Source: Synechococcus sp. HJ21-Hayes (GTDB lineage Bacteria > Cyanobacteriota > Cyanobacteriia > PCC-6307 > Cyanobiaceae). From it: 64,000 nt of DNA. The stretch spans positions 62,001 through 126,000 of the forward strand of contig NZ_JAGQBW010000003.1 of NCBI RefSeq assembly GCF_024345835.1, written 5' to 3'. This document shows, piece by piece, positions 1 to 64,000 of the stretch. The notes under the pieces were generated by a model. That model saw only the letters and a program-made list of their open reading frames with translations. It was not told the origin of the DNA and ran no database searches. Within the stretch, counting starts at the first letter, position 1; each line of letters begins with the position of its first letter. The position numbers and the translations under genes are program-made.

Positions 1-244
1 CGATGCCGGCGTAGAGCAGCAGGGCCGCCTCCTCAGGTTCCAGGCCCACCTGCACCACCAGCCGGGCCTGGCCCCGCAATTTGATCAGCTGCCGTTCCAG
101 GGCACCGCCGCTGCGGCAGAGCAAGCGCAGTTGGGTATCCGTCTGCAGAGCCAACTGCTCCCAGCTGGTGATGCCGGCAGCCTCAAGCGCAGCCTGTTCC
201 TTGCGGAAATGGCTCGGCAGCGGGTAGAGGCGAGCGGCGCTCAG
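1..244 (-). CDS. DUF4332-like protein (C-terminus cut by window edge)
   Basis: The minus-strand frame is open from the end of ycf51 to the window edge, and about 80 residues are visible. It begins LYPLPSHFRKEQ, followed by a helical stretch resembling the helix-hairpin-helix-like DUF4332 family of cyanobacteria. No ATG, GTG or TTG sits at the natural N-terminus. The best start is a CTG overlapping the ycf51 stop as CTGA, which would couple translation of the two genes. The function of the family is unknown; a nucleic-acid-binding role is only suggested by the fold. The start codon is an inference, since an in-frame start further upstream inside ycf51 cannot be excluded. Confidence 0.6.
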   Translation of the reverse strand, partial: MSAARLYPLPSHFRKEQAALEAAGITSWEQLALQTDTQLRLLCRSGGALERQLIKLRGQARLVVQVGLEPEEAALLLYAGI

Positions 245-708
245 GGCACCAGGGTGACGCTGCCGTCACGCAGATCGCGGATGGCCTCGGCCAGGATCAC
301 GGGTCGATCGCTGCCGGCACCGGCGGGCTCCACCCGGCGGAGCCGCACATGCACCAGGTCGTCGTCGGTCTTGCGGCCGCTGCCCCGCAGGTTGAGAGCC
401 ACCTGTTCCACACTGGGCTGGAAAGCCTCTGGCTCCATGTTGGCCGGTGCGGCAGCGATCACCAGATCGCTGCCGTTGTCGTACACCACCGGCACGCTCA
501 CGGCTCCCACCACCTGGGCCCGGGGTGAGTAGCTGATGGCGAAGGCCAGGCAGGAGACCGACAGCAGCACCGTGAAACTTGTGACGCCCACCAGGCGGAA
601 GCGGATGCCCCAGCGGGCCACAAAGCCCACCACCGTGAGCACGGCCAGCACCCCACCGGCGATGCCGAGCCATTGGCCAGCCGTCAGCAGCAGGGGATCG
701 GCAAGCAT
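241..708 (-). CDS. ycf51: Ycf51-family membrane protein
   Basis: A protein of 155 residues from the chosen ATG, which gives the N-terminus MLADPLLLTAGQW. Two hydrophobic segments lie near the N-terminus (about residues 10-30 and 40-60), followed by a soluble domain with NMEPEAFQPSVEQVALNLRG. This matches the Ycf51 (DUF2518) family of cyanobacteria and some plastids, whose function is unknown. An upstream in-frame ATG would add nine residues. The gene is divergent from tamB, with a short shared upstream region. It overlaps the downstream DUF4332 gene by four bases, so the two are probably co-expressed. Confidence 0.75.
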   Translation of the reverse strand: MLADPLLLTAGQWLGIAGGVLAVLTVVGFVARWGIRFRLVGVTSFTVLLSVSCLAFAISYSPRAQVVGAVSVPVVYDNGSDLVIAAAPANMEPEAFQPSVEQVALNLRGSGRKTDDDLVHVRLRRVEPAGAGSDRPVILAEAIRDLRDGSVTLVP

Positions 709-777
709 GTCGGATCGGGGGGCAGGAAAGATCACCTTTATATTGCGGCCTCCTCAGCCGCTGACTGCCACGGGCCG

Positions 778-3700
778 ATGGGGCTGCAGCCTGAGGATTC
801 CACCGCTTCTTCCCCCGGCACCTTGCGCCGTGTGGTTCCCGGCCTGGCGTTGTCCTTTGGCCTGCTGGGGGCCGCCTGGTTCGGCGCCGATGCGGCGGGT
901 GCGGCCCTCTACCGCCAGCTCAAGCCGTGGCTGGAACGCCAGGTCGGGCGGGCCATGGGCCACCCCCTGGAGCTTGGCCCCTATCAGGGCCTGAGGCCCT
1001 GGGGGCTCAGTGCTGGGTCCAGCCGCTTTCAGCCGGGGCTCGATAACCCCTCTACCATCGCTGTGTCCGGGGTGTCTGTGGGGTTCGACCCCCTGCGCAG
1101 CCTGGTGCAGCGTGCCTGGGTGCTTCCGCTGCAGCTGCGTGACGCCCGGGTGCAGCTGCGCCGCAACAGCCAGGGCTCCTACTGGAGCCTGGGGGCGATG
1201 GCTCCCGGCCGCGAGCCGCCCCCGCTGTCCCTGCGCATCCACCTCCAAGGGCCAGCCGAGGTGACCCTGGCCCATGCTTCTGGTGCACCGCTGCGCTTCG
1301 GCCTGCAGGGAGAGAGTGAGCTCCAGTTGCGTCGCCGCCAGATCAGCCTCAGTGGTGCTGCGCGGCTGGCCCAGGGCGGCCAGTTGCGGTTTGCCGCCGC
1401 CGGCAACTGGCAGAGCCGTGCCTGGCGGGCGCAGCTGATGCCGCAGCAGCTGCGTCTGGCCCCACTTGTGCCTCTGCTGCCCAGTGGCCTGCAGCGCCAG
1501 CTGTCGGGCCGGCTCGACGGCCGCGTGCACGGCCGGATCCTGCTGCAGCAACCGGGGCAGTTGGCATCGCCGCAGGAGGCAGCCGCCCCCCGCTGCCAGG
1601 GCGCCCTCGCCATTGATGGGGTCCAATGGCGTTGGGGGGTCTTACCGGCACCGCTCCAGGCGGATCGCCTGGACCTGGGCTGTGAAGCCCAGCGCTTGCT
1701 GCTCAGGCGATCCAATCTGCGCATGGGGGCTTGGCAGGGCCAGTCCCAGGGCAGCTTGGCCCTGGGGGGAGCTCAGGCCGGCCGTGTGCAGCTGCGGCTC
1801 GATGCCCGCAACCGGGCAGCGGGCCACCGGTTCCGGGCGGATCTGTCGGGCCCGTGGCGGCACCCCGACCTGCGCCTCAGCGGCAGCCTGCAGGTGTCCA
1901 AGGTGAGGGGCCAGCCCCCCCGCCGGTTCGATCTGCTCGGGCTGGTGGTCCTGGAGAGCCGCCGGGGCTTGCGCCTGGACCTGCGCCAGCTCAGCCTGCG
2001 TCGTGGTGACACCCAGCTGCGGGCCAAAGGCGAGCTCTGGCCCCGCCTGGCCGTGACCAGCGACCCCTTCACCCTGGGGGCAGATCTGCTGACACTGCAC
2101 CCGGCGTTGCGCCAGCTCCTGGGCCCCTCAGCCCGGGTGAATGCCGAGCTGGACCTCAGCGGCAGCCTGTCCCAGCCCCAGCTGGCCTTGGCCCTGCACC
2201 AGCCCAACAATCCCCTGCTGGGCTCCACCCGGGCGCGCCTGCGTTGGGCCACTGGCCTGCTCAAGCTGGAGAGCCTGAGCTCCCCCGAGCTCACGGCCCA
2301 GGGGGAGCTCCCCCTGGGCTTCGGCCGTGCCCCTGGGGTGCAGATCGGCGCCTTGCGCCTGCAGCTGGATCTACGCCGCTATCCCCTGGCCCGCCTGGCG
2401 CCACTGATCGGCTCCAAGCTCCATGGCCAGCTTGATGCCTGGGGATCGATCAGCGGTTCGTTCCAGGATCTGCGGCCCGATTTCCAGCTGGTGATGCAGG
2501 CCCCTGGGGCCGGCCCCGTGCTGCTCAACGAAACCTGGAGCGGCGCCCTCACGGCCCGCAGCGGGGGTGGGGGAGACCTTCGCCTCGTGCCCCAAGCCCC
2601 GGCAGCCCCCGGCAACCTGCAGGCCCTCCTGGATCGCCGCTGGCTTCCCAGGGCCGTGCAGCTGAGCCGGGGCGGCGGCAACCTCAGCTTCAGCGGCAGT
2701 CCCAGCCGCTACACCTGGATCTCATCGGCCTTCCCCCTGAATGGCCTGCAGCTGGCCATGGGGCCCCGCTCTACCCGCCAACCCCTGCAGGGCAGCCTCA
2801 GTGGCCGGGGGGTGTTGGATCTGCAACCCCTGTGGATGCGCGGCACGGTGCAGGTGGACCAGCCCGTGCTGTTGGGGGTGCGCGGACGCCGGCTGGTGGC
2901 CAGCGGCGAGTACCGGGACCGTCGTTTCAGCGTGAGTGGAGCGCTGGATGCGGACCAGGCCTCTCGCATCGGCCTGCAGCTCAAGGGAGAGCGGGGTGGT
3001 TCGATCTGGAGCCGTTTCGAGGGACGGCAGCTGGCCTCCCCCCTGCTGCGCCAGTTCCTCGCCGCATGGCCCCTGTGGCGTGGTGATCCGCAACCACCCC
3101 CTGGAGCGGCAAAGGATCTCGGCACCCTGGTGATCGACACCCTCGGTGGCAGCCTCTCCGATCAACTGGCGGCCCTCGAGGCAGCCAAAGCGCGGCTGGC
3201 GGAGTCGCTGGCTGTGCAGAACGCTCCGGGGCGCCGCCTGGCTCTGGCCGATCTGGAGGGCCTCGTGGATGCGGATCTCACCCTGCAGGGCTCCAGGGCA
3301 GATCGCCTGGTGCTGGACCTGGCCGCCCGCGGCCATCTCTGGTTGCAACGGGATGATCGCGATCTGGCCCTCGGCGCTGAGCCCTTCACGGTTCGGCTGC
3401 AGGGCCCCCTGCGCCAGGGGGGAGGCCGTTTCAGCTTTGAGCATCTGCCCCTCTCCTTGCTGGCGTTGCTCTCGCCGGTGCCGGCCTCCCTGCGGGGGGG
3501 CTTGATGGCCCAGGGGCGCTACAAGCTGGGCGGCGCTCGCCCGGAGCTGGAGGCTTCCCTGGGTCTCCAGCAGGCCGAACTGCAGGGGCGTTCCCTCAGC
3601 CTCGAGCGGGGCCTGGTACGCCTGGAGCCCCAGGCCATCGCCGTCGATTGGTCACTGCGCAGTGGCGGGGCCGCCAACAGCCTCGATTTGCGGGGTCAGG

Positions 3701-5229
3701 TGCCCCTCCAGCGCGATGCCACCGGCCTGGAGTTGCGGCTCTCCAGCCGTGGCGATGGGTTGCACTTTCTGTCCGCTCTCGGCGGCGAGGGCGTGCAGTG
3801 GCAACAAGGTGATGCGGACCTCCAGCTTCTGGTCCGCGGGAGCCTCAGCGACCCTATCGCCAATGGCTTCCTGCGCTTCAGGAAGGGTGTGCTTCGCGTG
3901 GCCGGCCAGACCATTCGCGATCTGGAGGCCACCGTGTTGTTCGACTTCCAGGAACTGGAACTGCAGCAGCTCACCGCCAGGGTGGGCCCCAGCGGTTCGC
4001 TCTCTGGCTCCGGTCAGCTGGCGCTGGTGCAGGAGCGAACGGCTGCCCCACGGTTGCTCAAGCTGCAGTTGAAGCAGGCCCCCTTTGCCGTGCCGCGGCT
4101 GCGGGCCCAGGTGGATGGCATGGTGTTGGTGAGTGGGGCCCTGGTGAGACCAGTGCTCTCCGGAGAGCTGCAGCTCAGTCGTGGCAGCCTCAATGTTCGG
4201 CCCGGGCAGCTGGCCACGGAGACCGAGGCCCGGAAACCCGTCAGCGTCCGGGAATTGCTGGAAGCGAAGTGGGACTTCCGCCAGCCCCTGGTCGTGATGG
4301 GTGCCGACCTGGAGAGCAACACCAGCCGAGATCTGCGCGAGACCGTTCCCAATCTGCCGTTGATCAGCCTCAACGGCCTGCGACTGCGGTTTGGGCCTGA
4401 CTTGGCCGTGACGGTACCCAACGTCCTCAACTTCAACACCGGTGGTGTGTTGACCCTCTCCGGTCGGCTGGATCCTTCCATTCAGGCCCGTGGGGTGGTG
4501 CGCTTGTTGAACGGTCGGTTGGGCCTGTTCACCACCACGTTCAGCCTCGATCCCAGGGCCCCCAACGTGGCCATCTTCACGCCCTCGCTTGGACTGATTC
4601 CCTACATCGACATCGCCCTGCGGACGCGCGTGTCGGACACCTTGGGCACGACTGACGCCAGCCGTTCCAGCATCTACGACTGGAACGTGGCCGAGCCCAC
4701 CAGCGCGATCGATCAACTGCGTCTGGTGAAGGTGATGCTCACCGCTACGGGCCCCGCTGATCGGTTGGCCGAGAACATCCGTCTCAGCAGCACGCCGCCA
4801 CTGCCTGAGGATCGCCTCCTGGCGCTGGTGGGCGGCAATTCGCTGGTGGGTCTGATCGGTGGCAATGCCGGGGCCGCCCTCGCCACGGTGCTGGGCCAGT
4901 CGCTGCTGTCGCCCTTGGTGGGTGGGCTGAGCGAGGCCTTTGGCCAGAGGCTCACCTTCGCCCTGTACCCCACCTACTTCACCCCGGCGGAGGCCGTTGC
5001 GGTCGAAAACCGGTCCCGCCGCCTTCCCTCCCAGTTGGTGCTCGGTTCTGAGATCGGTTTAGACCTCACGGAGCGCTTCAACGTCTCCGTGCTCGCCGCC
5101 CCCAATCGCAGCGACATTCCGCCGCAGGTCACGGTGCGGTATCAGGCCAGTGATCTGCTGGGTGTGCAGACCTCCGTGGATACCGAGGGGCGCTGGCAGA
5201 GCCAGCTGCAGATTTTCCTGCGTTTCTAG
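778..5229 (+). CDS. tamB: TamB-like translocation/assembly protein (DUF490)
   Basis: A very large protein (1,483 residues from the ATG chosen at MGLQPEDS). It has an N-terminal hydrophobic anchor (about residues 20-40) and then a long run of repetitive beta-strand-like segments. The last 400 residues contain the TamB/DUF490 features: LSGRLDPSIQARGVVRLLNG, then LPEDRLLALVGGNSL and a C-terminal beta signature. TamB-like AsmA proteins span the periplasm and move phospholipids or assist outer-membrane protein insertion. In cyanobacteria a chloroplast Tic236-like role is also recognised. The open frame extends further upstream, but that part overlaps the ycf51 start region. No tamA-like gene is next to it. 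Confidence 0.85.
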   Translation: MGLQPEDSTASSPGTLRRVVPGLALSFGLLGAAWFGADAAGAALYRQLKPWLERQVGRAMGHPLELGPYQGLRPWGLSAGSSRFQPGLDNPSTIAVSGVSVGFDPLRSLVQRAWVLPLQLRDARVQLRRNSQGSYWSLGAMAPGREPPPLSLRIHLQGPAEVTLAHASGAPLRFGLQGESELQLRRRQISLSGAARLAQGGQLRFAAAGNWQSRAWRAQLMPQQLRLAPLVPLLPSGLQRQLSGRLDGRVHGRILLQQPGQLASPQEAAAPRCQGALAIDGVQWRWGVLPAPLQADRLDLGCEAQRLLLRRSNLRMGAWQGQSQGSLALGGAQAGRVQLRLDARNRAAGHRFRADLSGPWRHPDLRLSGSLQVSKVRGQPPRRFDLLGLVVLESRRGLRLDLRQLSLRRGDTQLRAKGELWPRLAVTSDPFTLGADLLTLHPALRQLLGPSARVNAELDLSGSLSQPQLALALHQPNNPLLGSTRARLRWATGLLKLESLSSPELTAQGELPLGFGRAPGVQIGALRLQLDLRRYPLARLAPLIGSKLHGQLDAWGSISGSFQDLRPDFQLVMQAPGAGPVLLNETWSGALTARSGGGGDLRLVPQAPAAPGNLQALLDRRWLPRAVQLSRGGGNLSFSGSPSRYTWISSAFPLNGLQLAMGPRSTRQPLQGSLSGRGVLDLQPLWMRGTVQVDQPVLLGVRGRRLVASGEYRDRRFSVSGALDADQASRIGLQLKGERGGSIWSRFEGRQLASPLLRQFLAAWPLWRGDPQPPPGAAKDLGTLVIDTLGGSLSDQLAALEAAKARLAESLAVQNAPGRRLALADLEGLVDADLTLQGSRADRLVLDLAARGHLWLQRDDRDLALGAEPFTVRLQGPLRQGGGRFSFEHLPLSLLALLSPVPASLRGGLMAQGRYKLGGARPELEASLGLQQAELQGRSLSLERGLVRLEPQAIAVDWSLRSGGAANSLDLRGQVPLQRDATGLELRLSSRGDGLHFLSALGGEGVQWQQGDADLQLLVRGSLSDPIANGFLRFRKGVLRVAGQTIRDLEATVLFDFQELELQQLTARVGPSGSLSGSGQLALVQERTAAPRLLKLQLKQAPFAVPRLRAQVDGMVLVSGALVRPVLSGELQLSRGSLNVRPGQLATETEARKPVSVRELLEAKWDFRQPLVVMGADLESNTSRDLRETVPNLPLISLNGLRLRFGPDLAVTVPNVLNFNTGGVLTLSGRLDPSIQARGVVRLLNGRLGLFTTTFSLDPRAPNVAIFTPSLGLIPYIDIALRTRVSDTLGTTDASRSSIYDWNVAEPTSAIDQLRLVKVMLTATGPADRLAENIRLSSTPPLPEDRLLALVGGNSLVGLIGGNAGAALATVLGQSLLSPLVGGLSEAFGQRLTFALYPTYFTPAEAVAVENRSRRLPSQLVLGSEIGLDLTERFNVSVLAAPNRSDIPPQVTVRYQASDLLGVQTSVDTEGRWQSQLQIFLRF

Positions 5230-5261
5230 GGTTGGCGGGTGCGCCCCTGGCCCCGCTTGCG

Positions 5262-6146
5262 ATGCCCGAGCTGATTGGTGTGGATCTCGGCGGCACCGCC
5301 ATCAAGCTCGGCCGCTTCAGCCCCGAGGGTGAACAGCTGGATGTTCTGCAGGTGCCCACTCCCCAGCCCGCCATGCCTGGGGCCGTGAGTGTGGCCATTG
5401 CTGAGGCGGTGCACCAGCTCGATCCCGCCCATCTGGCTGATCGGGTGGGCATCGGGTTGCCCGGTCCAATGGATGCGGCTGGGAGGGTGGCTCGTATCTG
5501 CATCAACCTGCCGGGCTGGCAGAACGTTCCCCTGGCGGATTGGCTGGAACCCCAGTTGCAGCGGCGGGTCACCCTCGGCAATGACGGCAACTGTGCCCTG
5601 CTGGGGGAGGCCTGGTGTGGGGCTGCCCGGGGCAGCCGGGATGTGGTGCTGCTCACCCTCGGCACCGGCGTTGGTGGCGGGGTGTTGCTGAACGGCGACC
5701 TGTTCACGGGCCACGGGGGTGCCGCTGCTGAGCCCGGTCTGATCTGCGTGGATCCAGAGGGGCCTGCCTGCAACAGCGGTAACAACGGTTCGCTGGAGCA
5801 GTACTGCAGCATCGCTGCCCTGGGGCGCCTGTCGCCCTTGCCGCCGGAAGAGCTCTCGCTCCGTGCCCAGCAAGGTGATGCCGAGGCCCTTGCGGTGTGG
5901 GACACCTATGGCCGCTGGCTCGGGATCGGCATCAGTTCGCTTGTGTATGTGCTCACCCCTGAGCTGGTGCTCATCGGCGGGGGGCTCAGTGCCGCCAGCG
6001 TCCATTTCATGCCGGCGGTTCTGGCGGAGGTGAACCGGCGGGTGCAGGCGGAGAGCCGCGCGGGTCTCACGATCCGCTCCTGTGCCCTTGGCAATGGTGC
6101 TGGTCGTCTGGGGGCCGCCAAGCTGGCGCTGGACCGACTGGGATGA
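5262..6146 (+). CDS. ROK-family sugar kinase (glucokinase-like)
   Basis: A 294-residue protein with the ROK ATP-binding motif GVDLGGTAIKLGRF near the N-terminus, GNDGNCALLGEAW (catalytic Asp region) and LGTGVGGGVLLNG. This is the fold of bacterial glucokinases and N-acetylhexosamine kinases. The usual ROK zinc motif CxCGxxGCxE is degenerate here: CNSGNNGSLE keeps only the first cysteine. An in-frame TTG ten codons upstream is possible, but the ATG before PELIGVD is preferred. It lies 32 bases after tamB and 24 before proA, so may be part of a run of co-transcribed genes. Sugar specificity cannot be read from sequence. A second, unrelated-family glucokinase lies at 13400-14425. Confidence 0.8.
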   Translation: MPELIGVDLGGTAIKLGRFSPEGEQLDVLQVPTPQPAMPGAVSVAIAEAVHQLDPAHLADRVGIGLPGPMDAAGRVARICINLPGWQNVPLADWLEPQLQRRVTLGNDGNCALLGEAWCGAARGSRDVVLLTLGTGVGGGVLLNGDLFTGHGGAAAEPGLICVDPEGPACNSGNNGSLEQYCSIAALGRLSPLPPEELSLRAQQGDAEALAVWDTYGRWLGIGISSLVYVLTPELVLIGGGLSAASVHFMPAVLAEVNRRVQAESRAGLTIRSCALGNGAGRLGAAKLALDRLG

Positions 6147-6170
6147 TGCGCCCAGAGCCTGCATCTGCGC

Positions 6171-7475
6171 GTGAGCGTTCCTGATCCCTCTCCAGAACTG
6201 CTGCAACGGGCCATCGCCGTGCGAAGGTCCGCCGTGGCCCTTGGCCAGTGCAGCGATCCCGAGCGGCACCAGGCGGTGCTGGCCATGGCCGATGCCCTGG
6301 AGGCCTCGGCTGCCTTGATCGTGGCGGCCAACCGTGCCGATCTGGAGGCCGCGGCGGCCGATGGTTTGGCGCCGGCACTGGTGGCACGCCTCAAGCTCGA
6401 TCCCGCCAAACTCAGCTCGGCGATTGAAGGGGTGCGCCAGGTGGCGCAGTTGCCAGATCCCCTCGGTGTGCGGCAGCTCCACCGGGAATTGGATCAGGGC
6501 CTGGTGTTGGAGCGCCTCAGTGTGCCGCTTGGGGTGGTGGGTGTGATCTTTGAAGCCCGCCCCGATGCGGTGATGCAGATCGCCTCCCTGGCGATTCGCT
6601 CCGGCAATGGCGCGATCCTGAAGGGGGGCCGTGAGGCCAGCCGTAGCTGCGCCGCCATCGTTGCGGCGTTGCAACGGGGGCTCGCCTCCTCGGCGGTGTC
6701 GTCCGACGCGCTCACCCTGCTCACCTCCCGTGAGGAGAGCCTGGCGTTGCTCAAACTTGATGGGCTGGTGGATCTGATCATCCCCAGGGGGTCGAATGAG
6801 CTGGTGCGCTTCATTCAGGACAACACCCGCATCCCGGTGCTGGGCCACGCGGATGGCATCTGCCACCTGTATGTCGACCGGGAGGTGGATATGGCCCAGG
6901 CGGTGGCCGTTGTGGTGGATGCCAAGACCCAGTACCCCGCGGCCTGCAACGCCATCGAGACCCTTTTGGTGCACCGCGATGTGGCGCCAGCGTTTCTGGC
7001 GATGGCGATCCCGGCGCTCGAGGCTGCTGGTGTGGAACTGCGGGGTGATGCCACCTCCCAGCAGCTCGGTGTGGCCAAGCCCGCCAGCGACGACGACTGG
7101 CAAACGGAATACTCCGATCTGATCCTGGCGGTGAAGATGGTGGCTGATCAGCAGGAGGCCCTGGCCCACATCGCCCGCTATGGCTCGCGCCATACCGATG
7201 CCATCTGCACCACCAACGACACCACTGCTGAGCAGTTCCTGCGTGGGGTGGACAGTGCCGGTGTGTATCGCAACTGCTCCACGCGCTTTGCCGATGGCTT
7301 TCGCTACGGCTTTGGAGCTGAGGTGGGCATCAGCACGCAAACCTTGCCGCCCCGTGGGCCGGTGGGATTGGAGGGTCTGGTGACCTATCGCTACTTGCTG
7401 CGCGGCGATGGCCACATCGCCGCCCACTACGCCAGTGGTGAGCGCGCCTTCACCCACCGCGATCTGCCCCTGTGA
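6171..7475 (+). CDS. proA: Gamma-glutamyl phosphate reductase
   Basis: ProA (434 residues) reduces gamma-glutamyl phosphate to glutamate-5-semialdehyde with NADPH, the second step of proline synthesis. The aldehyde-dehydrogenase-like fold shows in [27 protein letters not shown] and the catalytic cysteine region [17 protein letters not shown]. Length and ends fit the family. The start is GTG ([10 protein letters not shown]). The last four bases overlap the folB start as GTGA, implying translational coupling between proline and folate genes without a metabolic reason. Confidence 0.95.
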
Positions 7476-7837
7476 CCGGCGATCAGATCCTCGTGCGCGG
7501 CTTGCGCCTGTGGGCCCATGTGGGGGTGCTGGAGCAGGAGCGTCTGCTTGGCCAGTGGTTCGAGCTCGATCTCAGCCTGGGATTCGATCTCGGCGAGGCG
7601 GCTACCCGCGACGTACTGGCTTGCAGCCTTGACTACAGCCTCGCCATTACTGCTTTGCAACAGCAGGCCCGCGTGATCAGCTGCCTCACCATCGAGCACT
7701 ACAGCGAGCAGATTCTCGATTGCCTGGAGCGCCTCTACGGGCCTGTGCCCATGCAGGTGGAGTTGCGCAAATGTCGAGCGCCGGTTCCTGGTTTCTCCGG
7801 CACCGTGGCGGTGTCGCGTTGCCGCCACGGGCGCTGA
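7472..7837 (+). CDS. folB: Dihydroneopterin aldolase
   Basis: FolB (121 residues) cleaves dihydroneopterin to 6-hydroxymethyl-dihydropterin and glycolaldehyde in folate synthesis. The family pattern is visible: [21 protein letters not shown] at the start, DYSLAI in the middle, [14 protein letters not shown] and [17 protein letters not shown] near the end. The start is a GTG inside the proA stop. Its own stop overlaps the next ATG as TGATG. The product acts in the cytoplasm as an oligomer. Confidence 0.92.
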
Positions 7838-8439
7838 TGGCGGCTCCACCGCCGCTGGTGATGATCCATGGGCTGTGGGATACCCCCCAGTTGTTTCGCC
7901 GTCTGGAGCAGGAGCTGCGTCACCGGCGCCCGGATCTGGAGCTCTACGCGCCCCCTTTGCCCCACCGCCTGGGGGCTACCCCCATTGCTGAGTTGGCAGC
8001 GCGCTTGGACGCGTTGATTGAGGCCCGCTTTGATCCGGCCACCCGCCTGGATCTGCTGGGCTTTTCCATGGGTGGCGTGATCGGCCGCACCTGGTTGCAA
8101 CTGTTGGGTGGCCATCGGCGCCTGCGCCGTTTCACCTGCCTGGGCAGCCCGCAGCAGGGAACGCTGGCGGCCCAGCTGGTGCCCCGGGCACTCTTTGCGG
8201 GTATTGCGGACATGAAGATCGGCAGTCCGCTGTTGCGCCAATTGGATGCCGACCTCCTCGCCTTGCATCGGGTGGAGTGCCGCAGCCTCTACTGCCTCAC
8301 TGACCTCACCGTGTTTCCGGGATGGCGGGCGGTGCTGCCCGTCGGTCCGCGCCAGGCCGTGCCGGTGTGGACCCATCGCCAGCTGATTCTTCACCCGCAG
8401 GCCCTCGGACGCCTGGCGGATGTGCTGTTGGCCCCTTGA
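7837..8439 (+). CDS. Alpha/beta hydrolase, lipase-like
   Basis: A 200-residue protein with the oxyanion-hole motif MIHGLWDTP at the start and the nucleophile elbow GFSMGG about a third in. Both are typical of triacylglycerol lipase or esterase-like alpha/beta hydrolases. A LGSPQQGT segment follows, as in LipA/EstA-type enzymes. It has no signal peptide, so is probably cytoplasmic. The ATG overlaps the folB stop, making it the last gene of a coupled proA-folB-hydrolase string. Substrate is unknown. The 3' end converges with the peptidase gene. Confidence 0.75.
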   Translation: MAAPPPLVMIHGLWDTPQLFRRLEQELRHRRPDLELYAPPLPHRLGATPIAELAARLDALIEARFDPATRLDLLGFSMGGVIGRTWLQLLGGHRRLRRFTCLGSPQQGTLAAQLVPRALFAGIADMKIGSPLLRQLDADLLALHRVECRSLYCLTDLTVFPGWRAVLPVGPRQAVPVWTHRQLILHPQALGRLADVLLAP

Positions 8440-8469
8440 TCGGGATGGATCTCCGGCCGGGGCCCTGGC

Positions 8470-10629
8470 TCACACGGTCACCAGGCCGGAGTGGCGGATC
8501 AGCGCCTCGCTGGAGGGCTGGCGGCCGCGGAAGGCCTCGAACACAGCCTTGGGATCAAGGCTGCCGCCGAGGCTGAGCACCGTGTCGCGAAAGCGACGAC
8601 CCGTCTCCTGGATCTGGGTTTCATTCTCGAGGCCCACAGCTTCAAAGGCCTCAAAGGCATCGGCACTGAGCACCTCGGCCCACTTGTAGGAGTAGTAGCC
8701 CGCTGCATAGCCGCCGGAGAAGATGTGGCCGAAGCTGCAGAGGAAGGCGTCTTCATCGATGGGGGGGAGCACCGTGGTGCTGGCCGCGATCTGGCGGCGC
8801 AGTTGCTCGGGGGTCTGGCCGCAGCCCGGGTGCCACTGGCTATGCAGCCGCATGTCCGTGAGGGCGAAGTGCACCTGCCGCAGGGTGGCGGCCCCGCCCA
8901 TGAAGGTGCGGGCGGCCTTGAGCTTGGCGAATTCCTCCTCCGGAAGCGCTGCACCGGTCTGCCAGTGGCGCGCCATGCCCAGCAGAGTGGCCCTGTCGTA
9001 GCACCAGTTCTCCATGAACTGGCTGGGCAATTCCACCGCATCCCACTCCACGCCGTTGATGCCGGCTACCTGGGGCCGCTCCACCGTGGTGAGCATGTGC
9101 TGCAGGCCATGGCCGAACTCGTGGAAGAGGGTTTCCACCTCCTCGAAGGTCATCAGGCTTGGGGTCTCCCCTACCGGTGGGCTCTGGTTGCAGATCAGGT
9201 AGGCCACCGGCAGCACCGGGGTGCCATCGGCCTGCACCGACCGCACCAGGCACTCATCCATCCAGGCGCCGCCGCGCTTGCTGTCCGGGCGGCTGTAGGG
9301 ATCGAGGTAGAAGGCGGCAATGGCCTTGCCGGTCCGCGCGCCCGCGCCGGCTCCCTCCAGCACTCGGAAGAAGCGCACATCCGGATGCCATACCGGGGCT
9401 TCCCCATCGGCTGCCTCGATGCGAATGTCGAAGAGGCGGCCGCAGAGGCTGAACAGGCCCTCCAGTACCCGCGGTAGGGGGAAATAGGGGCGTAGGGCCT
9501 CGCTGTCGAGCTCGAAGCTCTCCTGGCGCAGCACTTCGGCCCAGTAGGACACATCCCAGGGCTTGAGGTCCGAGGCCTCCGGCGCGCCGTGGCGGGCGGC
9601 GCAGGCCCGCAGGGCCTCCAGTTCCTGCTGGGCCACGGGATGGGCGGCCCGCCGTAGCTCCTCCAGCAGTTGCTCCACCGCCGCTTGGGAATCGGCCATC
9701 TTGGCGGCGAGGCTCACTGCGGCCCAATTGGCATAGCCCAGGCGTTGGGCCTGCTGGCCCCGCAGGCTGAGAATCTGCTCGATCAGCGGCCAGTTGTTGA
9801 GGTCGGCGGCGCTGCCTTCGCCCTGGCCGGAGGCGCGGCCCACATGGGCTTTGTACAGCTGCTCCCGCAGGTCGCGGCGGCGGCTGTATTTCATGAACGG
9901 GGCGTAGCGGGGCATGTCCAGGCCCAGCAGCCAGGGTCCCGCCGCCGCCGTGCTGCCCTCCGCTCCAGCGGAGCGGGCGGCCTGGGCCAGTTGGTCCAGC
10001 AGGCTGGTGGGCAGCCCGTCCACGTCATTGGGGCCGGTGAGGCTGAGGGTCCAGCTGTTGGTGGCATCCAGCACCTGGTTGCCGAAGCGGGTGGAGAGCT
10101 CCGCCAACTCCTGGCTGGCGGCGTTGAACGCCTCCTTGGCCTCGCCGCTGAGGCCAACCCCGCGCAATTGCATGTCGCGCAGCTCGGCGACCAGGATCCG
10201 CTCTTGCGTGGCATCAAGGTCTCTGCTTTGCCCTTGTAGCTGCTGCAGCGCTCGATAGATCACCTGGCTCTGGCCAGCCCGGTTACCGAATTGCACCACC
10301 GCCGCCTGCTGGCTGGCGTGGGCTTCGCGTAGCTCGGGGCTGTTGCACACGCCATTGAGATGGCTAACCACGCCCCAGCTCCAGCGCAGGCGTTCCCCCA
10401 TGCGCTGTAGGGGGTCCATCACCTGGTGCCACGCCAGGGGGGTGCGATTGCTCAGGGCCTGCTCCAGCTGCTGCTCCAGGGCAGACAACTCATCCTGCAG
10501 CTGCCCCATCAACGCGGGGATGTGGGCCTGCACCTGCTCGGCCGTGATGGCCTCAAACGGCGGCAGGCCTTCCCCCAGCAGGATTGCGGGTACTGGGATG
10601 GGGCTGGCGGTGCTGCTGGCGCCGGACAT
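8470..10629 (-). CDS. prlC: M3-family oligopeptidase (oligopeptidase A type)
   Basis: A 719-residue zinc metallopeptidase. The catalytic motif LFHEFGHGLQHML contains HEXXH, and the third zinc ligand would come from the downstream glutamate region VEWDAVELPSQFMENW. The full M3A architecture is present: N-terminal helical domain, SGEAKEAFN, and a C-terminal FSGGYAAGYYSYKWAEVLSA block. It degrades short peptides in the cytoplasm, including cleaved signal or transit peptides. Assignment to the PrlC/oligopeptidase A branch rather than Dcp rests on the length and C-terminal motifs. Confidence 0.9.
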   Translation of the reverse strand: MSGASSTASPIPVPAILLGEGLPPFEAITAEQVQAHIPALMGQLQDELSALEQQLEQALSNRTPLAWHQVMDPLQRMGERLRWSWGVVSHLNGVCNSPELREAHASQQAAVVQFGNRAGQSQVIYRALQQLQGQSRDLDATQERILVAELRDMQLRGVGLSGEAKEAFNAASQELAELSTRFGNQVLDATNSWTLSLTGPNDVDGLPTSLLDQLAQAARSAGAEGSTAAAGPWLLGLDMPRYAPFMKYSRRRDLREQLYKAHVGRASGQGEGSAADLNNWPLIEQILSLRGQQAQRLGYANWAAVSLAAKMADSQAAVEQLLEELRRAAHPVAQQELEALRACAARHGAPEASDLKPWDVSYWAEVLRQESFELDSEALRPYFPLPRVLEGLFSLCGRLFDIRIEAADGEAPVWHPDVRFFRVLEGAGAGARTGKAIAAFYLDPYSRPDSKRGGAWMDECLVRSVQADGTPVLPVAYLICNQSPPVGETPSLMTFEEVETLFHEFGHGLQHMLTTVERPQVAGINGVEWDAVELPSQFMENWCYDRATLLGMARHWQTGAALPEEEFAKLKAARTFMGGAATLRQVHFALTDMRLHSQWHPGCGQTPEQLRRQIAASTTVLPPIDEDAFLCSFGHIFSGGYAAGYYSYKWAEVLSADAFEAFEAVGLENETQIQETGRRFRDTVLSLGGSLDPKAVFEAFRGRQPSSEALIRHSGLVTV

Positions 10630-10701
10630 CAGGGAATCGAGCCGCAGGGACGGCCATCGGAGATCCCCCCATTTCAGCGGAGATTCGAGCTCTGGTGCCG
10701 T

Positions 10702-12273
10702 TCAGCCCAGGGCGGGAAGCCGACCGATCGCCACCACGGTGTGGCTGGCCAGGTTGGTGGCTAAAGCGGTGGTGGTGGCCTCGTAGAGATCGATGGCCAC
10801 CCGCGGCCAGAAGCCGATCACCAGGGTGGGCACCAACAGGCTCAGACCAATCACCAGTTCGCGGGGTTTCATGTCGCCCACTACCGCCAGGGCGGGAATG
10901 CGAGGGCCGAAGAACACCCGGCGGCAGAGGCTGAGCAGGTAGATGGGGGTAAGCACAACGCCGATGGCGGCGAGCACCACGGTGATGACGCGGAAACCCA
11001 CGGTGAAGCCGTCATTGCTGGTAACCCCGAGGAACACGGTGATTTCGCTGACGAACCCGCTCATCCCCGGCAGGGCCAGGGAGGCCAGGGAGCTAGCCAC
11101 GAAGAAGGCGAACGTGATGGGCAGGGCCTTGGCTAGGCCGCCCATGTTGGGAATTGAAAGGGTTTTGGTGCGCTCGTAGAACACCCCGGTCACGAAGAAC
11201 ATGGCGGCGGCGATCAGTCCGTGGCTGATCATCTGCAGCATTGCCCCGCTCATGCCGAGACTGTCCACGGCGCCGATGCCCAGCAGCACAAAGCCCATGT
11301 GGCTCACGGAACTGCAGGCGATCCTGCGTTTCACGTTGTCCTGGGCAAAGGCGTTGAGGGCGCCGTACACGATGTTCACAATGCCCAGCACGATCAGGGC
11401 TGGAGCCAGCTGCAGGTGGGCCTCCGGCAGCATCTGCACGTTGAAGCGAAGCAGGGCATAGCCGCCCATCTTGAGCAGCACCCCGGCCAGGAGCATTGAT
11501 ACCGGTGCATTGGCTTCGCCGTGGGCATCCGGCAGCCAGGTGTGCAATGGGAACATCGGCAGCTTCACGCCGAAGCCCACCAGGAAGCCCAAGTAGCACA
11601 GCAGGCCGAAGGTTCCACCGGGGCTGCGGGCGGCCAGCTCACTGAGGTTGAGGGTGAAGGGCCCGTTGAGGGCCAGGGCCAGGCCGCTCAGCAGGATCAG
11701 CAGTGAGGCGGTGGCGGTGTAGAGGATGAACTTGGTGGCGGCGTACTGGCGCTGGTGGCCGCCCCAGATGGCGATCAGCAGATACACCGGCACCAGTTCG
11801 AGTTCCCACGCCAGGAAGAAGAGCAAGAAGTCCTGGGAGAGGAACACCATCGCCTGGGCGGAGGCCTGCACCAGCAGGAGGGCGAAGTAGAGGCGACTCT
11901 TCTTCTGGATATTCCAGCTGGCCGCCACCGAGAGCAGCGTTACCAGGCCGGAGAGCACCACCAGGGGGGCTGAGAGGCCATCGGCCGCCAGCGACCACTC
12001 CAGGCCAAGGGAGGGCACCCATGCGAACCGCTCCACCAGCTGCAGACCCGCCACGGAGCCGTCGTAGTGCTGGCTGAACACGTAGAGCATCAGCACCAGA
12101 TCCGCCAGCAGCACGGCGAGAGCAGCGGTGCGGGGCAGTTTTGGATCGGTGCCGTCGCCGGGCAGGAGCATCAACAGCGGAGCTGCCACCGCTGGAAGCA
12201 GGGTGATCAGGCTCAGCCAGGGAAAGGAGTCGGAGAGGGTGGACGCGGCCGTCAGGGGCAGGTTGGCGTCCAT
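10702..12273 (-). CDS. ndhD: NAD(P)H-quinone oxidoreductase subunit 4
   Basis: A 523-residue membrane protein with about 14 hydrophobic segments, homologous to NuoM and MRP antiporter subunits. Family signatures are [20 protein letters not shown] (the glutamate needed for proton pumping), [15 protein letters not shown] and [16 protein letters not shown]-like sequence (here [14 protein letters not shown]). NdhD is part of thylakoid NDH-1, which runs cyclic electron flow and respiration. In cyanobacteria, paralogues split between the respiratory and CO2-uptake forms. This one looks like the NdhD1/2 type, but that needs a tree. The 148 bp upstream, before thrB, carries its promoter; no clean promoter boxes were found. 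Confidence 0.93.
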
Positions 12274-12421
12274 CTCAGCCTTGGCTTGGGTTACTGGAAG
12301 TGGGCCGTCAACAGTCAGCGTATGGGCTTTGCAGCAACGCGGCTGTCTGTTTCTCGATGAGCCAACGCTAGCCGATCGACCTGGGTATTTGTACTCAGGG
12401 CTGCTGGCCTAGGGCTTCGGT

Positions 12422-13360
12422 TCAGAGGTGGCGCCAGCGGCTGCCGGCCTGCTGGAGTTGCAGTACCTCAGCTCTCGACGCTACGCCTTCGGCCTCCCAG
12501 GCCCTCACCATGGCGCGACTCACGGCACCGGCGCTCTCCTTTTTAGACAGCGCCAGGATGCTTGGGCCCGCGCCACTGATCACACAGCCCCAGGCCCCGG
12601 CCTGAATGGCCGCCTCGCGCACCTGCCGGCCGCCCTGGATCAGGCCCCAGCGGTAGGGCTCGTGGATCCGGTCATGCATGCCATCGGCGATCAGATCGCC
12701 GTTGCCTGTGCGCAAGCCCTGCAGCAGCAGGGTGAGGGAGCCGAGGTTGGTCACGGCATCGGGGATGGAGATCACCTTGGGCATCACCCGCCGGGCTTCA
12801 CTGGTGGAGAGGCGAATGGACGGGATCGCCACCACCGCCATCACCTCCGGTGACCACTCGCAGCGCACCACCCGCCAGCGATGTGAGGCTGCCTTGGCGG
12901 TCATGCAGAGCCCTCCCAGCAGCGAGGGCACCACGTTGTCGGGATGCCCCTCGATGTCGATGGCTAGCTCCAGCAGCTTTTCGCGGCTGAGCGGCTCCCC
13001 GATCAGGGCGTTGGCACCCATCAGCCCGGCCACGATGGCGGTGGCACTGCTGCCCAGGCCCCTGGCCGGTGGCACCGCCAGCCGGACCCGCGCCTCCACG
13101 GCAATCGGCTGCTCTCCGGCCTCCTTCCACACCCGCTGAGCGGCGCGGTACACAAGGTTGTCTGGGCCGCCGCGGAGATGGGAGCCCTCACTGCCCTCAA
13201 TGATCAGTTCGAAGCGCTCGCCATCGCCCTCGATGCAGCGCATCTCGAAGTGATTGTTCAGATCCAGGGCTGCTCCCAGACAATCAAATCCTGGGCCGAG
13301 ATTGGCTGTAGTGGCCGGTACGTCCACCACAACCCCCTGTCCGATGCGGGGGCGCACCAT
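12422..13360 (-). CDS. thrB: Homoserine kinase
   Basis: ThrB (312 residues) phosphorylates homoserine on the threonine pathway and belongs to the GHMP kinases. N-terminal VDVPATTANLGPGFDCLG and the phosphate loop PPARGLGSSATAIVAGL are diagnostic. A third GHMP motif appears near the C-terminus as WGCVISGAGPSILAL. It is followed 39 bases upstream by glk in the same direction. Threonine supply and threonyl-tRNA synthetase (thrS) are therefore encoded on the same strand, separated by glk, which may be coincidence. Confidence 0.95.
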   Translation of the reverse strand: MVRPRIGQGVVVDVPATTANLGPGFDCLGAALDLNNHFEMRCIEGDGERFELIIEGSEGSHLRGGPDNLVYRAAQRVWKEAGEQPIAVEARVRLAVPPARGLGSSATAIVAGLMGANALIGEPLSREKLLELAIDIEGHPDNVVPSLLGGLCMTAKAASHRWRVVRCEWSPEVMAVVAIPSIRLSTSEARRVMPKVISIPDAVTNLGSLTLLLQGLRTGNGDLIADGMHDRIHEPYRWGLIQGGRQVREAAIQAGAWGCVISGAGPSILALSKKESAGAVSRAMVRAWEAEGVASRAEVLQLQQAGSRWRHL

Positions 13361-13399
13361 GCGATCCGTTCTGCTGGGGCTCAGTGTCCCACCCGCCGG

Positions 13400-14425
13400 T
13401 TACAACGCCAGCAGCATCCGGGCGCGGCAGGCCGCGCTGAACAGGCCGGCCCCGGCTTCGGTGAGGGCCTTCACCGGCACCTGGTTCACCACCGCGCTGA
13501 GTCGGCCCTTGTGGGCAAACGGCCCAAGAAACGCCTCCGTAGCTAGCTGGTCCAGCAGCTTTCCGGCGGTGCCTCCGCCGATCCACAGCCCCCCCAGGCA
13601 GAGGGATTGCAGCACCAGATCACCGGCAACGCTGCCGTAGGCGCCCAGCCAGATGCTGAGGGCGTGTTGGGCCAGTGGATCCCCCGACTGGGCTGCGGCG
13701 GCCACCAGAGCCGGAAGATCGGGCCGATCCGGAGCGGCGGCGGTACTGGTGGCCCAGAGCTGGCTCGGCTGATGCAACGGATGGGGGGTGGATCCGGTGT
13801 GCTGGCTCAGGCACCAGCGGAACACCTGCCCCAGGCCAGGGCCGCTCACCACCCGTTCAATTGACACGCGCTCTAGCCCTTGATCCTGAAGCAGCCATTG
13901 CTTCAGCTGCCATTCCGCGTCGGTGCGGGCGGCAAACTCGCCATGGGCGGCTTCGCTGGCCATGGCCATCAGCCCCCGCGGGCCGGGGATTCCCATGGCT
14001 ACGCCGAGTCCGGTGCCGGCGCCGAGGATCGCGATCGGTGCCCCGGAGATCGCAGGCTTGTCCACCAGGGTGTGCTGCTGGTGAGCCTGCAGGTGGTTGA
14101 GGCCGTAGATGAGCACGGCGAAGTCGTTCACCAGCTCCAGGTGCTCAATGGCACAGGCGTTCTGGAGGGCGTGTTCCTCCAGCATCCAGGGCAGGTTGGT
14201 GAGTTGCACCCGCCCCCCCTGCACGGGGCCGGCAATGGCCAGGCAGGCCCGTTGGGGCCGATCCGACAATGGCTCGAGGAAGTGGTTCAGCAGCACGGAG
14301 AAGTCGTGCCACTCGGCGGAGCTGTAGCGCTCGCGGCGCTGCTCGATCAGCTGATCACCGTTCACCCGGTAGGTGGCCAGCAGGGTTTTGGTGCCGCCGA
14401 TATCCCCGGCCAGGATGGTGGTCAT
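13400..14425 (-). CDS. glk: Glucokinase (Glk family)
   Basis: A 341-residue protein with the Glk ATP-binding start TTILAGDIGGTKTLLATY. It also has LVNDFAVLIYGLNHL (catalytic Asp), GAGTGLGVAMG and a C-terminal GGTAGKLL region. It phosphorylates glucose with ATP, feeding glycolysis or glycogen (glgA lies at 29730). It belongs to the proteobacterial/cyanobacterial Glk family, not ROK, so the window encodes two candidate glucose kinases of different families. It sits 33 bases after thrS and 39 bases before thrB, all on the minus strand. Confidence 0.92.
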   Translation of the reverse strand: MTTILAGDIGGTKTLLATYRVNGDQLIEQRRERYSSAEWHDFSVLLNHFLEPLSDRPQRACLAIAGPVQGGRVQLTNLPWMLEEHALQNACAIEHLELVNDFAVLIYGLNHLQAHQQHTLVDKPAISGAPIAILGAGTGLGVAMGIPGPRGLMAMASEAAHGEFAARTDAEWQLKQWLLQDQGLERVSIERVVSGPGLGQVFRWCLSQHTGSTPHPLHQPSQLWATSTAAAPDRPDLPALVAAAAQSGDPLAQHALSIWLGAYGSVAGDLVLQSLCLGGLWIGGGTAGKLLDQLATEAFLGPFAHKGRLSAVVNQVPVKALTEAGAGLFSAACRARMLLAL

Positions 14426-14458
14426 GGCAGTTCCGAGCGTGATGGGAGTGGCCTGGGA

Positions 14459-16288
14459 TCAGAGCTGCAGGCCAGCCGACCGGTCCTGGCTGGCCTGGCT
14501 GGCTGCGTTGAGCAGGTTCGCCACAGCCACGCTGCCCAGGTCACCGTCGCGGCGGCTGCGCAGGCTCACACTCTGGGTTTCCGCTTCCTTGGCGCCGATC
14601 ACACCCAGCACGGGGATTTTCATCTGCTCGCCGTTGCGGATCAGCTTGCCGAGGCGGTCGCCGGAGTGGTCGATCGTGGCGCGCACTCCCGCGGCCTTGA
14701 GCTGCCCCAGCAGCTGCTGTGCGTAGGGCATCACCTCATCGGTGACGGGCAGGAGGCGGATCTGCTCGGGTGCCAGCCAGAAGGGGAAATCGCCCGCGTA
14801 GTTCTCGGTCATGATCCCGAAGAACCGTTCCAGCGAGCCGAAGATGGCCCGGTGGATCATGATCGGTCGCTGGCGGGTACCATCGGCGGCCACGTACTCC
14901 AGCTGGAAGCGTTCCGGCAGGTTGAAATCGAGCTGGATGGTCGAGCACTGCCACATCCGGCCGATGGCATCCTCGATCTTGAGGTCGATCTTCGGCCCGT
15001 AGAAGGCGCCGCCGCCCTCATCGATCTTGTAGGCCCAGCCCTTGCGATCGAGCGCCTCGATCAGGCCGTTGGTGGCCAGCTCCCACACGGCGTCGTCGCC
15101 GATGGACTTTTCCGGGCGGGTGGAGAGGTTGATCTCGTAGTTCCGGAAATCGAAGGTGGAGAGGATCTGTTCGGTGAGATCGAGGATGCGCAAGATCTCA
15201 TCGCCGATCTGGTCCGGTAGGCAGAACACGTGGGCATCGTCCTGGGTGAAGCCGCGCACCCGCATCAGCCCGTGCATCACGCCGGGGCGCTCGTAGCGAT
15301 ACACGGTGCCCAACTCGGCCCAGCGGATCGGCAGCTCCCGGTAACTGCGCAGGGTGCTGGCGTAGGTGAGCACGTGGAACGGGCAGTTCATCGGCTTGAG
15401 CTGGTATTCCCGCTCATCCACCTGCATGGGGCCGAACATGCTCTCGGCGTAGAAATCCAGGTGGCCTGAGGTTTTCCACAGGCTGATGTCGGCCACGTGG
15501 GGGGTGTAGAGCAGCTCGTAGCCCGCGTCGAAATGGGCCTGGCGCCAGAAGTCTTCGATCAGCAGGCGCATGCGGGCGCCCCGGGGGTGCCAGAACACCA
15601 GGCCGGCGCCGGCCTCATCTTCGATCGAGAACAGATCCAGATCGGTGCCCAGGCGGCGGTGGTCGCGGCGCAGGGCCTCTTCCTTGCGGCGCTTGTATTC
15701 CGCTAATTGTTCAGGGGTTTCCCAGGCGGTGCCGTAGATCCGCTGCAGCTGGGCCTTGGTTTCATCGCCCCGCCAGTAGGCACCGGCCACGCTTTCAAGC
15801 TCAAAGGCCTTGGGGTTGAGCTCGCTGGTGTTGGCCACGTGGGGGCCGGCGCACAGGTCCCACCAGTCCTCTCCCAGGGTGTAGAGGCTGATGGGTTCCT
15901 GGATGCCCGCCAGGATCTCCAGCTTGTAGGGCTCGTTCTGGGCCTGGATCCGGGTTTCGGCTTCGGCGCGGCTCACCTCGATCCGTTCCAGCGGCAGCCG
16001 GCGGCCGATGATCTTGCCCATCTCCTTCTTAATGGCCTTGAGATCGGTCTCCGTAAAGGGTTCGGGATTGTCGAAGTCGTAGTAAAAACCGCTTTCGGTC
16101 CAGGGGCCGATGGTCACTTGGGCCTGCGGGAACAGCTTCTGCACCGCCATGGCCATCACGTGGCTCATCGAGTGGCGAAGACGCAGCAGCTGGGGGCTCT
16201 CGCTGGTTTTGGGCAGCGTGATGGCTGGGGTCGTGGTGGTGGCGTCGCTGCTGCTCAGGGCTGAATCGGCAGAGCGGGTCGCGGTCAC
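14459..16288 (-). CDS. thrS: Threonyl-tRNA synthetase (no TGS domain)
   Basis: A 609-residue class II synthetase. The editing domain is present: RHSMSHVMAMAV supplies the HxxxH pair and DLCAGPH the second metal-like pair. The catalytic core has MNCPFHVLTYAS (zinc/active site), RYERPGVMHGLMRVRGFTQD (class II motif 2) and the C-terminal anticodon-binding domain RLLPVTDEVMPYAQQLL. The N-terminal TGS domain found in most bacterial ThrS is missing: only about 35 Ser/Thr-rich residues precede the editing domain. Start is the first ATG, MTATRSADS; translation could start later. Confidence 0.95.
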   Translation of the reverse strand: MTATRSADSALSSSDATTTTPAITLPKTSESPQLLRLRHSMSHVMAMAVQKLFPQAQVTIGPWTESGFYYDFDNPEPFTETDLKAIKKEMGKIIGRRLPLERIEVSRAEAETRIQAQNEPYKLEILAGIQEPISLYTLGEDWWDLCAGPHVANTSELNPKAFELESVAGAYWRGDETKAQLQRIYGTAWETPEQLAEYKRRKEEALRRDHRRLGTDLDLFSIEDEAGAGLVFWHPRGARMRLLIEDFWRQAHFDAGYELLYTPHVADISLWKTSGHLDFYAESMFGPMQVDEREYQLKPMNCPFHVLTYASTLRSYRELPIRWAELGTVYRYERPGVMHGLMRVRGFTQDDAHVFCLPDQIGDEILRILDLTEQILSTFDFRNYEINLSTRPEKSIGDDAVWELATNGLIEALDRKGWAYKIDEGGGAFYGPKIDLKIEDAIGRMWQCSTIQLDFNLPERFQLEYVAADGTRQRPIMIHRAIFGSLERFFGIMTENYAGDFPFWLAPEQIRLLPVTDEVMPYAQQLLGQLKAAGVRATIDHSGDRLGKLIRNGEQMKIPVLGVIGAKEAETQSVSLRSRRDGDLGSVAVANLLNAASQASQDRSAGLQL

Positions 16289-16320
16289 GGCAGGGAGGCA
16301 GGCAACCCTGATCCTACGCA

Positions 16321-16347
16321 GGAGAAATCGGTCTCCTTAGGCTAAGG
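16321..16347. other. Two mutually exclusive small hairpins
   Basis: Bases 16321-16325 (GGAGA) pair with 16332-16336 (TCTCC). Bases 16335-16339 (CCTTA) pair with 16343-16347 (TAAGG). The two stems share bases 16335-16336, so only one can form in full. They lie three bases before the GTG of the DUF2605 gene and about 33 bases upstream of thrS on the other strand. They could affect translation of either, or be chance. Confidence 0.35.
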
Positions 16348-16349
16348 AC

Positions 16350-16730
16350 GTGACCATTCCCTCCCCCTCCCCCGATTCCGTCGAGCTGCTGGATCAGCTG
16401 TTGCAGTCGTTGTTTGGCGACTTCGACCACTGGTTTCGCCGTGGCCTGGTGCTGCTCGATTGCACTCCCGAGGGTCTGCTGCCTCCCGGTGAAGCGGAGG
16501 CCCTGCAGCGTGACATTCAGGTTGCTCTGGCGGAACTGGCGGCCGCCCGCGCCCTGCGCAGTGCCGCCCCCACGGCGATGGCGGTGGACATGGACGCCAT
16601 GGCCCCCTGGCATCGCCTGATGATGCGGATCTGGAGCCTCTCGGCCCTGCTGCGCCGCGCCGGCGTGGCCTTGCCCCAGGCGCCGGAACCACCGGCCATG
16701 CCCCCCCGACTCAGCGGATTCGATGGCTAA
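16350..16730 (+). CDS. DUF2605-like protein
   Basis: A 126-residue soluble protein starting at GTG (TIPSPSPDS). The core LLDQLLQSLFGDFDHWFRRG followed by a LLDCTPEGLLP segment resembles DUF2605, a family of unknown function largely restricted to cyanobacteria. A helical middle section and a proline-rich C-terminus (APEPPAMPPRL) follow. It overlaps the next gene by eight bases, so the two are almost certainly co-translated. Family assignment is from memory of the pattern. Confidence 0.65.
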   Translation: MTIPSPSPDSVELLDQLLQSLFGDFDHWFRRGLVLLDCTPEGLLPPGEAEALQRDIQVALAELAAARALRSAAPTAMAVDMDAMAPWHRLMMRIWSLSALLRRAGVALPQAPEPPAMPPRLSGFDG

Positions 16731-17202
16731 CCGCCTGCAATGGCCAGAGCGGCGTTTTGTGGCGGTGGCCTACGGGCTCTGGGCCTTAGGGCTGGTGGGC
16801 GTGTGTGGCCTGCAGCGCTTCTACAATCGCAAGCCCCTCAGCGGCACCCTGTGGCTGCTCACCTTTGGCCTGTGTGGCATCGGTCAACTCGTGGATCTCT
16901 TCCTGATCCCCGAGCTCACCAACCAGGCCAACCAGCCGCTGCTGCTGGAGCAGGCCCTGGCCAAGCTGGATGGGCTGGGGCCTGCGGGCAGCGCGCGTTT
17001 GCCCCTTGATCGGCAGTTGTTGGCCCTGGCCCGGCGCAGTGGGCCTGCTGGCTTCACCCTCAATGACGCGCTGTTGGAGCTTGCCTTGCCGGCCGAGACC
17101 CCGCGGGAGAGGGTGCGGGAAGAGCTGGAGCGGCTGCTCCACGACCACCTGTTGGATGTGGGCAACGACGAGCGGGGCCGTGTTGTCTATCGCGAACCCT
17201 GA
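16723..17202 (+). CDS. TM2-domain membrane protein
   Basis: A 159-residue protein with two transmembrane helices in the first 65 residues. The TM2 pattern is GLQRFYNRKPLSGTLWLLTF followed by GIGQLVDLFLIPEL. TM2 proteins pair with varied C-terminal domains. Here a roughly 90-residue soluble tail (ALAKLDGLGPAG...) ends in a winged-helix-like stretch (RVREELERLLHDHLLDVGND). The function is unknown. It overlaps the DUF2605 gene and converges on the lysozyme gene three bases away. Confidence 0.75.
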   Translation: MANRLQWPERRFVAVAYGLWALGLVGVCGLQRFYNRKPLSGTLWLLTFGLCGIGQLVDLFLIPELTNQANQPLLLEQALAKLDGLGPAGSARLPLDRQLLALARRSGPAGFTLNDALLELALPAETPRERVREELERLLHDHLLDVGNDERGRVVYREP

Positions 17203-17205
17203 GGT

Positions 17206-17847
17206 TCAGGCCGGATTGCTAACACGCTTGAGGCTTTCCCGGTAGAAGCGGGTGAGATCTTCTGCCTGTTTCACGGGCTGCCCGTAGGCGCTCATGCCGG
17301 CCAGGGTGGGGAAGGACGCCCACTCCTTGGCCAGTGTGGCTATGGATTCCGGGGTGAGTCCGCTGCTGTCGATGCTGTCGAGCACGCCGCGGCGGTCGAT
17401 CAGGTAGAGGGCGGCCTGGTCTTGGCTGGCGGGATCGAAGCTCTCGAGCTGCAGCTTGCGGGAGGCTTCCTTCCAGGTGGTGGGCAGAAACTGGTAGGCG
17501 CCCGCTGCTGCGCTGGTGTAGCGCTTGGTGACCACGATCTCCGGATGGCGGGCCAGGCTGGCGAATCGCCCCCCTCCGTAGAGGGTGTGGTAGCCCTCAC
17601 GGCTGCCCCGCTTCCAGGTGCCCTCGGCATAGCGGATGGTGTTCAACAGGGCCCGCCGCTTGGGCGTGATCGCGTAGCTCTGGACGTGCGGCTTCTCGGC
17701 CAGGGGAGCGGCTTGGGTGGTTGCCTGAGTGGCTGCCTGGCTGCTGCTGTCCAGCGCTTCCACCAAGGGTCCGGCGGCCAGCAGGGCGAACGCAGCGCAG
17801 CAGGCCGCCAGGGGGGCGCGGGTCTTGGCAGGAAAGCGGCGAACCAT
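17206..17847 (-). CDS. Secreted lysozyme-like muramidase (GH104-type)
   Basis: About 213 residues from the ATG at MVRRFPAK; a GTG two codons upstream is an alternative. A signal peptide is evident: basic start, then a hydrophobic stretch with AALLAAGP-like composition ending near residue 34. The mature domain has NTIRYAEGTWKRG (candidate catalytic Glu), YHTLYGGGRF and SAAAGAYQFLPTTWKEA. This is the pattern of phage-lambda-like endolysins in GH24/GH104 chromosomal muramidases. It likely cuts peptidoglycan in the periplasm during growth. There are no phage genes nearby, so it is a resident gene. It is separated from trpS by 270 bp. Confidence 0.75.
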   Translation of the reverse strand: MVRRFPAKTRAPLAACCAAFALLAAGPLVEALDSSSQAATQATTQAAPLAEKPHVQSYAITPKRRALLNTIRYAEGTWKRGSREGYHTLYGGGRFASLARHPEIVVTKRYTSAAAGAYQFLPTTWKEASRKLQLESFDPASQDQAALYLIDRRGVLDSIDSSGLTPESIATLAKEWASFPTLAGMSAYGQPVKQAEDLTRFYRESLKRVSNPA

Positions 17848-18087
17848 AAGCACTGAAGGAAGCAGGACTCCAGAGAGCTTGTTGCTCAGGCAGGGTCCAG
17901 GGCGAGACCCCCGGGAGCCGAACTGGACAAACGGGTCTTGCTATGCGTAGGGCTCGCCTGTTTTGCTGGGACTCGCTTGGGATCCTTGAGAGGCTCCTGG
18001 CCTGCTGGTTCTGGGGTGGTCCCATTTGCCCCATGGTTTGTGCTGCCGAAGGGCTGGATTGATGCGGCTTTCTGATTAGGCAAGTTA
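17848..18087. other. Noncoding region upstream of the lysozyme gene
   Basis: About 240 bases without a supported gene, between the lysozyme start and the hairpin after trpS. It should hold the lysozyme promoter (minus strand). No convincing boxes, tRNA or known small RNA motif was found. Confidence 0.5.
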
Positions 18088-18107
18088 ATCAATCCTTCGG
18101 GATTGAT
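18088..18107 (-). terminator. Hairpin after trpS
   Basis: An eight-base-pair perfect stem (18088-18095 with 18100-18107) closes a four-base loop, 11 bases past the trpS stop. The loop reads CGAA on the minus strand and TTCG on the plus strand. No T-run follows on the minus strand, so it may be a weak terminator or a 3'-end stabilising structure. Confidence 0.5.
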
Positions 18108-18117
18108 CAGTGCGGAC

Positions 18118-19146
18118 CTAATGGCGCTGCAGGAAGCCGAGGGCTTCGCGGGTGCGCTCCAGGGTGGCCTGGGCCACGGTCTCGGCCCGTTCGCGGCCGT
18201 GGGCCAGGACGCGGTCCAGTTCGGCGGGATCGGCGCTCAGTTCGGCGTAGCGCTCCTGCACGGGGCGTAGGGCCTCCACGGCGGCTTCAGCCAGCAGCGG
18301 CTTGAAGGCCCCCCACCCCATCTGGGCGCACTCCTCAGCGGCGGCATCCCGGCCCAGGCCGCTCAGGATGGCGTAGAGGCCGAGGAGGTTGTCGGTTTCC
18401 GGGCGCTCGGGGTTGCCGAACTCCAGTCCTATCACCGGATCGGTTTTGGCCCGTTTGATCTTCTTGGTGATCACTTCAGGCGGATCCAGCAGGGTGATGC
18501 GAGACCCCTCGTTGGGGTCGCTCTTGCTCATTTTGCTGCGCCCGTCGGTGAGGCTCATCACCCGGGCGCCCTCTTTGAGGATCAGAGGTTCGGGCACCTT
18601 CAGCACCGGAATCAGTTCCCCATCGGCGTCCTTGTGTCCGAAGCGGGCATTGATGCGTTGTTGGGCGATGTCGCGGGCCAGCTCGAGGTGCTGTTTTTGG
18701 TCTTCACCCACCGGCACCAGGTCGGCGTCATAGAGAAGGATGTCTGCGGCCATCAGCACCGGGTAATCCAACAGGCCCACGGACACCTGATCGCCCTGCT
18801 TCAGGGCCTTTTCCTTGAACTGGATCATCCGCTCCAACCAGTTCAGTGGCGTGACGCAGTTCAGCAACCAGGCCAGCTCACTGTGGGCGGCGACATGGCT
18901 CTGCACGAACACGGTGCTCCTGGTCGGATCAATGCCGCAGGCCAGGTAGAGCGCGGCGGTCTTGCGGGTGTCAGCCGCCAGTTGCCTCGGGTCATGGGGC
19001 ACGGTGATGGCGTGCAGGTCCACCACACAGAAGAAGGTCTCGTGGCTGTCCTGGAGATCCACCCAGTTGCGGATGGCACCGAGCCAGTTGCCCAGATGCA
19101 GAGCGCCGGTGGGCTGAACCCCGGAGAGAACCCTTGCGCGTTGCAT
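18118..19146 (-). CDS. trpS: Tryptophanyl-tRNA synthetase
   Basis: A 342-residue class I synthetase charging tRNA-Trp. The HIGH-equivalent is GVQPTGALHLGNWLGAI, the KMSKS motif appears as SKMSKSDPNEGSRI, and the tryptophan pocket includes VLMAADILLYDADLVPVGEDQ. Length and both ends match the family. It is transcribed alone on the minus strand, downstream of the Arg/Gly-rich gene with a 62-base gap. Confidence 0.96.
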   Translation of the reverse strand: MQRARVLSGVQPTGALHLGNWLGAIRNWVDLQDSHETFFCVVDLHAITVPHDPRQLAADTRKTAALYLACGIDPTRSTVFVQSHVAAHSELAWLLNCVTPLNWLERMIQFKEKALKQGDQVSVGLLDYPVLMAADILLYDADLVPVGEDQKQHLELARDIAQQRINARFGHKDADGELIPVLKVPEPLILKEGARVMSLTDGRSKMSKSDPNEGSRITLLDPPEVITKKIKRAKTDPVIGLEFGNPERPETDNLLGLYAILSGLGRDAAAEECAQMGWGAFKPLLAEAAVEALRPVQERYAELSADPAELDRVLAHGRERAETVAQATLERTREALGFLQRH

Positions 19147-19208
19147 CAGTGAAACGAAAAAGTTGGCGGGATTCTGCCGTCTGGCCGAACCCCGCCGGCT
19201 CGATTGGA

Positions 19209-19748
19209 TCAGGCGTCGCTGTTGCCGGCCTCGGCAACCACCTCGCTGGCGGGCTCGGTCGCTTCCGCAGGCTCGGCAGCGGCGGCAGCGGCGTCGCTCT
19301 CCGCAGCTGGAGCCGCCGGGGCCGCTGGGCGGCTCGGCCTGGCAAAGGGATTGGGGCGACTGCCACCACGCTCGCCACGGCCTTCACCGCGGCCATCGGG
19401 GCGGCCACCGCGACGCTCACGGTCCCCTTGGGGACGGGCACCACCGGCGGCCCGTTGCTGGGCTACCAGTTCCTCGAGCTTGCCCTCCTCGAGCAGCTGG
19501 GCCACGGTGCGGATCGAGAGGCCCAGGGCGGCCACGGTGGAGCGCAGGCCGAAGGCCTCCTGCACGGCACGGGCGGCACGCATCTCGTTGTCGCTCAGGC
19601 GGATGCGGAAGCCACCGGGTTCACGGTTGCCCCCATCACGGCCGCCACCCTCGCGGTTGCCGCGACCGCCGCGAAAACCAGCCTGACCACCATCGGAGCG
19701 GCCGTCGCCGCGCGCTTCCTGGTTGGTTTCGTTGATCCCGTCGGCCAT
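19209..19748 (-). CDS. Arg/Gly-rich protein with short helical core (unknown)
   Basis: A 179-residue protein with a clear three-part build. The N-terminus (to about residue 45) is Gly/Arg-rich with GGRGNREGGGRDGG. A conserved-looking helical core, FRIRLSDNEMRAARAVQEAF plus an AALGLSIRTVAQLLEEGKLEELVAQQR-type stretch, spans about 46-100. The C-terminal half is RG-rich, then Ala/Pro/Glu-rich and acidic. RG tracts suggest RNA binding, but no RRM, KH or S1 domain is seen. The start is the ATG at MADGINET; the frame extends upstream only as antisense to the neighbour. Gene function is not recognised. Confidence 0.65.
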   Translation of the reverse strand: MADGINETNQEARGDGRSDGGQAGFRGGRGNREGGGRDGGNREPGGFRIRLSDNEMRAARAVQEAFGLRSTVAALGLSIRTVAQLLEEGKLEELVAQQRAAGGARPQGDRERRGGRPDGRGEGRGERGGSRPNPFARPSRPAAPAAPAAESDAAAAAAEPAEATEPASEVVAEAGNSDA

Positions 19749-19767
19749 GGCCGCACACCCATCTAAA

Positions 19768-20280
19768 TCAGGGGCAAGTGTGACGCATGGGGGTGGCCGG
19801 AGGCCAGCACCATTGCAGTTGATGGACCTCGTCGCTGCCCCCGCGGGCCAACACCAGCAGGGGCACCGGCGAGGGGCCTGGCGCCTCCACCTGCCGGCGG
19901 TAGAGATCCACCAGTCGCAGGTAGTGGGTGAGGGTCCAACCCTGGTTGCCTGCATCCTGCACATGCCAGAAGCGGCGCAGGGCCTCCGAGCAGGCCTCCC
20001 GGCCGAATTCCTCCCAACACTGCTCCTGGGCTTGCTGGCTGCTGCGGCCCGCCTGGCGCAAAGCTCGGAACCGCTCGAGCTCCGGGACCTCACCGCTGGC
20101 ATCAGGGGGCAGGACCTGGGCCAGCTCATCCACCCGCACCACCTTCAACCGCAGCCAGCAGCGTTCGAGCAATAGCACTGGGCGGCTGCCTTCCCAGGTG
20201 CTGTGCTGTTGCTGGTCGGCGATCAGGGCGGTGGTGCGCTCCTGCAGGCGTGGGGTGAGCAGCGAGGCCAGTTCAGCCAT
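19768..20280 (-). CDS. Conserved-looking hypothetical protein
   Basis: A 170-residue soluble protein starting MAELASLLTPRLQERTT. It overlaps the end of the CDF gene by eight bases, so it is probably translated from the same message. A WEGSRPVLLLERCWLRLK segment and a tail with LTHYLRLVDLYRRQVE are its most distinctive parts. No catalytic motif, membrane span or known domain is recognised. Codon use resembles the neighbours, supporting a real gene. Confidence 0.6.
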   Translation of the reverse strand: MAELASLLTPRLQERTTALIADQQQHSTWEGSRPVLLLERCWLRLKVVRVDELAQVLPPDASGEVPELERFRALRQAGRSSQQAQEQCWEEFGREACSEALRRFWHVQDAGNQGWTLTHYLRLVDLYRRQVEAPGPSPVPLLVLARGGSDEVHQLQWCWPPATPMRHTCP

Positions 20281-21211
20281 GGGCCCCACGGAAGGTGATG
20301 GTTGGGATGGCGTATTCGCGGGGTTCCAGGTGGATCGTGCAACGCACCTCGCCGAACCGGGCCTGGAGATGCTCTTCCACCAGTTCGGTGATCCGGTGAG
20401 CGGTGGGCAGATCATCGGCATCCACCACCATATGGAGCTCGATGAACACCCGCTGGCCGAGGACACCGCGGCTGGCGATGTCATGCACATTGAGCACGCC
20501 GGGTACCGCCATGGCCACTTCATGGATGGCCTCGGGTGCGATGGCAATCTGATCCACCAACCAGGGGAGGTTGGCGCGTAGCACCCGCCAGCAGGACAGG
20601 AACAGCAAGAGGCAGAGGGGCATGGCCATGGCCACGTCCAGCCAGGTTTGCTTGAGCACCAGGACGGCACTCAGGCCTAGCAGCACCAGCACGGTGGTCC
20701 AGAGATCGCCGCTGGTGTGCCTGGCATCGGCCAGAAGTAGGGGACTGTTGAGTCGTTTGCCCTCGCTGCGCTCGTAGGCGGCCAGCAGCAGGTTGCAGCC
20801 CAGCACAATCAACAACACCAGCAGATCGTGGCCATCGAGGCGCAGGGGCTGCACAGCCGTGACGATTCGCCCCACGGCTGTGCGCAGGATCTCCACGGCT
20901 GTGAACAGGATGAAGCCGGCGATGGCTAGGGCGCCCACCGCTTCGTACTTGTCGTGGCCGTAGGGATGGTCCCGGTCGGGCTTGGGATCGGACAGACCAT
21001 TGGTGATCAAGCCCAGCAGGCTGGACAGGCCATCGGTGGCGCTGTGCATGGCGTCCGCCAGCAGGGCCAACGACCCGCTTTTCAGGCCCACGGCGAGTTT
21101 GAGCACGCTCATGCCCACATTCACGCCGAGGGCGATCAGCAAGGCCCGCTTCACCTCACGGCGCGAGTCGCTGCGGTGGGGGCTGACCAGGGTTGGGGTG
21201 GTGGCTGCCAT
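20273..21211 (-). CDS. Cation diffusion facilitator (CDF) metal exporter
   Basis: A 312-residue protein with six predicted membrane helices, starting at the ATG of MAATTPTLV. The metal-site motifs LADAMHSATDGLSS (helix 2) and LADARHTSGDLWTT (helix 5) give the HxxxD pairs of the CDF family. KPDRDHPYGHDKYEA lies in the cytoplasmic loop. The C-terminal cytoplasmic domain has a HVELH-like strand (VFIELHMVVDADD). CDF proteins export Zn, Fe, Mn or Co in exchange for protons. The metal cannot be told from sequence. It is followed by an overlapping hypothetical gene and is divergent from the DUF697 gene. Confidence 0.88.
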   Translation of the reverse strand: MAATTPTLVSPHRSDSRREVKRALLIALGVNVGMSVLKLAVGLKSGSLALLADAMHSATDGLSSLLGLITNGLSDPKPDRDHPYGHDKYEAVGALAIAGFILFTAVEILRTAVGRIVTAVQPLRLDGHDLLVLLIVLGCNLLLAAYERSEGKRLNSPLLLADARHTSGDLWTTVLVLLGLSAVLVLKQTWLDVAMAMPLCLLLFLSCWRVLRANLPWLVDQIAIAPEAIHEVAMAVPGVLNVHDIASRGVLGQRVFIELHMVVDADDLPTAHRITELVEEHLQARFGEVRCTIHLEPREYAIPTITFRGAHG

Positions 21212-21346
21212 GGGCCAGCTGGAGAACCGCAAGCACTGCCCAAGCTATTGGGTCTGGGCAGAGAGCACCAGTTGAGCTAGAGAGGCAGCGCCAGAACGGC
21301 TCATTCCTGCTGCCCGGGGCGGCAGGGCGCGAGCCTCCGCTTCCCG

Positions 21347-22762
21347 TTGACTGCACCTCTGAGCCCCTCTCCTGCGGCACCCCAACCGTTCACGGTGTCG
21401 GCACCGCTGCCCGCCATGGCCCTGCGGCGGTTGTGGCCGCTGGCGCTGCCGCTCGTGGGCGGTTGGCTGGTGCTGGACAGCCTGGATATCCAGTTGTCGT
21501 CGTTGGTGAGCCTTGGGGTGGCGGCCGGTGGACTGTGGTTGCTGCGGGGGCGTCGACGGCCCAGCGCTCAACGCTGGCCCCGCACCGCTGCGGGTTGGCT
21601 CGAGCGCTGCGACACCGTGTTAGCGGCCTTTGAACGGCTGGAGGGAGTGGAGGCCTGCGCCGACCAGCAGAGTGTCCGGCAGCAGGCCCTAGCGGTGCTG
21701 CGGGCGCGGCAGCAGCGCGGGTATCTGGATGTCGCGGTGGTGGGTTCTCAGCTCCCCGATCCCAGTCTTGGTACGGCCCTGGCTGAAGCCTGCCGCGCGG
21801 CTCTGCCATTGAGGTTGCACTGGACCCACCCGCTTTCGGCCTATAGCCCGGACTGGCAGTGGCCCGAGTTCTTCCGCCACTGCGACCATCTTTTCTATTG
21901 CCTCGATTTGCCCCTGCGGGCCTCCGATCTGCGCTGGTTGGAGGCCCTGCCCCAGGGGCAGCCTGTTTGGCTGTTGGTGCAGCGCACTGCCTGCGCTAAC
22001 TGGTCGGCTCGTGAGCGGGAATTGAACGGGCAGCTGCCCGAGCAGCTGCGGGACCGCTGGCTGGCCTGGAGCTCCGCAGAGCCTGGGGCTTTGGCCCAGG
22101 CTCTGGCCCCGCTGGCCCAGAGCCTGGCGGGTTCCGGCCAGCAACAGCTGGAGCACACCCAGCGGCGCTGCCTCGAACAGTTGCATGGTGTCTGGCAGCT
22201 TGAGCTGGAAGGGCTGCGGCGCCAGCGCTGCCAGGGGCTACTCCAGCGCACCCAGTGGACCGTGGCGGCAGGGGTGGTGATGGCCCCTCTGCCCAGCCTG
22301 GATTTGCTGGTGTTGGCCGCAGCCAATGGCTTGATGCTTCAGGAGATGGCCCGCCTCTGGGAGTGTTCCTGGACCCTGGAGCAGCTGCAGGCCGCCGCCG
22401 CTGAGCTGGCCAAGGCGGCCCTGACCCTGGGGGTGGTGGAGTGGAGCTCCCAGGCCCTGGCCTCCCTGGTGAGGCTCCATGGCGCTACCTGGCTGGTGGG
22501 CAGTGCCCTGCAGGCCCTCAGTGCCGCCTATCTCACCCGGGTGGTGGGGCGTGCCATGGCCGACTACCTCGCTCTGGCCTCAGGGGTGCCTGAAGCGGAG
22601 CTTCAGGCACTGCTCCAGCGCCAGGCGCCTCTGCTGGTGGCGCGGGCCGCCGAAGAGGAGAAAGTGAACTGGAGCAGCTTTCTCCAGCAGGGGCAGGAGT
22701 GGTTGCGCCAGCAGGGCAGCGGCGGCTCCGCTGGGATGGTGCCCTCCTTGCCAGCCGCGTGA
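21347..22762 (+). CDS. DUF697-type membrane protein with degenerate GTPase-like region
   Basis: A 471-residue protein starting at TTG (TAPLSPSPAAP). Two hydrophobic segments lie at about 27-55. The central region (about 95-265) sits where other members have a small GTPase domain, but no P-loop GxxxxGK[ST] is visible. A hydrophobic AAGVVMAPLPSLDLLVLAA segment follows, typical of DUF697. The C-terminus is helical. DUF697 proteins are linked to membranes and GTPases, with no firm function. It ends 195 bp before psbA. Confidence 0.65.
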   Translation: MTAPLSPSPAAPQPFTVSAPLPAMALRRLWPLALPLVGGWLVLDSLDIQLSSLVSLGVAAGGLWLLRGRRRPSAQRWPRTAAGWLERCDTVLAAFERLEGVEACADQQSVRQQALAVLRARQQRGYLDVAVVGSQLPDPSLGTALAEACRAALPLRLHWTHPLSAYSPDWQWPEFFRHCDHLFYCLDLPLRASDLRWLEALPQGQPVWLLVQRTACANWSARERELNGQLPEQLRDRWLAWSSAEPGALAQALAPLAQSLAGSGQQQLEHTQRRCLEQLHGVWQLELEGLRRQRCQGLLQRTQWTVAAGVVMAPLPSLDLLVLAAANGLMLQEMARLWECSWTLEQLQAAAAELAKAALTLGVVEWSSQALASLVRLHGATWLVGSALQALSAAYLTRVVGRAMADYLALASGVPEAELQALLQRQAPLLVARAAEEEKVNWSSFLQQGQEWLRQQGSGGSAGMVPSLPAA

Positions 22763-22819
22763 CGCCACCGGGGACGAACCCGGCGCCAACCCAGGGCCAA
22801 GAACAAGGCTTTAGCTAAC

Positions 22820-22850
22820 TTCATGAAGGTGTCATGAAGTACTTCATGAA
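22820..22850. promoter_or_regulatory. Triple TCATGA palindrome array upstream of psbA
   Basis: Three copies of the palindrome core TCATGA lie at 22821-22826, 22832-22837 and 22844-22849. The outer two are extended to TTCATGAA. Centres are 11 and 12 bases apart, about one helical turn, so they would sit on the same DNA face. An AT-rich AACAATTAT just downstream is a possible -10 region. The array ends about 108 bases before the psbA ATG. Binding of a dimeric regulator is an inference; the protein is unknown. Confidence 0.55.
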
Positions 22851-22957
22851 TAACAATTATCGCTTGCGAACTTAACTTTTCCTCCTGGAATTGTTTGGCT
22901 TGCCTCCGTAGCGTGGCCCTGCCACATCCTGTGGCCACCCTGTACTCATTCGGTTCC

Positions 22958-24034
22958 ATGTCCACTGCCATCCGCAGCGGCCGCGCCAGTAGCTGGGAAA
23001 GCTTCTGTCAGTGGGTTGCCTCCACCGACAACCGCATTTATGTGGGTTGGTTCGGTGTGCTGATGATCCCCTGCCTTCTGGCGGCCACCATCTGCTACAT
23101 CGTGGCGTTCATCGCCGCTCCCCCCGTCGACATCGACGGCATCCGTGAGCCCGTTGCCGGTTCGCTGATCTACGGGAACAACATCATCTCCGGTGCTGTC
23201 ATCCCTAGCAGCAACGCCATCGGCCTGCACTTCTATCCCATCTGGGAAGCGGCCAGCCTCGATGAGTGGCTGTACAACGGCGGCCCCTATCAGCTGGTGG
23301 TGTTCCACTTCCTGATCGGCATCTCCTGCTACATGGGCCGTCAGTGGGAACTCTCCTACCGCCTCGGCATGCGTCCCTGGATCTGCGTGGCCTACAGCGC
23401 CCCGCTCTCGGCCGCCATGGCTGTGTTCCTGGTGTATCCCTTTGGCCAAGGCTCCTTCTCCGATGGTATGCCGCTGGGCATTTCAGGCACCTTCAATTTC
23501 ATGCTGGTGTTCCAGGCTGAGCACAACATCCTGATGCACCCCTTCCACATGCTGGGTGTGGCCGGTGTGTTCGGCGGCAGCCTGTTCTCCGCCATGCACG
23601 GCTCCCTGGTGACCTCCTCCCTGGTGCGTGAAACCACCGAGGCTGAGTCCCAGAACTACGGCTACAAGTTCGGCCAAGAGGAAGAGACCTACAACATCGT
23701 GGCTGCCCACGGTTACTTCGGTCGCCTGATCTTCCAATACGCCTCCTTCAACAACAGCCGCAGCCTGCACTTCTTCCTGGCTGCCTGGCCCGTGGTTGGC
23801 ATCTGGTTCACGTCCATGGGCGTCAGCACCATGGCCTTTAACCTGAATGGCTTCAACTTCAACCAGTCGATCCTGGATGCCCAGGGCAAAGTTCTGCCCA
23901 CCTGGGCCGACGTGCTCAACCGCGCCAACCTCGGCATGGAAGTGATGCACGAGCGCAATGCTCACAACTTCCCGCTCGACCTGGCGGCAACGGATGTTGT
24001 GCCCGTGGCGATGACCGCACCGGCCATCGGTTGA
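22958..24034 (+). CDS. psbA: Photosystem II reaction-centre protein D1
   Basis: D1 (358 residues) binds the primary pigments, QB and the Mn4CaO5 cluster. The N-terminus is one residue shorter than usual, so family numbers are one higher than here. TyrZ is residue 160; the cluster and pigment ligands Asp169, His189 and His197 are present. Residue 129 in CYMGRQW is Gln (family position 130), the D1:1-like state; high-light D1 forms carry Glu. Cleavage by CtpA is expected after Ala343, leaving a 15-residue tail. The start MSTAIRSG is chosen over an upstream in-frame start inside the leader. A strong terminator follows. No other psbA copy is in the window. Confidence 0.98.
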
Positions 24035-24061
24035 TCGGGGCCTAGGCGCCTCGACTCCATC

Positions 24062-24087
24062 GCCCTCGCTACGGCGGGGGCTTTTTT
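24062..24087 (+). terminator. Rho-independent terminator of psbA
   Basis: An eight-base-pair stem (24062-24069 with 24074-24081, one G-T pair) with a four-base loop is followed directly by six Ts at 24082-24087. It begins 28 bases after the psbA stop, so the psbA message is monocistronic. Confidence 0.9.
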
Positions 24088-24155
24088 GTGCCCTGGCCTC
24101 GTCCGCGGACCAGCCCAGCCCGCAGCGAGAATGGCTGAAGCCCCCCGCTCCCCGC

Positions 24156-25307
24156 TTGGATCAGCACTGGCCCTGGTGGCCCCTCTTGCCGCTCTACCCT
24201 TATGGCCAAAGGCGCACCGTGGTGCGCGAGCTGATCCCTGGAGAGCTGTGGAGCTTTGAGCAGCTCCAGGGCGTGTTCTATGTCGCGGTGCCGATCCGCA
24301 TGACTGTGGCACGGGTGCGCGGTGGGCTCATGCTCTACGCCCCCGTGGCACCCACCGCTGAACTTCTGCAACAGCTCCGCGACCTGGAACATCAGCACGG
24401 ACCCGTGCGCTCGATCGTGCTGCCCACGGCCTCAGGCCTAGAGCACAAGCTGCCCGTGCCGGCCATGGCTCGCGCCTTCCCGGAGGCTGAGGTGTGGGTG
24501 ACCCCCGGCCAGTGGAGTTTTCCCCTTCCCCTGCCCCTGGCTTGGTTGGGTTTTCCAGTGGGTCGTACCCGGGTGCTGGCGGAGCAGGGGTTTCCCCATG
24601 GGGATGAACTGTGTTGGGAGTCCCTTGGTCCCATCGATCTGGGCCTGGGCCGTTTCCAGGAATTCGCCTGTCTGCACCGCACCAGTGGGGCCCTGCTGCT
24701 CACCGATGCCCTTGTGGCCATTGGTGCGCAGCCGCCGGAGTTGTTCAACGCCGACCCCACCCCGCTGTTGTTCCATGCCCGTGATCGGGGCGATCAGCCC
24801 CTGCAGGACACGGCGGACCAGCGGCGCCGTGGCTGGCAGCGGCTGGTGCTGTTTGCCTCGTACCTACGCCCGGATGTACTGGCGGTGCCCCAGCTCCAGG
24901 AGCTGCTGACCCAGGCCTTTCAGCCGGGCCTGCGCAACCCCCGCAGCTACTTCGGTCTCTATCCCTTTCGCTGGCAGCCGGGCTGGGAGGCCGCCTTTGA
25001 TGGTTTGCTCCACCAGGGGCAGCCCTGCCTGCAGATTGCCCCTGTGCTCGAGCGGCTGGTGTTTCCCAGGGCTCGTGACCCCTTGCTGGCCTGGTTGCGC
25101 CGTCTCGCGCAGTGGCAGGAGATCCGCTGGGTGGTGCCGGCCCACTACGACGCGCCCGTGCCCTGTTCAGCGGTCCAGCTGGAGGGGCTGGTCAAGGCTA
25201 TTGAATCGCGCCCCTGGGCCCCAGAGGAGGGCAACTGGGCCTATCTCGCCCAGCTGGATGCCTTGTTGCTGCGTAGCGGTGTTGTGCCGGAGCAGCCCGG
25301 AGTCTGA
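24156..25307 (+). CDS. DUF4336 protein
   Basis: A 383-residue protein. The N-terminal WPWWPLLPLYPYG and RELIPGELWSFEQLQG, then GGLMLYAPVAPT and VLPTASGLEHKLPVPAMARA, are typical of DUF4336, a family common in cyanobacteria and some plants. The fold is reminiscent of metallo-beta-lactamase-like proteins, but the canonical HxHxDH metal site is not seen. The start is a TTG, as the nearest upstream ATG is out of frame, so the true start is uncertain. No signal peptide is apparent. It is separated from psbA by a terminator. Confidence 0.75.
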   Translation: MDQHWPWWPLLPLYPYGQRRTVVRELIPGELWSFEQLQGVFYVAVPIRMTVARVRGGLMLYAPVAPTAELLQQLRDLEHQHGPVRSIVLPTASGLEHKLPVPAMARAFPEAEVWVTPGQWSFPLPLPLAWLGFPVGRTRVLAEQGFPHGDELCWESLGPIDLGLGRFQEFACLHRTSGALLLTDALVAIGAQPPELFNADPTPLLFHARDRGDQPLQDTADQRRRGWQRLVLFASYLRPDVLAVPQLQELLTQAFQPGLRNPRSYFGLYPFRWQPGWEAAFDGLLHQGQPCLQIAPVLERLVFPRARDPLLAWLRRLAQWQEIRWVVPAHYDAPVPCSAVQLEGLVKAIESRPWAPEEGNWAYLAQLDALLLRSGVVPEQPGV

Positions 25308-25350
25308 TGCCGTGCCACTAACGCGGTTCAACCCGGAAGCGCCCCCGCGT

Positions 25351-25698
25351 TCAGAGCTTCAGCTCGCCGGGATCTGCATCGAGGTCGCCATCGGCGATCA
25401 AGCTGGCCTCCAGCTCCATGCGCTGCTCCATTTGGCGCAGGAAGTAGCCAGTCATCATCGCGGAGGCCAGCAGGCCGGCCAAGTGATCACGGCTCGCGGT
25501 GATCTTGACGTCAAAGTGCTCGCCGGGAAGCATCCCCAGCAGCCCCTGCACGTTGTGGCGAATAATGTCCTGAATATCGCCACTGGCCGAGCGGGCGACC
25601 CGCTGCAGAACATCGGGAGACTGTTCCTGCAGATATTGGATCAGCGAATTGCTGCCCGCGGCTTCGCTATCACTCGTCAGGAACTCCGGGTTGAACAT
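25351..25698 (-). CDS. DUF760 protein
   Basis: A 115-residue soluble protein starting MFNPEFLTSD; an in-frame codon seven residues upstream is an alternative. The core VLQRVARSASGDIQDIIRHN followed by VQGLLGMLPGEHFDVKITAS and LAGLLASAMMTGYFLRQMEQ is the DUF760 pattern, found in cyanobacteria and plastids. Its function is unresolved; plant members have been tied to protein turnover in plastids. It lies 30 bases after lepB on the minus strand. Confidence 0.8.
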   Translation of the reverse strand: MFNPEFLTSDSEAAGSNSLIQYLQEQSPDVLQRVARSASGDIQDIIRHNVQGLLGMLPGEHFDVKITASRDHLAGLLASAMMTGYFLRQMEQRMELEASLIADGDLDADPGELKL

Positions 25699-25728
25699 CT
25701 CCGGTGCGCTCCGCGTCACGGTTGCACC

Positions 25729-26340
25729 CTACCCCAGCTGTTCATCGCGATCGGGACGGGTGAGGTCGGAGAACCGAATCGGACCGAGCCTGTTCAGAGG
25801 CCAATAGCGGAACACCGCCGTGCCGATCACTTCCGAGGTTGGTAACGGCCCCCAGAGATGGGAATCGAGGCTGGCGTTGCGGTTGTCTCCCAGCACCAGC
25901 AGAGATCCCTCTGGAACAGTCACGGGCCCGAAGCTGTAGTTGATCGGCTCGGGCCGCCAAGGCTCAGCCACCGCTTCACCATTGCGGATCAGGTTGCCGC
26001 CAGCAACGGCCACCTGGTCGCCGGGCTGACCGATCACCCGTTTGATCAGCGCGGCTTTCGGGTCGTAGCCCCCCTCCACCAAGGCTGGCGGCGCGTGAAA
26101 CACCACGATCGCTCCATAGGGCAGGCCTTTGCCGAGGTGGGGCCGCACTTTTTCCACGAGAATGCGGTCCTGCAATTGCAGGGTTGGCAGCATCGAGCCG
26201 GAAGGAATCCAGCGCGGTTCGATCACGGCCCATCGCAGCAGTAGCGCTGCCGCCAGCCAGAGCAGCACCGACCGCCAGGCCTTGACACCAGAGGGGGATG
26301 ACGGGGGGGCTTCGCCCATGGGCCGCGGACCGTTCAGCAT
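25729..26340 (-). CDS. lepB: Signal peptidase I
   Basis: A 203-residue membrane-bound serine protease that removes signal peptides from exported proteins. One membrane helix lies at about 21-38 (VLLWLAAALLLRW). The catalytic Ser is in WIPSGSMLPTL, the general-base Lys in AALIKRVIGQPGD, and the family box GDNRNASLDSHLWGPLP is intact. Length fits short cyanobacterial forms. Start is the first ATG; a second Met at position 8 is possible. It is divergent from menD with a 32-base gap. Confidence 0.93.
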   Translation of the reverse strand: MLNGPRPMGEAPPSSPSGVKAWRSVLLWLAAALLLRWAVIEPRWIPSGSMLPTLQLQDRILVEKVRPHLGKGLPYGAIVVFHAPPALVEGGYDPKAALIKRVIGQPGDQVAVAGGNLIRNGEAVAEPWRPEPINYSFGPVTVPEGSLLVLGDNRNASLDSHLWGPLPTSEVIGTAVFRYWPLNRLGPIRFSDLTRPDRDEQLG

Positions 26341-26372
26341 GATCGCCTCATCCTGCTCACCTGGCTGTTCCG

Positions 26373-28154
26373 GTGCCTGCCCCCGCCGTCCCCTGCAGCG
26401 CCGAGGCCAACCTGCGGGCTTCCCTCACGCTGCTGCAGGCGTTGCGTGCCCTGGGGCTGCGGCGCCTGGTGCTCTGCCCTGGCAGTCGTTCCGGGCCGCT
26501 TGCGGTGGCTGCAGGTTTGTTAGCCGCCCATGGAGTGCAGTTGCTCACGGCTGTGGATGAACGGTCCGCGGGCTTCCTGGCCCTGGGCCTGGGCCGCGCC
26601 GATGGTGCTCCTGCGGCGCTAGTCACCACCTCCGGTACGGCCGTGGCCAACCTGTTGCCCGCGGTGGTGGAAGCCGACATGGGGGCCGTGCCGTTGCTGC
26701 TGCTCACGGCGGATCGCCCAGCTCGCTTGAAGGGCTGCGGTGCCAATCAAACCGTGAACCAGGAGGATTTCTTAAAGGCCAGTTGTCGCCTGGTTGGATC
26801 CGCTGATCCCCAGGGCCTAGCGGCGATGCCAGCCAGCGCCATTGAGGCCCTGGCTGGCCAGGCCTGGAACGCTTGCATGGGGGCTCCGCTCGGGCCGGTG
26901 CACCTGAACCTGCCCCTGGAGGAACCCCTCCATGCCGATGCCACTGCGCTCCAGCGCCTGAAGTGGCTCGCAGCTGAGCCGGTGCTCCCGGGCCTCGCTG
27001 CCGGCGCCACGGCCTGCCCAGCCACCCGCCAGCAGGGCCCGGATCCCTGGACAGTGCTCGATCCCGATGGGGCCGGTGTGGTGGTGGCGGGCCCCTGGCG
27101 CGGCACCGCCGCGCAGCTGCCGCCCTTTGCCGCTGCCCTGCTGCGCTGGCAGCAGCGCACGGGTTGGCCGGTACTGGCCGATGCCCTTTCGGGGCTGCGG
27201 GGCTGGCCGGGACTGGAGCTGGTGCACGGCTACGACCTGCTACTCGCTGACCCCCCCACCGGGCTCGCCGCCCCACAGCTGCTGCGGCTGGGTCCCATGC
27301 CGGCCAGTCGCCGCCTGCAGCAGTGGGTCGCACAGAGCGCCGGCCCGCAACTGCTGATTGCGGAACAGGACCCCCGCAACCTCGATGCCAGCGGCACGGC
27401 CACGCTCCGCTGGGCTGCAGGGCTGGAGGCCTGGCTGGAGGCCTGGCCCCACGGGTCCTGGCCGGCTGAAGCGAGCCCGGCCGCGCGGGGCCTGGCCGGG
27501 CGCTGGTTGGCTGCGGATCAGCGGACCCAGGGCGCCCTAGATCGCGCCTTGCCCGTTGCGGGGCCCGCCAATGAGCCCGCCCTTGCACGAGCCCTGAGCC
27601 GGCTGCTGCCGCCTGAGCTGCCCCTGATGTTGGCCAGCAGCAGCCCCGTGCGGGACTGGGAGAGTTTCAGTGGAGCCGATGCCGCCCACCGGCCGGTGTT
27701 CGGTTTTCGCGGGGTTTCTGGGATCGACGGCACCCTCTCCATCGCCTGTGGCCTGGCCCTGGCCCTGGGCAGGCTGGTGCTGCTCAGCGGAGATCTGGCC
27801 CTGCTGCACGACAGCAATGGCTGGCTCTGGGCCCAGCAGCTGCGGACCCAGGGCGTGCAGCTCACCGTGATCGTGGTGGAGAACGGCGGCGGCGGCATCT
27901 TTGAGCAGTTGCCGATCCGCCAGGTGCCTGGGGCTCCCCTGGATTTCGAGAGGCTGTTTGCCATGCCCCAGGCCGTGAGCCATCCCGCCCTGGCGGCAGT
28001 TCATGGTGTGCCCAGTTGCAGCCTGGAGGATGGCGATGGCCTGGCCGCTGCCCTCGGCTGGGCCCTGGAGCAGCCCGTAGCGCTGCTGGAGGTGCGGACG
28101 AACCGCCAGCAGGATGCGGTTCTGCGCCAGCAACTGCGCCGCAGAATGGCCTGA
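26373..28154 (+). CDS. menD: SEPHCHC synthase (menaquinone/phylloquinone synthesis)
   Basis: MenD (593 residues) is a thiamine-diphosphate enzyme that joins 2-oxoglutarate to isochorismate. In cyanobacteria the pathway makes phylloquinone for photosystem I. The N-terminus has [15 protein letters not shown] and the catalytic Glu region [16 protein letters not shown]. The C-terminal cofactor motif is [14 protein letters not shown]...NGGGGIF. The GTG start ([12 protein letters not shown]) is only 32 bases from divergent lepB. It is followed 22 bases later by menB in the same pathway. Confidence 0.95.
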
Positions 28155-28176
28155 ATGCCCCGTCTGCTGCGCGTTG

Positions 28177-29034
28177 ATGCCGCCGTCTTCCCCCCAGGCC
28201 AGCCCCCAGTGGATCCCGCAGGGGACCTACGAGGACATCCTGTTTGACCTGAGTGAGGAGGGCCTGGCCCGCATCACCATCAACCGGCCCCACAAGCGCA
28301 ATGCCTTTCGGCCCAAGACGGTGATCGAACTGTTTGATGCCTTTTCGCGGGTGCGCGACAACCCGGCTATCGGGGTGGTGCTGTTCACGGGCGCGGGCCC
28401 CGCCGCTGACGGCGGCTATGCCTTCTGCGCAGGGGGGGATCAGAGCGTGCGCGGCGATGGTGGCTACGTGGGCGATGACGGCCTGCCCCGCCTCAACGTG
28501 CTCGATCTGCAGCGGTTGATCCGCAGCCTGCCCAAGGTGGTGATCGCCCTGGTGGCGGGCTATGCCATTGGTGGCGGTCAGGTGCTGCACCTGCTCTGTG
28601 ATCTCAGCCTGGCGGCGGAGAATGCCGTGTTCGGCCAAACAGGCCCCCGGGTGGGCAGCTTTGACGGTGGTTTTGGGGCCAGTTACCTGGCGCGCCTTGT
28701 AGGACAGCGCAAGGCCCGGGAGATCTGGTTCCTGTGCCGCCAGTACAACGCCCAGCAGGCGCTGAGCATGGGCTTGGTGAATGCCGTGGTGCCCCTGGAG
28801 CAGCTGGAGCAGGAGGGGGTGGCCTGGGGCCGGGAGGTGCTGGCCCACAGCCCCACGGCGATCCGCTGCCTCAAGGCGGCCTTCAATGCCGAAACCGATG
28901 GCATGGCAGGCCTCCAGGAGCTGGCCGGCCAGGCCACCCACCTCTTCTATCGAACGGAAGAGGGCCAGGAGGGCCGCAACGCGTTTCTGCAGAAACGCCA
29001 CCCTGATTTTTCGTCCTCCCCCTGGCTTCCCTAG
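28177..29034 (+). CDS. menB: Naphthoate synthase (DHNA-CoA synthase)
   Basis: MenB (285 residues) closes the second ring of the naphthoquinone from o-succinylbenzoyl-CoA. It is a crotonase-family enzyme: [16 protein letters not shown] at the start, [11 protein letters not shown] oxyanion region, [16 protein letters not shown] and [16 protein letters not shown]. The start ATG (PPSSPQAS) is chosen because the longer open frame runs back into menD. The menD-menB pairing makes an operon likely. menF, menH, menC, menE and menA are not in the window. Confidence 0.95.
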
Positions 29035-29067
29035 CTAGGAGTAGCAAAGATCTGCTGTTCCGCCGTC

Positions 29068-29673
29068 GTGTTGCGGTTGCCATCCCCTGTGGGCCGCACC
29101 TTGTTGCTGGCAGGGCTTGTGCTGGTGCCCACCAGTCCCCTGCGGGCTCGCCAGGCCGATCCGATTCCCCCGGCGGCTCCGGAGATCAGCGATGCGGTGG
29201 CCCTGCGCAGCGTGCCTCCCGCCCTGTTGCAACTGTCCGGCCTGCAGCTGGTGCTTGACCGGCAGAAGCGGCAACTGATGCTGCTAGAGAACGGCACCCT
29301 CAAGCGCCGCTATCCCGCTGCCGTTGGCACGGTGGGCTGGGAAACCCCGGCCGGTAGCTTCCAGGTGTTGAGTAAGCAAGTGAACCCGGTGTGGGAACAC
29401 CCGGTCACAGGGGCCGCCATTCCTCCAGGCACGCAGAATCCCCTGGGCAGCCGCTGGATCGGGTTCCACCGCGACTGCTCCGGGCGTCAGGGCTGGGATG
29501 GTGAGCGCTACCTCGCTGTGCAGGGCTGCACCGTGGCGGGATTCCACGGCACCCCCCATCGCTGGACGGTGGGGCGGGCCGTGTCCCATGGCTGTGTGCG
29601 GCTCTACGAAGAGCACGTGCAGGAGGTGTTCGAGTGGGTGCAGGTGGGCACACCGGTGACCGTGCTGCCCTGA
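29068..29673 (+). CDS. L,D-transpeptidase (YkuD domain)
   Basis: A 201-residue exported protein starting at GTG. A signal peptide (LLLAGLVLVPTSPLRA) precedes the mature part. The YkuD catalytic motif HxxxxxxSHGCVRLY is seen as HRWTVGRAVSHGCVRLYEEH near the C-terminus, with the nucleophilic Cys. The upstream GTVGWETPAGSF segment is also typical. Such enzymes form 3-3 crosslinks in peptidoglycan or attach proteins to it. It follows menB by 33 bases and precedes glgA by 56. Confidence 0.9.
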   Translation: MLRLPSPVGRTLLLAGLVLVPTSPLRARQADPIPPAAPEISDAVALRSVPPALLQLSGLQLVLDRQKRQLMLLENGTLKRRYPAAVGTVGWETPAGSFQVLSKQVNPVWEHPVTGAAIPPGTQNPLGSRWIGFHRDCSGRQGWDGERYLAVQGCTVAGFHGTPHRWTVGRAVSHGCVRLYEEHVQEVFEWVQVGTPVTVLP

Positions 29674-29729
29674 GGGATCAACCCGGACGCCGCCCGTAGT
29701 ATTGGCCCCACTTAGAGCCGGGTCCTGCC

Positions 29730-31262
29730 ATGCGCGTGCTGTTCGCTGCAGCTGAATGCGCCCCGATGGTGAAGGTGGGTGGCATGGGCGATGTGGTGGG
29801 CTCGCTGCCCCCCTCCCTGAAGGCCCTTGGCCACGATGTGCGGCTGATGATGCCGGGCTACGGCCGGTTGTGGGCCAAGCTCGACATCCCGGCAGAACCG
29901 GTGTGGCGGGGCCACACCATGGGCACAGACTTCGCCGTCTATGAGACGCGCCACCCGAGTAACGGCTTGCCGCTCTACCTCGTGGGGCATCCGGTGTTTG
30001 ACCCGGAGCGCATCTATGGCGGTGAGGACGAGGACTGGCGCTTCACCTTCTTCGCCAGTGCCACGGCTGAATTCGCTTGGAATCACTGGAAGCCGGAGGT
30101 GCTCCATTGCCACGACTGGCATACCGGCATGATTCCGGTGTGGATGCATCAGGACCCCGAGATCAGCACGGTGTTCACCATCCACAACCTCAAGTACCAG
30201 GGTCCCTGGCGCTGGAAGCTTGAGCGGATGACCTGGGTTCCCTGGTACATGCAGGGGGATCACACCATGGCGGCCGCTCTGCTCTATGCCGATCGGGTGA
30301 ATGCCGTGTCGCCCACCTACGCCCAGGAGATCCGCACGCCGGAATACGGCGAACAGCTCGATGGCCTGCTCAATTACGTGAGCGGTAAGCTGCGCGGCAT
30401 CCTCAACGGCATTGACCAGGACGACTGGAACCCCGCTACGGACGCCACCCTCCCAGCCAGCTACTCCGCTGACAACCTCGCCGGCAAGGCTGTTTGCAAG
30501 CAGGTGCTGCAGGAGCGCATGGGCCTGGCGGTGAATCCTGAAACCTTCCTGATGGGCATGGTGACCCGGCTGGTGGACCAGAAGGGTGTGGACCTGCTGC
30601 TGCAGGTTGCCGATCGCGTGTTGGCCTATTCCGACAGTCAGATCGTGGTGCTTGGCACGGGGGATCGGAACCTCGAATCGGGTTTGTGGCAGATGGCGGC
30701 GCGCCATCCCGGCCGCTTCGCCGTGTTCCTCACCTACGACGACGCCCTGTCGCGGTTGATCTACGCCGGTAGCGATGCCTTTCTGATGCCCAGCCGGTTT
30801 GAACCCTGCGGGATCAGCCAGTTGCTGGCGATGCGCTACGGCTCCATCCCCGTGGTGCGCCGCGTGGGTGGCTTGGTGGATACTGTGCCCCCCCATGATC
30901 CGCGCCACCACAGCGGCACGGGGTTCTGCTTCGACCGCTACGACCCCCTCGACTTCTACACCTCGATCGTGCGCTCCTGGGAGGCCTTTCGTCATGCCGC
31001 TAGCTGGCGTGAACTGCAGCAGCGCGCCATGACCGCCAACTTCAGCTGGGAGCGCTCGGCCCTGGAGTACGACCGCCTTTACAGGGAAGTGCGGGGGGTC
31101 AAGGAGCCCAGCCCGGATGCGGAGGCCGTGGGGCAGTTCTCCCTTGGCCAGGATGCCGATCCCAGTCGCCAGGGGGTCGATGCTCAGGCCGAGGCGCCGG
31201 CGTCGGTGGGAGCTGGCTTCCGCAATCCGCTGGCATTGCTGCGACGCCGCAACCTTGGCTGA
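29730..31262 (+). CDS. glgA: Glycogen synthase
   Basis: GlgA (510 residues) extends alpha-1,4-glucan from ADP-glucose, storing fixed carbon. The GT5 features are [20 protein letters not shown] (KxGG nucleotide site) and [13 protein letters not shown] early on, and [17 protein letters not shown] plus a [10 protein letters not shown] segment late. Length and N-terminus match cyanobacterial GlgA. The C-terminal 60 residues are a divergent, lower-complexity tail. The next gene begins 14 bases later. Confidence 0.95.
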
Positions 31263-31276
31263 GGGCGTCCCGGTCC

Positions 31277-32038
31277 ATGGGTCGTGAGCCCCTGGCAAAC
31301 CAGCCGCCGCGCTCCGATCTGCCGGCTTCTTATCGCAACCCCTGGACCGCCCTGGGCGATGACCTACGGGCTGTCTGGGCAGACCTGGGCCTGCGGCTTC
31401 GGGAGCTCTGGCGCCGTAATGGCGAGGGCTCCCTGCCACGGCCCCGCTGGTGGCCCCCGGACCTCGTCCCCCTCTTTTGGCCGTTGTTGCTCGCCGCGGC
31501 GGTAGCCCTGGTGATTGCCGCGGGGCTGGCCGTGCAGCGCTGGTATGACTCGCGCGCAACGCCTCCCAGCCCGATGGCGACTACCGAGTTGTTATCGGCG
31601 CCGGAGGCTGATGGGCCAGGTGAACCGGTGCTCGAGCCACAACCTGAACTAGGGCTGAAACCTGAACGGCCCATCGGGGCCGACTTGCCGGCGCAGCCTG
31701 AGCCCATCCCCGATCTGGACGCGCAAGCACCACCAGAGCCCGCACCCACGCCTGCGCCTGATCCCCTGGCCTCCTTGCTGCAGCGCCCGGAGGCCAATGG
31801 CCTGATCCTGGCGGCCACCGCAGAACCGGCCGCGGCCACCCTCACCCTGCAGGTGCGTAGCACCTTCCTGGGACTGTCGGCTCCTGAGCAGCAACGGCGG
31901 GCCGATCAATGGCAACAGTGGGCCCAGGAGCTGGGCTACGACCATCTGCTGTTGCGCGATTCAGGCTCTGGCCTGCTGGCACGGGATGCCCTGGTGGGGA
32001 GCGGCATGATCGTGCTCACAGCGCCCCGCCCGTCCTGA
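31277..32038 (+). CDS. Proline-rich single-pass membrane protein (unknown)
   Basis: A 253-residue protein. About 60 soluble N-terminal residues are followed by one membrane helix at roughly 66-90 (LFWPLLLAAAVALVIAAG). A Pro/Glu/Ala-rich linker (about 95-165) comes next, then a compact C-terminal domain with LTLQVRSTFLGLSAPEQQRR and LGYDHLLLRDSGSGLL. Topology suggests an envelope protein with a linker crossing the periplasm. Its place between glgA and murF, five bases before the murF ATG, hints at an envelope role. The domain is not recognised. Confidence 0.6.
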   Translation: MGREPLANQPPRSDLPASYRNPWTALGDDLRAVWADLGLRLRELWRRNGEGSLPRPRWWPPDLVPLFWPLLLAAAVALVIAAGLAVQRWYDSRATPPSPMATTELLSAPEADGPGEPVLEPQPELGLKPERPIGADLPAQPEPIPDLDAQAPPEPAPTPAPDPLASLLQRPEANGLILAATAEPAAATLTLQVRSTFLGLSAPEQQRRADQWQQWAQELGYDHLLLRDSGSGLLARDALVGSGMIVLTAPRPS

Positions 32039-32043
32039 AGCCG

Positions 32044-33420
32044 ATGCAGCTGAGCCAGTTGATCCAGCACTGGGGCCAGCCCCTGGGCGCGTCTGTGGAT
32101 GGCACGCAGATCCTGGGTCCGATCTGCACAGACAGCCGCACTCTGGAGCGGGGCCAGCTGTTTGTGCCGCTGGTGGGCGAGCGCTTCGATGGCCATGGCT
32201 TCCTGCCGCAAGCGGCAGCGCTGGGGGCCCAGGCGGCCCTGGTGCAGCGCAACCGCAAGGGGGAGGTGCCGCCCGGCTTGCTCCACTGGCTGGTGGATGA
32301 CACCCTTGCCGCCTACCAGCAGCTGGCCCTCTGGCACCGCCAGGCGTTGGCGTTGCCCGTGGTGGCGGTCACGGGTTCTGCCGGCAAGACCACCACGCGT
32401 GAGTTGATTCGCGCGGTATTGCAGCCCCTTGGCCCGGTGTTGGCCAGTGTGGGCAATGAAAACAACGACATCGGTGTGCCCCTCACCCTCCTCAAGAGCG
32501 GTGAGAAGCACCGGGCGCTCGTTGTGGAGATGGGCATGCGCGGGCTGGGCGAGATTGAGCGCCTCAGCGTCTGTGCTGAGCCGGATCTAGCGGTGATCAC
32601 CAACATCGGCACGGCCCACATCGGCCGGCTCGGCAGCCGGGAGGCCATCGCCACCGCCAAGTGTGAGATCACCACGGCCCTCAAGCCCGGGGGCTGCGTG
32701 GTGATTCCCGCCGGCGATCCCGTGCTGGAAGTCGCCCTGGCTGCGGTGTGGAGCGGGCGGGTGCTGCGGGTGGCTCTGGAGGGGGAGGGTTATGAATCCC
32801 AGGCCGATTGGGTGGGGCGGCTGGATGCCAGCGGCCAGACCCTGGAGGTGGCCGGAACGGTGCTGCCGCTGCCCCTAGAGGGTCAACACAATGCCCGCAA
32901 CCTGATGCTGGCCCTCGCTGTGGCGAGTGAACTGGGGCTCAACGTCGCTGCACTGGAGGCCTTGCAGGTGGATCTGCCGGGAGGCCGGAGCCGTCGCCTC
33001 AGCATCGGCGGAGTTTCGGTGCTCGATGAGACCTACAACGCCTCCCCGGAGGCCGTGCAGGCGGCCCTGGCCCTGTTGCAACGCCAACCCGGCCGCCGCT
33101 TTGCCGTGCTCGGCACCATGCTGGAGCTCGGCGATCAGAGTGTGGCCTTGCATTGCCGTGTGGCGCAGCATGCCCGGGAGCTGGGCCTCGACGGGCTCGT
33201 GATTGTGGATGCTGGTGCCGAGGGCCAAGCCATGTTGGCGGCTGCCGCGGGGCTGCCCCGGCTGGCGCTGGTGTCCAGCCCGGCTGAGGCAGCGGAGCAG
33301 CTCTCCACCTGGATCCAGCCTGGCGATCAGCTGTTGCTCAAAGCGAGCCGGGGCGTGGCCCTGGAACAGATGCTGCCGCTACTGGCCACCCGCTGGGCTG
33401 ATCCGCTGCCCAGGGGCTGA
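32044..33420 (+). CDS. murF: UDP-MurNAc-tripeptide--D-alanyl-D-alanine ligase
   Basis: MurF (458 residues) adds D-Ala-D-Ala to the UDP-MurNAc peptide, the last cytoplasmic step of precursor assembly. It has the Mur ligase fold: N-terminal TDSRTLERGQLFVPLVGERF, P-loop VVAVTGSAGKTTTRELI and ENNDIGVPLTLL, then LDETYNASPEAV in the C-terminal domain. The start ATG (QLSQLIQHW) is chosen since the open frame otherwise runs 45 codons into the upstream gene. It converges with the pseudogene on the opposite strand. Confidence 0.95.
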   Translation: MQLSQLIQHWGQPLGASVDGTQILGPICTDSRTLERGQLFVPLVGERFDGHGFLPQAAALGAQAALVQRNRKGEVPPGLLHWLVDDTLAAYQQLALWHRQALALPVVAVTGSAGKTTTRELIRAVLQPLGPVLASVGNENNDIGVPLTLLKSGEKHRALVVEMGMRGLGEIERLSVCAEPDLAVITNIGTAHIGRLGSREAIATAKCEITTALKPGGCVVIPAGDPVLEVALAAVWSGRVLRVALEGEGYESQADWVGRLDASGQTLEVAGTVLPLPLEGQHNARNLMLALAVASELGLNVAALEALQVDLPGGRSRRLSIGGVSVLDETYNASPEAVQAALALLQRQPGRRFAVLGTMLELGDQSVALHCRVAQHARELGLDGLVIVDAGAEGQAMLAAAAGLPRLALVSSPAEAAEQLSTWIQPGDQLLLKASRGVALEQMLPLLATRWADPLPRG

Positions 33421-33424
33421 GCCC

Positions 33425-34089
33425 TCAGAGCTGCACCATCCCGCAGCGCATGCCCTTGAGCACGGCCTGCACCCGGTTGTTCACGTCCAGGGTTTTCAGG
33501 GCCGCTTGGTGTGGGTGCGAGCAGTTTCCTCACTCACGACCAGCTGCTTTGGGATCTCCTTGTCCGTTAGACCACTGGCCAACAGATCGGGCACCTCGTA
33601 TTCCCGGGGCGTGAGGCGCGGGCAGCTCAGATAGGGCAGCGTGCCGGTGCGCAGGGATGGGCTGCGATAGGAGTGGTGGCCCATCACGGCAATTACGGCC
33701 GCCTGCAGCGGTTTCTGGTCTTCGATGTAATCGGCCTCGGCTACCACCGCTTCGATCCACTCCGCCTCGCTGTACCCCTGGGGGATGGCATCACCCTATG
33801 CAAGCACCACCAGTTTCAGGGAGGCCTCGTCTGTGACGGCGCAGCCGATCAGATTCGGTGCACTAAAGCTCTCGCATAGGCAGCGCAGAAAGAAGAGCCC
33901 CTTCATGGCCAGCGCCACTTTGTACCGGCGAGGCAGGCAGTGGTGCAGGGTGTCCAACCGACTCCAGCAGACTGTGCGCTGAATCTTCTTGAGGCTGCGA
34001 TTCTCGGCGATCAGCATCTTCATCGCCTTGCAATAGAGCTGATAATTGGCTTCAAGTTCGCCAATGGTGATGCTGGGGGTCAGGCTCAT
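33425..34089 (-). pseudogene. LuxR-type regulator pseudogene (in-frame stop plus frameshift)
   Basis: Reading from the ATG at 34089 gives MSLTPSITIGELEANYQLYC and 97 residues up to an in-frame TAG (33796-33798). The same frame goes on as GDAIPQGYSEAEWIEAVVAE and reaches a LuxR-type DNA-binding region, LTPREYEVPDLLASGLTDKE then LVVSEETARTHTKR. Near 33500 one base is missing; in the restored frame LKTLDVNNRVQAVLKGMRC follows and ends normally at 33425. Without the two lesions it would be a regulator of about 220 residues. Similar regulators occur in picocyanobacteria. A sequencing error could explain one lesion, hardly both. Confidence 0.8.
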
Positions 34090-34124
34090 GACTCACGGGA
34101 GCGATGGTCGTCGGTGCTGGCTGG

Positions 34125-34343
34125 TCAGTCGTCGTAGACCCGGCACTCCGGAGCTGCGGGGTTGAGATCGCAATAGAGTTCGAGGGGGCTGGGATCCTTC
34201 TGCTCATCAGGATGGTGGGCTTTGTACTCCTCTAAATCCTTGATTTCGGCCTCGAGATGTCCGGCCTTGGCTTGATCGCCGCTGCGCCGTGCCTGCTCAA
34301 GCTCAGTCCGATCCTTGGCGAGATGGGAATCGATGTTCTCCAT
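34125..34343 (-). CDS. cp12: CP12 Calvin-cycle regulator (C-terminal cysteine pair only)
   Basis: A 72-residue protein with the C-terminal CP12 signature ELYCDLNPAAPECRVYDD, giving the redox pair Cys58-Cys67. CP12 binds GAPDH and phosphoribulokinase in the dark and shuts the Calvin cycle. The N-terminal cysteine pair, which binds PRK in plants and many cyanobacteria, is absent. The N-terminal half is a charged helix (MENIDSHLAKDRTELEQARR). Such short forms occur in marine picocyanobacteria. It is 35 bases from the dead regulator gene and has its own likely promoter upstream. Confidence 0.85.
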   Translation of the reverse strand: MENIDSHLAKDRTELEQARRSGDQAKAGHLEAEIKDLEEYKAHHPDEQKDPSPLELYCDLNPAAPECRVYDD

Positions 34344-34759
34344 GGGAAAAGTGTTGAGATTGGCCTGGTCAAAGCCTATGGCGTGACGGTGTCTTGCACC
34401 GCTTCATGGTGCACTGATGGATCCACTCATGCACAAACTGAGATTATTGATCTGTTGCGTTTATTGCGGCTAGGTACTTCTACTCCTGGCCGTGACTGGA
34501 TGTCTGCGTTGGGCCTGATTTTCCCTCTCCAGTGCTCAGCATGTAGAGCGCACGAGTACTACCCCCATAGGGGGCAATCCCTGTGGTGCTCGCGATCGGA
34601 TGCTGGTCGAATCCGTTCAGCCAGCGGGCAGGATGGTCTCGAGATCTGTGATCGCGATCAGCCAGTTACATCGCGGAGTTCCTTGCTTGCACGCTCTGGT
34701 AATGCCATCGCCGCTGATCGCGGGTCCCTTAGGGTTGTGGGCGAAACATCCCGGTCCGC
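34344..34759. other. Noncoding region with hairpins, upstream of cp12 and Nif11 gene
   Basis: About 416 bases with no convincing gene; a plus-strand open frame here has atypical composition. It must hold divergent promoters for cp12 (minus) and the Nif11-like gene (plus). Two hairpins are visible: 34395-34400 with 34408-34413 (six pairs, seven-base loop) in the probable cp12 leader, and a CCCCC/GGGGG stem at 34562-34574. Base composition is less GC-rich than neighbours. A small RNA cannot be excluded. Confidence 0.5.
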
Positions 34760-35014
34760 ATGACCCTCGACTCCTTCAAGGCATTTGCTTCCCTCGTGGG
34801 CTCGGATGCCGCGGTGCGCAGCCAACTGAGGGCCGCTGCCAATGCCGATGAGGTGGTGGGTGTGGCCGCCAGCCATGGCCATCACTTCAGCAAAACCGTG
34901 CTGCTGCGCCAGCACGCCGAAGCCCTGAGCCAGGCGCACGATCACGAGCTCGAAGGCATCAGCAGCTGGAGCGATGCCCTGATGCACTGCTTCGGCGTGA
35001 GCGACAAGGACTGA
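34760..35014 (+). CDS. Nif11-like domain protein
   Basis: An 84-residue protein beginning MTLDSFKAFASLVGSDAAVR, followed by RAAANADEVVGVAASHGHHF. This matches the Nif11 helical domain: an N-terminal FxxxxxxDxxLRxQL-type helix, then an AdEVVaiAxxxGxxF motif. In some cyanobacteria Nif11 domains serve as leader peptides of modified peptides. This one lacks a Gly-Gly cleavage site and a variable core, and no maturase is nearby, so it is probably a stand-alone domain of unknown role. It converges with glmU. Confidence 0.75.
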   Translation: MTLDSFKAFASLVGSDAAVRSQLRAAANADEVVGVAASHGHHFSKTVLLRQHAEALSQAHDHELEGISSWSDALMHCFGVSDKD

Positions 35015-35038
35015 AGCGAGTCCCCACCCCCCAGCGGC

Positions 35039-36394
35039 TCAGCTGGCGCTGGGGGGCTGCCAATGCTCCTTCACCAGTTGCTTAGCCCGGCCCAGGGCGA
35101 GAGCTCCGGCGGGTACGTCCTTGGTGAGGGTGGAGCCTGCCCCCACGGTCACGTTGGCGCCCAGGTTGATCGGTGCCACCAGCACGCTGTTGGCACCGGT
35201 TTTGCTGCCGGCGCCGATCACGGTGCGGTGCTTGTTCACGCCGTCGTAGTTGGCCGTGATGGTGCCGGCGCCCACGTTCACCCCTGCTCCCAGGTCGGCA
35301 TCGCCGATATAGCTGAGGTGATTCACCTTGGAGCCGGCGCCGATCTGGCTCTGTTTGATCTCCACGAAGTTGCCCACCCGGCAGTCTTCGGCTAGCTCCG
35401 CGCCAGGCCGCAGCTGGGCGAAGGGGCCGATGCTGCAGTGGTCGCCCACGCTGGCCTCCCGCACCACGGAGTAGAGCACCTCCACGCGAGTGCCCACCTG
35501 GGCGTTCTCCAGCAGAGAACCGGGGCCGATGTGGCAGCCATCGCCAATGCTGGTGTTGCCGCGGAAATGGCACTGCGGCTCCACCACCACATCGCTGCCA
35601 AAGCGGGTGCCATCGCTGAGGGTGCAGCTGGAGGGATCCACGAAGGTCACCCCTTCGGCCATCCAATGCTTGCGCAGCCGGTCCTGCAGCACGGCCTCGC
35701 ACTGGGCCAGCTGAATCCGATCATTGATGCCGCTGATCTCCTCGGCATCGGCCACCTCCAGGTGCATGGCCGGGCTGAGCATCGCCACGGTGTCGGTGAG
35801 GTAGAGCTCGCCCTGGTCGTTGTCGGTGGTGAGCTTGGGCAGCACCTCCGCCAGCTTCGGCCAGTTGAAGCAGTAGATGCCGGCGTTGGTGAGGCTGTTA
35901 AGCCGCTGCTCGTCACTGCAATCGCGGTGCTCCACGATGGCGGACACGGTGCCGGCCGCATCGGCGAACACGCGCCCGTAGCCGCTGGGATCGGCCAGGC
36001 GCGCGGTGAGCAGTGTCACGGCGGCGCCGCTGGCGCGGTGCTGGGTCAGCAACTGCTGGATGGTCTGCTCGCGCAGCAACGGCACATCGCCGTTGAGCAC
36101 GAGCAGATCCCCCTGGAACCCGGCGAGCGGTTCGAGCAGCTGCTGCACGGCATGACCCGTGCCGTTCTGGGGTTGTTGCAGCACGTAGTCCAGGCCCGGG
36201 TGGCTGGCCAGGGACGCCTCCACGCGCTCGGCCTGGTGCCCCACGATCAGCAGCTGACGCTCCGGGTTCAGGGGGCGGCAACAGGCCAACACCCGTTCCA
36301 CCAGGGTGGCGCCTGCCAGCGGTTGGAGCACCTTGGGCAGCACGCTTTTCATGCGGGTGCCCTTCCCTGCGGCCAGAACGGCAACGGCGAGCAT
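35039..36394 (-). CDS. glmU: Bifunctional GlcNAc-1-P uridyltransferase / GlcN-1-P acetyltransferase
   Basis: GlmU (451 residues) makes UDP-GlcNAc for peptidoglycan and lipopolysaccharide. The N-terminal nucleotidyltransferase has [20 protein letters not shown]. The C-terminal left-handed beta-helix acetyltransferase shows hexapeptide repeats through [20 protein letters not shown] and [19 protein letters not shown]. Length and domain order are normal. It is followed upstream by aroA on the same strand, with 46 bases between. Confidence 0.96.
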
Positions 36395-36440
36395 CGGCGG
36401 GAAGCGGTAACTGGCCGGGAATCTAGGCGCCGCCCATGGC

Positions 36441-37748
36441 TCAGGCCTGCAGGCGCTGCAGGTCGTCCCAGAAGGTGGGATAGGACACGGCCGCTGCCTC
36501 CGCCCGCTCCAGGCTGGTGGCGCCCCGGGCGATCTGGGCGGCTACCGCCAGGCTCATGGCCACGCGGTGGTCGGTCTCGCTGTCCACGGCGGCGCCGTGG
36601 AGCTCCACGCCACCCTGGATCGCCATGCCATCGGCGAACTCCTCGATGCGCGCGCCCATGGCCCCCAGCTGACGGGCCATCACCGCCAGCCGGTCGGTTT
36701 CCTTCACCCGCAATTCCTCCGCCCCGGTGACCCGGCTGATGCCCTCGGCACAGCAGGCCGCTACCGCGAGCACCGGGATTTCATCCACCAGCCGCGGGAT
36801 CAGTTCCGCGCCGATGCTGAAGGCCTGCAGGGGGCCATGGGTCACCCGCAGGTCGCCCACGGGTTCGCCTGCCACATCGCGGGCATTGAGCAAGTCGATG
36901 CGGGCCCCCATCTGTTCCAGCACGTCGAGGATGCCGGTGCGGCTGGGGTTCAGACCCACGTTCTCCACCGTGAGGTCGGCGCCGGGGGTGATGGCACCAG
37001 CCACCAGCCAGAAGGCGGCGGAGCTGATGTCGCCGGGCACGACCACCTCCTGGCCCCGCAGGCTGGCGCCGGGGGTGATGGTGACCTCCGTGTTGCCGGC
37101 CCCGCCCACGCTGAGTTGGGCGCCAAAGGCCCGCAGCATCCGTTCGCTGTGATCGCGGCTCTGCACCGGTTCGATCACGGTGGTGCAGCCCTCCGCCGTG
37201 AGGGCCGCCAGGATGATGGCGCTCTTCACCTGGGCCGAGGCCACCGGGGTGTGGATCGTGGTGCCGCGCAGGGGAACCCCTGCAATCGCCAGGGGTGCCA
37301 GGTTGCCGCCGCTGCGGCCGGAGATACGGGCCCCCATCGCACTGAGGGGGCCGCCCACCCGCTGCATCGGCCGGCGCCGCAGCGAGGCATCGCCATTGAG
37401 CACGAAATGCCGGCCGCTGCGGCCTGCCAGCAGGCCGAGCATCAGCCGCATGGTGGTGCCGGAGTTGCCGCAATCCAGCACATCCTCCGGCTCCTGGAAA
37501 CCGTCGAGGCCCACCCCGTCCACCAGCACGGGCTGCCCCGCCTCGATCGGCGACACCGCCACCCCCATGGCCCGCAGGCAGGCGGCGGTGCTGAGCGGGT
37601 CCTCGGCGGGCAGCAGGCCATCAATCCGGGTGGTGCCTTCGGCGATGGCACCGAACAGCAGCGCCCGGTGCGAAATCGACTTGTCGCCCGGCACCCGCAC
37701 CGTGCCCCTCAGGCTGCGGCCAGCGGTGGTTCCCAGGGCGAGCGGCAT
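36441..37748 (-). CDS. aroA: EPSP synthase (3-phosphoshikimate 1-carboxyvinyltransferase)
   Basis: AroA (435 residues) transfers enolpyruvyl to shikimate-3-phosphate on the route to chorismate. Key segments are [20 protein letters not shown], the PEP-site [35 protein letters not shown] and the catalytic [17 protein letters not shown]. Chorismate made here feeds menD and trpD also seen in the window. Length is normal. It is divergent from the second Nif11-like gene, 84 bases away. Confidence 0.95.
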
Positions 37749-37832
37749 CGGGGCAAGGCGTCTGGGGCGAGCGTAGGCAGTGGCCGTTCGGCCCAGTTAC
37801 CGCTAACACGTCTTCAGCACTCCCCTTGGCCC

Positions 37833-38084
37833 GTGGCCGAACACCTCGACGCTGTCTTTGCCTTCCTCGGGCAGATCCAGGCCGATGCCCAGTTGCGGGC
37901 CAGCCTCAACGAGGTGTGCACCGCCGACGAGGTGGCCGCCATCGCCGCGCAGCGGGGCTTCAGCTTCACTCCAGCCAGCCTGCTGGAGCTGTTTCAGCGT
38001 TGCAATGAGGCCCCGGTGGCGCGCTCCGGCCTGATGGATGAAAAGTTGATCCGGGTGTATTTGCAGCGCGCGGCCCTCAGCTGA
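37833..38084 (+). CDS. Second Nif11-like small protein
   Basis: An 83-residue protein starting at GTG (AEHLDAVFAFLGQIQ). The segment LRASLNEVCTADEVAAIAAQ followed by RGFSFTPASLLELF fits the Nif11 helical pattern, as in the protein at 34760. No leader cleavage site or core peptide is seen. The C-terminus (LMDEKLIRVYLQRAALS) is unrelated to the first copy. It converges with the Rrf2 gene. It is better supported as a gene than by a known function. Confidence 0.65.
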   Translation: MAEHLDAVFAFLGQIQADAQLRASLNEVCTADEVAAIAAQRGFSFTPASLLELFQRCNEAPVARSGLMDEKLIRVYLQRAALS

Positions 38085-38093
38085 GCGCCAACC

Positions 38094-38537
38094 TCAGCCC
38101 AGCATCAGGCCGCCGTCATTGCTGAGGCTCTCCTGCCAGCTGCGCAGGTCGTAGATCAGTTCCTCCAGGGTGAGGGCCGCCAATTCCCTCTCCATGGCCT
38201 GGTGTAGGCGGTGGCTGAGGCTGAGCATCACCCGTTCCTCGGCGCGGCCAAACTCCGCTGGCTCCGCGGGTTGGCTGAGCATCGGCTGGGCCCCCACCGC
38301 CTGCAGCACGGCGCCCACGGCGATCTCGCGGGGATGGCGCTCGAGCCGGTAGCCACCCAGGCGCCCCCGCCGGGCCTCCACCAATTGGGCTCGCCGCAGT
38401 TGCAGTAGCAGTTGTTCGAGCATCGGTGCTGGTAGATCCTGCGCCGCGGCGATCTCGTTCACGGAGCGCCATTGCTGCGGGGTTGCGGCCAGTTCGAGCA
38501 GGGCCCGCAGGGCCTGCACTCCCGCCTTGCGCAGCAT
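38094..38537 (-). CDS. Rrf2-family transcriptional regulator (no cysteines)
   Basis: A 147-residue winged-helix protein. The Rrf2 pattern is clear: ALRALLELA start, SVNEIAAAQDLPAPMLEQLL recognition region and ARRGRLGGYRLERHPREIAV wing. Well-studied members bind iron-sulphur clusters through three cysteines (IscR, NsrR) or sense through one (CymR). This protein contains no cysteine at all, so it cannot hold a cluster by the usual ligands. Its ATG overlaps the ubiD stop as ATGA, so it is co-translated with that gene. Confidence 0.85.
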   Translation of the reverse strand: MLRKAGVQALRALLELAATPQQWRSVNEIAAAQDLPAPMLEQLLLQLRRAQLVEARRGRLGGYRLERHPREIAVGAVLQAVGAQPMLSQPAEPAEFGRAEERVMLSLSHRLHQAMERELAALTLEELIYDLRSWQESLSNDGGLMLG

Positions 38538-40099
38538 CAGCTGGGCTGGCTGGGTCGCATCCCTGCGAGGCGCTCCAGCACGTGCTCCAGGGTGTAGCCG
38601 AACAGGGCGGGATCCGGATTGGTCTGGCCCAGGTCGTCGAGCCCCAGTTCGCTCCAGCGCCCATCAATGCGGGCCTCCAGCTCCGCCGGCCGGCTGAGGG
38701 GCTCTCCCCAGGGGTGTCGCCGTTCGGGCCCCACCTTGGTGGTGGCATCGATGGCCAGGCGCCCCCCCAGCCCTAGTTGCTCGCTGGCGAAATCCAGGGT
38801 GTCAAACGGGGTGTTCTCCAGCACGAACAGATCCCGCTGGGGATCCACCAGGGCGCTGATGGCCCAGATCACCTGGCGGGGGTCGCGGATGTTGATGGTT
38901 TTGTCCACCACCACCACGAATTTGGTGTAAGTGAACTGGGGCAGGGCGCTCCAGAAGGCCATGGCCGCCCGCTTGGCTTGGCCGGGATAGGCCTTGTCGA
39001 TGGCGATCACCGCCAGCTTGTAGCTGAGGCCCTCCATCGGCAGGAAGAAATCCACGATCTCCGGGATCTGCTGGCGCAGGATCGGCGTGTAGATGCGGTT
39101 GAGGGCAATGGCGAGCATGGCGTCCTCCTTGGGGGGGCGGCCACTGAAGGTGGTGAGGAACATCGGCTGGCGCCGCTGGGTCACGCACTGGAAGCGGATC
39201 AGCGGGGAGGGCTCCATCCCGCCGTAGAAGCCCATGTGATCCCCGAAGGGGCCATCGGCCAGCTCCTCCCCGGGGGTGATGGTTCCCTCGAGCACCACCT
39301 CGCTGTGGGAGGGCACCTCCAGGTTCACGGTTTTGCATTTGGCCAGCCGCACGCCCTCGCCGGCGTAGAGACCCGCGAACAGCCACTCACTCAGCTGCAC
39401 TGGGATCGGTGTGGCCGCCGCCATCACCAGCAAGGGATGCACGCCGATGGCAATGGCGATCTCCAGCTTTTTGCCCATGGCCGCCGCCTTGCGCAGGTGC
39501 CTGGCCCCGCCCCTCACGCTCAGCCAGTGCACGGTCATCGTGTTCACCGACTGGCGCTGCAGCCGGTAGACCCCCACGTTGGGAACGCCGGTTTCCGGAT
39601 CCTTGGTGATCACCAGGCCGAGGGTGATGATTCCGCCGGCATCGCCTGGCCAGGGCCGTAGCAGCGGCAGAGCATCGAGGTTCACGGCATCGCCCTTGAA
39701 CACCTGCTGGTGGCAGGGAGGGGTGAGATCGAGATCGGGGCGGGCTTTCACCAGATCCCAGAGCACCCCCCCGAAGCGGGTGAGCTCCTTGAGGCCCTTG
39801 GGGGGGCGGGGCTGCTGCAGTAGAGCCAACCGTTCCCCTAGAGCCTCGAGTTCCTCGGGCTGCTCCATGCCCATGCTCCACAGCACCCGCTCCTGGGTGC
39901 CCAGCAGGTTCACGGCCACCGGCATGGAGGAGCCGATCACGTTCTCGAACAGCAGGGCCGGGCCACCACAACTCAACACCCGGTCGGCGATGGCGGCTAG
40001 CTCCAGGTCGGGGTCCACCGGAGCGCTGATGCGTCGCAGCTGACCGCGCTGCTCGAGCACCCCGAGAAAGCCGCGCAGGTCGCGTTTGGCCGAACCCAT
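38537..40099 (-). CDS. ubiD: UbiD-family decarboxylase (plastoquinone pathway)
   Basis: A 520-residue protein starting [19 protein letters not shown]; an upstream in-frame start seems unlikely. UbiD enzymes use prenylated FMN to decarboxylate 4-hydroxy-3-polyprenylbenzoate. In cyanobacteria the product leads to plastoquinone. Characteristic segments are [20 protein letters not shown] and [40 protein letters not shown] and the [17 protein letters not shown] block also fit. The flavin-prenylating partner UbiX is not here, but solanesyl diphosphate synthase lies at 43780. It is divergent from comB and coupled to the Rrf2 gene. Confidence 0.92.
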
Positions 40100-40155
40100 G
40101 GCCACGAACTCCCGATTGCCTGCCTCGTGGTGCCTACTCTGACGCACCCACCCCG

Positions 40156-40923
40156 TTGGCGGCGGCCGTGCTGATCTCCTACTTCCATACTTCCGAGTGC
40201 GTCCCGGCGCTGAAGCCCCCGGCCCAGGCCGGCCCCGATGCGGCGGTGGTGATCGACGTGCTGCGGGCCACCACCACGATTGCCTGGTCGCTGCAGAACG
40301 GTGCGGAGGCGATCGAGGCCTTCGCCGATCTCGGCGCCCTGGATGCTGCCGCTGCCGCCTGGCCCGCTGATCTCTGCCTGCGGGCCGGGGAGCGCGGTGG
40401 CAAGCGGGTGGAGGGCTACGACCTCGGCAATTCGCCCCTGGCGGTGACCAACGACGTGGTGGGAGGGAAGCGCATCTTCATGAGCACCACCAACGGCACA
40501 CGCTCCCTCGACAAGGTGCGGCCCGTGCCCCTTCTGGTGACGGCCTGCCTGCCCAACCGCACCGCCGTGGCCAAGCGGCTGATTGCTGCTGAATCCACCA
40601 ACGTGTGGATCGTGGGCAGTGGCTGGGAGGGGGATTACTCCTTGGAGGACAGCCTGGCAGCCGGAGCCGTGGTGTCCGCGGCCATGGAGCTGGCGGTGGC
40701 GCCCCACGTTGGGGTGCGCTGCGGCAATGATGAGGCCCTCGCGGCCCTGGCTCTCTGGCAGCAGTGGCGCCATGAGCCAGAAACCTGTCTGCGGGCCGCC
40801 AGCCACGGCCAGCGCCTGATCGGAATCGGCAACCACGATGCCGACTTTGCCTGTTGTGCTGCGGTGGATACACTCACGATCGTGCCAACCCAGACCAGTC
40901 CCGGGGTGATTCAGGCCGGCTGA
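40156..40923 (+). CDS. comB: ComB-like 2-phosphosulfolactate phosphatase
   Basis: A 255-residue protein from a TTG start; a GTG five codons later is possible. ComB hydrolyses 2-phosphosulfolactate in coenzyme M synthesis in methanogens. Homologues are common in cyanobacteria, which do not make coenzyme M, so the substrate is uncertain. The family segments [40 protein letters not shown] and [11 protein letters not shown] are present. It is 43 bases before the nitrilase gene on the same strand. Confidence 0.82.
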
Positions 40924-40965
40924 AGCCGCGCCCACTACAGTGCCGACGACGGCGAGAATCCAGCG

Positions 40966-41784
40966 GTGACAAGCTTTCTGGCGGCAGCGATTCAGCTCAC
41001 CAGCACGCCGGATCCAGAGTTCAATTTTGCGGCTGCCGAGGAGCAGATCGAGCTGGCCACCCGGCGCGGCGCCGAGTTGGTGGGCTTGCCCGAGAACTTC
41101 GCCTTCATGGGCGACGACGAGCGCCGCCTCGAGCTCGCTCCCACTCTGGCCGAACGGGCCCAGCGTTTTCTGGTGACCATGGCTCGCCGCTATCAGGTGA
41201 CCCTGCTTGGCGGGGGCTACCCCGTGCCCGCCGGCGAGCGGCTCACTTATAACCGCGCTGAGCTGGTGGGCAACGACGGCCAGATCCTGGCCACCTACGA
41301 CAAGATCCACCTCTTCGACGTGGATCTGCCCGACGGCAACACTTACCGGGAATCCGCCACGGTGCAGCCCGGTGATGCCCTGCCGCCGGTGGTGGAGGTG
41401 CCAGGCCTGTGCCGGGTGGGCCTGTCTATTTGTTACGACGTGCGCTTTCCTGAGCTCTACCGACACCTGGCCGAAGAGGGCGCCGACGTGCTGTTCATCC
41501 CTGCCGCCTTCACGGCGTTCACCGGCAAGGATCACTGGCAAGTGCTGCTGCAGGCCCGTTCGATCGAGAACACCGCCTACGTGGTGGCACCCGCCCAGAC
41601 GGGCAGCCACGGCGGCCGCCGCCAGACCCATGGCCACGCCCTCGTGATCGATCCCTGGGGAACGGTGTTGGCCGATGCGGGCGTGGGGCCGGGCCAGGCG
41701 GTGGCTCCGATCGATGTGGGCCACCGCCAGCGCATCCAGGCCCAGATGCCGAGCCTGAGGCATCGTCGTCCAGCCCTGTTCTGA
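40966..41784 (+). CDS. Carbon-nitrogen hydrolase (Nit1/Nit2-like)
   Basis: A 272-residue nitrilase-superfamily protein from a GTG start (TSFLAAAIQLTST). The catalytic triad is readable: Glu in LVGLPENFAFMG, Lys in YDKIHLFDVDLPDG and Cys in GLSICYDVRFPELYR. The closest family is Nit1/Nit2, which removes deaminated glutathione or omega-amides. It is followed by a four-base gap to the amidase gene, so the comB-nitrilase-amidase-murI genes may share a transcript. Confidence 0.88.
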   Translation: MTSFLAAAIQLTSTPDPEFNFAAAEEQIELATRRGAELVGLPENFAFMGDDERRLELAPTLAERAQRFLVTMARRYQVTLLGGGYPVPAGERLTYNRAELVGNDGQILATYDKIHLFDVDLPDGNTYRESATVQPGDALPPVVEVPGLCRVGLSICYDVRFPELYRHLAEEGADVLFIPAAFTAFTGKDHWQVLLQARSIENTAYVVAPAQTGSHGGRRQTHGHALVIDPWGTVLADAGVGPGQAVAPIDVGHRQRIQAQMPSLRHRRPALF

Positions 41785-41788
41785 GCCG

Positions 41789-42901
41789 GTGATGCGGGCT
41801 ACAGGATCTCGGCGGTTGTTGCTAATTCGTCTGCTGGTGGCGGCGCTGGTGCCCTTGGGCAGCTTGGCCATGGCTTTGCCCGCCTGGGCTGGCAGTGCCC
41901 TCTCGGCCTGGCGGATCAACCGCGAAGGCGCCCTGGAGTTGCGCACTTCTCCCAACAGTTCGGCCCAGGCCTTCTTTGAAGAGGGGCGGGGCGGTGTGGG
42001 GCCACGGGTGTGGGTTGATCTCCCCGGCGCTCCGCAGCGCACCCGCACCATCCCCGGCTCCGGCGTGGTGCGCCAGGTGCGGGTGGGTAGGCCCAATGCC
42101 AGCACCACCCGGCTGGTGGTGGAGTTTCAACCCGGTACCCGCCTCGACCCCCGCGGGCTGAAGTTGCTGGGCACGTCCCGCGATCGCTGGCGTATGGACT
42201 TCGGCGCCGTGGCCGCCGGCCTTGCTCCCCTGGGGGAAGGTGATCTCGAAGCCCCTTCGGCCCCCAGTTGGCGGGCGACGGTCCCTGAGCGCGCCGTGCT
42301 GCCCAGCGGCCCGGTGCCCTCGGCGGCCTCCCTGCCGGATGTGCCCCGGGGCCGGTACAAGGTGGTGATTGACCCGGGCCATGGCGGCCCGGATCCCGGC
42401 GCGGTGGGCATCGGTGGGCTGCGCGAAACCGATGTGGTTCTGGATGTGAGCCTGCAGGTGGCCCAGCTGCTCCAGGCCAAGGGCATTCAGGTGCTGCTCA
42501 CCCGCACCTCCGAGGTGGATGTGGACCTACCGCCCCGGGTGGCCTTGGCCAACAACAGCCGCTCCGATGCCTTCCTGAGCATCCACGCCAATGCCCTAAG
42601 CATGGCCCGGCCGGATGTGAACGGCATCGAGACCTTCTATTTCGAGAGTGCCCGCTCCCGCAACCTGGCCCAGGCGGTGCAGGAGCAGATGCTGGCGATC
42701 TCCCCGGGGAGTCCGGATCGGGGGGCTCGGCCCGGTCGGTTCTTCGTGATCCGCCGCACCGTGATGCCAGCAGCCCTCGCGGAGATGGGCTTCGTGACGG
42801 GGCAGCTCGATTCCCCGCGTCTGGCTGATCCAGCCTTCCGGCGCCGGATGGCGGTGGCCATCGCCACGGGAATCTTGAATTACTTCCTTCAGAACCCATG
42901 A
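41789..42901 (+). CDS. N-acetylmuramoyl-L-alanine amidase with AMIN-like domain
   Basis: A 370-residue exported protein from a GTG start. A signal peptide (residues 1-34, LLVAALVPLGSLAMALPAWA) precedes an AMIN-type targeting domain (about 38-145). The Amidase_3 catalytic domain starts at KVVIDPGHGGPDPGAVG, has ETDVVLDVSLQVAQLLQ (zinc Glu), SIHANAL (zinc His) and VMPAALAEMGFVTG (catalytic Glu). It cuts the amide bond to free glycans at division. Its stop overlaps the murI ATG as ATGA. Confidence 0.92.
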   Translation: MMRATGSRRLLLIRLLVAALVPLGSLAMALPAWAGSALSAWRINREGALELRTSPNSSAQAFFEEGRGGVGPRVWVDLPGAPQRTRTIPGSGVVRQVRVGRPNASTTRLVVEFQPGTRLDPRGLKLLGTSRDRWRMDFGAVAAGLAPLGEGDLEAPSAPSWRATVPERAVLPSGPVPSAASLPDVPRGRYKVVIDPGHGGPDPGAVGIGGLRETDVVLDVSLQVAQLLQAKGIQVLLTRTSEVDVDLPPRVALANNSRSDAFLSIHANALSMARPDVNGIETFYFESARSRNLAQAVQEQMLAISPGSPDRGARPGRFFVIRRTVMPAALAEMGFVTGQLDSPRLADPAFRRRMAVAIATGILNYFLQNP

Positions 42902-43728
42902 GTGAAGCGCCGATCGGCATCTTTGATTCCGGGGTCGGCGGCTTGAGTGTGTGGCGCCAGATCGTGGAGCAGCTGCCTGGCGAATCCACGCTCTACCTCG
43001 CTGATCGCGCCCATGTGCCCTATGGCAACCGCACGGCGGCGGAGATCCAGTTGTTCTGCGAGCGGATCACCGAGCGCCTGGTGGATGATGGCTGCAAGGC
43101 CGTGGTGGTGGCCTGCAATACCGCCTCCGCCGTGGCCCTGCGCGGGCTGCGGCAACGCTTTCACCAGCTGCCGATCCTGGGCCTCGAGCCCGCCGTGAAG
43201 CCGGCGGTAGCCCTCACCCGCTCTGGTGTGGTGGGGGTGATGGCCACCCCCGCCACCTTTCAAGGCGAGCTCTACCGCGCCACGGTGGGCCAACACGCCT
43301 GCGATGTGCGTGTGGTGGAGCAGGTGTGTATCGGCCTGGCGGATCTGGTGGAACGGGGGGAGCTGGATGGCCCTGCCTGCGAGGGCCAGCTGCGTCAATT
43401 CCTGCAGCCGATGCTGGCGGCCGGTGCCGACACGATCGTGCTGGGCTGCACCCACTACCCTTTCGTGATCGACACGATCCGCCGCTTGGTGGGTCCTGGG
43501 CTGGCGGTGTTGGATCCGGCGCCGGCGGTGGCTCGCCACCTCGGTGAGGTATTGGCCTATCGCGGCTTGCGCCGGCATCAGCTCCAGCCCTGCCATCGCT
43601 TCTTCACCACGGGCGATCCCCACGGCTTTGATCAGGCTGCCCAGCGGCTGGTGGGGGTCACGGCCGCCAGCCAGGCGCTGAGCTGGATGTGTGATGGATC
43701 GACCAGCCTGGCGCTTCATCCCCTCTGA
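42898..43728 (+). CDS. murI: Glutamate racemase
   Basis: MurI (276 residues) makes D-glutamate for peptidoglycan. The two catalytic cysteines are in VVVACNTASAVALRGL and LGCTHYPFVID. IGIFDSGVGGLSVWRQI is the N-terminal signature. Length is normal. It is translationally coupled to the amidase gene, linking wall synthesis and cleavage. It ends 51 bases before sds. Confidence 0.95.
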   Translation: MSEAPIGIFDSGVGGLSVWRQIVEQLPGESTLYLADRAHVPYGNRTAAEIQLFCERITERLVDDGCKAVVVACNTASAVALRGLRQRFHQLPILGLEPAVKPAVALTRSGVVGVMATPATFQGELYRATVGQHACDVRVVEQVCIGLADLVERGELDGPACEGQLRQFLQPMLAAGADTIVLGCTHYPFVIDTIRRLVGPGLAVLDPAPAVARHLGEVLAYRGLRRHQLQPCHRFFTTGDPHGFDQAAQRLVGVTAASQALSWMCDGSTSLALHPL

Positions 43729-43779
43729 GCCTGCGGCCAGTGGTCTGAGCCTTCTAGGATCACCGCACCGCAGGGGGTC

Positions 43780-44751
43780 ATGGCAACGGTCGCAGAGCTG
43801 CTCCAGCCCGTCGAGGCCGACCTCGAGGTTCTGCTCAGCGATTTGCGCAGCCTGATCGGTGCTGGGCATCCGATTCTCCAGGCTGCGGCAGAACACCTGT
43901 TCAGCGCCGGGGGCAAGCGCATTCGCCCCGGCATCGTGCTGCTGATTTCCCGGGCCCTCTCCAGCGATGGCGAGCTCAGCCCCCGCCACCGGCGATTGGC
44001 GGAGATCACCGAGATGATCCACACCGCCTCCCTCGTCCACGACGACGTGGTAGATGAGGCCTCCACCCGCCGAGGCGTGGATACGGTGCACAGCCGCTTC
44101 AATCACCGGGTGGCGGTCCTGGCTGGCGATTTCCTGTTCGCCCAGGCCAGCTGGCACCTGGCCAACCTCGACGATCTCGAGGTGGTGAAGCTGCTCAGCC
44201 GCGTGATCATGGACCTCGCCGATGGCGAGGTGAAGCAGGGCCTGTTCCGCTACGACACCGGCCAGAGCTTCGAGACCTACCTCGAAAAGAGCTACTGCAA
44301 AACCGCCTCCCTGATCGCCAACAGCGCCCGGGCGGCCGGCGTGCTCAGCGGGCTGCCGGAGACCCATCTGGATGCCCTCTATCGCTTTGGCCGCCAGTTG
44401 GGTTTGGCTTTCCAGGTGGTGGACGACATCCTTGACTTCACCGGCAGCGATTTGCAGCTGGGGAAACCCGCCGCCAGTGATCTGGCCAGTGGATATCTCA
44501 CCGCTCCTGCCCTCTATGCCCTGGAGGAGCGTCCTGCTCTGGCGGGCTTGATTGAGCGCGAGTTCAGCCAGGAGGGGGATCTGGAGCAGGCCCTGGAGCT
44601 GGTTCGGGGCAGTGAGGCCATCCCCCGCTCCCGGGCCTTGGCCGAGGGCTTTGCCAATGAAGCCCGCGAAGCGCTCACCTGGCTGCCTGCTTCCGAAAGC
44701 CGCAGCGCCCTGCTGGCCCTGCCGGAGTTCGTGCTCAGCCGGCTGTACTAG
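43780..44751 (+). CDS. sds: Solanesyl/polyprenyl diphosphate synthase
   Basis: A 323-residue trans-prenyltransferase. The first Asp-rich motif LVHDDVVDEASTRRG and the second VVDDILDFTG bind Mg and diphosphates. FSAGGKRIRPGIVLL is the N-terminal signature. Members of this length in cyanobacteria make solanesyl diphosphate for the plastoquinone tail. Chain length depends on residues before motif one, so a shorter product cannot be fully excluded. It converges with the HAD gene. Together with ubiD it makes a loose quinone group. Confidence 0.9.
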   Translation: MATVAELLQPVEADLEVLLSDLRSLIGAGHPILQAAAEHLFSAGGKRIRPGIVLLISRALSSDGELSPRHRRLAEITEMIHTASLVHDDVVDEASTRRGVDTVHSRFNHRVAVLAGDFLFAQASWHLANLDDLEVVKLLSRVIMDLADGEVKQGLFRYDTGQSFETYLEKSYCKTASLIANSARAAGVLSGLPETHLDALYRFGRQLGLAFQVVDDILDFTGSDLQLGKPAASDLASGYLTAPALYALEERPALAGLIEREFSQEGDLEQALELVRGSEAIPRSRALAEGFANEAREALTWLPASESRSALLALPEFVLSRLY

Positions 44752-44760
44752 GCCTCCGGC

Positions 44761-45423
44761 TCACTCCAGGTCGTCCAACGGCAGCTCCCGCAGCGACCGT
44801 AGACAGCGTGCCTGCGGCGGATAGTCCTTGGGGTGGAGGTCGGCGGCGAGCACCACCATCACCTGGCAGCCAGCGGCCACGGCCGAACGGGCCCCGGCCA
44901 GGGAGTCTTCAAAGGCCCAGCACTGGCTTGGCCTCACCCCGAGCCGCTCCGCTGCCAGCAGAAACACATCCGGGGCAGGCTTGCCGGCCTTGAGCTCGGG
45001 GTCGTCGCCATGCACCCGCGTGCGGATCGGCTCCAGCCAGGGGTGGGCTGCCGCCTTGAGGGCCACGGCCTGCCGGGCGCTGCTGGTGGCCATGGCCATG
45101 GGGATGGCCAGCTCGGCGCAGCGGGCCACCAGCTCGGGCGCACCCGGCATCGGTGGCGCCTGCACCAAAAGGGCCTCGGCAATGGGTTGGCGCACGGCCA
45201 GCAGTTCATCGCCACTGAGGCTTGGCCCGCCATCGGCCGCGATCCACGCCAGCACCTGGGCGGTGCAATCGAGCCGTCGCCGCCCCCGCAGGGCAAGCAA
45301 CTCGGCCGGGGCCAGGCTTCTGCCGAAATGGGCAGCCGCTTCACTCCAGGCCCGGGCATGCAGCGGCTCGGTGTCGAGCAGCAGACCGTCGAGGTCGAAC
45401 AGGCAGGCGGCGGGTCGAACCAT
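44761..45423 (-). CDS. HAD-superfamily phosphatase
   Basis: A 220-residue protein from the ATG at MVRPAACL; the frame extends seven codons further. HAD motifs are all present: FDLDGLLLDTEP (nucleophile Asp), ATSSARQ, Lys in ELKAGKPAPDVFLLAA and FEDSLAGARSAVAAG. The cap type and length suit beta-phosphoglucomutase or sugar-phosphate phosphatases. The substrate is not predictable. It sits alone between convergent sds and divergent acs. Confidence 0.85.
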   Translation of the reverse strand: MVRPAACLFDLDGLLLDTEPLHARAWSEAAAHFGRSLAPAELLALRGRRRLDCTAQVLAWIAADGGPSLSGDELLAVRQPIAEALLVQAPPMPGAPELVARCAELAIPMAMATSSARQAVALKAAAHPWLEPIRTRVHGDDPELKAGKPAPDVFLLAAERLGVRPSQCWAFEDSLAGARSAVAAGCQVMVVLAADLHPKDYPPQARCLRSLRELPLDDLE

Positions 45424-45529
45424 GCCGCCATTCTCAACGACCACAGGCCTGGCCTGTTACAGCAGGGCCTCTGGCGCCTGTTCCTCGCTTGAATAGGCCG
45501 CATCGGCTGCACCCTTGCTTCCCACCGCC

Positions 45530-47536
45530 ATGACAGAGGTCCAGTCCGCTGCCGCATCCACGGGGCCCACGATCGAATCGGTGCTGCAGGAGCAGCGGGT
45601 GTTTGATCCCCCGGCGGCCTTGGCCGCCTCGGCGCGGATTGGCTCGCTGGAGGCCTACTGGGCCTTGGCGGCCAGGGCCGAGGCCGATCCCGATGCCTTC
45701 TGGGACGAGCAAGCCAGGGAGCACCTGCACTGGTTTGAACCCTTTCACACGGTGCTCGATTGGAGTAACCCTCCCTTCGCCCGCTGGTTTGAGGGTGGCC
45801 GCACCAACCTGAGCTTTAACTGCCTCGATCGGCACCTCGATGGCCCCCGGGCCGACAAGACGGCGTTGATCTGGGAGGGGGAACCGGGCGACACCCGCAC
45901 CTTTACCTACCGCCAGCTGCATGCCGAGGTGTGCAAGGCCGCCAATGCCCTCAAGGCCCTCGGCATCGGCAAGGGGGATCTGGTGGCCCTCTACATGCCG
46001 ATGGTGCCAGAGGCGGCCATTGCCATGCTGGCCTGCGCCCGCATCGGCGCCCCCCATTCGGTGGTGTTCGGTGGCTTTTCGGCCGATGCCCTGCGCGATC
46101 GCCTGATTGATGGCGAGGTGAAGGCGGTGATCACCGCCGATGGCGGCTTCCGCAAGGACAAGCCCGTGCCCTTGAAACCAGCCGTGGATGAAGCCTTGGG
46201 GGCGAACGGCGGTGCGCCGAGTGTGCAGGCGGTGCTGGTGGTGCAGAGGTTGGCCGGGGCCGGAGGCACCTGCGTCATGCAGGCCAACCGGGACCACTGG
46301 TGGCACGACCTTGTTGACGGCCAGAGCGCCGACTGCGCGGCCGAGCCCATGGAGAGTGAAGACCGCCTGTTTGTGCTCTACACCTCCGGCTCCACCGGTA
46401 AGCCCAAGGGGGTGGTGCACACCACCGCTGGTTACAACCTCTGGGCCCACCTCACCTTCCAGTGGATCTTCGACATCCGCGAGGACGACATCCACTGGTG
46501 CACCGCCGACGTGGGCTGGATCACGGGCCACAGCTACATCGTGTACGGGCCGCTCTCCAATGGCGCCACCACGGTGATGTACGAGGGTGCGCCGCGCCCC
46601 TCCAATCCCGGGGCCTTCTGGGAGGTGATCCAGAAGCACAAGGTGAGCATCTTCTACACAGCGCCCACGGCGATCCGTGCCTTTATGAAGAGCGGACGCG
46701 CGGTGCCGGATCAGTACGACATGAGTTCTGTGCGCATCCTCGGCACGGTGGGGGAGCCGATCAATCCCGAGGCCTGGATGTGGTATCGCGACGTGATTGG
46801 CGGTGGCCGCTGCCCGATCGTGGACACCTGGTGGCAGACCGAAACCGGCGGCGTGATGATCAGCCCCCTGCCCGGCGCCACACCCACGAAGCCCGGCTCC
46901 GCCACCCTGCCCCTGCCGGGTATTGCCGCCGACGTGGTGGACCATGACGGCAACTCCCAGGCTGCCGATCAGGGCGGCTACCTCGCGGTGCGGCGTCCGT
47001 GGCCGGGAATGATGCGCACCGTGCACGGCGATCCGGAGCGCTTCCGCAAGAGCTACTGGGAAGAGATCAAGCCCTCCGATGGCAGCTGGTTGTATTTCGC
47101 TGGTGATGGCGCCCGCCGCGATGCCGATGGCTACTTCTGGGTGATGGGCCGTGTCGACGACGTGATCAATGTGTCGGGCCATCGCCTCGGCACGATGGAA
47201 ATCGAGAGTGCCCTGGTGAGCCATCCCGCCGTGGCAGAGGCGGCCGTGGTGGGCCGGCCCGATGATCTCAAGGGCGAGGGCATCGTGGCCTTTGTGACCC
47301 TGGAGGCCGGCCGTAGCGGTGATGATGCCCTGCTGGCAGAACTGCGCAGCCATGTGGGCAAGGAGATCGGGCCGATTGCCAAACCCGATGTGATCAAGTT
47401 CACCGATGCCCTGCCGAAAACACGCAGCGGCAAGATCATGCGCCGGATTCTGCGCTCCCTGGCCGCTGGCCAGGAGGTGAGCGGTGACACCAGCACCCTC
47501 GAGGATCGCTCGGTGCTGGATGCCCTGCGGGTGTGA
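45530..47536 (+). CDS. acs: Acetyl-CoA synthetase
   Basis: Acs (668 residues) makes acetyl-CoA from acetate through acetyl-AMP. The start ATG is chosen at [10 protein letters not shown]. The AMP-binding motif [17 protein letters not shown] is intact. [36 protein letters not shown] and the C-terminal acetylatable Lys in [14 protein letters not shown] are present. It recycles acetate in the cytoplasm and could be controlled by acetylation at that lysine. It converges with DUF1350. Confidence 0.96.
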
Positions 47537-47539
47537 GCT

Positions 47540-48262
47540 TTAGCCGCCCTGCCACCAGCGCAGTAGGCCTTCGGCTAGCTCATCGATCTGGCGTTGGCGG
47601 GCCGGATCATCGGCCCAGGTACCCAGCAGGTTCTGGCGCAAGCCTGCACTGGCTGGGGTGAGGTGATCCCCCGGGCGTTCCACCAGTTTGGAGCGGTCTT
47701 CTTGGCGGGCCTGCAGTACTGCCAGCAGCCGCTGGCTCTGATCGAGGGCATCGCGGCTGAAACGCACCAGTAGGTTGCGGGGCTGGCGGTAGTCGCGGGC
47801 GATCAACCGCAGGGTTTCTTCAGGGGAGGGGCTGAATTCCGTGCTGATGCCCAGCCGTGGCGCTAGCTCCGCCAGCAGGGGCACGCTTCGCTCGGCGGAG
47901 AAGTTGTTGAAGCTCAGGGCGGCGAGGCCGGAGGAGCCCCTGCCGTTGTCCGGAGCCAGCAGGTGCAGTTTGCAACCGAGGCTGTGGCCGAGCCTCATGG
48001 GCAGGGACTCTCCTGCCATGGGCTGGCGCTCCCGCGCTGCCCGGAACAGCTTCCAGGCCTGATTGGCCTGGGCCTGGTGATCAAAGCCGGGCACGTAGCT
48101 CCAGGCTCGCACGCAGCAGCCTTGGCGGGCGAAGGATTCGAGCAGGCGCCGGTAGCTCACCTGGGGGGTGGCAGCGAGATAGCTGCCGCCGATGAACTCG
48201 ATCAGGTAGCGGGGGCGCTCCGGCTGTAGCCCCCAGAGGCTGCCCTGCTGCTGCCAGTTCAT
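47540..48262 (-). CDS. DUF1350 alpha/beta-hydrolase-like protein
   Basis: A 240-residue protein starting MNWQQQGSLWGLQPERPRYL. The segment LIEFIGGSYLAATPQVSYRR followed by FDHQAQANQAWKLFRAARER is typical of DUF1350, a cyanobacterial and plastid family. A nucleophile-elbow-like GHSLGCKLHLL suggests an alpha/beta hydrolase fold. The function is unknown. Its start overlaps the peroxiredoxin stop by four bases, so the two are coupled. Confidence 0.82.
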   Translation of the reverse strand: MNWQQQGSLWGLQPERPRYLIEFIGGSYLAATPQVSYRRLLESFARQGCCVRAWSYVPGFDHQAQANQAWKLFRAARERQPMAGESLPMRLGHSLGCKLHLLAPDNGRGSSGLAALSFNNFSAERSVPLLAELAPRLGISTEFSPSPEETLRLIARDYRQPRNLLVRFSRDALDQSQRLLAVLQARQEDRSKLVERPGDHLTPASAGLRQNLLGTWADDPARQRQIDELAEGLLRWWQGG

Positions 48263-48723
48263 TCCTGCTGGAGGCGTTGCAGGGCTGCGATCGCTTCACG
48301 GCGATGGGCGGGGCCATCCAGCAGGTTGTTGAACACATGGCGAATGACGCCGGAGCCATCGATCACATAGGTCACCCTGCCCGGCAGCAAGCCCAGCACG
48401 CTGGGCACTCCAAAGGCCTGGCGCAGCTGGTTGCCCTGGTCCACCAGGAGGGGATACGGCAGGTTGTGGCGCGCCGCAAAGCGCTGGTGGCTGGACGCGT
48501 CATCACCGCTCACCCCCCACACTTGGGCGTTCATGGCCTGCAGGTCGGCGTAGCTGTCGCGAAAGGCGCAGGCCTCCATCGTGCAGCCTGGGGTGTCGTC
48601 CTTGGGATAGAAGAACAGCACCAGGGCCTGGCCGCCCAGTTGATCGGTGCGGCGCTCCACACCGGCTTGATCCTGCAGGGCAATCATGGGAGCACGGTCA
48701 CCGGCGGCGAGGGCCTTGGCCAC
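48259..48723 (-). CDS. bcp: Peroxiredoxin Q / BCP
   Basis: A 154-residue thiol peroxidase from a GTG start. The peroxidatic cysteine is in FFYPKDDTPGCTMEACAFRD; the resolving cysteine is five residues later, the PrxQ arrangement. PrxQ reduces H2O2 and alkyl peroxides using thioredoxin. Length fits. It is coupled to DUF1350 and divergent from the exonuclease gene. Confidence 0.93.
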   Translation of the reverse strand: MAKALAAGDRAPMIALQDQAGVERRTDQLGGQALVLFFYPKDDTPGCTMEACAFRDSYADLQAMNAQVWGVSGDDASSHQRFAARHNLPYPLLVDQGNQLRQAFGVPSVLGLLPGRVTYVIDGSGVIRHVFNNLLDGPAHRREAIAALQRLQQE

Positions 48724-48802
48724 GGGAGCAGGGTTCGAGATGTTGGCACCCTAGGCAGAGCCTCGCTTGAGCTGGGATCATGGCCATACCCAGGAGCAGG
48801 TG

Positions 48803-49711
48803 ATGGCCACGGCCGGCGACGACCCGAGCAGGAATCCAGGCACTGATAGCCCCAGCCCATCGGGCTGGGAGCAGACCGACTTATTGGCCTTGGTGTCGGC
48901 GATGGAACCCCCGGCTCCGGCGCCGATTCCCACTCCAGAACCAGCGCCTACACCTTCTTCAGAAGCCATTGCAGCCCCAGGGCCTGAGAGCTGCCCGGAG
49001 CCAGAGGCCCCGGGGCTGCAGCGGCTGCTGATTCTCGATACGGAAACCACCGGGCTCGATTCGGAGCAGCACCACTGCATCGAAGTGGGCGCGATTCTTT
49101 TTGATGTGCCCCACCGGGCTGTGCTGAGCCAGGTGTCGTTTCTTCTGCCTTGCCAGGCCAATGCTGCCGAAGCTGTTAATGGCATTGCGGCCGCGGTGAC
49201 GCAACGTCCCCAGCCATGGCAGGCGGCCCTGCAGTGCTTCGAGGCGATGCTGGCGGCCGCTGATGCGGTTCTGGCCCACAACGCAGCTTTTGATCGACAG
49301 TGGTTTGGTCAGGGGGTGCTGCCTGCCATCTCCAAGCCCTGGGTCTGCAGCATGGAGGATCTGCGCTGGCCGGCCGACCGCCATCTGCGGGCCAACCCCT
49401 CAGTGCGGGATCTGGCCCTGGCCTACGGGGTTCCCGTGTGGGCGGCCCACCGGGCCCTTACCGATTGCATCTACTTGGCCCAGGTGTTCGAACGCTGCCC
49501 CGAGCTCGAGCCGATGCTGCAGGCAGGGCTGGAACCCCGGCGGCTCTACCGGGCCCGCCTCTCCTATGACGAGCGCCACAAGGCTCGCGAGGCCGGCTTC
49601 CGCTGGAATGAGCCGATCAACGGCGCTTGGAGCCGCCGCCTCTCAGAGCGGGAGGCCTCCCTGCTGCCCTTTCCCGTGGTGGCTGTGGAGGATCAGCGCC
49701 GCACGGCCTGA
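48803..49711 (+). CDS. DnaQ-like 3'-5' exonuclease with Pro-rich N-terminus
   Basis: A 302-residue protein from the ATG at MATAGDDPS; a TTG 12 codons upstream also opens the frame. After a Pro/Glu-rich N-terminal 75 residues comes the exonuclease domain: LLILDTETTGLDSEQHHCIE (ExoI), LAHNAAFDRQWFGQG (ExoII) and a HRALTDCIYLAQVF stretch (ExoIII, DEDDh). The C-terminus YDERHKAREAGFRWNEPING resembles the C-terminal domain of ExoX-type nucleases. It is not the main DNA polymerase III epsilon by context. A repair or single-strand trimming role is likely. Confidence 0.82.
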   Translation: MATAGDDPSRNPGTDSPSPSGWEQTDLLALVSAMEPPAPAPIPTPEPAPTPSSEAIAAPGPESCPEPEAPGLQRLLILDTETTGLDSEQHHCIEVGAILFDVPHRAVLSQVSFLLPCQANAAEAVNGIAAAVTQRPQPWQAALQCFEAMLAAADAVLAHNAAFDRQWFGQGVLPAISKPWVCSMEDLRWPADRHLRANPSVRDLALAYGVPVWAAHRALTDCIYLAQVFERCPELEPMLQAGLEPRRLYRARLSYDERHKAREAGFRWNEPINGAWSRRLSEREASLLPFPVVAVEDQRRTA

Positions 49712-49795
49712 TTTGCTTCAGCAACAGGAAGCCCAACCGGCGGTTTTGTGCTCTAGGGGCCATAGCCTGCATGCTGAGGGCCCGCGGCACCATCC

Positions 49796-50050
49796 ATGGT
49801 TCGAGGCGCCTATCCCAGGGGGAGCCCTGGTGGCTCCTGCTTGCACCAGCAGGTGCGGCGCTGGCAGGACATTCGCACCTGGGCGCGGCTGATTCGCGAA
49901 GCCGAGGCCCTCTGGCACGTGGATGTGCGCGATCTGCGCCGCCTCGGCGCCCTGGAACTCTCCCAGTTGCTGCAGGAGGTGCCCCCGAGCCAGCGCGGGC
50001 GGGTGAACCGCTGGCTGGCCTGCTACGGGGTGTCCACGCGGCTCGAGTGA
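49796..50050 (+). CDS. Small basic protein of unknown function
   Basis: An 84-residue frame from ATG 49796 with codon use like real genes (G or C at most third positions). The strongest part is from residue 20, RRWQDIRTWARLIREAEALW then VDVRDLRRLGALELSQLLQE, which looks helical and basic. The first 15-20 residues look less natural, so translation may start later, though no ATG is there. No domain is recognised. A hairpin (50051-50057 with 50070-50076) follows the stop. Confidence 0.5.
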   Translation: MVRGAYPRGSPGGSCLHQQVRRWQDIRTWARLIREAEALWHVDVRDLRRLGALELSQLLQEVPPSQRGRVNRWLACYGVSTRLE

Positions 50051-50091
50051 GCCAGGGTCTCCAGCGAGGCCCTGGCTAGTTCCGCAGACAC

Positions 50092-50116
50092 AAAAAAACC
50101 GCCCGGGGAAGGGCGG
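50092..50116 (-). terminator. Terminator after tRNA-Pro
   Basis: On the minus strand a six-base-pair GC stem (50111-50116 with 50099-50104) has a six-base loop and is followed directly by seven Ts (50098-50092). It lies 28 bases past the tRNA 3' end. Confidence 0.88.
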
Positions 50117-50144
50117 CTGGTGGTTGATGAACCGGTGATGTCAA

Positions 50145-50218
50145 TCGGAGCGACAGGATTTGAACCTGCGACCCCCACTACCCCAAAGTGGTGCGCTACC
50201 AAGCTGCGCTACGCCCCG
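50145..50218 (-). tRNA. tRNA-Pro (GGG)
   Basis: A 74-base cloverleaf on the minus strand. The acceptor stem pairs CGGGGCG with CGCTCCG, with A as discriminator. The anticodon arm is CCACT-TTGGGGT-AGTGG, giving anticodon GGG. The T arm contains GGTTCAAATCC. The 3' CCA is not encoded. A T-rich terminator follows. Confidence 0.95.
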
Positions 50219-50233
50219 GCGAGAACGAAATTA

Positions 50234-50641
50234 TCACAGCGCCTTGCCGCCGCTGGCCTGAATTCGGCGCAGTAAACGGCTGGATAGACGCTCACGGTTG
50301 AGCCCTGCGTAGCCGGCCATCCGCAGCTCCCGGGCCAGGCTGCGCAGCTGCGCCAGATTCATGGAGGCGAGCCGTAGTTCCGGCACCCGGCGCCAGGCAC
50401 CGGCGGTGATCGGCAGGGCACTGCCCTGGCGCCCCTCTCCGAAGCGGGAGAGGGCTCCACCGGCCATCCATTCGGGCACGAGCACGAACAGCACGGCAAG
50501 CAGGCCATAGAGCTCCACCAGCCCCTTAGGCAGGGGATGGAGTTGGCGCCTGTCGATGTCGGACGTATGGGCTGGGGGAGGCGTGGGATCCACAGGCGAA
50601 GGGAGGGGTGGCCCGGAGGTCCGAGTCGTCTCTGGGCCCAT
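50234..50641 (-). CDS. Membrane-anchored protein with SAP/Rho-N-like tail (unknown)
   Basis: About 135 residues from the ATG at MGPETTRTSG; a TTG six codons upstream overlaps the previous stop as TTGA and may be the true coupled start. A Pro-rich N-terminus leads to a membrane helix, LVELYGLLAVLFVLVPEWMA. The C-terminal region, MNLAQLRSLARELRMAGYAG followed by LNRERLSSRLLRRI, resembles the helix-extended-loop-helix of SAP or Rho-N domains. That could bind nucleic acid near a membrane. It lies 15 bases upstream of the tRNA on the same strand. Confidence 0.6.
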   Translation of the reverse strand: MGPETTRTSGPPLPSPVDPTPPPAHTSDIDRRQLHPLPKGLVELYGLLAVLFVLVPEWMAGGALSRFGEGRQGSALPITAGAWRRVPELRLASMNLAQLRSLARELRMAGYAGLNRERLSSRLLRRIQASGGKAL

Positions 50642-50655
50642 TCTCCCGCAGGAGG

Positions 50656-50814
50656 TCAAATCAGGCCGCGCTGGGAGGTGGGGGGCTCCTGGCGCCAGAG
50701 CATCGCCGGCTCCTGGGACGGACTCAACCTCACGAACCAGAACACCAGGGCAAACACAAGGCCCAGGGTGGCGATCAGTCCCACGATCACGGTGCGGTCG
50801 GGCAGGGGATTCAT
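50656..50814 (-). CDS. Small single-pass membrane protein
   Basis: A 52-residue protein from the ATG at MNPLPDRTVI. Almost the whole N-terminal half is one membrane helix, IVGLIATLGLVFALVFWFVR, followed by a short polar tail ending TSQRGLI. Codon use and the tight spacing to the next minus-strand gene support it. Too short to assign; small photosystem or NDH subunits have a similar build, but no family match is recognised. Confidence 0.6.
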   Translation of the reverse strand: MNPLPDRTVIVGLIATLGLVFALVFWFVRLSPSQEPAMLWRQEPPTSQRGLI

Positions 50815-50836
50815 GCTGGGGGAAGGGCTGTGGGGC

Positions 50837-51142
50837 TCAAACCTGCTCGGTGCGCAGGCACTGCAGCCGCTGGGGCAGCCGCTCAATCGTGAGTTCGTCG
50901 CCCCGCAGGATCAGGCGCATGTCATCGGCTGTGTAGTGGAGGCCCGGCAGCTCGGATCGCTCGCGGAAGAAGGTGCTTCGGTTGGGGCCATGGATCAGGG
51001 AGGCCTGGGCGTCATTGCGCTCCAGCACCACCATGCCCTTGTCGCGGCAGAGGTAGCGATCCTTGATGGCGTAGTCCTCCCACCAGGGGGAGTGCATGGC
51101 CTGGGCCAGCAACGGCACGATGGCCACGGCCCGCAGGCTCAT
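50837..51142 (-). CDS. Possible MliC-like lysozyme-inhibitor-type protein
   Basis: A 101-residue protein starting MSLRAVAIVPLLAQAMHS, with a short hydrophobic N-terminus that could be a signal. The body has two well-spaced cysteines (YLCRDKGMVVL and LQRLQCLRTEQV) and a LHYTADDMRLILRGDELTIE segment. Together these resemble the MliC fold of membrane-bound inhibitors of C-type lysozyme. This is an inference from pattern only. Its ATG overlaps the msrA stop by four bases, so it is co-translated with msrA. Confidence 0.55.
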   Translation of the reverse strand: MSLRAVAIVPLLAQAMHSPWWEDYAIKDRYLCRDKGMVVLERNDAQASLIHGPNRSTFFRERSELPGLHYTADDMRLILRGDELTIERLPQRLQCLRTEQV

Positions 51143-51876
51143 AGCTGGATGGGGGCGTTGTCCCCCCGCAGCACGCAGTGGCTGATGCTCCAGTCGTAGT
51201 GGCGCCATACTGCAGCCGGCAGCTTGTAGTTGCAGCCGGCCCACTGGTTGTCCAGCAGCAGCCCGCTGGGTTGGGCGGAGCAGTAGGGGCGGCAGTCGGG
51301 CCGGGCCAGGTATTGCTGGTGGTAGCCCTCGGCGAAGAAAAACGGATTGTTGGTGGCGATCTCGGTGGTGATGGCTCCCTTGCCGTTGGCGTTCAGCAGG
51401 GTCTGGTAGTGGTCACGGCTGGCGATGGCGAGCTGCATCTGCTGATCGCTGCTGGCATAGATCGCGGAGCGGTATTGGGTGCCGGTGTCGTTGCCCTGGG
51501 CCATCCCCTGGGTGGGGTTGTGGCATTCCCAGAACAGCTTGAGCAGGTCGCTGAAATCGATGGCGTTCACGTCCCACACCACCCGCACCACTTCCGTGTG
51601 GCCGGTGCGACCGGAACACACCTCCTCGTAGGTGGGGTTTGGGCTGAACCCGCCGGCGTAACCCACGGCCGTGCTGATCACCCCCGGCAAACGCCAGAAG
51701 CCCTTTTCAGCTCCCCAGAAACAGCCGCAGGCGAATAGGGCTTCGTCCTGGCTGTTGCTGAGCGGTGCCTTCAGGGCGGTGCCCAGCACCAGGTGGCGTT
51801 CCGAGGTGGGAATCGCTGCAGCGCGACCAGGCAGGGCCGCTTCGGGGCTCACGAGGGCGGTTTTGTTGGCGCCCAT
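51139..51876 (-). CDS. msrA: Peptide methionine sulfoxide reductase A
   Basis: A 245-residue protein from the ATG at MGANKTALV (a GTG seven codons upstream is an alternative). MsrA repairs methionine-S-sulfoxide in proteins. The catalytic Cys is in ALFACGCFWGAEKGFWRLPG, followed by GYAGGFSPNPTYEEVCSGRT and GTQYRSAIYASSD. A 45-residue N-terminal extension and a C-terminal extension with PDCRPYCSAQPSGL (possible resolving Cys) make it longer than E. coli-type cores. It overlaps the MliC-like gene. Confidence 0.93.
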   Translation of the reverse strand: MGANKTALVSPEAALPGRAAAIPTSERHLVLGTALKAPLSNSQDEALFACGCFWGAEKGFWRLPGVISTAVGYAGGFSPNPTYEEVCSGRTGHTEVVRVVWDVNAIDFSDLLKLFWECHNPTQGMAQGNDTGTQYRSAIYASSDQQMQLAIASRDHYQTLLNANGKGAITTEIATNNPFFFAEGYHQQYLARPDCRPYCSAQPSGLLLDNQWAGCNYKLPAAVWRHYDWSISHCVLRGDNAPIQL

Positions 51877-51922
51877 CCCTTGGAAAAGTCCGAACACCGC
51901 GGGCTAGCAGATTTTGGAGAGC

Positions 51923-52189
51923 CTAGGCAGGGCCGCCGCTGCCGGTGCCGGGCTCCAGGGAGATGTGGTTGAGCAGCGTGGTGGTGAAGGCGAACAGCAG
52001 AAAGGGAAGCGAGAGCACCAGGATCAGGCCCACGCCCACCAGGGCGAAGATCGGCTTACTGGCTCCCATCAGGGCCAGGCCCGCCGCCAAGCTCACGAAG
52101 ATCACCAGCATCCAGATCAGGATCTGGCCGTAGATGTCGCCGAAGGTGAGGGTGCAGCGTAGGCGGTAGGGGGGCACACCGGTGGTCAT
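51923..52189 (-). CDS. Small two-helix membrane protein
   Basis: An 88-residue protein. Two hydrophobic spans follow one another: ILIWMLVIFVSLAAGLALMG and IFALVGVGLILVLSLPFLLF. A short N-terminal polar part and an SLEPGTGSGGPA tail complete it. No domain is recognised. It lies 79 bases downstream of the ABC exporter gene on the same strand, but a role in that transporter is not shown. Confidence 0.65.
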   Translation of the reverse strand: MTTGVPPYRLRCTLTFGDIYGQILIWMLVIFVSLAAGLALMGASKPIFALVGVGLILVLSLPFLLFAFTTTLLNHISLEPGTGSGGPA

Positions 52190-52268
52190 GGCAGCAGTGG
52201 CGCCGAGCGGTAGATCCAGCTAAGCCACGGCCAGGGCGGTTGTCTGCAACAGCACTACAAGTCTTCGG

Positions 52269-54032
52269 TCAAGCCGCCCGGCTCAGCTGCTCCTCGGCCT
52301 GCTCCCGCTCCCACAGGCGGCGGTAGGTGCCCGGTTGCTGGAGCAGTTCGCTGTGGTGCCCCTGCTGCACCAGCTGGCCGTTGTCGAGCACCAGCACCCG
52401 ATCACAGGCCGCGGCGGCTGAGAGCTGGTGGCTGATCATCAGGATCGTGCGGTCCTGCTGGCTGCGCACCGATTGGAGGATGTCGGCTGCGGTGTTGTTG
52501 TCCACGCTGGCCAGGGCATCGTCGAGCACCAGCAGTGGAGCCTGTACCAACAGGGCCCTGCCCAGGGCTGTGCGCTGGCGCTGGCCGCCGCTCAACGTGA
52601 TGCCCCGCTCACCCACCAGGGTGGAGTAGCCATCGGGGAAGCCCTTAATGTCGCCCTCCAGCCGGGCCTGGATCGCCGCCTGCTCCACCTGTTCCTGGCT
52701 TGCCTGGGGATCGCCGTAGCGCAGGTTGTCCGCTAGGGATGCGGTGAATAGGTATCCCTCCTGCGGCACCAGGGCCACCTGGCGGCGCAGGCTCTCGAGA
52801 TCCACCGCCGTGATGTCGATGCCGTTAAGGAACAGGGCACCTGCCGGTACCTCCACCATGCGCCCCAGGGCGCGGGCCAGGGTCGTTTTGCCGCAGCCCA
52901 CCGGTCCCACGACCGCCACCAGCTCACCAGGCGCCAGCCGGAAGCTCACGTTGTGGAGCGCCTCGCGCTCGGCGCCGCCGTAGCGCACGCACAGGTTGTG
53001 GGCCTCCACCGCCGCCGCGGCTGGCGGCCCTTGGCGGCTGGGCATGGATTGGGGCTGCACCGGTGACTGGATCAAGGGTGTGCGTCGCAGCAGCTCTTCC
53101 ACCCGCTCCAGGCTCACCTGGCCGGTCTGGAAGGTGTTGAGCGTGAAGCCCAGCAGGGCGGTGGGAAATACCAGCCGCTCCACGTAGAGGATCAGGGCTA
53201 CCAGGTCACCGATGCTGAGCCGGCCGCTCTCCAGCTGGCCGCTGCCCAGGGCCAGTAGCAGCAGCAGGCTCACCGAGGAGATGCCCTCCAGCAGCGGGAA
53301 CAGGGTGCTGCGGGTGCGGGCCAGGTTGAGGGCGTCGTCGCGGTAGGCGCGGTTGCGCTCGGCGAAGGCCTGACGCTCAGTGGCCTCTTGGCCATAGATC
53401 TTGATGGCGCTGATGCCGGAGAGGTCTTCCTGGATCAGATCGCTCAGCTGGGCCAGCGATTCCTGCTGGCGCCGCTGCTGTTTCATCATGCGGCCGCCGA
53501 ACAGGCGCACCGTGGCGAGCATCAGCGGATAGAGGCCCACGGCCGCCAGGCTCAGCCAGGGGTCGATGGTCAGCATCGCTGGCAGGGTGAGGGCATAGGC
53601 TAGGGCCGTGTTGGTGAGGCTGAGCACTGCAAAGCCCAGCAGGCGCCGCACGTTCTCCACATCGCTGGTGGCGCGGCTGATCACCTCGCCGCTACCGGTG
53701 GTTTGCACCCAGCCCGGCTCCTGGCGCAGCATGTGATCGAAGATCTGCTGCTTGAGGCTGGCCTCCACCTGGCGGCCCACGCCGAACACCAGCATGCGCG
53801 ACCACAGCCGCACGCCCCCCATCACCGTGGCCAGCGCCACGATCAGGGCGGCCTGGCGGATCACATCGCTCACGGCAAAGCCGTCCTGCAGGTCGTCGAT
53901 TACGCCGCGCACCAGCAGCGGAATTGACACGCTCAGCAGGTTCACCACCACTAGGGCGAGGGCGCCGATCAGCACCGTTCGCTTGTAAGGCCGCAGATAG
54001 CGCCGTATCAGGCCGAGACGGATGGCGGCCAT
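52269..54032 (-). CDS. ABC transporter, fused permease-ATPase (exporter type)
   Basis: A 587-residue half-transporter. Six membrane helices fill the first 320 residues. The ATPase has Walker A VVGPVGCGKTTLARALG (about 373-390), signature TLSGGQRQRTALGRALL (about 477) and Walker B LLVLDDALASVDNNTA, then a switch His in LMISHQLSAAA. Homodimers of this type export lipids, peptides or drugs (MsbA/LmrA-like). The substrate is not predictable. It is divergent from the DUF3288 gene. Confidence 0.92.
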   Translation of the reverse strand: MAAIRLGLIRRYLRPYKRTVLIGALALVVVNLLSVSIPLLVRGVIDDLQDGFAVSDVIRQAALIVALATVMGGVRLWSRMLVFGVGRQVEASLKQQIFDHMLRQEPGWVQTTGSGEVISRATSDVENVRRLLGFAVLSLTNTALAYALTLPAMLTIDPWLSLAAVGLYPLMLATVRLFGGRMMKQQRRQQESLAQLSDLIQEDLSGISAIKIYGQEATERQAFAERNRAYRDDALNLARTRSTLFPLLEGISSVSLLLLLALGSGQLESGRLSIGDLVALILYVERLVFPTALLGFTLNTFQTGQVSLERVEELLRRTPLIQSPVQPQSMPSRQGPPAAAAVEAHNLCVRYGGAEREALHNVSFRLAPGELVAVVGPVGCGKTTLARALGRMVEVPAGALFLNGIDITAVDLESLRRQVALVPQEGYLFTASLADNLRYGDPQASQEQVEQAAIQARLEGDIKGFPDGYSTLVGERGITLSGGQRQRTALGRALLVQAPLLVLDDALASVDNNTAADILQSVRSQQDRTILMISHQLSAAAACDRVLVLDNGQLVQQGHHSELLQQPGTYRRLWEREQAEEQLSRAA

Positions 54033-54097
54033 GGAGTGCCTGAAGGTGCCGCCAACCTACGGAACCTGGGCGATGCTGTCGGCCGCTGCAGCTGCCC

Positions 54098-54412
54098 ATG
54101 GCTGAGGACCAACAGGCTCATCCCCTCTACGCCACCGATCGCGACCTGGTGGACCAGCTGCTCGCCGCCCAGCAGCCCAGTGATGCCCAGCTGGTGGATC
54201 TGGGTCGGCTGTTGATGCGCTACTCCGGTTTTCCCGGGGCGCTCGATCTGCAGGACGATCTGGCCAAGACCCTGCGGCTGTGGGGCCTCAGCCGCGATGA
54301 GCTCCATCAGCGCTGCCGTGCCATCTGGGCGGCGGGCTACAGACCCGGCGCTGAGGTGGCTCCCCAGGCGGTGGGCTCCGGCTTCGACACCGCCGATCAG
54401 GACAGTCCCTGA
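54098..54412 (+). CDS. DUF3288 protein
   Basis: A 104-residue soluble protein starting [20 protein letters not shown]. The segment [20 protein letters not shown] then [20 protein letters not shown] is the DUF3288 pattern, known mainly from cyanobacteria and of unknown function. It lies 55 bases before trpD on the same strand. Confidence 0.8.
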
Positions 54413-54467
54413 TCGGCTCCCACTCGGCCAATTTCTGCTACATCTCCTGCTCCCCCAAGCTCCCGCC

Positions 54468-55496
54468 ATGGCCGCCGCCCTTCCCTGGCCCCCCCTGCTG
54501 GAGCAGTTGCTCGGCGGCGATTCGCTCAGTACGCAGCAGGCCACTGCCCTGATGGAGGGTTGGCTGGCAGAAACCATTGATCCCGTGCTCACGGGTGCCC
54601 TGCTTGCGGCCCTGCGGGCCAAGGGGGTGAACGGCGAGGAGCTGGGTGCTATGGCGGCGGTGCTGCGCTCCGCCTGCCTCCTGCCGGGGGATCGGCCGGC
54701 CATCCCTCTGGTGGACACCTGTGGCACTGGTGGGGATGGGGCAGATAGCTTCAACATCTCCACTGCCGTGGCCTTCACCGCAGCGGCCTGTGGCGTCAGC
54801 GTGGCCAAGCACGGGAACCGCAGTGCCAGCGGCAAGGTGGGCTCCGCCGATGTGCTCGAGGCCCTGGGCATCAACCTCCAGGCCCCCGCGGCCCGAGTGA
54901 TCGAGGTGCTGCCCGACACTGGCGTCACCTTCCTGTTCGCCCCCGGCTGGCATCCAGCTCTGGTGGGTCTGGCACCGCTGCGCCGGGCCCTGGGGGTGCG
55001 CACAGTGTTCAACCTGCTGGGTCCCCTGGTGAATCCCCTGCGGCCAGAATTCCAGGTGCTCGGTGTGGCCCGCGCCGACCTGCTCGACCCCATGGCCGAG
55101 GCCTTGGCCCGGCTGGGGTTGGAACGTGCGGTGGTGGTGCATGGCCATGGAGGCCTGGATGAGGCCTCCCTCTCGGGTACCAGCCAGCTGCGGCTGATCG
55201 AAGCCGGGGCCGTCCAGACCGAGCAGCTCGATCCCGCTGTCCTGGGCCTGGATCTGGCTCCTCCGGAGGCCCTGGCCGGCGGCGATCTGGCCTGCAATCA
55301 GGCGATCCTGGAAGCTGTATTGCAAGGCCGAGGCACGGTGGCCCAGCGGGATGTGGTGGCCCTGAACACTGCCCTGGTGCTCTGGGCCGCGGGCGGGGCG
55401 GAGAGCGTGGCCGCCGGCGTGGCCCCCGCCCTGGAGGCCCTAGCCAGCGGTGCGGCCTGGCAACGGCTGGAAGCGCTGCGCGCGGCCCTGGCCTGA
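54468..55496 (+). CDS. trpD: Anthranilate phosphoribosyltransferase
   Basis: TrpD (342 residues) adds phosphoribose to anthranilate in tryptophan synthesis. The PRPP-binding motif [17 protein letters not shown] is intact, followed by [20 protein letters not shown] and [11 protein letters not shown]. The start ATG ([10 protein letters not shown]) is chosen as the frame extends far upstream into DUF3288 without coding sense. It is followed 26 bases later by carA, so the two probably share a message. Confidence 0.95.
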
Positions 55497-55522
55497 AAGG
55501 CCTTGCGGGATGATGGGTGCCT

Positions 55523-56665
55523 ATGACGACAGCCCCCTCCCCGAACCCCGCCCTGTTAGTGCTGGCCGATGGCCTGGTGCTGCGCGGCGAAGCCTTCGGC
55601 GCCAGCGGCACCGCCATCGGAGAGGTGGTGTTCAACACCGGCATGACCGGGTATCAGGAGGTCATGACGGACCCGAGCTACTCGGGGCAGTTGGTGACCT
55701 TCACCTACCCCGAACTGGGCAACACCGGTGTGAATAGCGCCGATCAGGAGGCCGATGCGCCCCACGTGCGCGGCGTAATCGCCCGGCAACTGGCGCCCGT
55801 GCCCAGCAGCTGGCGCAGCGAGGACACCCTGGATGTTTGGCTGCAGCGCCACAACGTTGTGGGCATCAGCGGCATCGACACGCGGGCCCTGGTGCGGCAC
55901 CTGCGCGAGGGCGGTGCCATCAATGGCGCTATCAGCACCGATGGCCGTAGCCCTGAGCAGCTGCTGGAGCAGGTGCGCTCGGCCCCCTCGATGGCCGGCC
56001 TCAACCTGGCCCAGACGGTGAGCACCGCTGAGCCCTACACCTGGACCAGCCTCTGCCCTGCTGCCTTCGACCAGCGGCTCCAGAGCGTCCCCACCACCCC
56101 CTACCGCGTAGTGGCGATCGACTTCGGCATCAAACGGGCCATCCTCGAGCGCCTGGCGGCCCATGGTTGTGCCGTAACGGTGCTCCCGGCCGATGCCAGC
56201 CTCGAGCAGGTGTTGGCGTTGCAGCCCGAAGGGGTGTTCCTCTCCAATGGCCCCGGTGATCCGGCGGCTGTAACCAGCGGCATCGCCCTGGCCCAGGGCC
56301 TGGTGCAGCAGCCCGATCTGCCGGTGTTCGGCATCTGCCTTGGCCACCAGATCCTCGGCCTGGCCCTCGGAGGCAGCACTTACAAGCTTGGCTATGGCCA
56401 CCGCGGCCTCAACCACCCCTGCGGCAGCACAGGCCTGGTGGAGATCACGAGCCAGAACCACGGCTTCGCCCTCGCTGACGATTCCCTCAACCCCGCCGAA
56501 GTGGACATCACCCACTTCAACCTCAACGACCGCACCGTGGCTGCCCTCGCTCACCGGCGTCTGCCCCTGTTTGGCGTGCAGTACCACCCGGAGGCCAGCC
56601 CGGGTCCCCACGACGCCGATCACCACTTCGGCCGCTTCGTGGCGTTGATGGCGGAGCGTCGCTGA
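55523..56665 (+). CDS. carA: Carbamoyl-phosphate synthase small subunit
   Basis: CarA (380 residues) hydrolyses glutamine and passes ammonia to CarB for arginine and pyrimidine synthesis. The N-terminal domain has [20 protein letters not shown]. The class I amidotransferase domain has the nucleophile Cys in [16 protein letters not shown] and the His-Glu pair in [13 protein letters not shown]. The ATG after a GTG two codons earlier is chosen. CarB is not in the window. Confidence 0.95.
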
Positions 56666-56732
56666 CGCAACTGATTTGTTGCGGAGCCTCCCAAGCCCGA
56701 AACCGTCATTACACTTCGGTCGCTTGTCACGT

Positions 56733-57113
56733 TTGAGGCCAGTAGCCATCACTGATCTGCAGCGATTGACCGTGTCCCTCAGGGGCGGCTACGAGCAGCA
56801 GGACGGCTGTGTGCTGTTCAGCTTCACAGGCCAGCTGGATGCCTATTCGGACAAGCAGTTTCTCGCCTTCATCGCCGATCACCGACCCGCCAAGGCGCAT
56901 CCCCTCGTGATCGATCTGAGTCGTATCGATTTCATCGACTCCTCCGGTCTTGGCGTGCTGGTGCAACTGGCCAAGCAGTGCAACGACGCCAAGGTTCAGT
57001 TTCTGGTGGTTGGCAATGCCCGGGTTGTGCAGACGGTGAAACTGGTGAGACTCGAGGAGTTCCTGCATCTCCAGCCCGATCTCGACACCGCCCTCGGCGC
57101 CATCGCCGCCTGA
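56733..57113 (+). CDS. STAS-domain anti-sigma-antagonist-like protein
   Basis: A protein of about 126 residues with a single STAS domain. The phosphorylatable Ser is in IDLSRIDFIDSSGLGVLVQL; FSFTGQLDAYSDKQFLAFI and FLVVGNARVVQTVKL also fit. Such proteins switch partners by phosphorylation, as SpoIIAA or RsbV do. No anti-sigma kinase or phosphatase is next to it. No ATG fits the expected N-terminus; TTG at 56733 (RPVAITDLQRL) is the best start, and ATC has a weak case. The start is therefore uncertain. Confidence 0.82.
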   Translation: MRPVAITDLQRLTVSLRGGYEQQDGCVLFSFTGQLDAYSDKQFLAFIADHRPAKAHPLVIDLSRIDFIDSSGLGVLVQLAKQCNDAKVQFLVVGNARVVQTVKLVRLEEFLHLQPDLDTALGAIAA

Positions 57114-57156
57114 GTCCGGCACGGCCAGCTGGCTGGCCCAGCTCTCCCCTCCAGCT

Positions 57157-57525
57157 GTGCAGGTGGAGTTGGGCCCCCTGCAGTTGGCCTGGCTCGGCGA
57201 TGCCGTGTGGGAGTTGCACCAGCGGCTGCGCCGATGCCGGCAACCTGGCCGTAGTGCCGATCTTCACAGGGCCGTGGTGGCGGATGTGCGGGCCGATGCC
57301 CAATCGGCAGCCCTGGAAAAACTGGAAGCCAGCGGTGTTTTGACCGACGCCGAGCTAGAGCTGGTACGTAGGGGACGCAACCGGGCTGGCCGGGGTCCTC
57401 GCAAGGGGGAGGCCGGTCTTTATGGCCGTGCGACGGGATTTGAGACAATGGTGGGCTGGCTCTTTCTTCAGGATCCCGGCCGGCTCGCGCAGCTGTTGGA
57501 TCAACTCGAGGACGCCGACCCATAA
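57157..57525 (+). CDS. mrnC: Mini-ribonuclease III
   Basis: A 122-residue RNase III-like protein without the double-stranded RNA-binding domain. The signature LQLAWLGDAVWELHQRLR carries the catalytic Asp, and LVRRGRNRAGRGPRKGEA and YGRATGFETMVGWLFLQ fit MrnC. It matures 23S rRNA ends in B. subtilis. The GTG start is chosen by homology; 15 further codons are open upstream. It is 18 bases before rlmB, so rRNA processing and modification genes are linked. Confidence 0.88.
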   Translation: MQVELGPLQLAWLGDAVWELHQRLRRCRQPGRSADLHRAVVADVRADAQSAALEKLEASGVLTDAELELVRRGRNRAGRGPRKGEAGLYGRATGFETMVGWLFLQDPGRLAQLLDQLEDADP

Positions 57526-57543
57526 ACCCATTGCCTGCTTGAT

Positions 57544-59271
57544 ATGAGCCCTCGTTTTGATCGCCGCCCTGACCGTGGCCAGGGAGCTGGCGCAGGTGGG
57601 GGTGGTGGCTACAGGGGCGGCGAACGCGGTGGCGCCCGTGGCGGTGGCGGTGGTGGCAAGCCGGCACGTCCCGCTTACGGCGGCCGTGGCGGGTCCAGGC
57701 CCTTTGCGCCCCGAGGCGAATGGCGCCCTGAGGGTGGCGACCGTCCCGAGCGCAGTGACCGTGGGGATCGCCCAGAACGTGGCGACCGCGGTGATCGTGG
57801 TGGTCGCAGTTCCATGGGTGAAGGCCGCCCCGCTGCCGGTCGCAAGCCCTTCACCCGTCGCCCCGATGGTGGTCCGCGCCGGTTCGAGTCCGGCGGCCGT
57901 CCTGATGGTCCCCGCTTCGGTGCCGGTCGGCCCGAGCGGCGTCCGGGTCGTCCGGCTGGCCGCTTCGACGACCGCAGTGCTGCCGGCGGTGGGGCAGCGG
58001 GTGGTGTCGGTCGTCCGGATCGGGGCCCCCGCCCCGAGGGCCGCCGCTTCTCGGCCCCCCGCCCGGATGGCGGCTCTTTCCGTCCTGGGCGCCCCCAGGG
58101 TCGCCCCCAGTTCGGCGCTCGCCCCGCCTTTGCGGAGCGCCGCCCACCGCGCGACCGCGACCGTGCCATTGCCGTGGAGGTGCCCGTGGGTGAGGTGGGC
58201 GATTCCACCCGCTTTAATGCCGGCCCCGCCGACGACCTGATCTGGGGGCGCCACGCCGCCCAGGCGGCCCTGGAAAGCGACCGGCCCATCCACCGCATTT
58301 GGTGCACTGCTGAGATGCGCTTTCAGCCGCGCTTCATGCAGTTGCTGCGGGAGGCCAAAGCCGGTGGGGTGCTGGTGGAGGAGGTGACCTGGGCTCGCCT
58401 GGGGCAGCTCACCGATGGCGCCGTGCACCAGGGCATCGTGCTGCAGGCTGCTGCCGCCGACACCCTGGATCTCGGCACGCTGATCGATGGTTGCCGCAAC
58501 ATCGGTGAGCCCCCCCTGTTGATGGCCCTGGATGGCATTACCGATCCCCACAATCTGGGTGCGATCGTGCGTAGTGCCGAGGCCCTCGGTGCCCATGGCC
58601 TGGTGCTGCCCCAGCGGCGCAGTGCCGGCCTCACCGGCTCCGTGGCGAAAGTGGCAGCCGGTGCCCTCGAGCATCTGCCCGTAGCCCGGGTCGTGAATCT
58701 CAACCGTTCCCTGGAAACCCTCAAGGAAGAGGGCTATCGGGTGATTGGTTTGGCCGGAGAGGGCAGCGTGTCGCTCACCGAGGCCGATCTCGATGGGCCC
58801 CTGGTGATCGTCACCGGGTCCGAGGGCTCCGGGCTGTCGATGCTCACCCGCAAGCACTGCGACCAACTCGTGCGGATCCCGCTGCGCGGTGCTACCCCCA
58901 GCCTCAACGCCTCCGTGGCTACGGCCATGGTGCTCTACGAGGTGGCCCGCCGCGGTTGGATGAAGAACATCACTGGTTCCTCGCCTGCCCCGCGGATCGT
59001 GCGGCCCCAGTTGGCCACTCCCGAACCGTTGGTGGCCGCCGACCAATTTGACGAGCTGGAGGACGACAACGCTTTTAGCCCCGAGGAAGCGGAATTCGCC
59101 TCCGTCCTGGTGGCGGAGGTGGTTGCCGAAGTGGCGGCTGAGGTGTCTGCCGAGCTGGCTGAGGAGGTCGCTGAGGAGGTGGCGGTCGAGGCCCCTGCCG
59201 CTCCTGTGGACCTCTCCTTCGATCTCAGCCCCAGCCCCGCTGCGGGCTTCGCTGGCGACATTCAACTCTGA
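57544..59271 (+). CDS. rlmB: TrmH-family rRNA 2'-O-methyltransferase (RlmB type) with long disordered ends
   Basis: A 575-residue protein, over twice the usual 250-residue RlmB core. Residues about 1-225 are Gly/Arg/Pro-rich, with repeated GGRGG and RPDRGPRPEGRR-like runs. The core begins at DDLIWGRHAAQAALE (about 231) and has the SpoU knot motifs NLGAIVRSAEALGAHGLVLP, VIVTGSEGSGLS and IPLRGATPSLNASVATAMVL. It methylates a 23S rRNA guanosine in E. coli. The last 75 residues are acidic (VAEVVAEVAAEVSAELAEEV). Follows mrnC. Confidence 0.88.
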   Translation: MSPRFDRRPDRGQGAGAGGGGGYRGGERGGARGGGGGGKPARPAYGGRGGSRPFAPRGEWRPEGGDRPERSDRGDRPERGDRGDRGGRSSMGEGRPAAGRKPFTRRPDGGPRRFESGGRPDGPRFGAGRPERRPGRPAGRFDDRSAAGGGAAGGVGRPDRGPRPEGRRFSAPRPDGGSFRPGRPQGRPQFGARPAFAERRPPRDRDRAIAVEVPVGEVGDSTRFNAGPADDLIWGRHAAQAALESDRPIHRIWCTAEMRFQPRFMQLLREAKAGGVLVEEVTWARLGQLTDGAVHQGIVLQAAAADTLDLGTLIDGCRNIGEPPLLMALDGITDPHNLGAIVRSAEALGAHGLVLPQRRSAGLTGSVAKVAAGALEHLPVARVVNLNRSLETLKEEGYRVIGLAGEGSVSLTEADLDGPLVIVTGSEGSGLSMLTRKHCDQLVRIPLRGATPSLNASVATAMVLYEVARRGWMKNITGSSPAPRIVRPQLATPEPLVAADQFDELEDDNAFSPEEAEFASVLVAEVVAEVAAEVSAELAEEVAEEVAVEAPAAPVDLSFDLSPSPAAGFAGDIQL

Positions 59272-59347
59272 GGCCAGTGGGAGTTGGTCTGGCTACGGCC
59301 AACACCCCAGCCCACCGGCAGAATGCACACCATCACCACCCCTTGCG

Positions 59348-59596
59348 ATGACGTCCTTGCTCTGGCCCCTGCGCAGTGTTGCCAACGGCCTGGGCCTGGC
59401 CTGGTGGGCCCGGGTCGAAACCCGTGAGCCGGATGTCACCTATTGGTTCGGGCCCTATGTGCGTCGTAGCAGCCTGGAGGCGGCTCTACCGCCCTTCCTG
59501 GCGGATCTGCGCAGTGAAGGTTCCGCCCAGCTGAGCCACACGCTCCTGCGCACCCGCCGGGGCGAGCCCCTCACCGTTGCCGCCGGTGCTGACTGA
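59348..59596 (+). CDS. DUF1816 protein
   Basis: An 82-residue protein from the ATG at MTSLLWPLRSV. The body WWARVETREPDVTYWFGPYV followed by AALPPFLADLRSEGSAQL is the DUF1816 pattern, a cyanobacterial family of unknown function; in some members it is near phycobilisome linkers. It is too small for a linker. It lies between rlmB and gatA on the same strand. Confidence 0.75.
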   Translation: MTSLLWPLRSVANGLGLAWWARVETREPDVTYWFGPYVRRSSLEAALPPFLADLRSEGSAQLSHTLLRTRRGEPLTVAAGAD

Positions 59597-59628
59597 TAGC
59601 GTCGACCCAGCAACGCACCTGAGAGTCG

Positions 59629-61089
59629 ATGGGGATCGCCGAGTGGCGCGAGCAGCTCAAGCGCGGCGAGGTGTCCGCCCGGGAGCTCACCGATCACCAC
59701 CTCAGCCGCATTCAGGCGGTTGAGCCTTCGGTTCACGCTTACCTAGAGGTCACCTCGGAGCGGGCCCGGGCCGATGCAGATCGCATCGATGGGTTGCGGG
59801 CCGCAGGCGAACCCCTGCCGCCCCTGGCCGGGGTGCCGCTGGCCATTAAGGACAACCTCTGCACCAAGGGCATCCGCACCACCTGTTCCAGCCGCATGCT
59901 GGAGAACTTCGTGCCGCCCTACGAGTCCACCGTCACCGAGCGCCTCTGGCAGGCCGGCGGCGTGATGCTCGGCAAGACCAATCTCGATGAGTTCGCCATG
60001 GGCAGCTCCACCGAGACCTCCGCCTTCGGTGCCAGCCGCAACCCCTGGAACACCGACAAGGTGCCCGGCGGCAGTTCGGGCGGCAGCGCCGCTGCCGTTG
60101 CGGCTGGTGAATGCGTGGCCTCCCTTGGCTCCGACACCGGCGGTTCGATCCGCCAGCCCGCGGCCTTCTGCGGCGTGGTGGGTCTGAAGCCCACCTACGG
60201 CCGCGTCAGTCGCTATGGCCTGGTGGCCTTTGCCAGTTCCCTCGACCAAGTGGGTCCCTTTACCACCAGCGTTGCCGATGCCGCCGAGCTGCTGCAGGTG
60301 ATCGCCGGGGCTGATCCCCGCGACTCCACTTGTCTTAAGGCCCCCGTGCCGGACTACCGCGCCGCCCTTAGCCAGCCGGTGGCGGGCCTGCGGGTAGGCA
60401 TCGTGCGTGAGTGCTTTGAGGCCGAGGGGCTCGATCCCCAGGTGAAGGCCTCGGTCATGGCGGCCGCTGCCCAGCTGGAAGCCCTTGGCTGCGAGCTGGT
60501 GGATGTGAGCTGCCCCCGCTTCAACGATGGCATCGCCACCTACTACGTGATCGCTCCGTCGGAGGCCTCCGCCAACCTGGCCCGCTACGACGGTGTGAAA
60601 TACGGCTACCGCGCGGCCGATGCCCCCAGCCTGGCGGAGATGACCGCCCGTAGCCGTGCCGAGGGCTTCGGCGATGAGGTGCAGCGCCGCATCCTGATCG
60701 GCACCTATGCCCTCTCCGCCGGCTACGTGGACGCTTATTACAAAAAGGCCCAGCAGGTGCGCACGCTGATCCGGCGCGACTTCGACCGTGCCTTTGATGC
60801 GGTGGATGTGCTGCTCACCCCCACCTCCCCCACCACCGCCTTTGGCTTTGGTGCCCATGCGGAGGATCCCCTCGCCATGTATCTGGCCGACCTGCTCACC
60901 ATCCCCGCCAACATGGCTGGCCTCCCGGCCATCAGCCTGCCCTGTGGCTTTGATCTGGCCGGCCTGCCCATTGGCCTGCAGCTGATCACCGGGGTGCTGC
61001 AGGAGGAACGCCTCCTGCAGGTGGCTTACCACTACGAGCAGAGCGCCCGGGTGATGGAGCAGCGGCCCGACGCGGCCCTCGTGCCCTGA
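59629..61089 (+). CDS. gatA: Glutamyl-tRNA(Gln) amidotransferase subunit A
   Basis: GatA (486 residues) releases ammonia from glutamine for the GatCAB complex, which turns Glu-tRNA(Gln) into Gln-tRNA(Gln). The amidase triad is visible: Lys in [19 protein letters not shown], cis-Ser in [17 protein letters not shown] and nucleophile Ser in [16 protein letters not shown]. Length is normal. The start is ATG (GIAEWREQL). gatB and gatC are not in the window. A hairpin follows the stop. Confidence 0.96.
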
Positions 61090-61114
61090 GGGGTCACCCC
61101 AGATCTGGTGTCTC

Positions 61115-61134
61115 AAGCGCCGGTATCGGCGCTT
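61115..61134 (+). terminator. Hairpin between gatA and dnaE
   Basis: An eight-base-pair stem (61115-61122 with 61127-61134) has a four-base GTAT loop, 26 bases after the gatA stop. No T-run follows, so it may only partly stop transcription, or stabilise the message end. Confidence 0.5.
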
Positions 61135-61188
61135 CGGGCCCTGAATCTTGCGCCTGAGCTTTAACCTTGAACCAGCACCGGGCGCGTT

Positions 61189-64000
61189 TTGGCTTTCGTT
61201 CCGCTCCACAACCACAGCGACTACAGCCTCCTGGATGGGGCCAGTCAGCTGCCGGCCATGGTGAAGCGGGCCGAGGAGCTGGGCATGCCGGCTCTAGCCC
61301 TCACGGACCATGGCGTGATGTACGGCGCTATCGAGCTGCTCAAGCTCTGCAAGGGCAGCTCGGTGAAGCCGATTATCGGCAACGAGATGTATGTCATCAA
61401 TGGTTCCCTTGATGACCCCAATCCCCCCAAGAAGGAGCGGCGCTACCACCTCGTGGTGCTGGCCAAAAATGCGGTGGGCTACCGCAACCTGGTGAAGCTC
61501 ACCAGCATCAGCCACCTGCGCGGCATGCGTGGCCGAGGCATCTTCTCGCGGGCCTGCATCGACAAGGCCACCCTCACCCAGTTCAGTGAGGGCCTGATCG
61601 TGGCCACGGCCTGTCTGGGTGGTGAGATTCCCCAGGCCATCCTCAAGGGCCGGCCGGATGTGGCCCGCGATGTGGCCCGCTGGTATCAGCAACTGTTCGG
61701 CGACGATTTTTACCTGGAAATTCAGGACCACGGTTCTCCTGAAGACCGGATCGTGAATGTGGAGATGGTGCGCATCTCTCGCGAGCTGGGGATCCCCCTG
61801 ATCGCCACCAACGATGCCCACTATCTCACCAGCAACGACGCCGAGGCCCATGACGCCTTGCTGTGTGTGCTTACCGGCAAGCTCGTGACCGATGAGAAGC
61901 GCTTGCGCTACACGGGCACGGAATTCATCAAGGGCGAAGCCGAGATGCTCGGCCTGTTTGCCGATCACCTCGAGCCGGAGGTGGTGGCCGAGGCCGTGAC
62001 CAACACCGCCAAGGTGGCCGAAAAAGTGGAGGACTACGACATCCTCGGCCGCTACCAGATGCCCCGCTTCCCGATCCCAGATGGGCACACGGCGGTGAGC
62101 TATCTGCGCCACGTGACTGAGCAGGGCCTGCGCGATCGCCTCGAGCTTGGCCCAGAAGCGGTCTTTGAGCCGCTCTACGGCGAGCGGCTCGATTTTGAAC
62201 TGCAGGTGATGGAGCAGATGGGCTTCCCCACCTACTTCCTCGTGGTGTGGGATTACATCCGTTTTGCTCGTGAAAGCGGTATCCCAGTGGGCCCGGGCCG
62301 TGGTTCCGCGGCTGGTTCCCTGGTCGCCTATGCCCTCGGCATCACCAACATTGACCCCGTGACCAACGGGCTGCTGTTCGAGCGTTTCCTCAACCCGGAA
62401 CGCAAGTCGATGCCCGACATCGACACGGACTTCTGCATCGAGCGCCGTGGTGAGGTGATCGACTACGTGACGCGCCGCTACGGCGAGGAGAAGGTGGCCC
62501 AGATCATCACCTTCAACCGCATGACCTCCAAGGCAGTGCTCAAGGATGTGGCCCGTGTGCTCGATATTCCCTATGGCGATGCCGACCGGCTGGCGAAGTT
62601 GATCCCTGTGGTGCGGGGTAAGCCCGCCAAGCTCAAGGAGATGATCGGAGCTGACTCGCCAGCGCCGGAATTTCGCGAGAAGTACGAGGCCGATCCCCAG
62701 GTGAAGCGCTGGGTGGACATGGCCATGCGCATCGAGGGCACCAACAAAACATTCGGTGTCCATGCCGCCGGTGTAGTGATCGCTGCTGATCCTCTCGACG
62801 AGGTGGTGCCGCTGCAGCGCAACAACGATGGTCAGGTGATCACCCAATACTTCATGGAAGACGTGGAGTCGATGGGGCTGTTGAAGATGGACTTCCTCGG
62901 CCTGAAAAATCTCACCATGATCGACAAGACGATCGATCTGGTGGCGCAGAGTACGGGCGTGACGGTGGACCCCGACAAGCTTCCCCTCGACGATGCGGGG
63001 ACCTATGGCTTGCTGGCCCGTGGCGATCTGGAGGGCATCTTCCAGCTGGAATCCAGCGGCATGCGCCAGATCGTGCGCGATCTCAAACCATCCTCGTTAG
63101 AGGACATTTCCTCCATCCTGGCCCTCTACCGCCCGGGGCCCCTCGATGCGGGCCTGATTCCCAAGTTCATCAACCGCAAACATGGCCGCGAAGCGATCGA
63201 CTTCGTGGACGCCAAGCTCGAGCCGATCCTGCAGGAGACCTACGGGATCATGGTGTACCAGGAGCAAATCATGCGGATTGCGCAGGATCTTGCCGGTTAC
63301 TCCCTCGGTGAAGCCGATCTGCTGCGCCGGGCCATGGGCAAGAAGAAGAAGAGCGAGATGGAGAAACACCAGAGCATTTTTGTGCAGGGGGCCACGCAGC
63401 GCGGTGTCGATCCGAAGGTGGCGGAAGGTCTGTTTGAACAGATGGTGCTGTTCGCCGAATACTGCTTCAACAAGAGTCATTCCACCGCCTATGGCGCGGT
63501 GACCTACCAAACCGCCTATCTCAAGGCCCACTATCCCGTCGCCTACATGGCGGCCTTGCTCACGGTGAATGCCGGCGCCACCGATAAGGTGCAACGCTAC
63601 ATCTCCAATTGCAATGCCATGGGCATTGAGGTGATGCCACCGGATGTGAATGCTTCCGGCATCGACTTCACCCCCGTGGGCGAGCGCATTCTGTTTGGCC
63701 TCTCGGCCGTACGCAATCTCGGGGATGGCGCCATTCGCGCCCTGCTCGAGGCGCGTCTGACCGATGGCCCCTTCCGCAGCCTCGCTGATCTCTGCGATCG
63801 CATCCCGGGCAGCACCCTCAACCGCCGTTCAGTGGAATCCCTGATCCACTGCGGTGCCATGGATGGCCTCGAGTCCAGTGCCAACCGCGCCCAGCTGATG
63901 GCGGATCTTGATCTGATCATGGATTGGGCCAGTTCCCGGGCCAAGGATCGCGCCAGCGGCCAGGGCAATCTGTTTGATTTGCTGGGTGGTGGTGCGGATG
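61189..64000 (+). CDS. dnaE: DNA polymerase III alpha subunit (3' end cut by window edge)
   Basis: The replicative polymerase catalytic subunit; 937 codons are present before the window ends. TTG 61189 is the best start and gives the PHP-domain opening [16 protein letters not shown]. The polymerase domain has [17 protein letters not shown], the catalytic Asp pair in [14 protein letters not shown] (about residue 408), [16 protein letters not shown] and [20 protein letters not shown]. Standard DnaE1 domain order is seen. The fingers and C-terminal OB-fold region lies beyond the edge. No intein is seen in the visible part. Confidence 0.95.

Follow-up and report, generated by a model that had tools for sequence, protein, structure and literature searches.

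We examined a window of 64,000 nucleotides from Synechococcus sp. HJ21-Hayes in which a psbA gene is preceded by three short palindromic boxes (Table 1). All three boxes lie in the 195 bp intergenic region between an upstream reading frame and psbA. The encoded D1 protein carries Q130, which we take to mark the D1:1 isoform, as we take E130 to mark D1:2; this typing rule was applied to the window psbA and to all other loci. A sequence-only reading of this DNA had described TCATGA palindromes with centres 11 and 12 bp apart, two of them extended, and these were recovered at 22821, 22832, and 22844, with boxes 1 and 3 as TTCATGAA and box 2 as GTCATGAA. It had also proposed helical phasing on one DNA face. 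The boxes are indeed phased, but steps of 11 and 12 bp keep them on one face only roughly.

Table 1. Genes, boxes, and predicted promoter elements around the psbA start, in window coordinates
Feature	Sequence or product	Position	Strand	Remark
Upstream reading frame		21347-22762		Borders the intergenic region
Box 1	TTCATGAA	22820-22827	.	Seen in the sequence; kept in relatives
Box 2	GTCATGAA	22831-22838	.	Same form in L106
Box 3	TTCATGAA	22843-22850	.	Zero point for the fixed spacing
Alternative -10-like word	CTTAAC	22871-22876	+	20 nt past box 3; read by eye
Overlapping -10 register	CGTAGC	22907-22912	+	Also possible
Predicted -10	TAGCGT (TAnnnT)	22909-22914	+	Same 58-nt offset in 51/58 arrays
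Predicted transcription start		22919-22922	+	Inferred from the -10
Hairpin	GCCACA-TCC-TGTGGC	22921-22935	+	At the predicted mRNA 5' end
psbA	D1 with Q130, D1:1 type, 358 aa	22958-24034	+

As a single word, TCATGA is no commoner in the window than expected (9 against 11.4), but its tandem arrangement is enriched (2 pair matches against 0.01 expected). The sequence-only reading had not seen the element at other places in the window. For the tandem this is correct, but six of the nine single palindromes do lie elsewhere. Scored against three copies of TTCATGAA, the window triple reaches 23 of 24, and the maximum in 2,000 dinucleotide shuffles of the intergenic region was 18. Some triple of 6-bp palindromes with spacings of 8-15 was present anywhere in the window in 3 of 60 shuffled windows, and for this reason the window alone proves little: by itself it is suggestive of boxes, and conservation decides.

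The tandem TCATGAA-N3-5-TCATGAA was found in 19 of the 25 genomes of the window's genus, and the reversed-pattern control gave 0. psbA comes next in 17 of these. Of the other two, G010 reaches its contig end there, and G001 has the tandem at another place (L117), the psbA of that genome having a weaker array. Across the family, TTCATGAA-N2-5-TTCATGAA occurred in 49 of 300 genomes, spread over 5 of the 59 genera, and the reversed pattern in 3 of 300. Among the 30 loci listed for this pattern, 28 precede psbA, of which the script recognised 26 and reading by eye L154 and L155; L157 and L162 do not. The other 19 genomes added no new locus to the list. The sequence-only reading had been staked on the palindromes not being missing from close relatives, and the array is kept in relatives.

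A profile of 39 columns was built from 42 arrays, all with 11/12 spacing; its searches scored 150 candidates per genome, and weaker targets may be missed. The best match had E ≤ 1.2e-6 in 22 of the 25 genus genomes, with the next unrelated match anywhere at E = 0.036. G004, G021, and G022 had no strong match, and no psbA match spanning residues 1-358 is listed for them. In 24 further chosen genomes, 14 had a match at ≤1e-5, each at psbA; among the other 10, of which seven were examined, matches were weak at psbA (G112, G192), lacking (G120, G172), or inside other frames (G062, G068). The match in G085 lies far from its psbA. Twelve more genomes all had their match at psbA, 10 of them at ≤1.7e-5 and two (G160 and G226) more weakly. 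A psbA frame was confirmed by script in 49 of the 54 profile-match loci checked; the remaining five are a contig end (L365), a locus with psbA on the same contig that the script left unread (L376), and three weak matches with no psbA (L381-L383). Most genomes searched have one strong array site, and it is at psbA D1:1.

These patterns bear on the view that the boxes are chance or hitch-hiking sequence without function. Palindrome triples do arise in shuffled windows, as noted above, and a similar upstream gene adjoins psbA in several relatives (judged by eye), so the region is inherited as a block. However, the boxes are kept across g1, g5, g34, g35, and g48 while the adjoining 52 nt diverge, and there is the one strong site in most genomes searched. 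Conservation already contradicts chance, and we consider this explanation very improbable.

Further targets of the array were sought among 16 weak-match regions and rejected as such; the script places 13 inside a reading frame. The three outside frames are two response-regulator loci (L420 and L421) and one psbD start (L429); L428, one of the 13 in-frame matches, is a psbD start as well. A cyanophage source was likewise set aside: the viral scan returned at least 120 stretches, and a psbA-like frame was present in 1 of the 80 loci listed (L290), 1.1 kb from the tandem. Two arrangements elsewhere are recorded as observations in their own right. In G001 (L117 / L435), a TCATGA tandem with an 11-bp period lies between two genes that we take to encode a histidine kinase and a GDT1-type membrane protein. 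In G009 (L433, about 289-311) and also G017 (L420), TTCAC direct repeats with an 11-bp period stand upstream of what is presumably a histidine kinase paired with a response regulator of the OmpR type, and are possibly an autoregulatory site of that pair.

We next consider which psbA copies carry the array. The source genome has two full psbA copies and two further partial matches at 40% identity. The second full copy, located on C1, encodes E130; in the 170 bases preceding it there is no box, but there is a GTTACGTT word. psbA loci were gathered by protein search with no motif selection, and the motif-fetched loci (L003-L007, L117-L176) were excluded. After duplicate removal, 94 Q130, 62 E130, and 5 unassigned upstream regions were scored. 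Seventeen loci gave no row, of which seven were duplicates and ten unreadable (little upstream DNA or no N-terminal pattern match); no triple in these ten scores above 18.

Among picocyanobacteria, an array at ≥19/24 was present in 36 of 62 Q130 upstream regions and in 0 of 38 E130 regions, whose best score was 17; one of three unassigned rows (L109) also has the array, scoring 22. Three of the 36 (L014, L018, and L208) have 13-bp spacing and one weak box. Outside the picocyanobacteria, the threshold was reached in 1 of 32 Q130 regions (L083) and 0 of 24 E130 regions. A single TTCATGAA occurs in 6 of the 38 E130 regions, and G255 has CAACTTCATGACGTTTTCATGAAGTTGTTATGAA then CTCCATAGTCTT, with just a degenerate box pair in the two E130-type copies read there. 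The array is specific to the D1:1 copy. The earlier idea of a lineage-specific psbA control element is thus kept as to lineage and narrowed as to gene, from psbA generally to the D1:1 copy. The array is missing from 26 of the 62 picocyanobacterial Q130 regions, among them those sampled from genera g30 and g37, so expression of D1:1 is possible in its absence.

Two unusual psbA loci were seen along the way. L207 (G048) encodes E130 with a D1:1-like N-terminus and has one extended box, AACTTCATGAAGTT, upstream; it is a possible isoform hybrid. Upstream of psbA at L210 (G093), a single TTCATGAA is centred in a palindrome of about 40 bp, TAGTGCGCAAGCAAACTTCATGAAGTTTGCTTGCGCACTA.

Of 174 boxes, 121 are exactly TTCATGAA. 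Forty-three of the 58 arrays are spaced 11/12 and the other 15 are spaced 11/11; in g6 a spacing of 13 is seen. Over 37 arrays, mismatches in the 5' and 3' half-sites numbered 10 and 9 in box 1, 18 and 5 in box 2, and 11 and 7 in box 3, for totals of 39 and 21. The 5'-half variation of box 2 is largely TTGATGAA in related strains. Two-fold symmetry is thus largely kept in boxes 1 and 3 and less so in box 2. The outer flanks tend to be mirror images, with AAC before box 1 (23, 21, and 34 of 37) and GTT after box 3 (23, 21, and 26 of 37). This symmetry and the mirrored flanks would fit DNA sites that take one dimer per box, and an OmpR-type factor would also be compatible with them.

The distance from the array to the gene is not constant (93 to 162 nt from box 3 to ATG). 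We turn to the region between them, using 58 distinct arrays, motif-fetched ones included, of 11/12 and 11/11 spacing only, in which TAnnnT was sought at offsets 48-63 past box 3. In 51 of the 58 arrays the hexamer begins at an offset of exactly 58 (one of these also has it at 48), and in one array at 59; the remaining six have no TAnnnT at those offsets and have CATCAT there instead. In genus consensus spacers, with genus labels assigned by hand, the window's genus agrees with g5, g34, and g35 at 14-17 of 52 positions, and at 7-8 of 10 in the hexamer block. Spacers of g5, g34, and g35 are less diverged from one another (20-26 of 52; hexamer block 6-9 of 10). The single sequence of g48 shares 11-25 of 52 positions and just 0-3 of 10 in the block, because its hexamer is shifted by one. 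From this constancy, the +58 hexamer is likely the -10 of the psbA D1:1 promoter, which would put the boxes near -75, -86, and -97. No conserved TTGACA-like word stands at the expected -35 place in the genus consensus spacers.

Two other -10 candidates were discarded. The sequence-only reading had placed a possible -10 in the AT-rich patch beside box 3. The patch is there, but TAACAATTAT is not kept even in L106, whose upstream region is the most similar among the relatives, and AACAATTAT beside box 3 is conserved neither there nor in the other relatives compared. The word CTTAAC, in most rows of the window's genus and absent in other genera, gave way to the +58 hexamer.

The hairpin at the predicted 5' end folds with z = -1.6 for a 39-nt leader. 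Its pair counts in the window's genus show weak covariation, with 86.5% of cells paired; the covariation score was reached by 31 of 500 shuffles and the percentage paired by 190 of 500. In other genera, other possible hairpins were seen by eye at the predicted mRNA 5' end.

The boxes might instead act in RNA, as an element in a long psbA leader or as the terminator hairpin of the upstream gene, for AACTTCATGAAG...CTTCATGAAGTT can pair. In many species the complementarity of box 1 to box 3 extends to as much as 12 bp, and the array begins soon after the stop of the upstream gene, overlapping it in some g5 rows. Seven of the 58 arrays have a run of five Ts that begins no more than 12 nt from box 3, but the other 51, the window included, have no such run. 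Boxes 1 and 3 also do not covary (5 double-change cells observed against 9.1 expected after shuffling), and for want of such compensatory pairing we read them as DNA sites rather than an RNA hairpin. The constant distance, moreover, is to a -10-like word, with a separate hairpin behind it in the window's genus. An RNA role is quite improbable in our judgement.

As DNA sites, the boxes resemble several known systems. Pho-box type sites are direct repeats of the PhoB/OmpR family, with short boxes at about 11 bp. The array shares this repeat of short boxes at roughly 11 bp, whereas its boxes are full palindromes with mirrored outer flanks and its spacing runs from 11 to 13 between lineages. The met boxes of MetJ are sites of a dimeric repressor, compact 8-bp palindromes in tandem with a period of 8. 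The array is similar in its tandem 8-bp palindromes, suited to cooperative dimers, but its period is 11-13, and no MetJ-like regulator was identified. The array is ordinary in kind and new in sequence and target as far as our literature searches reach; these found no description of the element by title or abstract start, and the array is unnamed in the literature searched.

The closest comparison is with the HLR1 sites of RpaB in Synechococcus elongatus PCC 7942 and Synechocystis PCC 6803. According to passages of one source, phosphorylated RpaB activates the low-light D1 gene in these strains from upstream sites and, bound over the start, represses high-light genes (PMC13421787). Both systems have repeated short boxes at a light-controlled psbA promoter, and in the same passages the low-light D1 gene is governed from upstream (PMC13421787). 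The array differs in its box (TTCATGAA rather than KTTACAWW), in having three boxes rather than two, and in that most of the genomes searched have a single strong site. HLR1 half-sites have a 10-bp period, which is not matched by the 11 and 12 bp of the window or the 11/11 or 13 elsewhere. Counted from the predicted start, the array would stand at about -75 to -97, compared with -45 to -66 for HLR1 activation and -38 to +23 for repression. As the sequence-only reading stated, the element at psbA is distinct from HLR1: the consensus KTTACAWW-N2-KTTACAWW has no match in the window at up to 3 mismatches, and its best score at the psbA promoter, 11 of 16, is reached by 20 of 40 mononucleotide shuffles.

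Deviant boxes lean towards HLR1 to some degree. Among 38 substitutions in 21 distinct box types, 18 move towards the half-site WWTGTAAM, as do 3 of the 24 possible single changes, and 13 move towards the opposite orientation KTTACAWW; the lean is only partly directional. Tolerance of change at the central bases could also produce it, and the rows are related to one another. HLR1-like words are also found at the D1:2 genes. The pattern GCnnnnTk-nn-KTTACrnT, drawn up after inspecting the E130 rows, occurs in 20 of 38 E130 and 2 of 62 Q130 upstream regions. In these 20 (L002 and others), the word resembles GCAAnnTTCCKTTACATT, with one full and one degenerate HLR1 half-site, and overlaps a possible TACATT -10.

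Because the weak matches L428 and L429 sit at psbD starts, we searched for a box there. In 51 of 111 genomes, from 12 of 31 genera, a lone TTCATGAA stands 2-12 nt ahead of ATGACNATNGC, one per genome; the reversed control gave 0. In 28 of the 51, read in DNA, the start codon opens MTIA, as in psbD, and the fuller frames behind the box (e.g. L460 and L477) are ones we take to be psbD. In G003, the sole genome with both psbD copies read, the box is on the single psbD and not on the copy before a psbC-like frame. These boxes sit within TGTAAMGCTTCATGAAGC-like leaders, for example at G000:C35:167904-167931, outside the window. A box-free search for TGTAA 10-38 nt before the start hit 80 of 111 genomes, some at unrelated places (reversed control, 9 of 111). 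In psbD leaders of related genomes, TTCGTGAA, TTCGTAAA, ATCATGAA, and others replace TTCATGAA, and TGTAAM-N2-TTCGTAAA resembles HLR1 read on the other strand.

This resemblance is the main reason for keeping RpaB as a candidate. TTCATGAA may be a diverged RpaB half-site, in which case the array would be an atypical target of RpaB and would need no new regulator; this version of our best explanation names the protein, and we entertain it tentatively. The psbD leaders offer TGTAAM-N2-TTCRTRAA with HLR1 geometry, in which the box varies among TTCATGAA, TTCGTGAA, and TTCGTAAA; the array itself has variants such as TTTGTAAA and TTAGTAAA; and RpaB activates low-light D1 in model strains, by the account in those passages (PMC13421787). 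The array spacing of 11/12 rather than the 10-bp HLR1 period, however, counts against RpaB, as do the failure of HLR1 to match in the window or to exceed shuffles at the psbA promoter and the near-symmetric, non-directional form of boxes 1 and 3. The likeliest binder would be an OmpR/PhoB-type response regulator, RpaB or a relative, an assignment in which our confidence is low, and an undescribed dimeric regulator is the alternative. Counts of PF00486 (Pfam) in 32 chosen genomes, from 4 to 16, singled out no one regulator.

We infer a transcription start, regulator binding, activation, and a light signal at the array, and we think it probable, with moderate confidence, that the array is the operator of D1:1-specific low-light psbA expression in picocyanobacteria, bound by an OmpR-type or similar regulator. 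One regulator would bind all three boxes next to one another, at roughly -97, -86, and -75. The array would act in fixed register with a weak -10 (TAnnnT) and no recognisable -35, the bound regulator recruiting RNA polymerase. D1:1 would be made in low or moderate light and would drop in strong light as the regulator comes off the DNA. The D1:2 copies have no array, and many have an HLR1-like word in its stead.

Activators typically stand at an exact distance from the -10, and this bears on the opposite arrangement, in which the array would be a repressor site. A factor that is active in strong light would then bind the boxes and switch off D1:1, leaving D1:2 to replace it. According to passages of PMC3441193 on marine Synechococcus WH7803, the D1:1 transcript is under repression at noon and highest at the light-dark transition, the D1:2 genes behave oppositely, and the psbD pool follows light. 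The noon fall of D1:1 (PMC3441193) would be equally explained by repression, and the single psbD box, near or downstream of a start predicted by eye, has a repressor-like position. The psbA boxes, however, lie 58 nt upstream of the predicted -10, far from simple-blocking positions, and their activator-typical exact spacing goes with a predicted promoter that has no conserved -35 word. Repression at the array therefore seems unlikely to us. The WH7803 switch concerns the same kind of gene pair, with opposite daily expression of the isoform genes; no cis element appears in those passages, and the word "promoter" is absent from the main text (PMC3441193). For CC9605, start sites are in the supplementary tables of PMC5069720, whose main text does not name psbA.

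A factor active in low light, activating at the array and repressing at the psbD leader, would fit all three of the patterns described above. By extension, TTCATGAA may mark an undescribed photosystem II switch in picocyanobacteria, in which the upstream triple box turns on psbA D1:1 and the single box in the psbD leader holds psbD down in low light through one light- or redox-sensitive regulator; we put this forward as a doubtful but possible reading. In both marine and freshwater picocyanobacteria, D1 isoforms are exchanged as the light regime shifts. If the reading is true, the TTCATGAA switch sets which D1 isoform is made and how much D2. With its fixed promoter spacing, the D1:1-only array can be used to fish out its regulator, and from the genera that have or lack it one can predict which strains have the proposed low-light control of D1:1 in common.
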